The notes below the pieces were generated by a model that saw only the letters and a list, made by a program, of their open reading frames with translations, did no database searches and was not told the DNA's origin. A stretch of 33,052 nt of DNA, taken from IMG/VR virus record IMGVR_UViG_3300032322_000290, positions 1-33,052 of that record; one strand, 5' to 3'. The DNA comes from a virus. Below, piece by piece: positions 1 through 33,052 of this stretch. Made by a program: the position numbers and the translations under genes. Each line of letters opens with the position of its first letter. Positions within the stretch are counted from its first letter, which is position 1.

Positions 1-102
1 AGATTTTTGCTAGAGATTTTAAACGATTGGGAGAAGAACCCATGTAAAGAAGTTAAATTTTTAAATGAAATAAACAATGGACAAGAAACCGAATTACGCT
101 AA
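1..102 (+). CDS. 3' part of the 63-aa hypothetical protein (full copy at 32840-33031)
   Basis: Reading frame 1 is open from base 1 to a TAA at 100-102 and encodes the last 33 residues of the protein that is complete at 32840-33031. It is partial only because the circular genome was opened inside this gene. Its 3' end overlaps the start of the next gene at 77, as at the other end of the window. Confidence 0.9.
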   Translation, partial: RFLLEILNDWEKNPCKEVKFLNEINNGQETELR

Positions 103-123
103 AGGAATCTTTTTGACTAAGAG
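1..123. repeat. Terminal direct repeat, left copy
   Basis: Identical base for base to 32930-33052. It lies inside coding sequence (the end of one gene and the start of the next), and the reading frames continue correctly across the junction. This is what an assembler leaves when a circular or circularly permuted molecule is read through its own start. The unit genome is therefore 32,929 bp. A physical terminal repeat of 123 bp is possible but less likely because the repeat cuts through genes with no regulatory content. Confidence 0.95.
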
Positions 124-295
124 AAAATCAAAAGCAGGTAAAGAGTATTTAGAGTTATCAATTAAAAAAGATGTAGGCTATGATAAGTACCTATGTTTTC
201 TATCAGACAAGATAGACCAATTTGGTAACCAGACATTTTCAGTAATGGTAAAGGAAGAACAAGCTAAAGAACAAAAGACAGATTTACCTTTTTAG
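77..295 (+). CDS. Small SSB-like protein with C-terminal DLPF tip
   Basis: The 72-residue product is basic in its first half (KRKSKAGK around residues 16-23) with alternating beta-type stretches, and ends in KTDLPF. A short acidic tail ending in (D)LPF or IPF is the hallmark of bacterial and phage single-stranded-DNA-binding proteins, which use it to recruit partner proteins. At 72 aa it is shorter than a full OB-fold SSB (about 110 or more), so it may be a minimal or divergent version. It starts inside the previous gene (26-nt overlap) and sits downstream of the putative annealing protein at 31907, which suits a role in recombination or replication. The SSB role is inferred from the tail and context only. 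Confidence 0.5.
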   Translation: MDKKPNYAKGIFLTKRKSKAGKEYLELSIKKDVGYDKYLCFLSDKIDQFGNQTFSVMVKEEQAKEQKTDLPF

Positions 296-304
296 ACAAA
301 CACA

Positions 305-688
305 ATGAAAAGAGAACAAATTAAATCACTTATTAAATCACACTATTTAATGATTAACAGACTTGAAAGCCTACTAGATGAAGAGCCAGTAAGCGTTAAA
401 AAGAAAATGTGCCCTTCAGATAAAGTTATTGACTTAGTTAACGAAGTATTTAATACAGAATGTAGGGAACAGACTAGAAGAAAAAGAGTAGTATTTGCTA
501 GGCATTGTGCAGCATATTTACTAAGAGAATACACCAATATGACATTAGTAGATATAAGCAATTCTTTAGGAAATACAGACCACGCTACTTGTAGTCATTC
601 AATAAAAACCGCTAAGAACCTAATAGAAACTGATGAAGACTATGCAGATAAAGTAGCAAAAATTAGGTTTATATTGGAAGAAAAATAG
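305..688 (+). CDS. DnaA domain IV-like DNA-binding protein
   Basis: This 127-residue protein matches the C-terminal DNA-binding domain of the initiator DnaA. Residues about 60-85 give the helix pattern R-x3-FARxxAAYLLR, followed by TLVDISNSLGN and the signature-like TDHATCSHSI near residue 100, corresponding to DnaA's GRDHTTVLHA. The AAA+ ATPase domain is absent. About 55 N-terminal residues are unassigned. The ATG follows the leader ACAAACACA. Such a protein could mark the phage origin, compete with host DnaA at DnaA boxes, or repress transcription. It lies 101 bp upstream of the replication gene at 790. I saw no consensus DnaA box (TTATNCACA) nearby. Confidence 0.75.
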   Translation: MKREQIKSLIKSHYLMINRLESLLDEEPVSVKKKMCPSDKVIDLVNEVFNTECREQTRRKRVVFARHCAAYLLREYTNMTLVDISNSLGNTDHATCSHSIKTAKNLIETDEDYADKVAKIRFILEEK

Positions 689-696
689 TATATTTG
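689..696 (+). promoter_or_regulatory. Candidate promoter -7 element TATATTTG
   Basis: TATATTTG at 689-696 matches the Bacteroidota -7 consensus TAnnTTTG and recurs in the same form at 31189 and 31879. The -33 half (TTTG/TTG) is not convincing here; a TTG at 674-676 is too close. If used, transcription would start near 702-704, at the 5' edge of the stem described next. Confidence 0.45.
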
Positions 697-703
697 TTTT
701 ATG

Positions 704-785
704 AAGGTAGCCGACTTCATTAGAAACTTTTTTATATCCTTATTGGGGGATGGGCGGCTACCCTGAACCCGATAGGGATTTTTTA
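704..785 (+). ncRNA. Structured leader (possible riboregulator or small RNA)
   Basis: GGTAGCCG at 706-713 and CGGCTACC at 755-762 form a perfect 8-bp stem closing a 41-nt loop. A second hairpin follows: CCC (768-770), loop GATA, GGG (775-777), then ATTTTTTATTTT, resembling a weak terminator; an alternative pairing CCCT (761-764) with AGGG (774-777) would disrupt the first stem. These are unusually G+C-rich segments for this genome, and they fill the only sizeable gap between early genes. This could be a 5'-UTR switch for the gene at 790 or a short independent RNA. No known riboswitch class is recognised. Confidence 0.45.
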
Positions 786-789
786 TTTT

Positions 790-1488
790 ATGTCTAAAGA
801 CCCAGCAGTGCTATTATACACAAGTGATTTTTTAAGCGGAACGTTTACCATGTCTGACGAGCAAGTTGGTAGATATATAAGGCTTTTATGTTTACAACAT
901 CAAAAAGGTAAACTAACTGAAAAGGATATGCAGAGCATATGCAAAGGATATGATTCTGACGTTTACGAGAAATTTGATTTAGTAGATGGTTATTATATTA
1001 ACAAAAGAATGTATGAAGAAGCAGAAAAGCGTTCTAAGTTTACAGAATCTAGAAGAAAGAATGCTAGTGCTAAGCATATGCCTAACCATATGGAAAATGA
1101 AAATGAAAATGAAAATATAAATGAAAATAGAAATAGAAATGTATTAGTATATCCAAGTTCAGAATTTCAAAATTTATGGGAGCAGTGGATTGATTATAAA
1201 AAAGAAGAACATAAGGATAGATATAAATCTACAAAGACTGAACAAATAGCTATCAATAATTTAGTTAAATTGTGCAACGGAGATTTAAAGTTAGCAGAGG
1301 AAATAGTTAACAATAGTATAGCTAATAAATACAAGGGTTTATTTGAAATAAAATACTATGGACAGAAGGCAGCACCTAAAGACAAGATGCAGCAATACGT
1401 TGAAAAATTTGATGAAATAAAAAGACAAATCAATGCAAGAAATAACACTAGCCAAACAGACAACGAGATTAAAAGATTGTCATTCTAA
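790..1488 (+). CDS. Replication protein, YdaU/DUF1376-like
   Basis: The N-terminal part (residues about 1-90) follows the DUF1376/YdaU pattern: a small hydrophobic opening with YTSDFLSG, then MSDEQVGRYIRLLCLQHQKG and a C-terminal basic helix. This family is common in phage replication modules and is thought to act like a replisome organiser at the origin. A linker of alternating Asn/Glu/Arg (about residues 101-117) joins it to a charged C-terminal half with no recognised domain. It is the first gene after the structured leader, with ATG preceded by a T-rich stretch. It overlaps the next gene by 56 nt. The family call is by pattern; function is inferred from family and position. Confidence 0.6.
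   Translation: MSKDPAVLLYTSDFLSGTFTMSDEQVGRYIRLLCLQHQKGKLTEKDMQSICKGYDSDVYEKFDLVDGYYINKRMYEEAEKRSKFTESRRKNASAKHMPNHMENENENENINENRNRNVLVYPSSEFQNLWEQWIDYKKEEHKDRYKSTKTEQIAINNLVKLCNGDLKLAEEIVNNSIANKYKGLFEIKYYGQKAAPKDKMQQYVEKFDEIKRQINARNNTSQTDNEIKRLSF
1092..1140 (+). repeat. Imperfect hexamer tandem repeat encoding an Asn/Glu linker
   Basis: Repeats of GAAAAT, degenerating to GAAATA, run through this stretch and encode the N-E-N-E linker of the replication protein. The unit is 6 nt, so gain or loss of copies keeps the frame and only changes linker length. Confidence 0.7.
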
Positions 1489-2080
1489 CAAGATTGTAGA
1501 TACAATAGCTAAAGGGTTAATGATTCTTGGGTTAAGAGGTGAAATGATACCTACTCCACCAGAGTTTAATTATATGATTAATATGCTCCAGCAAGATTTT
1601 GCTAATTTACCAATAGGAGAACTTGATTTAGCTTTTGAGTTAATGGCTAAAAATAAGCTAGACGAGAACCCAGAAACATATCAGAACTTTTCAGTTCTTT
1701 ACCTAAGCAGAATGATGGGTGCTTATGCTAGGTTTGTTAGGGTAAATTGGGTAGAGCCTAAGCAGGAGTTTAAACAATTAGAGCAGCCTAAACTAGACAA
1801 CAAAGAAATGTTTGACTTTGCTCTGGATATTTACAAGAAGTCTAAAGACAAAAGGTTTGATTCTATATTTATGGCTTTAGATGTTTTTAAATATATCTTG
1901 AAAAATAATTTAATGGAATTTAATTATTCTGAAATTTATAACTTAACTTTAAATAAGCTAAAGGAAAGGATAATAGATAGAGAATCTAAGAATAAGATAA
2001 ATGAGATTCTAAGAGATGAAGACCAGCTAGAAAATATGTGCAGAAGGATGGCAGTTAAAATCTATTTTGATTCACTATAA
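1433..2080 (+). CDS. Putative replication-associated protein
   Basis: The 215-residue product has a region (residues about 30-95) with the pattern PTPPEFNYM, LDLAFELMAKNKL and a following NFSVLYLSRMMGAYARF. This arrangement is familiar from proteins next to replication genes in Bacteroidota phages, where a helicase-loader or primosomal role has been guessed. The C-terminal half is helical and charged. I place the start at ATG 1433 (56-nt overlap with the upstream gene) because the helix beginning near residue 18 would be lost from the alternative ATG at 1520. The function is inferred from neighbours; no catalytic motif is visible. Confidence 0.5.
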   Translation: MQEITLAKQTTRLKDCHSNKIVDTIAKGLMILGLRGEMIPTPPEFNYMINMLQQDFANLPIGELDLAFELMAKNKLDENPETYQNFSVLYLSRMMGAYARFVRVNWVEPKQEFKQLEQPKLDNKEMFDFALDIYKKSKDKRFDSIFMALDVFKYILKNNLMEFNYSEIYNLTLNKLKERIIDRESKNKINEILRDEDQLENMCRRMAVKIYFDSL

Positions 2081-2091
2081 AACCAAACACA

Positions 2092-2301
2092 ATGAGTTAC
2101 GATTTCGTTAGCATTGACAACAAAGATTCTGTAGTATACAGAATAGCTACACTTCTAAAATCTAGAAGTGAAACTGGAATAAGGAAATACGGAACTACCT
2201 TAGACCGAACAGATTTAGAGATTAAGCAGTGGATAGAACATGCAATAGAAGAAGCATTAGATTTAGCTTTATATTTACAAAAAATAAAAGATACATTATG
2301 A
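2092..2301 (+). CDS. Small MazG-like / conserved phage protein
   Basis: The 69-residue protein has the conserved phage pattern IRKYGTTLDRTDL followed by WIEHAIEEALDLALYLQ. The EEALD helix resembles the metal-binding ExxD helix of MazG/dUTPase-type all-alpha NTP pyrophosphohydrolases, though one such helix in 69 residues is too little to claim an enzyme; it could function as an oligomer or be only structurally related. ATG 2092 follows the recurring leader CCAAACACA. The stop overlaps the next start (ATGA at 2298). Confidence 0.55.
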   Translation: MSYDFVSIDNKDSVVYRIATLLKSRSETGIRKYGTTLDRTDLEIKQWIEHAIEEALDLALYLQKIKDTL

Positions 2302-2423
2302 ACAAGTATAAACTAATAGTTAAAGAAGGAGTTTACAAGTCAGACAATTTATTTTATTTAATTATAGAAGTATTCAGACATAGATTTGAACATCTAATTA
2401 AAGATGGTAAATGGATGGATTAA
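2298..2423 (+). CDS. Hypothetical protein, 41 aa
   Basis: ATG at 2298-2300 overlaps the upstream TGA (ATGA), the arrangement used throughout this genome for coupled genes. The product is basic with one amphipathic hydrophobic stretch (DNLFYLIIEVF, residues about 15-25). A longer open frame runs back to 2229, but that start lies deep inside the upstream gene. Function unknown. Confidence 0.55.
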   Translation: MNKYKLIVKEGVYKSDNLFYLIIEVFRHRFEHLIKDGKWMD

Positions 2424-2434
2424 AATAAATAAAA

Positions 2435-2638
2435 ATGAAAACAGATAAGATAACAGTAATGCTAAAGAAGAACCAAGAAAGATTAAACCTGCATTGGAGG
2501 ATAACTAACAAAGGAGAGTTATTTGAACATAATGGCTTATGGTATGATGAATCTTTCCTAGAGCAGATGTTCCCAAAATATGAACTTTGTAAATACATGA
2601 GCAAAGGAGAAAACCCAGATAGCAAATCACTTAAATAA
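2435..2638 (+). CDS. Hypothetical protein, 67 aa
   Basis: This small basic protein has motif-like runs WRITNKGELFEHNGLWYDE in the middle, a pattern suggesting a short beta-rich module. It lies 11 nt after the previous gene and 5 nt before the next, and its ATG follows AATAAATAAAA, so it belongs to the same transcript. No family recognised. Confidence 0.6.
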   Translation: MKTDKITVMLKKNQERLNLHWRITNKGELFEHNGLWYDESFLEQMFPKYELCKYMSKGENPDSKSLK

Positions 2639-2643
2639 ATAAT

Positions 2644-3021
2644 ATGGAATACCAAATGTTTGACAAGCAAGGCAATAGACTAGTAATGGAAACAGGAAGA
2701 CCTTTTAAGTTAAGATTATTTTTAAAAGGCAAAAGACCTAAACTTATTGCACATTACGACTATGATAAGAAAACTTTAATAGTTAAAAAGAACTCTGAAA
2801 GGCACTACCATTACAAAACAAAGTCTTATGGTTTTAACTATGCGTTATTTGAAAATCTAGATATAGATTATGTTCATTTAACAATAGATAAAGAAATCTT
2901 TAATATACCTGCACAGGCTTTTAATCAAGCTAGGGTCATGAATTTTAGTGGAGAAGGTTTTGAGTTGCAGAAGTTTTTACCAGTAGAAATAATAAGAAGT
3001 TATGCGGTGCAGCCTTTGTAA
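2644..3021 (+). CDS. Hypothetical protein, 125 aa
   Basis: The protein is rich in basic and aromatic residues, with predicted beta-strands (LRLFLKGKRPKLIAHYDYD at about 24-42; a second run around YVHLTIDKEIF) and no cysteine motif, signal or membrane segment. Its 3' end overlaps the zinc-ribbon frame starting at 3002 by 20 nt. Its position among replication and nuclease genes is the only functional hint. Confidence 0.65.
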   Translation: MEYQMFDKQGNRLVMETGRPFKLRLFLKGKRPKLIAHYDYDKKTLIVKKNSERHYHYKTKSYGFNYALFENLDIDYVHLTIDKEIFNIPAQAFNQARVMNFSGEGFELQKFLPVEIIRSYAVQPL

Positions 3022-3229
3022 TAAACATTTTACAATAACAATACATAAAAGCCAAAGAGGACTGGCTATTTGTCCTCATTGCGGATATGACAGCAGCAGA
3101 ATTAACAAGGTATGCAAAGGAATTACTAGAAAGACAAGGTTTCAGACTAAACAGGGTAAACAACATCCCAGTAAGACGAAGGAAGGGAACAATACAAAAG
3201 GGGTGGCCAGACCTTCAAGGTTATACTAA
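3002..3229 (+). CDS. Putative zinc-ribbon protein overlapping the VRR-NUC gene
   Basis: The first 35 residues hold two Cys pairs, C-S-L-C at 3-6 and C-P-H-C-G at 24-28, a typical zinc ribbon. The remaining 40 residues lie in the +1-offset overlap with the nuclease gene at 3087 and read like an out-of-frame shadow (many K, T, R, Q). So the ribbon appears to be coding, while the tail is constrained by the other frame. ATG 3002 overlaps the upstream gene by 20 nt. Alternatives are a frameshift joining the ribbon to the nuclease, or an eroded gene whose original stop was lost. Moderate confidence that it is translated. Confidence 0.45.
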   Translation: MRCSLCNKHFTITIHKSQRGLAICPHCGYDSSRINKVCKGITRKTRFQTKQGKQHPSKTKEGNNTKGVARPSRLY

Positions 3230-3398
3230 AGAAGGCTTATATGCAGCAGTAGAGGTTAAAACTAAATCCGATAGACTAAGTGTTGAGCAAATAGACAGAT
3301 TAAAAGATGCTTTAAATTGTGGAGCAAAGGTGTATATTTGTACAATAGATGAAAATGAAGAACCTTTACTTATAACTTTTGGAAAATTTACGTTCTGA
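3087..3398 (+). CDS. VRR-NUC domain nuclease
   Basis: The 103-residue protein carries the PD-(D/E)xK core of VRR-NUC nucleases: helix with ELLERQGFR, strand and loop IPVRRRKGTIQKGWPDLQG (Asp at about 42), YAAVEVKTKSDRLS (E56-x-K58) and the downstream Q68. Such stand-alone phage VRR-NUC proteins are structure-specific, often acting on branched DNA such as flaps or Holliday junctions, which fits recombination next to the annealing and SSB-like proteins. ATG 3087 is inside the zinc-ribbon frame; there is no alternative upstream ATG in this frame. The end overlaps the next gene by 20 nt. Confidence 0.85.
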   Translation: MTAAELTRYAKELLERQGFRLNRVNNIPVRRRKGTIQKGWPDLQGYTKEGLYAAVEVKTKSDRLSVEQIDRLKDALNCGAKVYICTIDENEEPLLITFGKFTF

Positions 3399-3867
3399 TA
3401 TTTTAGTAGAGTTTTGGCAATCGCATGAGGTAAACGAAGCGATAAGTAAAATGCACCCTATAGAACTCCAAGAAGAACTAAAAAGCGAATTATTTTTAAG
3501 AATAGCAGAGATACCAGAGGAAAAGCTAATAGACCTTTATAACAAAAAGCAACTTAGGTTTTATATTGTAAGAATAATGTTAAACCTAATTAGAAGCACA
3601 GACCATAAATTTTACAAGAAGTTTAGAAACTTTGTGGAGTATGTGCCTATAGAGATAATAGAGGTTGAGCAGATAGATGTTACTACTATTGTTAAAGAGC
3701 AGTACGAATCTTTATATTGGTATGAAAAAGAGATATTTAGGTTATATACTTTTGAATTTAACTGCAACGCTAAAAAGCTAAGTATTGCTTTGGGGATTCC
3801 TTACATATCAGTTGTAAGAACTATAAACAAAATCAAACAAGATTTAAAAACTAAGATAAGACAATGA
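3379..3867 (+). CDS. Sigma factor-like HTH protein
   Basis: The 162-residue product has the layout of small phage sigma-like regulators in Bacteroidota phages: an N-terminal helical part with EFWQSHEVNEAISKM, a central QLRFYIVRIMLNLI segment resembling sigma region 2, and a C-terminal helix-turn-helix (YEKEIFRLYTFEFN...LSIALGIPYISVVRTINKIK, about 112-155) resembling region 4. It probably directs host RNA polymerase to later genes. The only usable start matching the family's N-terminus is TTG 3379, which overlaps the nuclease gene by 20 nt; the next ATG (near 3451) would remove the first helices. Confidence 0.6.
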   Translation: MENLRSDILVEFWQSHEVNEAISKMHPIELQEELKSELFLRIAEIPEEKLIDLYNKKQLRFYIVRIMLNLIRSTDHKFYKKFRNFVEYVPIEIIEVEQIDVTTIVKEQYESLYWYEKEIFRLYTFEFNCNAKKLSIALGIPYISVVRTINKIKQDLKTKIRQ

Positions 3868-4115
3868 TAATTATAGCAGCAGTTTGCTTCGCAGTATTCT
3901 TTGTAGATATACATAGATTCTACGCTAAATGGAAAATAAACTTTAAGCCTTTTAATTGTGCGTCTTGCCTAGCTAGTTGGGTTGCACTAGGTTTATATTT
4001 TTGCCCTGCTATAATACAAGAGATAGTTTTAGTAATATTTGCTTCTGGAGTAGCTGCACCAATAATAAAAATATTAATAGATATATTATGGAACAAGAGC
4101 ACAAAGACTACCTAG
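3864..4115 (+). CDS. Small membrane protein with CxxCxxxW motif
   Basis: The 83-residue product has a hydrophobic N-terminal helix (about 1-17), a loop with NCASCLASWVALG (residues about 32-44) and two further hydrophobic stretches. Phage membrane proteins with this Cys-x-x-Cys...Trp loop (DUF1360-like) are widespread, but their role is unknown. It is coupled to the upstream gene by ATGA at 3864 and overlaps the next gene by 28 nt. Confidence 0.65.
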   Translation: MIIIAAVCFAVFFVDIHRFYAKWKINFKPFNCASCLASWVALGLYFCPAIIQEIVLVIFASGVAAPIIKILIDILWNKSTKTT

Positions 4116-4354
4116 AGCAAAATATAAATAACTATCATACTTGTCAGAATGGGTATATAAGAAACCTTGATATTCATTTACTAAATATGTACGAGCATAT
4201 TTATAGAACGTACTTAGACCCACAATTTGTATTGACTAAGTGGTGTTCTAGTTGTGTTATGGATTGCGTTAAAAGACTTTATGCTTATTACCTAGCATTA
4301 CCGCAAGAGCAGGTTCAAAGTTTACCAAAGAAAAAAGGAAGACCTAAAAAATGA
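4088..4354 (+). CDS. Conserved phage protein with Cys pairs and a basic tail
   Basis: I use ATG 4088 (88 aa) rather than an earlier start at 3977, because the extra 37 residues are a Cys-rich shadow of the membrane gene. The protein has C19, then a WCSSCVMDC cluster in the middle and ends in PKKKGRPKK, an AT-hook-like basic tail (GRP core). It may bind metal and DNA; no family is recognised. It is ATGA-coupled to the glycosyltransferase at 4351. Confidence 0.65.
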   Translation: MEQEHKDYLEQNINNYHTCQNGYIRNLDIHLLNMYEHIYRTYLDPQFVLTKWCSSCVMDCVKRLYAYYLALPQEQVQSLPKKKGRPKK

Positions 4355-5367
4355 GAATACTAGGAATAACACAAAAGCATAGCGGAGTTGGATGGCATAG
4401 GATAATGATGCCACTAACCCACATGGAAAAAGACTATTGTCTAATTACTGACGTATTAAATGACGAAGTTTTAGAGAAAGGCTTTGATATTGTTGTTATT
4501 AATAGGATGCTAAACATAGACACAGAGCAGATAGAAAAGTGGAAAGCTAAATACAATTTTAAGCTAGTAATTGACAATGACGACTACTGGAAACTAGATG
4601 CTACTCACGTTTTGTATCAACGTTACATGAGTGGAGATATAGCTAACAAGATAACTAACTATCTTAGAATATCGGATATAGCAACTGTAACACATGAAAG
4701 ATTAGCAGAAGAAGTTTATCAGTATAATACTAATGTTCATATAATTCCTAATGCTTTACCTTACGGAGATGAGCAGTATTTAGATAAAAAGATTCCTAGT
4801 GATATTGTTAGGCTATTCTGGTCTGGTTCAGATACTCACCAGCACGATTTAAAAATATTGAAAGAGCCAGTTAAAAGGTTTAACAACTTGCCTGTAAAAA
4901 TGGTTATGGCTGGTTATGTTGATAATCACGTTTGGGACACAATGGCTTATTATTTTTCAGCAGGAAGAAAACTAGATACCAAGATTTATCGCTATAATAA
5001 TGTTACAAGATACATGGAGGCGTATGGAGATTCCGACATAAGTTTAATTCCTTTAGTAGATAGCAAATTTAACGGCATGAAATCTAATTTAAAGATTTTA
5101 GAAACCGCTGCTAAAATGAATCCTGCTATCGTTTCAGATGTTAACCCTTACAAGGATATGCCTGTTTTTTATGTGAAAAAACAAACAGATTGGTTTAAAT
5201 GGGTTAATCTTTTAGTTAAAGATAAAAAGCTAAGAGAAGATAGCGGAAAGGAGTTATACCAGTATTGTAAAGACAATTTTAGTCTAAGTGTGATAAATCA
5301 ACAAAGACAAAGCATTTATAATCAGTTATGCCAGTTATCAAATGCTCAAATTCCAAGTACAGAATAG
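4351..5367 (+). CDS. Glycosyltransferase, GT-B fold (GT4-like)
   Basis: At 338 residues it has the length of GT4-type enzymes. The N-terminus reads RILGITQKHSGVGWHRI, the phage GT form of the donor-domain start (glycine-rich loop plus basic residues). The middle has LVIDNDDYWKLD and TVTHERLAEEVYQYN...IIPNALP, where IPN begins the second Rossmann domain, followed by RLFWSGSDTHQHD. Near the C-terminus, DISLIPL and GMKSNLKILETAAK correspond to the sugar-nucleotide-binding EPFG/KxLE region. It would transfer a sugar to an unknown acceptor: host surface glycan, virion protein or DNA. A second GT and an acyltransferase lie downstream. Confidence 0.8.
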   Translation: MRILGITQKHSGVGWHRIMMPLTHMEKDYCLITDVLNDEVLEKGFDIVVINRMLNIDTEQIEKWKAKYNFKLVIDNDDYWKLDATHVLYQRYMSGDIANKITNYLRISDIATVTHERLAEEVYQYNTNVHIIPNALPYGDEQYLDKKIPSDIVRLFWSGSDTHQHDLKILKEPVKRFNNLPVKMVMAGYVDNHVWDTMAYYFSAGRKLDTKIYRYNNVTRYMEAYGDSDISLIPLVDSKFNGMKSNLKILETAAKMNPAIVSDVNPYKDMPVFYVKKQTDWFKWVNLLVKDKKLREDSGKELYQYCKDNFSLSVINQQRQSIYNQLCQLSNAQIPSTE

Positions 5368-5741
5368 GTAGCGGCTCATGTATTTATGAGACCGAAGAGG
5401 CAGCACAACGTGCTTGGTCAGCCATTAGAATAGCTATGGTTGATAGTTATAACGATTATCCACAAGCAGCTAAAGTAAACGCACAAAGAGCATTAAATAT
5501 TCGTGACCAATATAAACTAGGTTGCGGAACTGCGGTAGGATGGGCAAGAGCAAACCAACTCGCTAAAGGCGAAAACATTACAAGAGAAACAATTTCTAGA
5601 ATGGCTTCATTTGAACGTCATAGAGAAAATTCTAATGGCGACCCAAAGAAGGACTGCGGTGCTTTAATGTGGTTAGCATGGGGTGGAAGTGAAGGAATTG
5701 AATGGGCTCAAAGAAAACTTAAAGAATTAAAAGGTGAGTAG
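5328..5741 (+). CDS. Two-module conserved phage protein (often joined to prohead proteins elsewhere)
   Basis: Residues 1-35 (MPVIKCSNSKYRIGSGSCIY) form a short module seen at the start of many phage proteins. Residues about 40-137 carry YPQAAKVNAQRALNI, GCGTAVGWARANQLAKGE, ISRMASFERHR and CGALMWLAWGGSEGIEWA. To my recollection this second module is commonly fused to, or near, prohead protease or portal proteins in Bacteroidota and other phages. Here it stands alone directly before the holin. Two Cys (GCG and DCG) may pair or bind metal. It overlaps the glycosyltransferase gene by 40 nt; the start is set by the conserved N-terminal module. Confidence 0.65.
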   Translation: MPVIKCSNSKYRIGSGSCIYETEEAAQRAWSAIRIAMVDSYNDYPQAAKVNAQRALNIRDQYKLGCGTAVGWARANQLAKGENITRETISRMASFERHRENSNGDPKKDCGALMWLAWGGSEGIEWAQRKLKELKGE

Positions 5742-6012
5742 ATTAGAAGAACTAGGGATAAACTTAGGTTTATCTGTTGCAGGTTTTTTTGGTTCGGTCT
5801 TTTTTATAGAGAAGGGAAAAGACTTGCGAGAAACTTTGGTAGCTATGTGCGGAGGAGTTGCTTCTGCTAATTACTTAACACCTGTTGTTAGCGACTGGTT
5901 CGGAATAGATAAGATTAACCATCAATTTTCAGTAGCCTTTATTTTAGGTTTTATGGGATTGAAGGGAGTTGAAAGAATGGCTCATAAATTTTTTAACCAA
6001 AAATCAAAATAA
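5734..6012 (+). CDS. Putative holin
   Basis: This 92-residue protein has hydrophobic segments at about 8-26, 35-53 and 64-80, with a basic C-terminus (HKFFNQKSK), the profile of a class I holin that makes inner-membrane holes at the time of lysis. The start is GTG 5734, overlapping the upstream gene by 8 nt; its stop is shared with the next start in TAATG. It sits directly before a second small membrane protein and the endolysin, the classic lysis cassette order. Family membership is by hydropathy and context only. Confidence 0.65.
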   Translation: MSRLEELGINLGLSVAGFFGSVFFIEKGKDLRETLVAMCGGVASANYLTPVVSDWFGIDKINHQFSVAFILGFMGLKGVERMAHKFFNQKSK

Positions 6013-6167
6013 TGAAAGAGTATTTGCAAAACATTAAGACAACTCTATTCGGTGCGATTGCAGGACTTCCTTTGCTTTTGGAAGGTATTACTACAAAGAA
6101 TTGGGAAAGAGCCTTAGAAGGTCTAGGAATCCTTTTAATAGGAATCTTTGCTAAAGATGCGAAGTGA
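6012..6167 (+). CDS. Small membrane protein, 51 aa (second holin or antiholin candidate)
   Basis: ATG 6012 overlaps the holin stop (TAATG) and the stop TGA at 6165-6167 overlaps the endolysin gene by 11 nt. The product has two short hydrophobic helices, TLFGAIAGLPLLLEG (about 11-25) and ALEGLGILLIGIFA (about 34-47), separated by a polar turn. Similar two-helix peptides beside endolysins occur in other Bacteroidota phages. It could be the real holin, an antiholin, or an accessory lysis protein. Confidence 0.7.
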   Translation: MKEYLQNIKTTLFGAIAGLPLLLEGITTKNWERALEGLGILLIGIFAKDAK

Positions 6168-6663
6168 TAAAATCACAATAGAACGAATAGCGTTGCTTCA
6201 TCCCAAATTAAGGGATGAGGCTTTAGCTATTTATGATGAAATATGCGAATCATTAACCAATAGTGTTTGTAGGTTTTCTTATACGCTTAGAACGTTTTCA
6301 GAGCAAGACAAATTATTTGCACAGGGTAGGACTACAAAAGGTGCTAAGGTTACAAATGCTAGAGGTGGATTTAGTTATCACAATTATGGTCTAGCTTTAG
6401 ATATAGTCCTTCTTTTAGATAAAGATAAAAATGGATTATATGAAAGTGCGGTTTGGGATGTCAATGGTGATTTTGATAGAGATGGTAAAGCAGATTGGAT
6501 AGAGGTCGTTAGTATTTTTAAACAATTCGGATGGGAGTGGGGAGGAGATTGGAGGTTTGTAGATAACCCACATTTTCAAAAAACATTTGGTTATTCAGTA
6601 AGACAATTGCTTGATTTACATACTAGAGGAAAAGTAGATAAGAACGGATATGTTCTGATATGA
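6157..6663 (+). CDS. Endolysin, L-alanyl-D-glutamate peptidase type (M15C/VanY-like)
   Basis: The 168-residue protein carries the M15 metallopeptidase motifs: SYHNYGLALDIVLL gives the SxHxxGxAxD zinc site with H75 and D82, and WRFVDNPHFQ gives the third zinc ligand H139; the Trp-rich GWEWGGDWR before it is typical of the family. It would cut the peptide stems of peptidoglycan for host lysis. No signal peptide is visible, consistent with release through a holin. I choose ATG 6157, 11 nt inside the small membrane gene; TTG 6148 is the other option. It is ATGA-coupled to the next gene. Confidence 0.9.
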   Translation: MRSDKITIERIALLHPKLRDEALAIYDEICESLTNSVCRFSYTLRTFSEQDKLFAQGRTTKGAKVTNARGGFSYHNYGLALDIVLLLDKDKNGLYESAVWDVNGDFDRDGKADWIEVVSIFKQFGWEWGGDWRFVDNPHFQKTFGYSVRQLLDLHTRGKVDKNGYVLI

Positions 6664-7679
6664 AAATAGGAAAACTAATTAAGGAATACTTAGCTACCTA
6701 TCCAGATTTGAAAAGTTATACTCTTGCCAAAAAAATATACGAAGAGCATAAGATTTCTAATTTAGAAAACATCCGTAAAACTATAAACTATTATAGAGGT
6801 TCTAATGGTGCTAGAAACAGAAAGACATTAGCAGATAAAATATTTCAGAAACCTTTAACTTTTGACACTAGAAATTCAACTATGGAAAAAATAAATACTA
6901 GTGCTAAAGTTCTTATCCTAGATATAGAAACAGCTCCTATTAATGCATACGTTTGGGGTATCTGGAATCAGAATATAGGAACACATCAAATACAATCGGA
7001 TTGGTTTTGCTTGACGTGGGCAGCTAAATGGCTTTTTGAAGACAAAGTATATTCAGCTAAACTAAAACCTAAAGAGGTAACAACCCAAAACGATAAAAGA
7101 ATAATAGAAGGAATCTGGAGGCTAGTTAATGAGGCTGATATAGTCATAGCACATAACGGGGAAAAGTTTGATATGCCTAAACTTAACTCTAGGTTTATTA
7201 TAAACGGATTGAATCCTCCATTGCCCTATCAACAAATAGATACTCTAAAACATATTAGGAGGCAGTTCGGGTTTACTAGCAATAAGCTAGACTATGTAAA
7301 CAAACTTTTAAATTTAGAAAGAAAAAAAGAAACTAACTTTGAATTGTGGGAAAGGTGCATGAAAGGTAATGCAAATGCATTGTCTGAAATGGAGGCTTAT
7401 AATGTTCAAGATGTTCGTATCTTAGAAGAAACCTACTTACTAATAAGGGCATGGATTAAACCGCATCCAAACATGGGTTTATTCATCCTAGACGAGAAAG
7501 AACATAGATGCCCTAATTGTGGAAGTAATGACTTAAACGCACAAGGCAAAATGTATTATACAACTGCTAACGCTTATGAATTAATGAGATGCAGTAATTG
7601 TGGAGCAAGTAGCAGGAAAAGACTAGGAGTAATTAACATAAAAGAGAAAAGACACTTACTTATAAGTTCTGCAAAATAA
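6660..7679 (+). CDS. DnaQ/RNase H-like 3'-5' exonuclease with C-terminal zinc ribbon
   Basis: The DEDD exonuclease core is readable: ILDIETAP (D88, E90; Exo I), IAHNGEKFDMPKLNSRF (D171; Exo II) and AYNVQDVRILEETY (about 245-258, with D250; Exo III). A C-terminal zinc ribbon follows with CPNC (283, 286) and CSNC (310, 313). About 75 N-terminal residues are basic and helical and may bind DNA. This resembles proofreading exonucleases detached from a polymerase; the phage has no polymerase gene, so it may trim recombination intermediates, degrade host DNA, or act with the host enzyme. Length 339 aa. Coupled by ATGA to the endolysin. Confidence 0.8.
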   Translation: MKIGKLIKEYLATYPDLKSYTLAKKIYEEHKISNLENIRKTINYYRGSNGARNRKTLADKIFQKPLTFDTRNSTMEKINTSAKVLILDIETAPINAYVWGIWNQNIGTHQIQSDWFCLTWAAKWLFEDKVYSAKLKPKEVTTQNDKRIIEGIWRLVNEADIVIAHNGEKFDMPKLNSRFIINGLNPPLPYQQIDTLKHIRRQFGFTSNKLDYVNKLLNLERKKETNFELWERCMKGNANALSEMEAYNVQDVRILEETYLLIRAWIKPHPNMGLFILDEKEHRCPNCGSNDLNAQGKMYYTTANAYELMRCSNCGASSRKRLGVINIKEKRHLLISSAK

Positions 7680-7685
7680 AATATT

Positions 7686-7874
7686 ATGCTACCAAAAAAG
7701 TTTTATAAAATGAGTATTGAAGAACAAGAGGTGTTTATAATGAATAAGCTGACAGACTTATACAAAGAGGAGAAATACTTACGCAAAGCATTAGCATCAG
7801 TTAGAAATAAGGTAAAGATTGAAATAAGTGAAATAGATAGACCAGATGAAGCTATTTTAAAAAGTGAGGATTAA
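7686..7874 (+). CDS. Hypothetical protein, 62 aa
   Basis: This acidic and basic helical protein (LTDLYKEEKYLRKALASVRNK in the centre, with heptad-like spacing) probably forms a short coiled coil. It lies 6 nt after the exonuclease gene and overlaps the next by 11 nt. No family recognised. Confidence 0.6.
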   Translation: MLPKKFYKMSIEEQEVFIMNKLTDLYKEEKYLRKALASVRNKVKIEISEIDRPDEAILKSED

Positions 7875-8133
7875 AGTAAAATATAAAGACTTGCGTAAAG
7901 ACCGAGTTTGGGGGTTTGCTGATTCAGTTGGAGTAATTGAGTTAGATAAATCTTTAAAGGGAAAGAAGCACCTTGAAATACTTTTACATGAAGTTTTGCA
8001 CCTACTTCTTCCCGAAGCTGAAGAAGAAGAAATAGTAAAAAAAAGTGTAACTTTGTGTAATACCTTATGGCACGAAAAGTACAGAAGGGTAGACGATAAG
8101 GAAGGAATGCCACTACAAGACGGCTCGTTATGA
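7864..8133 (+). CDS. Small HExxH metallopeptidase-like protein
   Basis: Residues about 38-50 read LEILLHEVLHLLLPE: HEVLH is the zinc-binding HExxH motif, and the acidic run LPEAEEEE just after it could supply the third ligand. At 89 residues it is a minimal gluzincin-like fold, like small phage proteins annotated as putative metallopeptidases; substrates are unknown. The start is GTG 7864, overlapping the upstream gene by 11 nt. The end overlaps the HNH gene start in ATGA. Confidence 0.65.
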   Translation: MRIKVKYKDLRKDRVWGFADSVGVIELDKSLKGKKHLEILLHEVLHLLLPEAEEEEIVKKSVTLCNTLWHEKYRRVDDKEGMPLQDGSL

Positions 8134-8396
8134 GAAAGCACACTAAGATTTACATGGACTACTTCGGATATAGCAAAGAAGATTTTATTTCATGTGAGGT
8201 ATGCGGTAGACGAGCCAATGATACACACCATCTAGATTGCAGAGGAATGGGAGGAAGCAAAGACAAGGATAAGATAGAAAACCTTATGGCAGTTTGTAGA
8301 GAATGTCATATAAAATACGGAGATAAAAAAGAGTATATGGATTTCCTAAAAGAGAAGCATCAACAATTTATAGATAGCTATGGAAAGTTCTACTAA
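8130..8396 (+). CDS. HNH endonuclease
   Basis: The 88-residue protein shows C22-x2-C25, the catalytic THHLDCRGMGG (His-His), KIENLMAVCRECHIKYG with a second Cys pair and final His. This is the zinc-stabilised HNH (beta-beta-alpha-metal) nuclease. Small HNH proteins near terminase genes assist DNA packaging in cos and some pac phages. Here two genes separate it from the small terminase. It is ATGA-coupled upstream and overlaps the next gene by 17 nt. Confidence 0.85.
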   Translation: MRKHTKIYMDYFGYSKEDFISCEVCGRRANDTHHLDCRGMGGSKDKDKIENLMAVCRECHIKYGDKKEYMDFLKEKHQQFIDSYGKFY

Positions 8397-8889
8397 CTAT
8401 ATTCATCCTACTGCTATCATTTATGATAACGTAGTTATGGGAGAACATAATTACATAGGTGCTTATTGTGTAATAGGAGCACCTGCAGAGCATAAAGGTA
8501 ATTGGGGTACAACTAGCGACATAGTAGTTATCGGTGATAACAATGTTTTTACTGGATTAGTAACTATTGACGGAGGAATGGATGACGTGACCTACATAGG
8601 AGATAACAATTTCTTTATGAAGCATTCACACATTGGGCACGATTGTCAAATAATGGATAATGTTATAATTAGTTGTGGAGCAAAGATAGGAGGACATTCA
8701 ATAATAGATAGTAACGTAAACATAGGATTAAACGCAGTCATTCATCAGAGGCAATTTATTGCTAAAGGTTGTATGATAGGTATGGGTTCAGTAGTTACTA
8801 AAAAACTAGTAACCGAACCTTATACTAAATATGCAGGTAATCCAGCTAAATACTTAGGACACAATGAAAGCGGCAATCGTACTACTTGA
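8380..8889 (+). CDS. LpxA-like left-handed beta-helix acyltransferase
   Basis: Hexapeptide-repeat (LbetaH) structure is clear: IHPTAII opening, then repeated (V/I)-G-x-x-(N)-x-(I/V) units. Aligned by eye to E. coli LpxA, the region HSHIGHDCQI matches NAHIAHDCTV, placing H84 and H87 at LpxA H122 and catalytic H125; KIGGHSI puts H106 at H144, and AVIHQRQ puts H122 near H160. The protein (169 aa) ends after the helix, lacking LpxA's C-terminal helical domain (262 aa in E. coli). It probably transfers an acyl or acetyl group to a sugar or sugar nucleotide. It overlaps the HNH gene and, by 26 nt, the GT gene. Confidence 0.85.
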   Translation: MESSTNYIHPTAIIYDNVVMGEHNYIGAYCVIGAPAEHKGNWGTTSDIVVIGDNNVFTGLVTIDGGMDDVTYIGDNNFFMKHSHIGHDCQIMDNVIISCGAKIGGHSIIDSNVNIGLNAVIHQRQFIAKGCMIGMGSVVTKKLVTEPYTKYAGNPAKYLGHNESGNRTT

Positions 8890-9502
8890 TTATCTAAGAC
8901 ATCAACATACTGCACAAGCAGTAGCTAGTTTTCCATTAGGAAACTATCCTTATGATATGTTTACCATAGATAAGAAAGGAATAGCGGCTGCATTAAACGA
9001 AGGGATAAGAAAGACCAAAGACTATGACATTGTAGCTTTTTGTGGGAATGATATAGTAATGCCTAACAACTGGTTACTAATGGCAGTAGAGCATATTCAA
9101 GCAATACCAGAAACGGGTATGTGCGGAATCTATTGCGTAGAAACTCTACCAAAGACAGAAGTAATAAACGGAATAGAAGTACACCCAACATGGGCAACAT
9201 TCGGAAATGTTATTATACCTAGAAAAGCAATAGATAGTGTAGGATATTTTAATGAGGCATACGACCCATACGGAATGCAGGATAGCGATTACGGACTAAG
9301 GCTTACACAACTAGGATTTAAATCTTACTATATAAAAGGTTTACAAAGCCAACATATAGGACATGACGTAGGAGAGCAGACAGATTACAGAAAGATGAAG
9401 GATGAAGGATTAAACAAGGCAGGAGCAATCTGGTCAGAATATACTAAACTATACGAAGAATCAAATAACTATACAATATTTTACGATGAGTACAGTAGGT
9501 AG
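8864..9502 (+). CDS. Glycosyltransferase, GT-A fold (GT2-like)
   Basis: The 212-residue protein starts with a Rossmann-like strand (AAIVLLDYLR), then AAALNEGIRK and FCGNDIVMPNNWLL (NDI at 62-64 in the DxD position binding metal and the sugar nucleotide). Residues about 130-158, GYFNEAYDPYGMQDSDYGLRLTQLGF, match the acceptor-side ED/DxDYxxR motif of GT2 enzymes. A single domain without membrane segments suggests a soluble enzyme. It overlaps the acyltransferase gene by 26 nt and the small terminase by 17 nt, so it is co-expressed with packaging genes. Confidence 0.8.
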   Translation: MKAAIVLLDYLRHQHTAQAVASFPLGNYPYDMFTIDKKGIAAALNEGIRKTKDYDIVAFCGNDIVMPNNWLLMAVEHIQAIPETGMCGIYCVETLPKTEVINGIEVHPTWATFGNVIIPRKAIDSVGYFNEAYDPYGMQDSDYGLRLTQLGFKSYYIKGLQSQHIGHDVGEQTDYRKMKDEGLNKAGAIWSEYTKLYEESNNYTIFYDEYSR

Positions 9503-9878
9503 ACCAACTAAATATAAAGAAGAGTATTGCCAAATGCTAATAGACCACATGGCAGAAGGTTATTCTTTTGAATCCTTTGGAGGAATTATAGAGGTAGATG
9601 AAACAACTTTATACGAATGGGAGAAGGTGCATGAAGAATTTTCCCTCTCCAAGAGGATAGGAACTCAAAAAAGTATGGTTTGGTGGGAGAAAATAGGGAG
9701 AAGCGGAATGATAAACGAGATACCATTCTTTAACGATAGAATCTGGAGATTAAACATGATTAACAGATTTAGAAGTAAATGGAGTGATGGTACTAAGAAC
9801 GAGAATAACGATAAAGTAAAAACAGAAATAGTTGTTAGATACGAAGGAGATACCGATAACGCTGAAGAAACCACATAA
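9486..9878 (+). CDS. Terminase small subunit
   Basis: The N-terminus MSTVGRPTKYKEEYCQML with a following helix-turn-helix (SFESFGGIIEVDETTLYEWEK) is the standard start of small terminases, which recognise the packaging site and deliver it to the large subunit. Residues about 55-100 are helical with Trp-rich positions; the C-terminus is acidic. At 130 aa it is of usual size. It directly precedes the large subunit, overlapping its frame by up to 47 nt. Confidence 0.85.
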   Translation: MSTVGRPTKYKEEYCQMLIDHMAEGYSFESFGGIIEVDETTLYEWEKVHEEFSLSKRIGTQKSMVWWEKIGRSGMINEIPFFNDRIWRLNMINRFRSKWSDGTKNENNDKVKTEIVVRYEGDTDNAEETT

Positions 9879-11010
9879 GGCACAGAGGCAAGTCTTAGAT
9901 AGTAAGGCTAGGTTTATTGTGTTAATGTGTGGGCGAAGGTGGGGTAAATCTCTTATCTCGCAGAATATTTCTATACAAGATGCCTTACAAGGTAAACTAG
10001 TAGCTTACATAACTCCTACCTATCAACTAGCTAAAGTGTTCTTTGAGGACATGAGTAAGTTAATTCCAACAGAAGCAGCAACTATAAATAAATCAGATTT
10101 AACTTTCCATTTTGTAACAGGTGGGGTAATACGTTTCTTTACAGGAGAGAAGCTAGATAACCTAAGAGGTCAGAAATTCCATAGAGCAATACTAGACGAA
10201 GCACCTTATATCAAGAACCTAGAGCATGGTTGGTTAAACTCAATTAGACCTACTCTAACAGACTTTAAAGGTTCTGCTATATTCGTTTCTACCCCTAGAG
10301 GAAAAGATTATTTTTATTCTCTATTCTCAAAGCAAGGTGAAGCTAATTGGGAGTCTTTTAAGTTTACTACTTATGATAATCCACATATAGACAAAGCGGA
10401 AATAGACGAAGCTAGAAGGCAGTTACCTGCACCAGTATTTGAGCAGGAGTATCTAGCTAACCCAATGGAGAACGCTGCTAATCCTTTTGGGTCAGAGAAC
10501 ATAAAGGCTTGTATTAAACCACTAAGTAACCAAGAGCCTGTGTGTTTTGGAATAGACCTAGCCAAAAGTTATGACTGGTCGGTAATAATAGGACTAGATG
10601 CAGGAGGGAATGTTTGCTACCTAGACAGATTTCAGAAAGACTGGCATACAACTAAACAAGCTATCTTAAAGCTACCTAGAAAACCTATCTTGCTAGATAG
10701 CACAGGAGTAGGTGACCCAATATTTGAGGAACTACAAAGAGCAGGTCTTATGGTTGAGGGATTAAAGTTTACTAGCAATTCTAAGCAGCAGCTAATGGTA
10801 GGACTTCAGAACGCAATACATAGTAAATCAATAGGTTACCCAGACGGAGTTATAGTAAACGAGTTAGATGTATTTGAATATCAGTTTACGGCTAGTGGGG
10901 TTAAGTATTCTGCACCTTCAGGCTTTAACGATGATGCTATTATGTCACTTTCTTTAGCGTGGCAGTGCTATTCTCAAAGAATGGGTACTGGTAAGTATAG
11001 TTTCTTATAA
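9832..11010 (+). CDS. terL: Terminase large subunit (packaging ATPase/nuclease)
   Basis: Walker A MCGRRWGKS (about 32-40), Walker B HRAILDEAP (about 117-125) and the nuclease metal residues in GIDLAKSYDWS (D242), LLDSTGVGD (D289) and FNDDAIMSLSLAW (D367/D368) are all present. The enzyme translocates DNA into proheads and cuts it. No ATG lies near the expected N-terminus (PHKAQRQVLDSKARFIVLM). The listed start is TTG 9832; an in-frame ATA at 9856 sits 6 nt after AGGAG (9845-9849), a rare Shine-Dalgarno-like site here, and would give a more family-like start. Length about 384-392 aa. Confidence 0.95.
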   Translation: MLDTKEIPITLKKPHKAQRQVLDSKARFIVLMCGRRWGKSLISQNISIQDALQGKLVAYITPTYQLAKVFFEDMSKLIPTEAATINKSDLTFHFVTGGVIRFFTGEKLDNLRGQKFHRAILDEAPYIKNLEHGWLNSIRPTLTDFKGSAIFVSTPRGKDYFYSLFSKQGEANWESFKFTTYDNPHIDKAEIDEARRQLPAPVFEQEYLANPMENAANPFGSENIKACIKPLSNQEPVCFGIDLAKSYDWSVIIGLDAGGNVCYLDRFQKDWHTTKQAILKLPRKPILLDSTGVGDPIFEELQRAGLMVEGLKFTSNSKQQLMVGLQNAIHSKSIGYPDGVIVNELDVFEYQFTASGVKYSAPSGFNDDAIMSLSLAWQCYSQRMGTGKYSFL

Positions 11011-11016
11011 ACAATA

Positions 11017-11033
11017 TCTATATACCATATAGA
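11017..11033. promoter_or_regulatory. 17-bp palindrome, candidate operator
   Basis: TCTATAT at 11017-11023 and ATATAGA at 11027-11033 form a perfect inverted repeat separated by ACC. It lies just after the terminase stop and about 30-45 bp upstream of the -33 element of the promoter at 11063. Size and symmetry fit a dimeric HTH protein; the XRE protein at 12379 on the same transcript is one candidate. Confidence 0.45.
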
Positions 11034-11066
11034 AAAGTTTTATAGAAAAAACTAAAGAAAAGTTTT
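11032..11066. repeat. Direct repeat GAAAAGTTTT in promoter region
   Basis: GAAAAGTTTT occurs at 11032-11041 and again at 11057-11066, 25 bp apart start to start. The second copy overlaps the TTTTG of the -33 element. Such spacing could serve an activator or repressor touching RNA polymerase, but A/T-rich repeats also occur by chance. Confidence 0.4.
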
Positions 11067-11093
11067 GCAATATTAAAAAAAGGTTTATCTTTG
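11063..11093 (+). promoter_or_regulatory. Bacteroidota-type promoter
   Basis: TTTTG at 11063-11067 (-33 type) and TATCTTTG at 11086-11093 (-7 TAnnTTTG) are separated by 18 bp, matching the Bacteroidota housekeeping promoter layout. Transcription would start near 11098-11102, giving a leader of about 15 nt before ATG 11115. This is the clearest promoter in the window. Confidence 0.75.
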
Positions 11094-11114
11094 ATATATC
11101 AAAACAGAAACACA

Positions 11115-11357
11115 ATGAAAAATTTACAACAACAATTTAGCCTTACAGAATTAGAAGCTAGTTTTTTAAACATTATCGCTAAGCATTTTGATTTAGAAGA
11201 TAACATTTGTTTCCAGAAAAAACTTTCAGCATCTGAAAAAGGTATTATAGGTTCATTGGTAAAAAAGGGTTTAGTTTATGATTCTTATAACGGAGTAGAA
11301 GAAGAAGCTAACTTTTTTCCTAGCGAAAATGTAATAGAATATTTAGAGTTAAATTAA
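11115..11357 (+). CDS. Hypothetical protein, 80 aa, winged-helix-like
   Basis: ATG 11115 follows the recurring leader AGAAACACA; a longer frame from TTG 11091 is rejected because that codon lies in the promoter. The protein has helices LTELEASFLNIIAKHF and LSASEKGIIGSLVKKGLVYDS followed by a possible wing (NGVEEEANFFPSENV), resembling a small winged-helix/MarR-like fold, so it could be a DNA-binding regulator. First gene of the promoter's transcript. Function unproven. Confidence 0.65.
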   Translation: MKNLQQQFSLTELEASFLNIIAKHFDLEDNICFQKKLSASEKGIIGSLVKKGLVYDSYNGVEEEANFFPSENVIEYLELN

Positions 11358-11398
11358 AACAAACAAGGGGAGCAGTATCCTAACAACTGCAAAACATT

Positions 11399-11488
11399 AT
11401 GAACCACCTAGAAACATTTATCCAAAAGAATCCAATTAAAGTTTTTTTTATTATTATCATTATTTGTATATTAGCAGACAATTTTTAA
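11399..11488 (+). CDS. Possible 29-aa membrane microprotein
   Basis: ATG 11399 opens a 29-residue frame: a short polar N-terminus (NHLETFIQKNPIK), then a very hydrophobic helix VFFIIIIICILA and a short tail, with TAA at 11486-11488. It fills an otherwise unexplained gap between two genes on the same transcript. The poly-Ile helix suggests a single-pass membrane peptide. AT-rich DNA can give such frames by chance. Confidence 0.4.
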   Translation: MNHLETFIQKNPIKVFFIIIIICILADNF

Positions 11489-11507
11489 ACCCCTAAATAA
11501 AAACACA

Positions 11508-11636
11508 ATGGAACACATTTCAGATTATTATTTTGACTTCATTGACGACAATGAAGGTTTGAGCCCAGAAGTATGGATTTCTCAATTTGATTTGCAAGAA
11601 GAAGAAAAAGAATATTTTTTATCACTTTTAAAATAA
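11508..11636 (+). CDS. Hypothetical acidic protein, 42 aa
   Basis: ATG 11508 is preceded by AAAAACACA, the same leader as several other genes here. The product is strongly acidic (DYYFDFIDDNEG; LQEEEKEYF) with aromatic residues, the composition of small DNA-mimic or inhibitor proteins, although that role is only a possibility. It ends 7 nt before the next gene, whose ATG has the same leader. Confidence 0.65.
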   Translation: MEHISDYYFDFIDDNEGLSPEVWISQFDLQEEEKEYFLSLLK

Positions 11637-11643
11637 AAACACA

Positions 11644-11829
11644 ATGAAAGTTCAATTAATCAAAGAAGTAAATGACAAAGGAGAAACTTGGTACTGCATA
11701 GAGAAAGATGGCAGGTACATACCAAGCACATTAACAAGAAAGTTTGAGGACGCAGTAGAAACCTACAATAAGGTTATAGCTGCAGACCCTACTAGAGAAG
11801 TTATTATGGAAACCGAAATAGATTACTAA
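11644..11829 (+). CDS. Hypothetical protein, 61 aa
   Basis: The small protein starts with beta-type strands (VQLIKEVNDKGETWYCIEKDGRYI) and continues with a helix (FEDAVETYNKVIAAD). This beta-hairpin plus helix arrangement is common in short phage accessory proteins. ATG 11644 has the AAAACACA leader. It shares its last base with the next start. Function unknown. Confidence 0.65.
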   Translation: MKVQLIKEVNDKGETWYCIEKDGRYIPSTLTRKFEDAVETYNKVIAADPTREVIMETEIDY

Positions 11830-12077
11830 TGGAAAGAGTAATACAAAACTTTGACCTAGACTGTTTTATTGAAGCAGAACTAGCTTTTGAAATAACAACT
11901 TTAAGACAAGAAGAATGTCATGGTTACCATTACTTTGATGATTCACATTGCGAAATTGAGAAGTTTAAAGTTCAAATAGACGTAGGAGGTATGCTAATAG
12001 ATATAACCGATAGACTTACTCCAGAGGAACTAAAGGTTATTGAAAATCAGATAGAACCCGACTTTGATATAAATTAA
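11829..12077 (+). CDS. Hypothetical protein, 82 aa
   Basis: The acidic protein contains His/Cys residues in ECHGYHYFDDSHCEIEKF (about 29-46), possibly metal-binding, then a beta-strand and LTPEELKVIENQI helix. It begins at the base that ends the upstream stop (TAATG-type coupling). No family recognised. Confidence 0.65.
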   Translation: MERVIQNFDLDCFIEAELAFEITTLRQEECHGYHYFDDSHCEIEKFKVQIDVGGMLIDITDRLTPEELKVIENQIEPDFDIN

Positions 12078-12087
12078 ACCATAACAC

Positions 12088-12366
12088 ATGAATCACTTAG
12101 AATTAGCATTAGAAAAAATGCCACAAGTATTTAGTAGTAACAAGTATTCAAGGAAATGCAAACAATTAGGATACCCAGAAGAATTAATTAGAGGAGGGTA
12201 CTTAGGAAAGTTTTTGCATGAACATTGCACACAAGTAAACTCTAGAAGAATATGGCAAAAGTCAAAACAAGAAAAGACTAATATTAATATTGAACAAGCC
12301 ATAACGTTATTAAAGGCTGAAGGTTATAAGATTAGTAAGCAGGTCATAGACTGGAAAGAAATATAA
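12088..12366 (+). CDS. Conserved hypothetical protein, 92 aa
   Basis: The pattern MPQVFSSNKYSRKCKQLG, GYLGKFLHEHC and RRIWQK, followed by EQAITLLKAEGYKIS, resembles small proteins found in other Bacteroidota phages. Helices and basic residues suggest nucleic-acid or protein binding. It lies 10 nt after its neighbour and 12 nt before the XRE gene, in the transcript from the 11063 promoter. Confidence 0.6.
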   Translation: MNHLELALEKMPQVFSSNKYSRKCKQLGYPEELIRGGYLGKFLHEHCTQVNSRRIWQKSKQEKTNINIEQAITLLKAEGYKISKQVIDWKEI

Positions 12367-12378
12367 ACAATAAATATA

Positions 12379-12582
12379 ATGATTGGACAATTACTAAAAG
12401 AAAACAGACAGAAGAAGAACCTAACTCAAAAGCAGTTAGGAGAAAAAGCAGGTATAAGTTTTGTAGCAGTTAATAGGATAGAAAGAGGAGCACAACCTAG
12501 ACTATCTGTAGCTAACAAGTTGTTTAACGCTATGGACTTAGACTTGAAATTTGAAGCAGTTAACAAATTGGGTGTTTCATAG
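12379..12582 (+). CDS. XRE/HipB-like HTH regulator
   Basis: The 67-residue protein is a single Cro/C1-type helix-turn-helix: LLKENRQKKNLTQKQLGEKAG, ISFVAVNRIERGAQP, and a C-terminal LFNAMDLDLKFE close to HipB-like proteins. It is probably a transcriptional regulator; the palindrome at 11017 on its own upstream control region is a natural candidate site, giving autoregulation. No partner toxin gene is adjacent. It is the last gene before the terminator at 12592. Confidence 0.85.
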   Translation: MIGQLLKENRQKKNLTQKQLGEKAGISFVAVNRIERGAQPRLSVANKLFNAMDLDLKFEAVNKLGVS

Positions 12583-12591
12583 GTATTAATC

Positions 12592-12630
12592 AACCCCTGC
12601 TATTCTTGGTGGGGGTTTTAATTTTTTTTT
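12592..12630 (+). terminator. Intrinsic terminator after the XRE gene
   Basis: AACCCC at 12592-12597 pairs with GGGGTT at 12612-12617 around a 14-nt loop, followed by TTAATTTTTTTTT up to the next ATG at 12631. It closes the regulatory transcript; the tail genes downstream need readthrough or their own promoter, which I did not find. Confidence 0.7.
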
Positions 12631-12816
12631 ATGGCACAACAAACAGCAGTAGAATGGTTAGTTAAAGAATTTAATCTTGAAGAATATAAGGCTGCAGTAG
12701 AATTTGCAAAAGCAAAAGAGAAAGAGCAGATACTAAATGCTTGTTATCAGTTTTCAGATTACCCATTTAATAAAGAAGACCATTTAGAATACTACAAAGA
12801 AACATATAACAAATGA
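12631..12816 (+). CDS. Conserved small phage protein, 61 aa
   Basis: The pattern QQTAVEWLVKEF, AKAKEKEQILNACYQF and LEYYKETYN is that of a short acidic-helical protein found repeatedly in Bacteroidota phages, with no known function. Its ATG directly follows the T-run of the terminator, so its leader is unusually U-rich. ATGA-coupled to the next gene. Confidence 0.75.
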   Translation: MAQQTAVEWLVKEFNLEEYKAAVEFAKAKEKEQILNACYQFSDYPFNKEDHLEYYKETYNK

Positions 12817-13475
12817 CTTGGAACGATATTAACCTTTATCAGTATCAGCAAATAATTGAGGCTAACAAGATAGAGTACCCTATTGATAGGATAGATAGGC
12901 TTATAGCTATTGTAAATAACTGGACTGCTAATCAAGTAAATGACTTATCAGTAGAACGTTATAATGAGGAGGTCAAGCGTTTAGCTTTTCTAGACAATGA
13001 GCCAGACGGAAAGCCTGTTAAGTTTATAGATGTAAACGGCAAAAGGTACAAGTGCATTTATGACGTTAGAAAGATGCCTAGTGCAAGGTATATTGAATCT
13101 AAAGTATTCCAGACTGACCTAATACCTAACCTACATAAGTTAGCTGCTTCTATGGTAGTGCCTATGAAGAAAACTTTATGGGGTTGGAAGGAAGTGCCTT
13201 ATGATTCTACAAATCATTCTGTTTATGCAGACGATATGCTAGAGGCTAAATTTAAAGACATCTACCATTCCATTGTTTTTTTTTATCATGTATACAGAAT
13301 CTGGATAGAGGTTTCTCGGGATTATTTGAAAACCCAGTTGCAGATGCAGGGAGTGAATCAGTCGGAAAAGGCTCTAGCAGATTTGTTGAGTATTATGGAT
13401 GGCAGTATAGCACCACACAAGTTGCAGAATACTATCGTATCACGCTTAACGAAGCATATCAATTACCGACCATAG
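12813..13475 (+). CDS. Tail assembly chaperone-like protein (zero-frame product)
   Basis: The 220-residue protein resembles conserved proteins between terminase and tape measure in Bacteroidota siphophages: MTWNDINLYQYQQIIEA, YDVRKMPSARYIESKVFQ, KLAASMVVPMKKTLWGW. Position four genes before the tape measure suits a lambda gpG-type chaperone. At 13276-13284 there is a run of nine T, read GTT TTT TTT TAT; a -1 slip there enters a long open frame ending at 13528. The zero frame continues plausibly (VYRIWIEVSRDYLKTQLQ) and ends at TAG 13473-13475. The last 20 or so residues look like shadow sequence. Confidence 0.65.
   Translation: MTWNDINLYQYQQIIEANKIEYPIDRIDRLIAIVNNWTANQVNDLSVERYNEEVKRLAFLDNEPDGKPVKFIDVNGKRYKCIYDVRKMPSARYIESKVFQTDLIPNLHKLAASMVVPMKKTLWGWKEVPYDSTNHSVYADDMLEAKFKDIYHSIVFFYHVYRIWIEVSRDYLKTQLQMQGVNQSEKALADLLSIMDGSIAPHKLQNTIVSRLTKHINYRP
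13277..13283 (+). promoter_or_regulatory. Candidate -1 ribosomal frameshift site T_TTT_TTT
   Basis: The heptamer lies within a T9 run and is in the correct phase with the zero-frame codons TTT TTT, allowing perfect re-pairing after a -1 slip. It is inside the window (13256-13475) in which both frames are open. A second, weaker candidate is G_GAA_AAG at 13364-13370. I saw no obvious strong stem directly downstream of the T9 run. Confidence 0.5.
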
Positions 13476-13528
13476 AGTACCTAAACGCATTGTCCTATTT
13501 GAAAGCCTATCGGGATTATCTTAGATAA
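13283..13528 (+). CDS. Frameshift extension of the tail assembly chaperone (gpT-like)
   Basis: In the -1 frame the sequence is open from 13256 to TAA 13526-13528 and reads as real protein, for example RFVEYYGWQYSTTQVAEYY and LPTIEYLNALSYLKAYRDY. It contains no ATG or GTG and its first TTG is 20 codons or fewer from the end, so it can hardly be translated alone. A -1 slip at T9 gives a fused product of 238 residues (157 + 81). This matches the gpG/gpGT strategy of tail assembly chaperones. An alternative explanation is a sequencing or assembly error in the homopolymer. Confidence 0.6.
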   Translation, partial: LSCIQNLDRGFSGLFENPVADAGSESVGKGSSRFVEYYGWQYSTTQVAEYYRITLNEAYQLPTIEYLNALSYLKAYRDYLR

Positions 13529-13555
13529 TCTCTTTTTTTTTGGGCATTTATAGGA

Positions 13556-14284
13556 GTGAACAAAGCACAAGCACAATTCATTCGTGACCAATTTCTTAGT
13601 AGGTTTGGCAGCCAATATAATACGGCTGCTAGAGGCATTAATGAACAAGGTGATAAGGTTTTAACTTTCCAAGAGCAATTCCCTATTATAGAGGAAATGT
13701 TAATAAGAGCAGGTTTTGACTTTAACAATACTATCCGTAAGAACCTAGAAAAAGCAGGTGCTATTAGTTCTGGAGATTTAGCAGACGTATCAGCACCACA
13801 AGTTTCAAGTAGCCAAGACGGATTTACATTGTCTGTTGGTTATCCCTTAAACTCGAAGCAGATAAAATATTATGATTTTGTCAATAAGGGTGTTGCTGGT
13901 GTAGGAGGTAAGAACGCTAAACTTAAAAAGAACTCTGGGGACTATAGGTTCAAGTCTAAGTTCCCTAATAGGAAAATGGCTGCTTCTATATTCTCATGGC
14001 TTAATCGGGCTAGAAAGTCGGTTAGAACGGATAAGGTAGATTTGTCTGGTGTACAGAAAAAAAGAAGGAAACTAGCAACTGCACTAGATGAAGCAACCAA
14101 AAAGAAAAGATTGGCTTATGCTATTTCTTCAGCAATTAAGAGGGATGGTATAAAAGCTACCTATTATTTTGATAGGGCAATTACAGAAAACTTTACTAAG
14201 GATTTTAAAGACGCTTTGAGTGTTGCACTAGGCGGAGATATTATTTTACAAATTAGACAATATGGCGATAACAATAGTAACTAG
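13556..14284 (+). CDS. Putative tail/neck structural protein
   Basis: The 242-residue protein has SVGYPLNSKQIKYYDFVNKGVAGVGG (about 91-116) followed by SGDYRFKSKFPNRKMA, a signature I associate with a conserved protein next to tail genes in Bacteroidota phages, possibly a tail completion or connector protein. The rest is basic and helical (VQKKRRKLATALDEATKKKRLAY). The start is GTG 13556. It overlaps the next gene by 23 nt. No membrane or enzymatic motif. The structural role is inferred from order and family memory. Confidence 0.55.
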   Translation: MNKAQAQFIRDQFLSRFGSQYNTAARGINEQGDKVLTFQEQFPIIEEMLIRAGFDFNNTIRKNLEKAGAISSGDLADVSAPQVSSSQDGFTLSVGYPLNSKQIKYYDFVNKGVAGVGGKNAKLKKNSGDYRFKSKFPNRKMAASIFSWLNRARKSVRTDKVDLSGVQKKRRKLATALDEATKKKRLAYAISSAIKRDGIKATYYFDRAITENFTKDFKDALSVALGGDIILQIRQYGDNNSN

Positions 14285-15458
14285 CCCACCAGCGGATAGT
14301 TGTTTAAATGATGATATATGGGTAACTGCTAGTTCTACTAATGCAGGTACAACTAACTTTAAGTTCGTGTTTGATATTGTAGTAGGAGGCACAACAGTGT
14401 CAAGGTCTAAGGTATTTCCTAACCCTGCTGATAATTACGGATATTTTAATACTGCACCTATTGTTAGGAATTACATTACTAATTACTTTGAGCCTTCTGG
14501 TTCTTCTATCTTAGTAGAATCTAACGACAAGTGGGCGGTTGCTTACCAGTTACAAATAAGAGAAGAAGTAAGTGGAGGTATATCGGTATTACCAGATGCT
14601 TCAGCTAGTTATTCTGGAAAGAACTTTTATTATCCTTTGTATGCAGATTTATACTCTAGTGGCTCGGTTACCTTATCTAATGTTTATAATGATGCTTTAA
14701 TTAATTATAGAGATAACTTCTTAACCGAAAGAGATATGGGAAATGCCCATAACAAATTTGGTAATAAATTTTTTATCAGTTATTATAGATATGAAGGAAT
14801 TTCACAAACGGCTTATGTAAGAACACTAAACGCTTCAGGTTCGGTAGTAGCTAGTTATAACGCTTCTATTGGAATGTCTGGTAGCTTTAATATGTTTAAT
14901 CTATCTGCATCTGCTATTAATACATGGGCAGGTTCTACATTAATAACAGAAAATACTTATGCTTATGAGTTTTACATTGTATCTAGTGTTGGAACTTCCA
15001 GAGTATTACGAATCTACCATGACTGCTCCAAAAATGGTGGAAACAGTGTACACTTCCTCAACCGCTTGGGAGGATATGATAGTTTCTTTTTCGGTCTTGT
15101 CAACAGAAACTCCGTAAGTAATGAAAAGCAATTTTATAGGAAAGCAGACTGGCAGAGAACGAGTGGAGCAATGCGAACCTATGACATTTACAATAAGTAT
15201 AATGAAACTAAGGTAGCCTTTAGCATTTCGCAAAATAATAGAATAAGTTTAAAGAGTGATTGGGTTAACCAGATTGATTATGCTTGGTTAGGGCAGCTAG
15301 TAAATAGTTCTAGTGTTTATCTAGATGTACAAAATATGTACATACCTCTGTACATAACTACAAATAACCATGAGTACAAGTTACTAAACGTAGACAAAGT
15401 ATTTAACCTAGAGTTAGAAGCAGAGATACCTAAAACAATTAATAGCCAGTTTAGATGA
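14262..15458 (+). CDS. Tail structural protein (FLNRxGGxDSF motif)
   Basis: This 398-residue, Ser/Thr/Asn-rich beta protein contains VHFLNRLGGYDSFFFGL (about 265-281), a motif recurrent in a virion protein upstream of the baseplate hub of Bacteroidota siphophages. The N-terminus looks like an Ig-like or distal-tail beta sandwich (ITIVTSPPADSCLNDDIWV). It probably belongs to the tail tip. It overlaps the gene before by 23 nt and is ATGA-coupled to the next at 15455. Confidence 0.6.
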   Translation: MAITIVTSPPADSCLNDDIWVTASSTNAGTTNFKFVFDIVVGGTTVSRSKVFPNPADNYGYFNTAPIVRNYITNYFEPSGSSILVESNDKWAVAYQLQIREEVSGGISVLPDASASYSGKNFYYPLYADLYSSGSVTLSNVYNDALINYRDNFLTERDMGNAHNKFGNKFFISYYRYEGISQTAYVRTLNASGSVVASYNASIGMSGSFNMFNLSASAINTWAGSTLITENTYAYEFYIVSSVGTSRVLRIYHDCSKNGGNSVHFLNRLGGYDSFFFGLVNRNSVSNEKQFYRKADWQRTSGAMRTYDIYNKYNETKVAFSISQNNRISLKSDWVNQIDYAWLGQLVNSSSVYLDVQNMYIPLYITTNNHEYKLLNVDKVFNLELEAEIPKTINSQFR

Positions 15459-17455
15459 GGACTGAAATATACATAGAAAATCAAAGGCTAGATTTAACAG
15501 AAGACGTTGATACAGACTTTACATATACAATAGACGATATAAACGACTTCGGTTCTAAGAATACCAGCTATTCTAAAACTATTAGGGTAGCAGGTAACGC
15601 AAACAATAACGCTATCTTTGGAAATGTTTTTGACCTTAATAACGCAAACTTTACTAGCGAAAATGCTCCCAATGTAGGAGTTAATTATAATGCTAGTAAG
15701 AACGCACAATGCAGAATATTTATAGACGGCATCCAGATATTTAAGGGTGCTTTACGAATCTTGGAAATTGTAAAGGATGGCTCTAGTTTGTTTTATGAGT
15801 GTTCTGTTATTGGGGATTTAGGAGGTTTTATGTCTGCACTAGGTAACAAGAAGATAGAAGATTTAGATTTTAGTACTTATAATACTGCTTGGAATTGGAC
15901 TAACATAACTAACTCATGGAATAGTATTAACGGCTCTGGAGTTTATTTTCCTTTAATTGATTATGGTAACACATCAACTGATAAAGTAAACTTTAGTTAT
16001 ACTGCTTTTAGACCTGCTATTTATGTGAAAGAAATACTACAAAAGATTCAAGCGGATTCTGGATACACTTGGGATTTTCCTTTATTGAGTACAAGTCTTA
16101 TGAATAGGCTAGTTATCCCAAACAACCAAAGGCTAGTAAATAAGGTATCTAATATTGCTTTTAATTCTAACTTTAATACTACCCTATCAAGCAATCAGTT
16201 TTTACCTTTAACAGTTACAACTGCAGGAAGTTTTACAGGTAGTAATCCCGCAACTTATACAGGAAGCACAAATACTTTTAATATTTCTTGTAAGCCTGTA
16301 TTACAAGTTAAATCACCTATTCCAATAGCGGCTACTTTTTATTTATACAAAGGTTCAACTATTTTAAAGCAGGTAGATTTATATGTTACTAATAATACAC
16401 AAACATATAATATAGATTTATCAGTAGATAATATTTCATTAAGTAACACTAACCAGCTATCTGTTCAAGTAAGCACTAACGTTACTCAATACCAATTATT
16501 TTCTGGTGAGTTCAAACTAACAACTGCACTAAGCACAGAGGTAGCGGTTATTTATGACGAGGTTTTAGATATTAACCAATGTATTCCTAGAGGAATATTT
16601 CAAAGGGATTTTTTTATAAGTATTGCTAAGCTATTTAACCTTTATATTTACGATGACCCAGTAGATAGTAAGAAAATTATTATAAAGCCTTACATAGACT
16701 TTTATAGTGGTACAATACAAGACTGGACTAATAAAGTAGACAGAGAAAGTTCTTGGTCTATAAAGCCAATGAGTGAGGTTAAAGCTAGGTATTATCAGTT
16801 TAAGTACAAGCCTGACAATGACTACTATGCAGAGAATTATAGAAAGAAATTCAACGAAGGGTATGGGGATTTGATTTACGATACAGAATTTGATTTTGTA
16901 AAAGAAACCGAATCTTTAGAGATAATATTTGCAGCAAGTGTATTATATCAATTTGAAGGAACAGATAAAATATATCCTGCTATTTATAAAAAGAGTTCTA
17001 CTGGAGTAGCAGAAGATGCTATGGATTCTGTTATAAGGATTTTACAAGCTAAAAAAATAACTGGTAGGACTTCTTACAATATAAAAAATGGAAACACAAA
17101 CGTAGGAAGTGCGTTAACTTCTTATGGCTATGCAGGTCATTTAGACGACCCATTTTCTCCTACTAACGATATTAATTTTGGAGCACCACAAGAAATTTAT
17201 TTATTAGCAACTACATATCCAGCTACTAATTTATTTGCAGCATATTATTCAGATTACATTGCAGAGATAACTAGCGAATATAGCAAGTTACTATCTTGTA
17301 ATGTTCTTTTAAATTCCTATGATATTCAAAGTCTAGACTTTTCAAAGTTTGTTTTTATAGATAACGTTCTATACAGGCTAAACATAGTAGACGCTTATAA
17401 CCCTATAAACTACACGACAACTAAAGTAGAATTACTAAAAGTAATAGATAAATAA
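15455..17455 (+). CDS. Baseplate/tail-tip protein, 666 aa
   Basis: The N-terminal 110 residues follow a conserved phage pattern: YIENQRLDLTEDVDTDFTY, FGSKNTSYSKTIRVAGNANN, IFIDGIQIFKGALRIL; this is an N-terminal domain of tail-associated proteins in Bacteroidota phages. The centre is a long beta-rich region. Residues about 370-480, with IPRGIFQRDFFISIAKLFNLYIYDD, resemble the hub (gp27/Tal-like) fold. It directly precedes the tape measure gene. Likely the hub at the tail tip; no peptidoglycan hydrolase motif is seen. Confidence 0.6.
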   Translation: MRTEIYIENQRLDLTEDVDTDFTYTIDDINDFGSKNTSYSKTIRVAGNANNNAIFGNVFDLNNANFTSENAPNVGVNYNASKNAQCRIFIDGIQIFKGALRILEIVKDGSSLFYECSVIGDLGGFMSALGNKKIEDLDFSTYNTAWNWTNITNSWNSINGSGVYFPLIDYGNTSTDKVNFSYTAFRPAIYVKEILQKIQADSGYTWDFPLLSTSLMNRLVIPNNQRLVNKVSNIAFNSNFNTTLSSNQFLPLTVTTAGSFTGSNPATYTGSTNTFNISCKPVLQVKSPIPIAATFYLYKGSTILKQVDLYVTNNTQTYNIDLSVDNISLSNTNQLSVQVSTNVTQYQLFSGEFKLTTALSTEVAVIYDEVLDINQCIPRGIFQRDFFISIAKLFNLYIYDDPVDSKKIIIKPYIDFYSGTIQDWTNKVDRESSWSIKPMSEVKARYYQFKYKPDNDYYAENYRKKFNEGYGDLIYDTEFDFVKETESLEIIFAASVLYQFEGTDKIYPAIYKKSSTGVAEDAMDSVIRILQAKKITGRTSYNIKNGNTNVGSALTSYGYAGHLDDPFSPTNDINFGAPQEIYLLATTYPATNLFAAYYSDYIAEITSEYSKLLSCNVLLNSYDIQSLDFSKFVFIDNVLYRLNIVDAYNPINYTTTKVELLKVIDK

Positions 17456-17456
17456 A

Positions 17457-19148
17457 ATGGCAGAACAATTAAATTATAATATAAACGTTAGTGGTAATGC
17501 TAATGAATCAGTAGGTTCTTTAAAAAAACAACTAAGAGAAGCACAGGCAGAGGTAGGTGTTTTATCTGAAAAGTTTGGTGCAACATCTCAACAAGCTATT
17601 CAAGCAGCAAAAAGAGCAGCGGATTTAAAAGACAGAATAGGTGATGCTAAAGCATTAACGGATGCCTTTAATCCAGACCAAAAATTTAATGCGTTAACAA
17701 AATCTTTAGCAGGAGTTGCTGGTGGTTTTGCAGCTGTGCAGGGTGCTATTGGATTGTTTGGTGGTGAATCTAAAGAACTAGAAAAACAATTACTAAAAGT
17801 TCAGAGTGCTTTAGCTTTATCACAAGGACTAGAACAAATTGGTAATGCAAAAGATAGTTTCAAACAACTTGGTGCAGTAATACAAAGTACAACAGTTTTT
17901 CAAAAAGCAAATGCTGCCGCTAACGCTTTGACTGCTGCTACATTAAAGGCGGTAGGTGTATCTGCTGAAACAACCGCTATAAGTTTTAGGGTATTAAAAA
18001 CAGCAATAGCTTCTACTGGTATTGGTTTATTAGTAGTTGCTTTAGGTGAGTTAGTATCTGTATTAATGAACTATACTAGCGAAGCAGAAAAGGCAAAAAA
18101 GAAACAAGAAGAATTAAATAAGGCTTTTACAGATGGTACAAAAGAAGGATTAAAAGCAGCTAAAGAATTTATAACATCAAAAGCAGAATTAGACCAATTA
18201 CGAGTACAGGCTGAAGGAGGCACAGAGGAACAAATAATAGCTATAAGAAAAAAGTCTATCCAAGACCAAATAAATCTTAACAAAAAAAAGTATGAAGATT
18301 TATTAAAAACAGATAAAGAAGCAGCTACTCAAATAGTAAATGAAAATGCTTTACTTCAAGATGAATTAACTAAGATTGATTTACAAGCACAAATTAAAAG
18401 AAACGAGAATAGAAAAAAACTAAGAGAAAAAGAGGCAGAAGATGAAAAGAAAAGAAGAGAAGCAGAATTAAAAAGAATATTAGCTGGTAGAATAGATGAA
18501 GACCCTTTAATTGCTTTACAAACAAAAAGACAAGAAGCAATAAAAAATACAGATGCAGTTGTTGTTGGTTCTGTAACTAAAAATTTACAAGCATTAGGTG
18601 CAAGAGTTAATGCTGAAAAGAAAGCAGCAGATGATAAAAAGAAACTAGATGATAACGCAGCTAAAACAGTAGAAGATAGAGAAAAAGCTAAGCAAGATGC
18701 GTATGCTATGACCGCTGATGCTTTAGGTGTTTTAGGTGAAGTTGTTGGTCAAGAAACTGCTGCTGGTAAGGCACTAAGTTCTGCACAAGCATTAATTAAC
18801 ACATTCTTAGGTATAACTCAAATATGGGCAAATAAAACAGTTATTCCAGAACCATTTGGCACTGCTGCTAAAGTAGCCGCTACTGCAACTGCTGCTGCTA
18901 GTGGATTCTTAGCAGTTAGAAATATCAATAGAGTTAATGTGCCTAATGGAGGCGGAGGTGTTTCTGTTCCTTCTTTTAGTGCTGCACCTTTAACACCAAG
19001 TAATGCTAGTCTTTTAACTACAAGTTTATCACAACAAACTATTAATGCAATAGGAAACCAAGCAATAAGAGCCTATGTAGTAGAGACAGATATAACTAGC
19101 AATCAAAAAAGAATACAAGCTATAAAACAAAGAGCAAGGTTTAGTTAA
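17457..19148 (+). CDS. Tail tape measure protein
   Basis: The 563-residue protein starts YNINVSGNANESVGSLKKQL, followed by long Ala/Lys/Glu-rich helices (QAEVGVLSEKFGATSQQAIQ...), a hydrophobic stretch near 180-200 (ASTGIGLLVVALGELVSVL), a strongly charged coiled coil (about 205-345, e.g. KLREKEAEDEKKRREAELK) and a Gly/Ala-rich C-terminus. This is the layout of tape measures. By the usual 0.15 nm per residue it predicts a tail near 85 nm. No lytic domain is visible. ATG follows the upstream stop by one base. Confidence 0.9.
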   Translation: MAEQLNYNINVSGNANESVGSLKKQLREAQAEVGVLSEKFGATSQQAIQAAKRAADLKDRIGDAKALTDAFNPDQKFNALTKSLAGVAGGFAAVQGAIGLFGGESKELEKQLLKVQSALALSQGLEQIGNAKDSFKQLGAVIQSTTVFQKANAAANALTAATLKAVGVSAETTAISFRVLKTAIASTGIGLLVVALGELVSVLMNYTSEAEKAKKKQEELNKAFTDGTKEGLKAAKEFITSKAELDQLRVQAEGGTEEQIIAIRKKSIQDQINLNKKKYEDLLKTDKEAATQIVNENALLQDELTKIDLQAQIKRNENRKKLREKEAEDEKKRREAELKRILAGRIDEDPLIALQTKRQEAIKNTDAVVVGSVTKNLQALGARVNAEKKAADDKKKLDDNAAKTVEDREKAKQDAYAMTADALGVLGEVVGQETAAGKALSSAQALINTFLGITQIWANKTVIPEPFGTAAKVAATATAAASGFLAVRNINRVNVPNGGGGVSVPSFSAAPLTPSNASLLTTSLSQQTINAIGNQAIRAYVVETDITSNQKRIQAIKQRARFS

Positions 19149-19183
19149 GTGATAAATAACCAATTAAAGTAACATTTACGTTT

Positions 19184-19765
19184 ATGGATTTACCAGTATA
19201 TGAACTAATGATTAGTGATGATTTACAAGACGATGCAGAGGTTACCTTTGTTTCTCTAGTAGACAGACCTGCTATACAAAAGAATTGGAACGCTTTTAAT
19301 CATAAAGTTAAGTTTAACACTGATGAAGAGAAGCGTGTTATTTCTGGTGCTATTATGTTGGCAGATACTCCGATTTTTAGGAGTGATGTTACTCATGGCG
19401 ATTACTACGTTATTTTCTCTAAGGAAACTATTTTTAAAATAGTACAGAGATATTTTAAGAAAGGATATCAAGCTAATGTTAATATCCAACATAATCAAGA
19501 CGAGAAATTAAAAGATGTTTATTTATTTGAATCTTTTATAAGTGATAAGGAAAGGGGTGTTATGCCTATGAAAGGTTTTGAAGATGCTCCAGATGGTTCT
19601 TGGTTTGGTTCTATGAAAGTAGATAATGACTATGCATGGAATGAGGTTAAAGAAGGCAACATTAAAGGATTTTCAGTAGAAGGAGTTTTTGAATATGCAA
19701 AGGCAGAAAGAAAAGAAGATAAGATTTACGAAGAGATAAGGAAAATATTAGCACAGGTTAAGTGA
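19184..19765 (+). CDS. Prohead protease, XkdF-like
   Basis: The 193-residue protein begins ELMISDDLQDDAEVTFVSLVDRPAIQ, the XkdF/prohead-protease signature, and continues with VNIQHNQDEK (His103), YLFESFISDKERG (Ser117 or Ser120) and GSWFGSMKVDNDYAWNEVKEG. His and Ser would form the active site of this U9/S78-like serine protease family, which cleaves scaffold and capsid N-termini. It is followed by scaffold and major capsid genes. Start ATG 19184, 35 nt after the tape measure. Confidence 0.8.
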   Translation: MDLPVYELMISDDLQDDAEVTFVSLVDRPAIQKNWNAFNHKVKFNTDEEKRVISGAIMLADTPIFRSDVTHGDYYVIFSKETIFKIVQRYFKKGYQANVNIQHNQDEKLKDVYLFESFISDKERGVMPMKGFEDAPDGSWFGSMKVDNDYAWNEVKEGNIKGFSVEGVFEYAKAERKEDKIYEEIRKILAQVK

Positions 19766-19796
19766 TAACTATTTAAACAATTAAACATATAGTAAT

Positions 19797-20354
19797 ATGA
19801 ATCCGAAAGAAGCAATTTTAAAGATTAGGGCATTATTTGAAGATATGCCAGAGCCAATGCCAGAGAAGGAAGAAGAAGTTAAAGTAGAAATGGCTGAATA
19901 CGTTTTAGAAGACGGAACTAAAGTAATGATTTCATCTCTTGAAGTAGGTGGTGAGGTTGTTCTTGAAGATGGTTCTCCTGCTCCAGATGCAGAACATAAG
20001 TTGGCTGATGGTCAAGTTATCGTTACTGAAGGTGGCAAGATTACCGAAATCAAAGTAGGTGAAGAACCAATAGAGATTGAAATAGAAGCAGGTAATAAGA
20101 AGATGGACGAAATGGAAGCTAAACTATCTGCTTTGGAAGTTGAGAACGAATCTTTGAAAGCTAAACTTTCAGAAGTTGAAAGAAAAGCAGCACAAGGTTT
20201 CTCACAGGTAATTGAGTTGATTGAAGAAATCGCTAAAGTACCACAAGCAGACCCAATAGAAAAAACACAGTCTTTTAAATTTGAATCTACTAAAGACATC
20301 AAGTTTGACAGACTTGCTAAATATCGCAACGCAATTTTAAACAATAAAAACTAA
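19797..20354 (+). CDS. Scaffold protein
   Basis: The 185-residue acidic protein has a PEKEEEVKVEM-rich start, a beta-repeat region (VLEDGTKVMISSLEVGGEV, VLEDGSPAPDAEHKLADG), then a clear coiled coil about 100-142 (KMDEMEAKLSALEVENESLK) and a short basic C-terminus (RLAKYRNAILNNKN) that could contact the capsid protein. Position between protease and major capsid protein, coiled coil and charge support the call. Usual scaffolds are largely lost by proteolysis. Confidence 0.75.
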   Translation: MNPKEAILKIRALFEDMPEPMPEKEEEVKVEMAEYVLEDGTKVMISSLEVGGEVVLEDGSPAPDAEHKLADGQVIVTEGGKITEIKVGEEPIEIEIEAGNKKMDEMEAKLSALEVENESLKAKLSEVERKAAQGFSQVIELIEEIAKVPQADPIEKTQSFKFESTKDIKFDRLAKYRNAILNNKN

Positions 20355-20359
20355 GAAAA

Positions 20360-21310
20360 ATGGCATTTAATGTTTCTGCACTCGCAGACTACACAGAACA
20401 AAACGAAGCCCTACTTGTAACAAGTTCGGTTCTCGGTGCTAAGACTGCCTCTTTAATTAAGAGTGCAGGTAACGTTATGGTGGGAGTAAAATCTTCTGAA
20501 ACCATCAACATCATGGATACAGATGCAATCTTCCAAAGTGGTGCATCATGTGGTTTTAACGCTTCTGGTACAACTTCTTTCACACAAAGAACTGTAACTG
20601 TTGGTAAAATCAAAGTTAACGAATCAATGTGTCCTAAAGACCTAGAAGCTAAGTACTTGCAGAAGGCTTTGCCTACAGGTTCTATGTACGATTCAATTCC
20701 TTTTGAGCAAGAGTTTTCTGAAAAGAAAGCTAAGAGAATCGCTTCACAACTTGAAACTGCTTTATGGCAGGGTGATACTTCATCTGTTAACGTTAACCTT
20801 AACAAGTTTGATGGTCTTATCAAGTTGGTAAATGCTGCTTCTGGAGTTGTAGATGCTAACACTTCTACTTTTATCTCTGGTGCTCCTTTGGCTTCTATTA
20901 CTGCTGCTAACGTAATCTCTATCTTTGATGGTGTTTACAGAGCAATCCCTGCAACTATTGTAAGTGCAGAAGATGTAGTTATTGTTTGTGGTATGGATAC
21001 ATTCCGTACTTACACAATCGCATTGAAGAACTCTAACTTGTTCCATTATTCAATAGATGTAAAAGCAGATAACGAGTTTATACTGCCGGGCACTACTATT
21101 AAGGTTGTTGCTCTTCAAGGTTTGAACGGAACTAACGATGTTTTCGCAATGAGATTGTCAAACTTGTTCTTGGGTACTGACCTTTTGAACGAAGAAGAGA
21201 AATTTGAAATCTTCTACGCAAAAGAAGCAGACCAAGTGCGTTTTGTTAGTGAGTTCAAGATGGGTGTTAACTTCGCCTTCCCTGACGAGATAGTTAAGTT
21301 TGTTATCTAA
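20360..21310 (+). CDS. Major capsid protein (HK97-like fold)
   Basis: At 316 residues it follows the scaffold gene by 5 nt and is followed by a strong terminator. Family-like regions include the N-terminal LADYTEQNEALLVTSSVLG, VGVKSSETINIMDTDAIFQ, ESMCPKDLEAKYL, and the C-terminal VRFVSEFKMGVNFAFPDEIV. By eye it uses more C-ending codons (AAC, TTC, ATC, TAC) than its neighbours, as expected for a highly expressed structural gene. It should form the icosahedral shell. The fold call rests on context and pattern. Confidence 0.85.
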   Translation: MAFNVSALADYTEQNEALLVTSSVLGAKTASLIKSAGNVMVGVKSSETINIMDTDAIFQSGASCGFNASGTTSFTQRTVTVGKIKVNESMCPKDLEAKYLQKALPTGSMYDSIPFEQEFSEKKAKRIASQLETALWQGDTSSVNVNLNKFDGLIKLVNAASGVVDANTSTFISGAPLASITAANVISIFDGVYRAIPATIVSAEDVVIVCGMDTFRTYTIALKNSNLFHYSIDVKADNEFILPGTTIKVVALQGLNGTNDVFAMRLSNLFLGTDLLNEEEKFEIFYAKEADQVRFVSEFKMGVNFAFPDEIVKFVI

Positions 21311-21315
21311 ATAAT

Positions 21316-21344
21316 ATAGGGGGTGAAATATCCCCCTATTTTTT
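21316..21344 (+). terminator. Strong intrinsic terminator after the capsid gene
   Basis: ATAGGGGG at 21316-21323 pairs perfectly with CCCCCTAT at 21332-21339 around an 8-nt loop, followed by T6 (21339-21344). This is one of the best hairpins in the window. It would reduce readthrough into the tail tube and portal genes, whose own promoter is not obvious. Confidence 0.85.
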
Positions 21345-21364
21345 AACTTTATAAATTATTTAAA

Positions 21365-21877
21365 ATGGCTTGTGCTTTAACACAGGGTTATGTTCTAGAT
21401 TGCAAAGATTCACTCGGTGGTATCACTGAAGTGTTATTCATTGCGTCTAAGGATGTAACTGCAACAACAGAAGTATCTGGAGTTATCACAGCTGTTACAA
21501 AGGCGGCTGGTAAGCGTTTCTACAAGTATGAACTTGTTAAAGAAACCTCTAGCTTTGTTGAGAATGTTAACGCTTCTGTAGAGAATGGTTCTATTTTCTA
21601 TCAGCAAGAGTTGACTGTTATCCTTAACAAGCTACAAGCAAATACTCGTAATGAAATTTTGCTTCTTGCACAGAATCTTTTAGTAGCGGTTGTAAAAGAT
21701 AACAACGGAAAGTATTGGTACTTAGGAAAGACAAGAGGCTTGGATATTACAGGCGGCTCTGCTGGTTCTGGTACTGCTATGGGAGATAGAAGCGGTTACA
21801 CTTTAACCTTTACGGCTAAAGAACCCGAATTGACTCCAGAAGTTAGTTCTTCAATCATTACTGGTCTATTATCGTAA
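21365..21877 (+). CDS. Major tail (tube) protein
   Basis: The 170-residue protein begins MACALTQGYVLDCKDSLGGI, has FYKYELVKETSSFVENVNAS and VENGSIFYQQELTVILNKL in the middle and GDRSGYTLTFTAKEPE at the end. This is the signature of an abundant tail-tube-type protein in Bacteroidota siphophages. It lies after the capsid gene and terminator and is bracketed by its own terminator, consistent with high, separate expression. Codon choice resembles that of the capsid gene. Confidence 0.75.
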   Translation: MACALTQGYVLDCKDSLGGITEVLFIASKDVTATTEVSGVITAVTKAAGKRFYKYELVKETSSFVENVNASVENGSIFYQQELTVILNKLQANTRNEILLLAQNLLVAVVKDNNGKYWYLGKTRGLDITGGSAGSGTAMGDRSGYTLTFTAKEPELTPEVSSSIITGLLS

Positions 21878-21897
21878 GCAGTTGGTTTAGTATAATT

Positions 21898-21925
21898 AGC
21901 CCTTGCAAGTGCAGGGGCTTTTTTT
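21898..21925 (+). terminator. Intrinsic terminator after the tail tube gene
   Basis: AGCCCTTGCA (21898-21907) faces TGCAGGGGCT (21910-21919), complementary with one G-T wobble, and is followed by T7 (21919-21925). The closing loop would be short, so the innermost pairs may open. It ends the tail tube transcript. Confidence 0.85.
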
Positions 21926-21959
21926 GTTAATTACCTTTGGTTTGAGCATTTATATAAGA

Positions 21960-22334
21960 ATGATACAATTAACTAAAGGAGCAACGCAATTCATCTATTT
22001 GACCTTAACGGAAAAGCAAACGTTAACGAATCCTAATTACTTGTTCGTGTTTAAAAATAGGTCTACTAATACAGAGGTAAAGTTTGTATTATTAAACGCT
22101 GCTGATTTATCTTTGTATAAAGACAGATATAATAAATTTAGTATAAAGTCAGATAAATATTTTTCAAGCAAACCTAGAGGGCAGTATAGCTATTCAGTTT
22201 ACCAACAAACTAGCACTTCAAATACCGATATAACAGGACTAACAGAATTAGAGAGTGGGATAATGTGGCTGAATGAAACAGAAAATGTTTATACTGAATA
22301 TCAAACTAATGATACATTTAAAGTAAGACAATGA
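21960..22334 (+). CDS. Conserved virion-associated protein, 124 aa
   Basis: I start at ATG 21960; the longer frame from 21903 begins in the terminator and is unlikely. The protein is beta-rich: IQLTKGATQFIYLTLTEKQTL, YLFVFKNRSTNTEVKFVLL, YKDRYNKFSI, GQYSYSVYQQTS. This pattern of a small beta-sandwich protein just before the portal recurs in Bacteroidota phages. Possibly a head or tail decoration protein. TACCTTTG at 21932 resembles a -7 element, but no -33 partner is placed correctly. ATGA-coupled to the portal gene. Confidence 0.6.
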   Translation: MIQLTKGATQFIYLTLTEKQTLTNPNYLFVFKNRSTNTEVKFVLLNAADLSLYKDRYNKFSIKSDKYFSSKPRGQYSYSVYQQTSTSNTDITGLTELESGIMWLNETENVYTEYQTNDTFKVRQ

Positions 22335-24253
22335 CAACAGGAGATAATTTTTTTGTAGTACAATTTGCAGAGGCAAAGCAGCCCGAATACAGAGAGAAGA
22401 AGAAAGAGGGTTACATGGAATACGGGGATAGGAATGACTACCCTTTATACCTAGTAGAGTTATTTAACAAGTCTGCTAAACATAACGCTATTGTAAGAAA
22501 TAAAGTACACTATATCTGTGGCAACGGTTGGACAGGTAACGAGCAGTTTATAGAGAAGCCTAACAGGTCAGAAAATCTTAATGATTTGACTAGGAAAATA
22601 TCTATGGACTTAGAGTTATTTGGTGGTGCATATATAGAAGTTATTTGGGGATTAAACCAAGTAGCTGAAATATGGCATATAGACTATACTAAAATCAGAA
22701 CCAATAAAGACAATACTCAATTTTGGTATAAGGATAATTGGAAAGATGCAAGAGAAAAGACAGAGTTTGTATATCCTGCTTTTAACCCAAAAGTTCAAGA
22801 GGGCAAACAGATTATCTACCTAAAGGAATACAGACCTAATATAGGGGTTTATTCTTTGCCCGTGTACTTTGGTGCTTTAAATTACATTGAATCGGATATA
22901 GAGGTATCTAAACACGTTTTAGGCAATGCGAAGACAGGCTTTAGTGCAAGTAAGTTAATTACCCTACCAGATGGGCAGCCTTCAAGAGAAGAACAAAACG
23001 AAATACACAAGAAGTTTAAAAATACTTACACAGGTTCGGATGGTGTAAAGTATATGCTATCGTTTGTAAACGATGCTTCTAGGAAACCTATTGTAGACGA
23101 TTTAGGACAATCGGATTTAACTAAAGAAGATTTTGGTAGAGTAGATGAGTTGATTCAAACTAATATCTTCTCTGGGCATCAAGTTACTACTCCTTCTATC
23201 TTTGGTATTGCGGTGGCAGGTAAGCTAGGCACTAGGTCAGAGATGAGAGACGGGTATGAGATTTTTAAGAATACTTACGTTAATGGTAAGCAGCAGTTCT
23301 TAGAATCCTTTATTAATACTATGGCAGGTTATTTTGGTTATAGTGAGGATATGCGAATTATACCAGCAGAAGCTATTGGCATGGAGTTAGGGGAAGCTAC
23401 CTTACTTCAAATTATGAGTAAGGATGAACTAAGAGAAAAAGTAGGTCTACAAAAACTAGAAGAACAAGCAGAATCTACTCAACAGGATGTAATAGATGCT
23501 ATCAATAGTTTAAGTCCTATCGTTGCAAATAAGGTATTAAACACTCTAACTCCTAATGAGTTAAGAGCTTTAATTAGTTTACAACCTAAAGAAGGTGGTG
23601 AAACATTGCAGCCAGAACTTAACCCTGTTGAGATGGCAGACCAATATTCTTTGTTTTTTGAATTAGGAGAAAATAAGTCAGAGTTTGAGGTTTGGAAAAA
23701 GAAGAACTATTTTGAGGACATGGAGTTGTTTGCTGATGTAACACAATTACAATCTGATGTATTAGACTTGATAAGCAAGGATAAAAGAATTACCGCAGAG
23801 GTAATAGCAGACACTTTAAAAGAGGATGTAGGTGTAGTTAAGAGAATCATTACAGCACTAGAAAAGAGAGGCTTCATTAAGTCTACTGAAACCACAATAG
23901 GTAAGGGTATAGATTCTAACATTCAAATAGAAAGAAAATTAACAGAACCTTTAAGAGATATAGTAGAAAAGATTAAACCTAAGACTACTGAATTTTTAAT
24001 TAGATATTCTTATGAATGGAAAAAGGGTATTCCTAGTTCTCAAAGAGATACTAATGCACATCCTTCTAGGGAGTTCTGTAAATATCTTTTACAAGCAAAT
24101 AAAATGTATTCTAGAGCAGAAATAGAGCAAATGAGTGCAAGGTTAGGATATTCTGTATGGGATAGAAGAGGTGGATGGTGGACAATGCCTAACGGAGAAC
24201 ATTCTCCTTCATGTAGGCATCAATGGGTTTCAAATGTGGTTACCAGAAAATAA
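22331..24253 (+). CDS. Portal protein with winged-helix insert and MuF-like C-terminal region
   Basis: The 640-residue protein starts like Bacteroidota phage portals (FVVQFAEAKQPEYREKKK, EYGDRNDYPLYLVELFNKSAKHNAIV). The crown and clip region is followed by GIAVAGKLGTRSEMRDGYEIF (about 298-318). Then, at about 474-519, SDVLDLISKDKRITAEVIAD followed by VVKRIITALEKRGFIKS reads as a winged helix. The last 70 residues (PSREFCKYLLQANKMYS, YSVWDRRGGWW, SCRHQW) resemble the C-terminal region of MuF-like minor head proteins. Thus portal and minor head functions may be joined in one chain. Confidence 0.75.
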   Translation: MTTGDNFFVVQFAEAKQPEYREKKKEGYMEYGDRNDYPLYLVELFNKSAKHNAIVRNKVHYICGNGWTGNEQFIEKPNRSENLNDLTRKISMDLELFGGAYIEVIWGLNQVAEIWHIDYTKIRTNKDNTQFWYKDNWKDAREKTEFVYPAFNPKVQEGKQIIYLKEYRPNIGVYSLPVYFGALNYIESDIEVSKHVLGNAKTGFSASKLITLPDGQPSREEQNEIHKKFKNTYTGSDGVKYMLSFVNDASRKPIVDDLGQSDLTKEDFGRVDELIQTNIFSGHQVTTPSIFGIAVAGKLGTRSEMRDGYEIFKNTYVNGKQQFLESFINTMAGYFGYSEDMRIIPAEAIGMELGEATLLQIMSKDELREKVGLQKLEEQAESTQQDVIDAINSLSPIVANKVLNTLTPNELRALISLQPKEGGETLQPELNPVEMADQYSLFFELGENKSEFEVWKKKNYFEDMELFADVTQLQSDVLDLISKDKRITAEVIADTLKEDVGVVKRIITALEKRGFIKSTETTIGKGIDSNIQIERKLTEPLRDIVEKIKPKTTEFLIRYSYEWKKGIPSSQRDTNAHPSREFCKYLLQANKMYSRAEIEQMSARLGYSVWDRRGGWWTMPNGEHSPSCRHQWVSNVVTRK

Positions 24254-24259
24254 AAAGAA

Positions 24260-24847
24260 ATGAGTGCTAATATTTTATTTATATCAGTAGAAACGATAAA
24301 GGACAGAAGCGGTTTGCATAATAACGTAGACGAGAAACTTATTTTGCCAGAAATAAAAACCTGTCAAGATATGTACATTCTCCCTGCGTTAGGAACTAGC
24401 CTTTACGAAAGATTGCAGGATGGTGTTAATTGTGGGAATCTAAATTGTGATGAAAAATCTTTACTAGACGATTATATTGTAGACTGCTTAATTAACTACG
24501 TTCTAAGTGAGTTACCTCAAGGTTTAAGCTATCAGTTTTACAATAAAGGCTTAGTTAGGAAGTCTTCAGATAATACCGAACTTCCTTCTATGCAGGATAT
24601 GATTGATATTGCCAATAGATACAAGGCAAGAGCAGAGTTCTATAAACAAAGATTAATTAAATACTTAAAACAAAATCAAACACTTTATCCAGAATATCTA
24701 AATTACGGAGCAGGATTTGATGCTATTAAACCAGAGAATGACGGCTATACGGCTTCTATTTGGTTAAATGACCCATACTGCTGCAAAGGTGAAAAAATAT
24801 TTAGGGAGTTATATCAAGGCGACAATCCTTTAAAATGTTGTGATTAA
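24260..24847 (+). CDS. Head-tail adaptor protein (DUF6712-like)
   Basis: The 195-residue protein starts ISVETIKDRSGLHNNVDEKLI and has PEIKTCQDMYILPALGTSLYERL, then VDCLINYVLSELPQGLSYQFYNKG, a helical pattern characteristic of connector proteins placed after the portal in Bacteroidota phages. The C-terminus carries Cys pairs (DPYCCKGE, PLKCCD) that may bind metal. Its stop overlaps the next possible start (TAATG). Confidence 0.7.
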   Translation: MSANILFISVETIKDRSGLHNNVDEKLILPEIKTCQDMYILPALGTSLYERLQDGVNCGNLNCDEKSLLDDYIVDCLINYVLSELPQGLSYQFYNKGLVRKSSDNTELPSMQDMIDIANRYKARAEFYKQRLIKYLKQNQTLYPEYLNYGAGFDAIKPENDGYTASIWLNDPYCCKGEKIFRELYQGDNPLKCCD

Positions 24848-25005
24848 TGAGTAAAAAAGCAAACTTAAAAAACCAAGAGAAACTAAAAACATATCTAGCT
24901 AAAAATGACCTTAAATCAAATCATCTCACAAATCAGCAGCTACGGAACGAGCCATCCGCAGATAAACACTGTAATCTTCGGGGACTTCGCAGACAAGCTA
25001 GATGA
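24847..25005 (+). CDS. Possible small basic protein, 52 aa
   Basis: ATG 24847 shares its A with the upstream stop (TAATG). The product is very basic (MSKKANLKNQEKLKTYLAKN, ending RGLRRQAR) and overlaps the tail terminator gene, which starts at 24905, by 101 nt. The first 20 residues look like a designed amphipathic helix, while the rest may only be shadow of the next gene. Its coupling to the adaptor stop argues for translation. Confidence 0.35.
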   Translation: MSKKANLKNQEKLKTYLAKNDLKSNHLTNQQLRNEPSADKHCNLRGLRRQAR

Positions 25006-25324
25006 CGCTGACGTGGTATACCCTGCTATGTTTTTTGATTTAGATGGAGGTAACTTTCTAGCAAAGCAATTATCTTTCGTTTTTAGCATTTATTTATTAG
25101 ATAGACATTTACTAGAAACAGGAGCACAAGAGGTTTTATCGGATATGAGTTTAGTAGCTGAAGATATAGTAGCGAGGTTAAGAACTCCGTCTAATGAATG
25201 GATAACTAGCGATAATATAAATGTTCAATTTTTTAGAGAAGCAGAACCCGATTTCTTGGCAGGGGTTAGGCTTGATGTAAGTATTACACTGCCGAGTATA
25301 AACAATAGATGCCAAATACCATGA
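24905..25324 (+). CDS. Tail terminator-like protein
   Basis: The 139-residue protein fits tail terminator or completion proteins: MTLNQIISQISSYGTSHPQI, FADKLDDADVVYPAMFFDLDGG, QLSFVFSIYLLDRH, QEVLSDMSLVAEDIVARL, alternating helix and strand. In Bacteroidota phages this gene type lies between the adaptor and the fibres. It overlaps the following gene by ATGA at 25321. Confidence 0.6.
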   Translation: MTLNQIISQISSYGTSHPQINTVIFGDFADKLDDADVVYPAMFFDLDGGNFLAKQLSFVFSIYLLDRHLLETGAQEVLSDMSLVAEDIVARLRTPSNEWITSDNINVQFFREAEPDFLAGVRLDVSITLPSINNRCQIP

Positions 25325-25674
25325 GTACTGCAAATTTCAAACCAGCACAACACGATATAGAACTTGTCAAGGGTAATTCTTGGCAGGAAACTTATGTGTT
25401 TACTTTAGATAACGTAGCAATTAATTTATCTACGGCAACAGTCTTAGTTAGTATTTATCAAGGCTGCTCTACTTCTGCTGCTTTATGGACTGCTACTAAT
25501 GGGAATGGGATTACTATTTCTGGAGTAGGTAACAATACAGTTACTATAAATAAAGTAGTTGCATTAGATTCTGGTAATTACATTTGGGATATGAAAATAA
25601 CCTTTACAGATGGAACAGTAAGAACCTATGTTTGGGGAGATTTCACTCTTTATTTAAACATCAATCAACCATGA
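25321..25674 (+). CDS. Small beta-sandwich tail protein (BppU N-terminal-like)
   Basis: The chosen start, ATG 25321, overlaps the upstream stop (ATGA); ATG 25309 is an alternative four residues longer. The 117-residue product reads KPAQHDIELVKGNSWQETYVF and later GNYIWDMKITFTDGTVRTYVWG, similar to the N-terminal Ig-like domain of BppU baseplate upper proteins that anchor fibres. It is ATGA-coupled to the long fibre gene, so it may link the fibre to the tail tip. Confidence 0.5.
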   Translation: MSTANFKPAQHDIELVKGNSWQETYVFTLDNVAINLSTATVLVSIYQGCSTSAALWTATNGNGITISGVGNNTVTINKVVALDSGNYIWDMKITFTDGTVRTYVWGDFTLYLNINQP

Positions 25675-28600
25675 GTGTAGAGATAAGTATAACAGACCAG
25701 ATAGTTGAGATTAATGAAGTTAGTAACCCTGTAGAGATTTCGGTTTCTGCAGGTGCAGTTGTTCAGCCTGTATGGGGTGGTATTACTGGAACACTAAGTA
25801 ACCAGACCGATTTACAGAACGCATTAAATGCTAAGTTTGATGACCCAACGGGTACGACTGCACAATATTTAAGAGGTGATGGGTCACTTGCTACGTTTCC
25901 AAGTTTTCCAGTAACATCTGTTTTTGGTAGAACTGGTTCAGTAGTTGCTACTGAAGGCGATTACACTTTAACACAACTTGGGGATGTTACCTTAACAAGT
26001 CCAACAAATGGTCAAGTATTAAAATACAATGGTACATCTTGGGTTAATAATACAGACACCGATACTGGGTTAACATCGGTAGGTTTAACAATGCCAAGTG
26101 CTTTTAGTGTCGCTAATTCACCATTAACATCTAATGGAACATTGGCGGTAACGGGTGCTGGTACGGCTGCACAATATATTAGAGGAGATGGTCAACTTGC
26201 TAACTTTCCCGATAATCAAGGTGGCGGTTCGTCTGTTAACTATTATTTAAATGGTAGTGTAACGCAAGGAACTTTTGGTGGTACTACTTACTACGAAATG
26301 AGTAAAACACCTATTATTGGTGCTGGTACTAATTTTACAAGAACAAACGCACAAGGTAATGGGTATATTGCATCATTTATTACCGATGCTGGAGACCCTT
26401 CTCTTTTAAATATACCAGCAGGTAATTGGAATGTAGAGTTTTATTTTCAGGCAAATACTAATGCTGGAAATCCACAATTTTATGCAGAACTTTATAAAGT
26501 TAGTTCTGCTGATGTTTTTACACTTATTGCCAGTGGTTCTACTAATCCAGAGGGAATTACGAATGGTACAACTATTGACCTATACTATACTGCAATACCA
26601 GTACCACAAACATCTTTACTTGTAACGGATAGGTTAGCGATTAGGATTTTTGTAATACCAGCTGGTAGGACTATAACATTACATACAGAGAATAGTAACC
26701 TTTGCGAAGTTCTTACAACATTATCAACGGGGTTAAATGCTTTGAATGGTTTGACTTCACAAGTGCAATATTTTGCAACGGGTACAAGTGGCACAGACTT
26801 TGCGATAAGTTCAGCAACAGATACACATACATTTAACTTACCAACGGCAAGTGCAACGAATCGTGGTGCTTTAAATAGTGCAGATTGGACAACATTTAAC
26901 AACAAACAAAACGCTTTAACCAACCCAATAACAGGAACAGGTACAAGTGGTCAAGTCGCTTATTTCACTGGCTCTACAACACAAGCAGGAAGTAATAATT
27001 TGTTCTGGGATAATACGAATGGTAGGTTGGGGATAGGTACAAATTCTCCAACAGTTGATTTTGATATTACAAAGTCTGTTGGTTCTGCTGGTGCTGTTAC
27101 ATCATTAGTAAAAAATAGTAATTCAGCAGGAGAAGGAGCCTTTTTAATCAGAAATGATTCATATTATGCTGGCTTTGAAATATTTGGTTCATTATTTCCA
27201 ACTAGTGTATTAAGAAATACGGCTTTATTATCAACACAAAATGGTATTACTAATTTAGCATTGGCAACACTTGGAAATGCAAATATATCTTTTCGCACAA
27301 ATTCAGCAGGTACCACAAATGAAAGGTTAACAATTTTTGGAGGTGGCAATGTTTCTATCGGTTCAACATCCGACTCTGGTCAACGCTTACAAGTAACGGG
27401 TGATACGTTATTGAGGGGTAGTGGAGCAACAAGTGGTACTTCTGCATTAACAGTTCAAAATAGTTCAAGTGCTAATATTTTAGGAGCATTAAATGATAGG
27501 ACAGTTTATGTAGGTTCTGCAAGTGGTTCATCTCACGCATTAGAAGTCAATGCTACCGCAAACGCTACAAGAATAGCAAAGTTTGGAAACTTTGAAATTG
27601 TCAATAATGGAAGTGCTGGTTGGACTGGTGTTGGACTTTCTATTGCTGGTGCAAATAGAACATTGCAATTTTTACCACCATCAGGAAATGCATTGAACGC
27701 ATCTGACACAATTAAGACTTTATTTACAGCACAAGGTACAACTTGGTCAAGAACAAGCGGAAATGCGATAAACTTTTATATCCAAGACAACCAGTTTGCT
27801 CCAACAAGTGGAACGGCAACTTATTTTGGCTTGTATATAAATGGGGGTGTCAATCAGACTGGTGGTGCAAGTGGTATTTCAAGAGGCTTGTACATAGATT
27901 ATAATATAGTTGCTGCGGCTGATTGGAGGAGTATAGAATGGAGCAACAATAGTGGATGGGGATTGTATGGTGCGGGGACTGCGAATAATTATTTGAATGG
28001 TAGGTTAGGTTTAGGAAGCACAACTTTAACTGCAATTAATTTAAACGTAGATTTAAATATAAGTGGTGCGGTTCAGTCGGTAGCTATACAACAAAACGGA
28101 GTTGTTCAATCTGGGGTTACAAGTGCTGCTTATGGTATTTTTAATGGTGCAAGGTTGCAATCAACTGCTTTTACACTAACAAACTATTATCATTATTGGA
28201 CACAACAATCTACATTAAGTGGTGGTTCAGCAATTACTAATCAATACGGATACTGGGTTGATAGCACTTTAATCGGAGCAACCAACAACTACGGATTCTA
28301 CGGAAACATTGCATCTGGCACTAATCGATGGAATCTCTATATGCAAGGCACTGCCAACAACTATATGGCTGGGTCATTGGGGATTGGGCAAACAACTTTA
28401 ACTGGTAGTAATTTAAGAATAAGTAAAGCACATACTGGTAGTGCATCAGCAATTAACTTTTATATTGATTCAACTATTCAAAGTGATGTAACTAACTCAC
28501 CGAAAGTTATTGCTACAACATTAAGCACACAAGCTGCTTCATTTACAGTTGCAAGAGCAACACATTACTTAGCGAATCAAGGCACAATAGGTGCTGGTTC

Positions 28601-29219
28601 TGCAATTACAACACAAGTAGGATTTGAGGTTGATAATACTTTAATAGGTGCTACAATAAACTATGGTTTTTTTGGAAATATAGCATCTGGGACTAACCGT
28701 TGGAATCTATATATGAACGGTACTGCTGCAAATTATTTTAATGGCAATACTCTCATCGGCAGCACAACCGATTCAGGCGAGAAGCTACAAGTGACGGGGA
28801 CAATGAAGGTGACGGGGGCGAGTAGCTTTGGGGGGAATATGACGCTGACAATTAATCAAAATGGTAACACTAATTTTTTAATTGCTAATACAACGGCTGG
28901 AACTTCAGCACAATCAACTATTCAACTACAAACTTCAGGTGGTAGTGGTTCAATAGGTAAATATAGTTCAACAACTACACCATATAAGTTTGTTGCAGAA
29001 AGAGACTTTTTTCTATATAACACAAACGCTGGAGGAGATATTGCATTTCTTAATGATTTCGCAACTGGCAACATCAAATTCGCTGCTGGTGGTTCATCAA
29101 CGGCACAGATGACAATAAGGTCAAACGGAAGGATAAATATGTCATCATTACCAACATCAGCAACGGGTCTTAGTGCTGGTGATTTGTGGAATGATGGTGG
29201 CACTTTAAAAATAGTTTAA
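25671..29219 (+). CDS. Long tail fibre protein, 1182 aa
   Basis: The start is ATG 25671, overlapping the upstream stop; a longer frame from 25584 is a shadow. The N-terminus (VEISITDQIVEINEVSNPVE) probably attaches to the tail. SVFGRTGSVVATEGDYTLTQ is a common phage fibre module; a FLSSADW-type motif (ALNSADWTTFNNKQ) is shared with the second fibre. Two modules of about 124 residues repeat in the last third. The C-terminus ends without a Peptidase_S74 chaperone or pectin-lyase signature. Composition is Gly/Ser/Thr/Asn-rich, as in trimeric fibres. It probably binds a host surface glycan. Confidence 0.8.
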   Translation: MSVEISITDQIVEINEVSNPVEISVSAGAVVQPVWGGITGTLSNQTDLQNALNAKFDDPTGTTAQYLRGDGSLATFPSFPVTSVFGRTGSVVATEGDYTLTQLGDVTLTSPTNGQVLKYNGTSWVNNTDTDTGLTSVGLTMPSAFSVANSPLTSNGTLAVTGAGTAAQYIRGDGQLANFPDNQGGGSSVNYYLNGSVTQGTFGGTTYYEMSKTPIIGAGTNFTRTNAQGNGYIASFITDAGDPSLLNIPAGNWNVEFYFQANTNAGNPQFYAELYKVSSADVFTLIASGSTNPEGITNGTTIDLYYTAIPVPQTSLLVTDRLAIRIFVIPAGRTITLHTENSNLCEVLTTLSTGLNALNGLTSQVQYFATGTSGTDFAISSATDTHTFNLPTASATNRGALNSADWTTFNNKQNALTNPITGTGTSGQVAYFTGSTTQAGSNNLFWDNTNGRLGIGTNSPTVDFDITKSVGSAGAVTSLVKNSNSAGEGAFLIRNDSYYAGFEIFGSLFPTSVLRNTALLSTQNGITNLALATLGNANISFRTNSAGTTNERLTIFGGGNVSIGSTSDSGQRLQVTGDTLLRGSGATSGTSALTVQNSSSANILGALNDRTVYVGSASGSSHALEVNATANATRIAKFGNFEIVNNGSAGWTGVGLSIAGANRTLQFLPPSGNALNASDTIKTLFTAQGTTWSRTSGNAINFYIQDNQFAPTSGTATYFGLYINGGVNQTGGASGISRGLYIDYNIVAAADWRSIEWSNNSGWGLYGAGTANNYLNGRLGLGSTTLTAINLNVDLNISGAVQSVAIQQNGVVQSGVTSAAYGIFNGARLQSTAFTLTNYYHYWTQQSTLSGGSAITNQYGYWVDSTLIGATNNYGFYGNIASGTNRWNLYMQGTANNYMAGSLGIGQTTLTGSNLRISKAHTGSASAINFYIDSTIQSDVTNSPKVIATTLSTQAASFTVARATHYLANQGTIGAGSAITTQVGFEVDNTLIGATINYGFFGNIASGTNRWNLYMNGTAANYFNGNTLIGSTTDSGEKLQVTGTMKVTGASSFGGNMTLTINQNGNTNFLIANTTAGTSAQSTIQLQTSGGSGSIGKYSSTTTPYKFVAERDFFLYNTNAGGDIAFLNDFATGNIKFAAGGSSTAQMTIRSNGRINMSSLPTSATGLSAGDLWNDGGTLKIV
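28257..28373 (+). repeat. Fibre repeat module, copy 1 (39-aa core)
   Basis: This encodes residues 863-901 (LIGATNNYGFYGNIASGTNR core). It matches 28629-28745 (residues 987-1025) at nearly every position at protein level, while the DNA differs at many synonymous sites. Start-to-start distance is 372 nt (124 codons). The upstream 80-90 residues of each module also align without gaps but with lower identity. Confidence 0.85.
28629..28745 (+). repeat. Fibre repeat module, copy 2 (39-aa core)
   Basis: This encodes residues 987-1025 (LIGATINYGFFGNIASGTNR core), the second copy of the module at 28257-28373. A weaker third relative (GLYGAGTANNYLNG) occurs near residues 767-780, so the fibre shaft may be built from divergent copies of one unit. 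Confidence 0.85.
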
Positions 29220-29302
29220 TGAGAATAAACAAATCACTCATAACTTATATCCCAAGTAGTGGTAGCGGTACGGCTCTATTAGGATTAAAAAAATTAGTAT
29301 AA
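29219..29302 (+). CDS. Possible 27-aa peptide between fibre genes
   Basis: ATG 29219 overlaps the fibre stop (TAATG). The peptide starts MRINKSLITYIPSS, then SGSGTALLGLKKLV, basic and partly hydrophobic, and ends TAA 29300-29302, 17 nt before the next gene. Its coupled start and the gap-filling position favour a real gene. Function unknown. Confidence 0.45.
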   Translation: MRINKSLITYIPSSGSGTALLGLKKLV

Positions 29303-29319
29303 AATAAAAACAAATAAAA

Positions 29320-29583
29320 ATGGGAGTACAAATTCAACCAGTATCAATCTGGGTAAACGGACAAAGCAAACAAGCATCAGAGTTAGATGCAAGAATTATT
29401 TTTGATGATTTAGCAACAAGTGCAACCTTCTACTACGAACTTAAAGAAGTAGTTGATGGGGTTAGCAGTGCATTATCTGTAGGCAATGTTGGAATGGATG
29501 GTGAAAATTATATTGACTGGGATAATTCTAACGAAGAGGCTTACGTTTATATCGCAGGTAAATTAAATCTTACTATTATTTAA
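29320..29583 (+). CDS. Small beta-rich virion protein, 87 aa
   Basis: The 87-residue product begins MGVQIQPVSIWVNGQSKQAS and has SATFYYELKEVVDGVSSALSV and GMDGENYIDWDNSNEEAYVYI, a pattern of short beta-strands. It lies between two fibre genes with shared-base coupling to the second (TAATG), so it may be a fibre connector or a small capsid/tail decoration. No family is firmly recognised. Confidence 0.6.
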   Translation: MGVQIQPVSIWVNGQSKQASELDARIIFDDLATSATFYYELKEVVDGVSSALSVGNVGMDGENYIDWDNSNEEAYVYIAGKLNLTII

Positions 29584-31187
29584 TGCCAGTAATACAACCT
29601 ATTACAAGTTCTTCTGGTTCTTTTCCTTTTGTTCCAAATACAAGAACTCTAACTATAAATGGAGTTGCTTATGATTTAAGTGCTGACAGAAGTTGGACAA
29701 TTAGTACAAGTGGAACAGGAACAGTTACAAGTGTTGCCTTATCTGCTACTATGCCCACTGGTTTAGTAGCTAGTATAAGCGGCTCACCTATTACCTCAAA
29801 TGGTACACTAGGTTTAACAATAACCATGCAGAGTGGTTATTCTATTCCTACAAATACCAAACAAAGTAATTGGGATAGTGCGTATGCATTTACTAATGCG
29901 TTTCCGACAGGTACTGCTCAACAATTACTTAGGTATAATACTTTAGGAACTGCATTGGAGTTTTTTACTCCTAATTTTATAGTATCAACTGATATTATCG
30001 CTACTACTCCTCTTGTTTGGAATAGCGGAACAAAAACAATGTCTATTCCACAAGCCAATAATACTACTAACGGATTTTTATCTTCGGCAGATTGGCTTAC
30101 GTTCTCATCAAAGCAACCAGCAATAACTTTAACTACCACTGGTAGTAGTGGAGCAAGTACCTTTAATAATATTACTGGTGCATTAAACATCCCACAATAT
30201 ACGTTAATTGGTTTGGGGGGGTTTGCAAATCCAATGACCACTGCTGGAGATATAATGATAGCACGAAGCACTGGGGAGCCTGAACGATTCGCTGGGAATA
30301 ACACAACGACAAGGAAATATTTTTCACAAATAGGTGATGGCACATCTGTTATCTCTACATCTTGGGAAACAATAGCAGGAACTATTGGTGGTAGTGGTAC
30401 AACTAATTATGTTCCTGTATTTACCTCGTCAAATGCTATCGGCAATAGCATCATTACTTCAACATCCAGTATAATAAGTATTGGTCAAGGAGGAACTGGT
30501 ATAGAATATGCAATCCAAATAGGTACAAATAGAGGTGGCAATGGATATGCTTACATAGACTTAATCGGAGATGAAACTTACACCGATTTTGGATTAAGGG
30601 TAATTAGGAATAATACTGGTGCAAATACAACGTCTCTTATAGAGCATAGAGGCACTGGTGACTTTTTACTAAAAACAACTGATTCTGCACAGTTTAAAGT
30701 ACAAACAGCATCAACTGATAAGTTAGCAATTTATGCTAATGGGCAGTTAAGATTAAATGCATACACTTCCACAACAAGTTTTAGTGGCGTTGCGATAGGT
30801 TTACTTGCCTATGACGGCTTTGGTCAAGTCATAACACAACCTAACCTACCGCAGAGTGGTAATTATACCCCTACCTTGTATGCTGGTACTAACATTAGTG
30901 CGACAACTGCATATAACTGCCAATACATAAGAATAGGCAATGTTGTGTCGGTAAGTGGTAGATTAGAGGCAAATGGTACGACTGCTGGAGTAACGTCATC
31001 AGTAGATGTTGAGTTGCCATATAATACAACTTTTACAAGTGCAGACCAATGTAATGGTGTGTTAACGGCACAAGACAATATTTGTGGTATTATCTATGGT
31101 GGTTCAACGAGAGCAACTTTAGTATTTACACCAGCAAATACGGGGTCGTTTAATTATTTCTTTACACTTCATTTTCAAATAATATAA
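29583..31187 (+). CDS. Second tail fibre / receptor-binding protein, 534 aa
   Basis: The opening TRTLTINGVAYDLSADRSWTI and the linker VTSVALSATMPTG are standard elements of Bacteroidota phage fibres; GFLSSADWLTFSSKQ is shared with the first fibre (ALNSADWTTFNNKQ). The last 110 residues (SGNYTPTLYAGTNISATTAYN, YIRIGNVVSVSGRLEA, FNYFFTLHFQI) look like a separate beta-sandwich head, the usual place for receptor binding. No enzymatic or chaperone motif is visible. It is the last gene before the -7-like element at 31189. Confidence 0.75.
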   Translation: MPVIQPITSSSGSFPFVPNTRTLTINGVAYDLSADRSWTISTSGTGTVTSVALSATMPTGLVASISGSPITSNGTLGLTITMQSGYSIPTNTKQSNWDSAYAFTNAFPTGTAQQLLRYNTLGTALEFFTPNFIVSTDIIATTPLVWNSGTKTMSIPQANNTTNGFLSSADWLTFSSKQPAITLTTTGSSGASTFNNITGALNIPQYTLIGLGGFANPMTTAGDIMIARSTGEPERFAGNNTTTRKYFSQIGDGTSVISTSWETIAGTIGGSGTTNYVPVFTSSNAIGNSIITSTSSIISIGQGGTGIEYAIQIGTNRGGNGYAYIDLIGDETYTDFGLRVIRNNTGANTTSLIEHRGTGDFLLKTTDSAQFKVQTASTDKLAIYANGQLRLNAYTSTTSFSGVAIGLLAYDGFGQVITQPNLPQSGNYTPTLYAGTNISATTAYNCQYIRIGNVVSVSGRLEANGTTAGVTSSVDVELPYNTTFTSADQCNGVLTAQDNICGIIYGGSTRATLVFTPANTGSFNYFFTLHFQII

Positions 31188-31188
31188 T

Positions 31189-31196
31189 TATATTTG
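31189..31196 (+). promoter_or_regulatory. Candidate -7 element TATATTTG
   Basis: TATATTTG matches TAnnTTTG and is identical to the elements at 689 and 31879. It lies 14 nt before ATG 31211. No TTG is present about 20 bp upstream, so promoter strength is doubtful; it could serve the spanin gene pair. Confidence 0.4.
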
Positions 31197-31210
31197 CTAA
31201 AACTTAAGTT

Positions 31211-31345
31211 ATGGATACTATAACAACTTTGAAGGCGAAAGCCTATGATTTATTAGCTAATTTGGAATACATTCAAAAACAACTGCAAGAGGTTAACCAA
31301 CAGATTGCAGAAGAAATGAAAAAGAATGAGGATTCTTCTAATTAG
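31211..31345 (+). CDS. Small coiled-coil protein, 44 aa
   Basis: ATG 31211 gives 44 residues with a continuous helix: TTLKAKAYDLLANLEYIQKQ, then LQEVNQQIAEEMKK, with heptad hydrophobic spacing. Very similar short coiled-coil proteins sit near lysis or tail genes in other Bacteroidota phages. It overlaps the spanin gene by 20 nt. Confidence 0.75.
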   Translation: MDTITTLKAKAYDLLANLEYIQKQLQEVNQQIAEEMKKNEDSSN

Positions 31346-31817
31346 TATTTTATTTTTTAGTTGTGTTTCTGAAAAGAAGCTAGTTAAATTTTGTGCAGAG
31401 AAGTATCCATGCGATACTACTATTGTCAGGGTTGATACTAGCTTTTTTTCGGATACGCAGTATATCAAGACTGAAACAATAGATACATTTATTGTAACGC
31501 AAAATAAGACGATTCTAGAGGTTAAATATGTAGAATCAACTGCTAAGCTACAAATAGCAGAAAAGGGTCATAAAAAGGCTCTAAATGAGTTATACGATAA
31601 CAACATGGCTATTATCCTAGAGTTAAATAGAACTATGGATAAAATGGCTAGAGATACTGCTAAACTATCAGATAAGTTAAAGAAACTAGAAAAGGAAAAG
31701 ATAGAGTTAAAAACAAAGTTAAAGAGTGCGAATAACTTTAAATGGTCAGTAATTACAATAGGTTTACTTTTGTTACTCATTGTGTTTTATAAGTGGTTTA
31801 AGCCCCGACTTTTCTAA
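31326..31817 (+). CDS. Single-gene spanin (u-spanin): outer-membrane lipoprotein with C-terminal inner-membrane helix
   Basis: Residues 1-13 (MRILLISILFFSC) form a short lipoprotein signal with the lipidated Cys at 13, placing the mature N-terminus in the outer membrane. Residues about 140-156 (WSVITIGLLLLLIVFY) are a membrane helix with a basic end (KWFKPRLF). Between them is a coiled coil, e.g. ARDTAKLSDKLKKLEKEKIE. This two-anchor design is the definition of a u-spanin (as in phage T1 gp11), which fuses inner and outer membranes after endolysin action. It is 163 aa and overlaps the coiled-coil gene by 20 nt. Confidence 0.8.
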   Translation: MRILLISILFFSCVSEKKLVKFCAEKYPCDTTIVRVDTSFFSDTQYIKTETIDTFIVTQNKTILEVKYVESTAKLQIAEKGHKKALNELYDNNMAIILELNRTMDKMARDTAKLSDKLKKLEKEKIELKTKLKSANNFKWSVITIGLLLLLIVFYKWFKPRLF

Positions 31818-31832
31818 GTTAGGGCTTTTTTT
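31800..31832 (+). terminator. Intrinsic terminator after the spanin gene
   Basis: AAGCCC (31800-31805) pairs with GGGCTT (31822-31827), with an inner ACTT/AAGT stem (31808-31811 and 31816-31819), followed by T7 (31826-31832). The spanin stop codon lies in the loop region. It separates the late region from the early promoter. Confidence 0.85.
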
Positions 31833-31859
31833 CTGAAAAATATTTAGGGTAAATTGTGC

Positions 31860-31886
31860 TTTGTATTATATTTAGGTTTATATTTG
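31860..31886 (+). promoter_or_regulatory. Early promoter before the recombination gene
   Basis: TATATTTG at 31879-31886 matches the Bacteroidota -7 element. TTTG at 31860-31863 is 15 bp upstream (a TTG at 31854 is 22 bp upstream), so the -33 spacing is slightly off in either case. It lies directly after a terminator and 20 nt before ATG 31907, and probably starts the early transcript that runs across the contig junction to at least 688. Confidence 0.65.
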
Positions 31887-31906
31887 TATAAATAAACCAC
31901 AAAGTT

Positions 31907-32497
31907 ATGAACACAATCAAAATCAAAGGCAAGGACTATGTCACAGTCAACGAACGCCTAAAGCATCTAGCAGAGAATTATCAGTATTCAATAAAGACAG
32001 ATTACCAGTATTTTCCAGAAAGAAAAATGTGGGTAGTTAAAGCTACCTTAATGATTATCAAATCTGGAGCAAAGTTCATCTACACAGGTCTAGCACAAGA
32101 GATAGAATCCAACAATTACAAAGAGGTTAACCATACTTCAGCATTAGAAAACGCAGAAACATCCGCAGTAGGTAGAGCATGTGCTATGGCTGGAATAGGA
32201 ATAGACGGAGGGATTGCATCTGCAGAAGAAGTTAACAAGGCTATTAACCGAGTAGACGAAGTAGGAGAAGAAGCTAGGCTTAAACTTTTATCTATGTTGG
32301 AAAACACAACCTACGAGGAAAGACAAAAAGAAATCTTAGCTTTAAGGATAGAGGATATTAAAACGGCTGAAGAGTTTGACAAAGCCTATCAGAATTTAGA
32401 AATGAATCAAATACAAGACAAGGACAGAATTGCAATGGGTTTAAATTACAATCAGTCAGACATAAAAAAAGCACTCAATGTTGGAAAAACTAAATGA
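31907..32497 (+). CDS. Putative ssDNA annealing/binding recombination protein
   Basis: The 196-residue protein has KATLMIIKSGAKFIYTGLAQE followed by SALENAETSAVGRACAMAGIG (about 78-98) and GGIASAEEVNKAI. The ETSAVGRAxAxxGIG...SAEEV pattern occurs in phage proteins placed with recombinases and SSBs that are thought to bind or anneal single strands (ERF/Rad52-like). The last third is charged and helical. It is the first gene of the early transcript, followed by two hypotheticals and the SSB-like protein. Function is inferred. Confidence 0.55.
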   Translation: MNTIKIKGKDYVTVNERLKHLAENYQYSIKTDYQYFPERKMWVVKATLMIIKSGAKFIYTGLAQEIESNNYKEVNHTSALENAETSAVGRACAMAGIGIDGGIASAEEVNKAINRVDEVGEEARLKLLSMLENTTYEERQKEILALRIEDIKTAEEFDKAYQNLEMNQIQDKDRIAMGLNYNQSDIKKALNVGKTK

Positions 32498-32843
32498 CCA
32501 CTACACAAGAATGGTAGCTTTCCTAGAGAAACCTATGGGTAGCGAATACGAGCCATTACTAGACCGATTAGATAAGCTAGGAGTATTAATTGCCAAAGCA
32601 GGGCAATACCAAGTAGAATGTCAGTATAAAATAGATGAGGTTATAGATATTGAATGTCAAGTTAACCTAGAACTATTAGATAAATATTCAGCATCTACTT
32701 TTAATATGATGGTTAAAGCTAAAGCTAAAGACTGGACTAGATTAAAGACTGGCTTTGAAAAATGTTACTCTAGTGGAGTACATCAAATGGAAGCTATAAG
32801 AACAATAATAAGTTTTGAAAAAGCTAAACTTTCTCTTTTATGA
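32478..32843 (+). CDS. Hypothetical protein, 121 aa
   Basis: This helical, charged protein starts MLEKLNDHYTRMVAFLEKPM and has EPLLDRLDKLGVLIAKAGQYQ then ALKS-free helical stretches to the end (HQMEAIRTIISFEKAKLSLL). No catalytic or zinc motif is visible. It overlaps the annealing-type gene by 20 nt and the next by 4 nt (ATGA), so it is made with the recombination proteins; an accessory role there is a guess. Confidence 0.65.
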   Translation: MLEKLNDHYTRMVAFLEKPMGSEYEPLLDRLDKLGVLIAKAGQYQVECQYKIDEVIDIECQVNLELLDKYSASTFNMMVKAKAKDWTRLKTGFEKCYSSGVHQMEAIRTIISFEKAKLSLL

Positions 32844-33031
32844 ATACTTTCCAAAAAATTCCACATGCAGATAGACAACTTATCATGGCAAAGATTTTCC
32901 ATCACGCATGGTATGACGATACTAGAGCTAGATTTTTGCTAGAGATTTTAAACGATTGGGAGAAGAACCCATGTAAAGAAGTTAAATTTTTAAATGAAAT
33001 AAACAATGGACAAGAAACCGAATTACGCTAA
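32840..33031 (+). CDS. Hypothetical protein, 63 aa (complete copy)
   Basis: ATG 32840 overlaps the upstream stop (ATGA). The product is a small helical protein with His/Asp/Trp in IFHHAWYDDTRARFLLEIL (about 19-37) and an acidic, basic tail. Its 3' part is repeated at 1-102 because the circular genome was opened inside it. It overlaps the SSB-like gene (33006, equal to 77). No family recognised. Confidence 0.7.
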   Translation: MNTFQKIPHADRQLIMAKIFHHAWYDDTRARFLLEILNDWEKNPCKEVKFLNEINNGQETELR

Positions 33032-33052
33032 AGGAATCTTTTTGACTAAGAG
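32930..33052. repeat. Terminal direct repeat, right copy
   Basis: Exact copy of bases 1-123. It shows the contig closes on itself. Confidence 0.95.
33006..33052 (+). CDS. 5' part of the SSB-like gene (full copy at 77-295)
   Basis: ATG 33006 corresponds to ATG 77 after subtracting the 32,929-bp unit. The frame runs off the end of the window; the same gene is complete at the left end. Confidence 0.9.
   Translation, partial: MDKKPNYAKGIFLTK

Follow-up and report, generated by a model that had tools for sequence, protein, structure and literature searches.

The gene described here lies in a viral DNA stretch of 33,052 nucleotides (IMG/VR record IMGVR_UViG_3300032322_000290, positions 1 to 33,052), which is referred to below as the window. 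It carries a run of nine T's (T9) and two overlapping reading frames, all on the + strand. The zero frame (12813..13475) starts with ATG and encodes a gpG-like protein of 220 aa that is conserved in 286 loci. The T9 run (13276..13284) is read in this frame as GTT TTT TTT T and contains a phase-correct T_TTT_TTT heptamer at 13277-13283. In both the sequence and the ORF list, the -1 frame is open from 13256 to 13528. Following a -1 slip at the run, translation would continue through an extension (13277..13528, FFLSCIQ...AYRDYLR, then TAA) with 81 residues past the shared FF, giving a 238 aa fusion that has residues 1-157 in common with the 220 aa product. The initial annotation had proposed a programmed -1 frameshift here, and its zero-frame stop at 13475, open -1 frame, heptamer and count of 157 shared residues are all correct. 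Its description of the zero frame is refined in one respect, as the 63 codons past the slip site are also conserved coding sequence. This zero-frame tail overlaps the -1 extension over 13284..13475 (+), where both frames code.

The surrounding genes follow the order TerL, T9 gene, neck-like gene, two further genes, putative tape measure, protease-like gene, and capsid, and the own-family relatives examined share this order from TerL to capsid. The putative tape measure gene (17457..19148, +), designated by its length, sequence character, and position only, is the fourth gene downstream. Placing the T9 gene between terminase and tape measure was therefore right, with the addition that three genes separate it from the latter. 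Two more T9 runs near the gene follow hairpins and are intrinsic-terminator-like; one (13512..13541, +) overlaps the 3' end of the -1 ORF, the other (12592..12630, +) precedes the small gene 12631-12816, and neither is the slip site. Across 95 dereplicated loci, 8 of 13 other T9 runs fall about 250 nt past the slip site. Elsewhere in the window, the portal protein (22331-24253) contains, after its portal part, a winged-helix (MarR/HTH_24-like) stretch at approximately residues 467-520 that scored below curated cut-offs, and a G7 run (30215-30221) lies within a tail-fibre-like ORF (29583-31187). By eye, 305-688 encodes a stand-alone protein like the DnaA DNA-binding domain, and ORFs at 4351-5367, 8380-8889, and 8864-9502 appear glycosyltransferase-like and hexapeptide acyltransferase-like.

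When viral contigs were searched at the protein level, 73 relatives of the window protein came up, a number that rose to several hundred in searches with alignments. The own-family scan was keyed on the upstream domain and not on the T run. TTT TTT within a T run was present in all 286 assessable own-family loci (one additional locus ends before the slip site and was left out), with a run of nine in 270 and of ten in 16. The extension was in the -1 frame in every one of the 286, which comprise 207 distinct slip regions. Two of the T10 loci, L087 and L089, have an unusual phase in which TTT replaces the GTT codon, and they too keep the -1 relation. Phe codons elsewhere in the gene are split between TTT (237) and TTC (219); at the slip site they are always TTT TTT. 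The comparison with related phages that the initial annotation had called for thus found that every complete relative, T10 members included, has kept the T run and the two frames. A scan of genome contigs yielded one relative, on a Chitinophagaceae MAG contig, and no others were found among 395 sampled genomes of the same phylum. In the INPHARED phage collection, no relatives were found with any of the queries used: the window protein, its extension, a pair of distant members, and an extension from the sister family.

That sister family is remote and includes Nonlabens phage P12024S, whose portal protein shares 27% identity with that of the window. P12024S gp38 directly follows the terminase and has a T9 run in the same phase as the window gene, and gp39, in the -1 frame of gp38, is part of the gp38 -1 extension. 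The two are annotated as separate hypothetical proteins. P12024S differs from the window in its short zero-frame tail of 27 codons past the run. All 140 readable sister-family loci (113 distinct slip regions) have a run of nine or ten T's together with the -1 relation. By profile comparison, the own and sister families are homologous in both gene halves, with hhalign probabilities of 99.2% (E 1e-19) for the zero-frame parts and 96.5% (E 1e-9) for the extensions. The two halves of the gene correspond to two PHROG families without assigned function, phrog_32199 (gp38 in P12024S) and phrog_38404 (gp39). These were strong profile matches of scanned proteins, and the window protein itself matches phrog_32199 weakly. 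Taken across the two families, the -1 slip arrangement is conserved in 426 of 426 loci and 320 distinct slip regions. Because the relatives (286/286 and 140/140 loci) keep both the run and the -1 extension, the T9 arrangement is real, and judged from these sequences the site is a deeply conserved -1 recoding site.

The overlap was further examined using substitution rates at zero-frame codon positions 1/2/3 in 19 sister pairs. Upstream of the slip site, the rates are 0.058/0.036/0.223, and at the slip codons they are zero. Just past the slip site they are 0.014/0.032/0.056, in the linker 0.060/0.060/0.137, from the YGW motif onward 0.012/0.104/0.074, and past the zero-frame stop 0.032/0.172/0.074, by which point the pattern has changed to that of the -1 frame. 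The regional rates therefore indicate that the first part is constrained by both frames, the linker mainly by the zero frame, and the late part mainly by the -1 frame. Some of the zero-frame conservation is forced by the -1 frame, for example the MDG opposite YGW. The zero-frame tail is 48-85 codons long in the 95 dereplicated loci, and the mean probability of the zero frame staying open given the -1 protein is 0.013. Conversely, the mean probability of an open -1 frame across the overlap, given the zero-frame protein and the family codon usage, is 0.0025. With this value and recurrence in 320 distinct slip regions, a -1 frame that is open by chance is excluded. Since the extension is conserved and the zero-frame tail is constrained, approximately 190 nt code in two frames, and by their substitution patterns both frames are under purifying selection. 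The earlier view of the -1 frame as a convincing protein is borne out by this selection and by conservation of the extension across relatives, including its GW, VAE, and LN.L.YLKA motifs. Structures of the two parts were predicted separately. AlphaFold gave a mean pLDDT of 83.5 and a pTM of 0.76 for the zero-frame protein, and the -1 extension (pLDDT 71) is predicted as helices with a poorly modelled linker.

The T9 gene is best read, by analogy, as a lambda G/GT-type tail assembly chaperone pair of 220 and 238 aa. In lambda, G and GT are two products of the tail module that have a shared N-terminus, with a -1 C-terminal extension on one of them (PMC5009743). The T9 gene likewise belongs to the tail module and precedes the putative tape measure, and its two overlapping frames appear to be connected through a -1 slip site that is conserved. 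The chaperone assignment is made because of this architecture and gene position, as for lambda G/GT. Among profiles named tail assembly chaperone in Pfam, NCBIfam, and PHROG, none was matched by the scanned proteins. There was one weak profile match to phrog_166 'tail protein' (E 0.005) and weak fold matches to viral-library proteins annotated as tail assembly chaperones (E 0.19 to 0.9), with no significant sequence or fold match in the PDB. The chaperone-like identity first suggested for this gene thus fits its position, architecture, and weak fold similarity, though not any curated profile. We consider it likely that the gene yields two proteins with 157 shared residues through a -1 slip at T9, and that these form a chaperone pair on the lambda analogy. 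Standard decoding would produce the 220 aa protein, and a fraction of expression would slip -1 at T9 in the cell to produce the 238 aa protein with its C-terminus from the -1 frame. The slip rate would then set the ratio of the two products. By analogy with lambda G/GT, the part shared by both may bind the tape measure protein and the -1 domain may recruit the tail tube subunit.

There are differences from lambda as well as similarities. Although lambda gpG/gpGT and the T9 gene both combine a common N-terminus with a -1 extension in the tail module (PMC5009743), the lambda ribosomal shift occurs near the 3' end of g, whereas the T9 gene has its T9 run followed by 63 more zero-frame codons, and other genes separate it from the putative tape measure. 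In SPP1 gp17.5/gp17.5*, a putative -1 shift at U_UUU_UUC leaves 112 of 173 residues shared, and the 61 codons past the site make a similarly long zero-frame tail (PMC6316719). The SPP1 heptamer ends in C, however, whereas that of the T9 gene lies within a conserved run of nine, and the SPP1 extension is longer (297 aa total). In P2, E/E+E' is expressed by a -1 shift at T_TTT_TTG without a downstream hairpin, and the T9 gene shares this U-rich, hairpin-free arrangement (PMC3091744). P2 is unlike the window in being a contractile-tail phage with shorter proteins and a run of six T's. Long zero-frame tails and U-rich sites therefore have precedent in SPP1 and P2. Outside phages, bacterial A/T runs of nine are known to slip (PMC5009743, PMC1088944). 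Thermus dnaX and Shigella mxiE and spa resemble the T9 gene in that an A/T run yields products from different frames (PMC5009743), but they are not phage tail genes, and slippage was measured there while it is inferred here. A search of a limited literature collection found no report of this T9 slip site. The T9 gene represents an unusually clean T-run variant of the tail chaperone frameshift already known from phages, and what is new is the invariant T9 and a possibly transcriptional mechanism.

Some rival explanations do without a programmed frame change. Homopolymers are error-prone, and at one locus, L449, a T10 run fuses both parts in one frame. This locus is on the reverse strand, where the run falls in its last 40 bases and 11 bases from a contig end. 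A deposited viral protein model of 243 aa, A0A6J7WJY4, also matches both gene parts; it and L449 may be rare in-frame variants or homopolymer errors. An assembly or sequencing error, or a decayed gene, is nevertheless extremely improbable as the general explanation and is ruled out, since the frame relation recurs across 320 distinct slip regions and in two isolated phages, P12024S and P12024L, and since both frames are under purifying selection. The fused frame of L449, and perhaps that of A0A6J7WJY4, could instead reflect phase variation, with DNA slippage between T9 and T10 leaving each genome to make one protein or the other. We reject this as very unlikely, given that 450 loci contained no T8 variant of the searched motif and that T10 loci otherwise retain the -1 relation. 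A scan of viral contigs for the T10 pattern in the family context also recovered two stretches only, L449 and the known L087 contig. Annotation of P12024S gp39 as a separate gene would fit expression of the extension from its own internal start with no frameshift. The initial annotation had stated that the -1 frame lacks ATG, GTG, and any usable start, and this holds: neither codon was found in that frame over 13256-13528, and the sole TTG codons (13490 and 13499) are near its end. In addition, homology of the -1 part starts at the FF within the slip site. Expression from an internal start is accordingly rejected, its probability being negligible.

The frame change could occur during transcription or during translation. 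The conserved -1 relation upholds the programmed -1 shift of the initial proposal, in which the level was left unspecified; slippage of the polymerase is no less likely than slippage of the ribosome. If the polymerase inserts or drops U's on T9, ribosomes would read the mixed mRNAs conventionally, and we give this an even chance. Every relative has an uninterrupted T run of at least nine (T9 or T10), as is found at slippage sites, and in many bacterial genomes selection against A/T runs becomes visible once they reach nine (PMC1088944). Other runs of at least nine are depleted in the 95 loci relative to a first-order Markov expectation, with 13 observed against 47 expected for T and 13 against 113 for A, and the third frame closes within 15 codons. 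However, the two-frame coding constraint can partly yield the run length, and replication slippage may underlie the depletion of other runs.

Alternatively, the ribosome alone may slip -1 on U_UUU_UUU as in P2 and SPP1, with the extra T's due to the flanking amino acids, which we judge a little short of an even chance. A phase-correct X_XXY_YYZ heptamer, in the form T_TTT_TTT, is present in all loci of both families, and the flanking T's sit in codons of hydrophobic or aromatic residues. U-rich sites are also known in tail chaperone genes, where P2-like phages have no downstream hairpin (PMC3091744, PMC6316719). Against this, all 162 sequences in which a C at heptamer base 7 would alter neither protein have T there, compared with 50 C among 245 controls, a comparison made on related sequences so that its p-value is nominal. 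P2 has G and SPP1 has C at this base, and locus L445 lacks the usual upstream T yet keeps a run of ten. We found no downstream stimulatory RNA structure (mean z about -0.4), an upstream SD-like motif in only 1 of 42, and no Rfam match in 12000-14500. Such structures and motifs are frequent at ribosomal -1 sites but not required, P2 likewise being without a hairpin. The run of at least nine, the invariant free base, the lack of RNA structure, and the A/T-run depletion together lean slightly towards transcriptional slippage over the ribosome.

These results join two PHROG families of unknown function as one frameshifted gene and suggest what many unannotated phage genes probably do. The phages of this large and predominantly uncultured T9 group are probably phages of Bacteroidota. 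It is plausible, at slightly under even odds, that the tail chaperone ratio of these tailed phages is set by RNA polymerase slipping at the invariant T9 and not by ribosomes shifting frame. The isolated phages P12024S and P12024L would provide a clean test case for whether a tail assembly ratio is set at transcription or at translation.

What the first reader, a model, noticed from the sequence alone, without database searches (positions are those of the whole stretch)
31326..31817. Unimolecular spanin separated by about 7.7 kb of the circular map from the holin-endolysin cassette
One protein holds both a lipoprotein signal (C13) and a C-terminal membrane helix with coiled coil between them, a complete u-spanin. 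It lies after the fibres, whereas the holin, small membrane protein and endolysin are at 5734-6663. The two parts of lysis thus sit on different transcripts, with the spanin just before the early promoter. Most described spanins come from Proteobacteria phages, so a clear Bacteroidota example is useful.
Basis: partly seen in the sequence, partly recalled or inferred. Interest (0 to 1): 0.55.

Follow-up and report, generated by a model that had tools for sequence, protein, structure and literature searches.

The report
Detached one-piece phage lysis spanin
A virus that probably infects Bacteroidota bacteria carries, far from its other lysis genes, a gene for a single protein that appears to be anchored at one end in the outer and at the other in the inner membrane and most likely breaks the outer membrane when the cell bursts; the kind of protein is known, but this family has a conserved cysteine and in some relatives shares one reading frame with a second membrane protein.

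Summary
The 163-aa product of 31326-31817 has a lipobox (LFFS-C13), a coiled-coil-like helix and one C-terminal membrane helix. It is the only plausible lipoprotein found in six frames of a circular genome, and no second spanin candidate was found in the holin/endolysin cassette. The gap to the holin is about 6.8 kb (7.8 kb only to the end of the endolysin). Detachment is shared by close relatives: 0 of 14 loci with an endolysin at least 83% identical and enough flank have a u-spanin-like neighbour. A family of 37 distinct sequences (C13, C23, CA[DE]K[YF]P, E-x-T-A) ties the protein to lysis: members lie directly beside M15, GH19 or lysozyme-type endolysins, six of them beside a relative of the window's own endolysin. 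In seven members the spanin shares one open frame with a small two-helix membrane domain. That Bacteroidota phages use u-spanins is already in print, so the kind is known. Unusual are the invariant periplasmic cysteine (SpaninDB: 0 of 58 u-spanins have one), the helical periplasmic part (T1 gp11 family: predicted beta-rich) and the fused frame in relatives. Function is inferred, not tested; 'different transcripts' rests on a conserved terminator and a promoter-like site.

The parts
31326..31817 (+). u-spanin gene, 163 aa
31326..31364 (+). lipoprotein signal peptide (residues 1-12) and Cys13 to be lipidated, lipobox LFFS-C
   Evidence: C13 in 37 of 37 distinct family members (the family is defined by this alignment start)
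31392..31409 (+). periplasmic cysteine motif C23-A-E-K-Y-P28
   Evidence: C23 and P28 in 37 of 37, partly by construction of the searches
31539..31739 (+). helical, coiled-coil-like periplasmic stalk (residues about 72-138)
   Evidence: AlphaFold2 helix 72-162, pLDDT 90 or more over most of residues 81-150; heptad-like moment
31743..31799 (+). C-terminal transmembrane helix (residues 140-158), followed by FKPRLF or less
31800..31827 (+). intrinsic terminator overlapping the 3' end of the spanin gene
   Evidence: hairpin -13.6 kcal/mol before a T run (z -1.87, 8 of 200 shuffles fold as well); two double compensatory changes in L010
31854..31886 (+). Bacteroidota-type promoter-like site TTG-N22-TATATTTG before the next gene
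   Evidence: TATATTTG also in L007, L008, L010; consensus match only
31211..31345 (+). 44-aa small ORF overlapping the spanin start by 20 nt, possibly a tail-fibre chaperone
   Evidence: weak phrog_1002 match, E 0.0046
31907..32497 (+). next gene (phrog_11717, unknown function); anchor for the syntenic relatives
5734..6012 (+). holin
   Evidence: phrog_2359 holin, E 5e-12
6012..6167 (+). 51-aa membrane protein; weak match to the N-domain fused to the spanin in relatives
   Evidence: hhalign probability 54%, E 1.3e-4
6148..6663 (+). M15 endolysin
   Evidence: PF13539 E 7.5e-17, phrog_2649 E 2.3e-28

Best explanation
31326-31817 encodes the phage's only spanin, a unimolecular one. Shown by sequence: signal peptide with lipobox, helical stalk, one C-terminal membrane helix with a short basic tail. 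Inferred: signal peptidase II cuts before Cys13; the lipidated N-end is sorted to the inner leaflet of the outer membrane (residues +2 to +5 are VSEK, no Asp at +2) and the C-terminal helix stays in the inner membrane. While the wall is whole the proteins are held apart by the mesh; after the holin (5734-6012) opens the inner membrane and the M15 endolysin (6148-6663) cuts the wall, the stalks collapse, bring the two membranes together, and the outer membrane fails. C23, ten residues after the lipid, may make a disulfide between two copies, as cysteines are thought to do in two-component spanins. The gene is the last before a terminator, so it is probably made with the fibre and other structural proteins, while the holin-endolysin genes follow the early-type block.
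For: Architecture and uniqueness; conservation and selection; hits in 4 of 100 shuffled windows only. Link to lysis through homologs: in L052, L128, L130, L133 and L137 a family member starts at the stop of an M15 endolysin that is 62-66% identical to the window's, and in L118 (endolysin 60%) it follows one small membrane gene later. In L116 the member overlaps a GH19 endolysin by 4 nt. In 13 of 13 loci L141-L153 it overlaps a lysozyme-type gene by 4 or 7 nt (Pfam run on L141 only: Phage_lysozyme E 1.2e-42). U-spanin-like ORFs lie within 300 nt of the M15 endolysin in 13 of 80 loci, 12 of them unlike the window protein plus L052, and in two cultured phages, Riemerella PT33 and Elizabethkingia TCUEAP1; the TCUEAP1 protein weakly matches Rz-like spanin PHROGs (best E 0.0014). 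Control: 0 of 5 Bacillus M15-endolysin regions has one on the endolysin's strand; one has an antisense hit. Helical models.
Against: No lysis experiment. No match to a spanin PHROG for this protein at E up to 1. In the window the gene is not beside the lysis genes. The lipobox has Phe at -3 and -2, looser than the consensus [LVI][ASTVI][GAS]C quoted in PMC6139136. AlphaFold2 gives low confidence for most of residues 29-68 and pTM 0.34. 67 of 80 endolysin loci show no u-spanin-like neighbour by the detector; of the six cultured Bacteroidota stretches fetched, three with flanks on both sides (phiSM, fF4, 1/32) gave none and one (CRP19) is cut at the endolysin.
Confidence: 0.85

Rival explanations
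1. It is a membrane-spanning lipoprotein of another use, such as a superinfection-exclusion or receptor-masking protein, placed after the fibre genes as Cor/Llp-type genes often are (placement recalled, not searched).
For: It lies after the fibres and a possible fibre chaperone, away from the endolysin; a Cor PHROG (phrog_1119, E 0.0038) turns up for the unrelated TCUEAP1 protein, beside Rz-like spanin PHROGs.
Against: Cor/Llp proteins have no C-terminal membrane helix (recalled). Homologs with the same motif lie in lysis cassettes, and no other spanin candidate was found in the genome.
Confidence: 0.07
2. It is the outer-membrane half of a split system whose inner-membrane partner is elsewhere, so the C-terminal helix only stabilises it.
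For: Cellulophaga phage phiSM seems, by reading, to have an i-spanin-like gp13 overlapping a lipoprotein gp14 that has a weak C-terminal hydrophobic stretch. In the window one ORF, 21903-22334, has an N-terminal hydrophobic stretch, but only if a TTG start upstream of its first ATG is used.
Against: That ORF has no coiled-coil look and lies in the tail block; no other type II membrane protein of spanin size was seen among the + strand membrane-helix ORFs of 40 aa or more. All 37 distinct family members keep a C-terminal membrane helix.
Confidence: 0.05
3. The gene is a dispensable copy: outer-membrane lysis does not depend on it.
For: Detached from the cassette; residues 65-163 evolve faster than 1-64 in most pairs.
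Against: Purifying selection in 15 of 15 pairs, both halves; C13, C23, P28, E70, T72 in 37 of 37; kept at the same place in phages whose proteins are only 25-40% identical.
Confidence: 0.03

Closest known systems
Unimolecular spanins, T1 gp11 type (SpaninDB; PMC6139136)
   Same: One protein with N-terminal lipoprotein signal and one C-terminal membrane helix; works with holin and endolysin
   Different: Here the periplasmic part is predicted largely helical and carries conserved Cys; the paper (section 13 read) reports beta prediction for the gp11 family and no periplasmic Cys in any of 58 u-spanins; T1 gp11 is in the cassette, this one is not
Two-component spanins Rz/Rz1 (lambda)
   Same: Helical stalk and periplasmic cysteine, proposed there to form homotypic disulfides
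   Different: One gene carries both anchors; no separate i-spanin or o-spanin found
Bacteroidota u-spanins in print: Cellulophaga phages Nekkels and Ingeline (PMC8776804); 'Bacteroidetes phages exclusively use USP' (PMC12596118)
   Same: Same architecture class and host phylum
   Different: Those sequences were not compared directly; five proteins of the window family have no tblastn match in the phage collection of 50,697 records
T4 pseT.3/pseT.2 spanins
   Same: Spanin genes not near holin and endolysin genes (Fig. 8 legend of PMC6139136, read)
   Different: Two-component
phrog_5595 (unknown function, 243 columns)
   Same: Matches the fused relative P0002 over residues 4-111, across the membrane-domain/spanin junction, E 7.7e-9
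   Different: Not among the matches of the window protein or of the window's 51-aa protein

Membership tests
Unimolecular spanin | N-terminal lipoprotein signal with lipobox | tested here: met
   LFFS-C13 after a hydrophobic segment, by a home-made rule; lipidation itself not testable
Unimolecular spanin | Single C-terminal transmembrane helix | tested here: met
   Residues 140-158 only, by hydropathy; a C-terminal helix in 37 of 37 members
Unimolecular spanin | Disrupts the outer membrane / complements a lambda Rz/Rz1 defect | not testable with these tools
   No experiment
Unimolecular spanin | Genetic link to holin/endolysin (common, not required) | tested here: inconclusive
   Not met in the window; met in homologs L052, L116, L118, L128, L130, L133, L137, L141-L153
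Unimolecular spanin, as described in SpaninDB | No periplasmic cysteine (reported for 58 of 58; a described property, not a definition) | tested here: not met
   C23 and C29 in the window; at least one in 37 of 37 members
Unimolecular spanin, as described in SpaninDB | Beta-rich periplasmic domain (described for the T1 gp11 family) | tested here: not met
   AlphaFold2: helix 72-162 confident, two 3-residue strands in the low-confidence part
Two-component spanin (i-spanin) | N-terminal membrane anchor, no lipobox | tested here: not met
   Lipobox present, membrane helix C-terminal
Two-component spanin (o-spanin) | Lipoprotein without membrane helix, paired with an i-spanin gene | tested here: not met
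   Has a membrane helix; no convincing i-spanin candidate found
Spanin PHROGs | Profile match | tested here: not met
   No spanin PHROG at E up to 1
Superinfection-exclusion lipoprotein (Cor/Llp) | Block of receptor use when expressed | not testable with these tools
   No experiment

The most novel reading that the evidence does not exclude
Bacteroidota phages have a separate class of spanin: a coiled-coil, single-protein spanin locked into disulfide-linked dimers by the cysteine just inside the outer membrane. In some relatives it is made as one polyprotein with a two-helix, holin-like membrane protein and is freed by signal peptidase II, so that lipoprotein maturation itself separates the two lysis proteins. 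The window lineage has the pair as separate genes, with the spanin at the end of the structural block.
Probability: 0.2. Interest if true: 0.7.

Novelty: new variant of a known kind. Interest (0 to 1): 0.45.

Why it matters
How a single-protein spanin ruptures membranes is unknown; the SpaninDB paper (2018) says there were no physiological or biochemical data on it and contrasts cysteine-free u-spanins with helical, disulfide-linked two-component spanins. A u-spanin family that is largely helical and has an invariant periplasmic cysteine crosses that divide and makes the disulfide question testable in one gene. The motif also gives a practical handle for naming proteins in Bacteroidota phages for which the family libraries searched here gave no name.

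Tried and rejected
A second spanin in the cassette: a six-frame search for lipobox ORFs of 30 aa or more found none there. Family libraries: no useful Pfam, PHROG or NCBIfam match for the window protein; the weak Pfam hits (Sec10_N, Synaptobrevin) are below cut-off and look like coiled-coil chance. Annotated relatives: no tblastn match in phages for P0001, P0002, P0003 or the L141 and L116 proteins and no megablast match for the window's first 24,999 bases. Bacterial genomes: two pattern-based scans, no relative. So the host phylum is inferred: the nearest M15 endolysins in phages are from Riemerella, Cellulophaga, Elizabethkingia and Flavobacterium phages at 41-67% (one such record is named Shigella phage Henu10, and by number most of the 127 matching records are Bacillus and Listeria phages, more distant), plus the TAnnTTTG site.

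Transcript claim: the generic promoter/terminator scans gave no excess of promoters and missed the terminator after the spanin, probably because of its mismatch. Homology of the window's 51-aa protein with the fused N-domain stayed weak (best tblastn E 0.019; hhalign probability 54%), so it is open. Fusion versus internal start is open: the linker is under purifying selection (pN below pS in 20 of 21 pairs; L117-L129 has no synonymous and one other change there), but all 7 complete fused frames have an ATG at residue 44-46. No structure search was run, since a single long helix would match by chance.

Dropped rows: L132 (motif match without a hydrophobic segment) from the family; L062/L063 (92-aa holin-like false positives) by the 120-aa limit; repeats of one contig or sequence. 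Of 127 endolysin-bearing phage records I fetched 11: 6 Bacteroidota, 5 Bacillus.

Full report
What is there. The record is a complete circular virus map (exact 123-bp terminal repeat). The frame 31326-31817 encodes 163 aa: a 12-residue signal segment ending in LFFS, Cys13, a short region with C23 and C29, a low-confidence part (most of 29-68), a long helix, and one membrane helix at about 140-158 near the C-terminus. The best AlphaFold2 model from 25 family members has mean pLDDT 72.7 and pTM 0.34; the helix 72-162 is confident over most of its length, the rest is not. The heptad-like hydrophobic moment of residues 67-138 is reached by 11 of 2,000 shuffles.

Chance and uniqueness. A detector that asks for a lipobox and one C-terminal membrane helix hits 4 of 100 dinucleotide shuffles of the window. 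Over the records then held it gave 40 hits on the + strand and 2 on the minus strand (several records are overlapping pieces of one contig). In the window only one sense-strand lipobox ORF of 30 aa or more was found. Five close relatives keep the protein without indels, and pN is below pS in 15 of 15 pairs both in residues 1-64 and in 65-163. Against the window, residues 1-64, with the cysteine motif, are the more conserved part in all five pairs (for example L002: pN 0.01 against 0.09).

Place. Holin 5734-6012 (phrog_2359), a 51-aa membrane protein 6012-6167 and an M15 endolysin 6148-6663 lie across the map's origin, 6,845 nt after the spanin's stop. In relatives with both genes on one contig the gap from spanin to endolysin is 7,794 (L007), 8,561 (L009) and 10,435 nt (L010), and about 7.3 kb in L045. 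Among 80 endolysin-anchored loci, 18 have at least 83% endolysin identity; 14 of these have 0.8 kb on both sides and 0 of 14 have an adjacent u-spanin-like ORF. Of the other 62, 52 have such flanks and 12 of 52 have one (L071 also has one but lacks the flank). So detachment is a feature of this lineage. A late-end place, within about 0.9 kb before a relative of the phrog_11717 gene, is kept in L011, L012-L015 and L017 and, by reading the neighbouring translations, in L120, L125 and L134, with proteins 25-40% identical to the window's.

Transcripts. After the gene a hairpin with a T run (31800-31827, -13.6 kcal/mol; 8 of 200 shuffles fold as well) is conserved and has two double compensatory changes in L010, which also gains one pair and loses the outermost one. 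TATATTTG stands before the next gene in the window and in L007, L008 and L010. These fit a late block that ends with the spanin and another block that starts after it. They do not prove separate transcripts: the combined promoter pattern is not in excess in the window (4 against 2.8 expected).

The family and its link to lysis. Searches with the protein, the neighbour gene, the endolysin, a motif and a fused relative give 38 sequences after removing repeats of one contig, 37 of them distinct, the window included (L132 dropped). C13, C23, P28, D43, T44, E70 and T72 are in 37 of 37, A73 in 35, K74 in 34. For members found, and probably for those, C23 is partly built into the search; for L011, L012-L015, L017 and L052, found through the neighbour gene or the endolysin, it is not. 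Members stand beside three endolysin types. M15: in L052, L128, L130, L133 and L137 the spanin frame starts at the endolysin's stop, in L118 one small gene later; these endolysins are 60-66% identical to the window's. GH19: L116, overlap of 4 nt. Lysozyme type: L141-L153, overlap of 4 or 7 nt in 13 of 13 (Pfam for L141). L117 and L129 have a DUF5675 gene two genes upstream (Pfam run on L117), whose role I cannot say; L122 has no endolysin recognised nearby by reading. The same spanin family beside a close relative of the window's own endolysin is the strongest evidence that the window protein is a lysis protein.

Fused relatives. In L052, L117, L128, L129, L130, L133 and L137 the frame begins with a two-helix domain and runs through a basic linker into the spanin's signal segment and lipobox; in L118 the same two parts are separate genes, 2229-2417 and 2485-2949. 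The order of charges would put the linker inside and the cysteine outside (inference). Linker codons evolve as translated sequence in 20 of 21 pairs. An ATG at residue 44-46 in 7 of 7 leaves an internal start equally possible. phrog_5595, of unknown function, spans the junction. The window's 51-aa protein aligns to this N-domain only weakly.

Cysteines more widely. Among the 13 loci with a u-spanin-like ORF within 300 nt of an M15 endolysin, 9 have at least one periplasmic Cys by the count (L071 and L072 carry the same-looking protein; L052 is a family member); the two cultured examples (L099, L101) have none. PMC6139136 reports none in 58 u-spanins and concludes that the disulfide constraint of two-component spanins does not apply to u-spanins (section 13 read). 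The window family does not follow that pattern; whether its cysteines are bridged is untested.

Known or new. Kind: known (u-spanin). PMC12596118 (passages read) says Bacteroidetes phages use only u-spanins; PMC8776804 (passages read) annotates two. PMC6139136 (section 15 read) lists B124-14 and P2559S/Y as spanin-less and B40-8 with i- and o-spanin about 1 kb apart, so the literature is not of one voice. PMC10136315 (passages read) mentions spanins among late genes of crAss-like phages. In the listings I saw no title or abstract start on cysteine-bearing u-spanins or on spanin-holin fusions; two searches showed only part of their hits, some listed papers with spanin mentions (for example PMC10367356) were not opened, and the library lacks most subscription journals. 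On this basis: new variant of a known kind, moderate interest.

Noticed in passing
L128 11729-12367 (-), L130 1805-2446 (-), L133 9907-10545, L137 3001-3639, L117 1970-2593, L129 1261-1884, L052 6595-7215: One open frame joins a two-helix membrane domain to a u-spanin with an internal lipobox: polyprotein cut by signal peptidase II, or internal ATG start.
   Followed up: partly
L100 (Cellulophaga phage phiSM) 12244-12525 and 12428-12796: By reading, gp13 looks like an i-spanin (N-terminal helix plus coiled coil) and overlaps gp14, a lipoprotein, right after the endolysin: possibly a two-component pair in a Bacteroidota phage, against 'exclusively u-spanin' in print.
   Followed up: partly
L101 (Elizabethkingia phage TCUEAP1) 19540-20067: A u-spanin-like ORF overlaps the annotated genes on both sides (the second is the M15 endolysin) and has no CDS of its own in the record's table.
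   Followed up: partly
L103 (Flavobacterium phage 1/32) 20527-21192: The gene right after the endolysin begins with a hydrophobic stretch with Gln before the Cys (no lipobox) and, by eye, ends with another hydrophobic stretch; nature unclear.
   Followed up: no
window 31211-31345: A 44-aa small ORF, with counterparts before the spanin in L003, L011 and L012, weakly matches a tail-fibre chaperone PHROG and overlaps the spanin start by 20 nt.
   Followed up: partly
record OQ791282 (Shigella phage Henu10): A record named as a Shigella phage carries the same M15 endolysin as Riemerella phages, at the same coordinates as vB_RanS_PT15; the host label may be wrong.
   Followed up: no
window 8380-9502: A hexapeptide-acyltransferase-like gene (by reading) and a glycosyltransferase-like gene (8864-9502: phrog_2456, E 2.9e-6) lie between the endolysin block and the terminase (9832-11010).
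   Followed up: no
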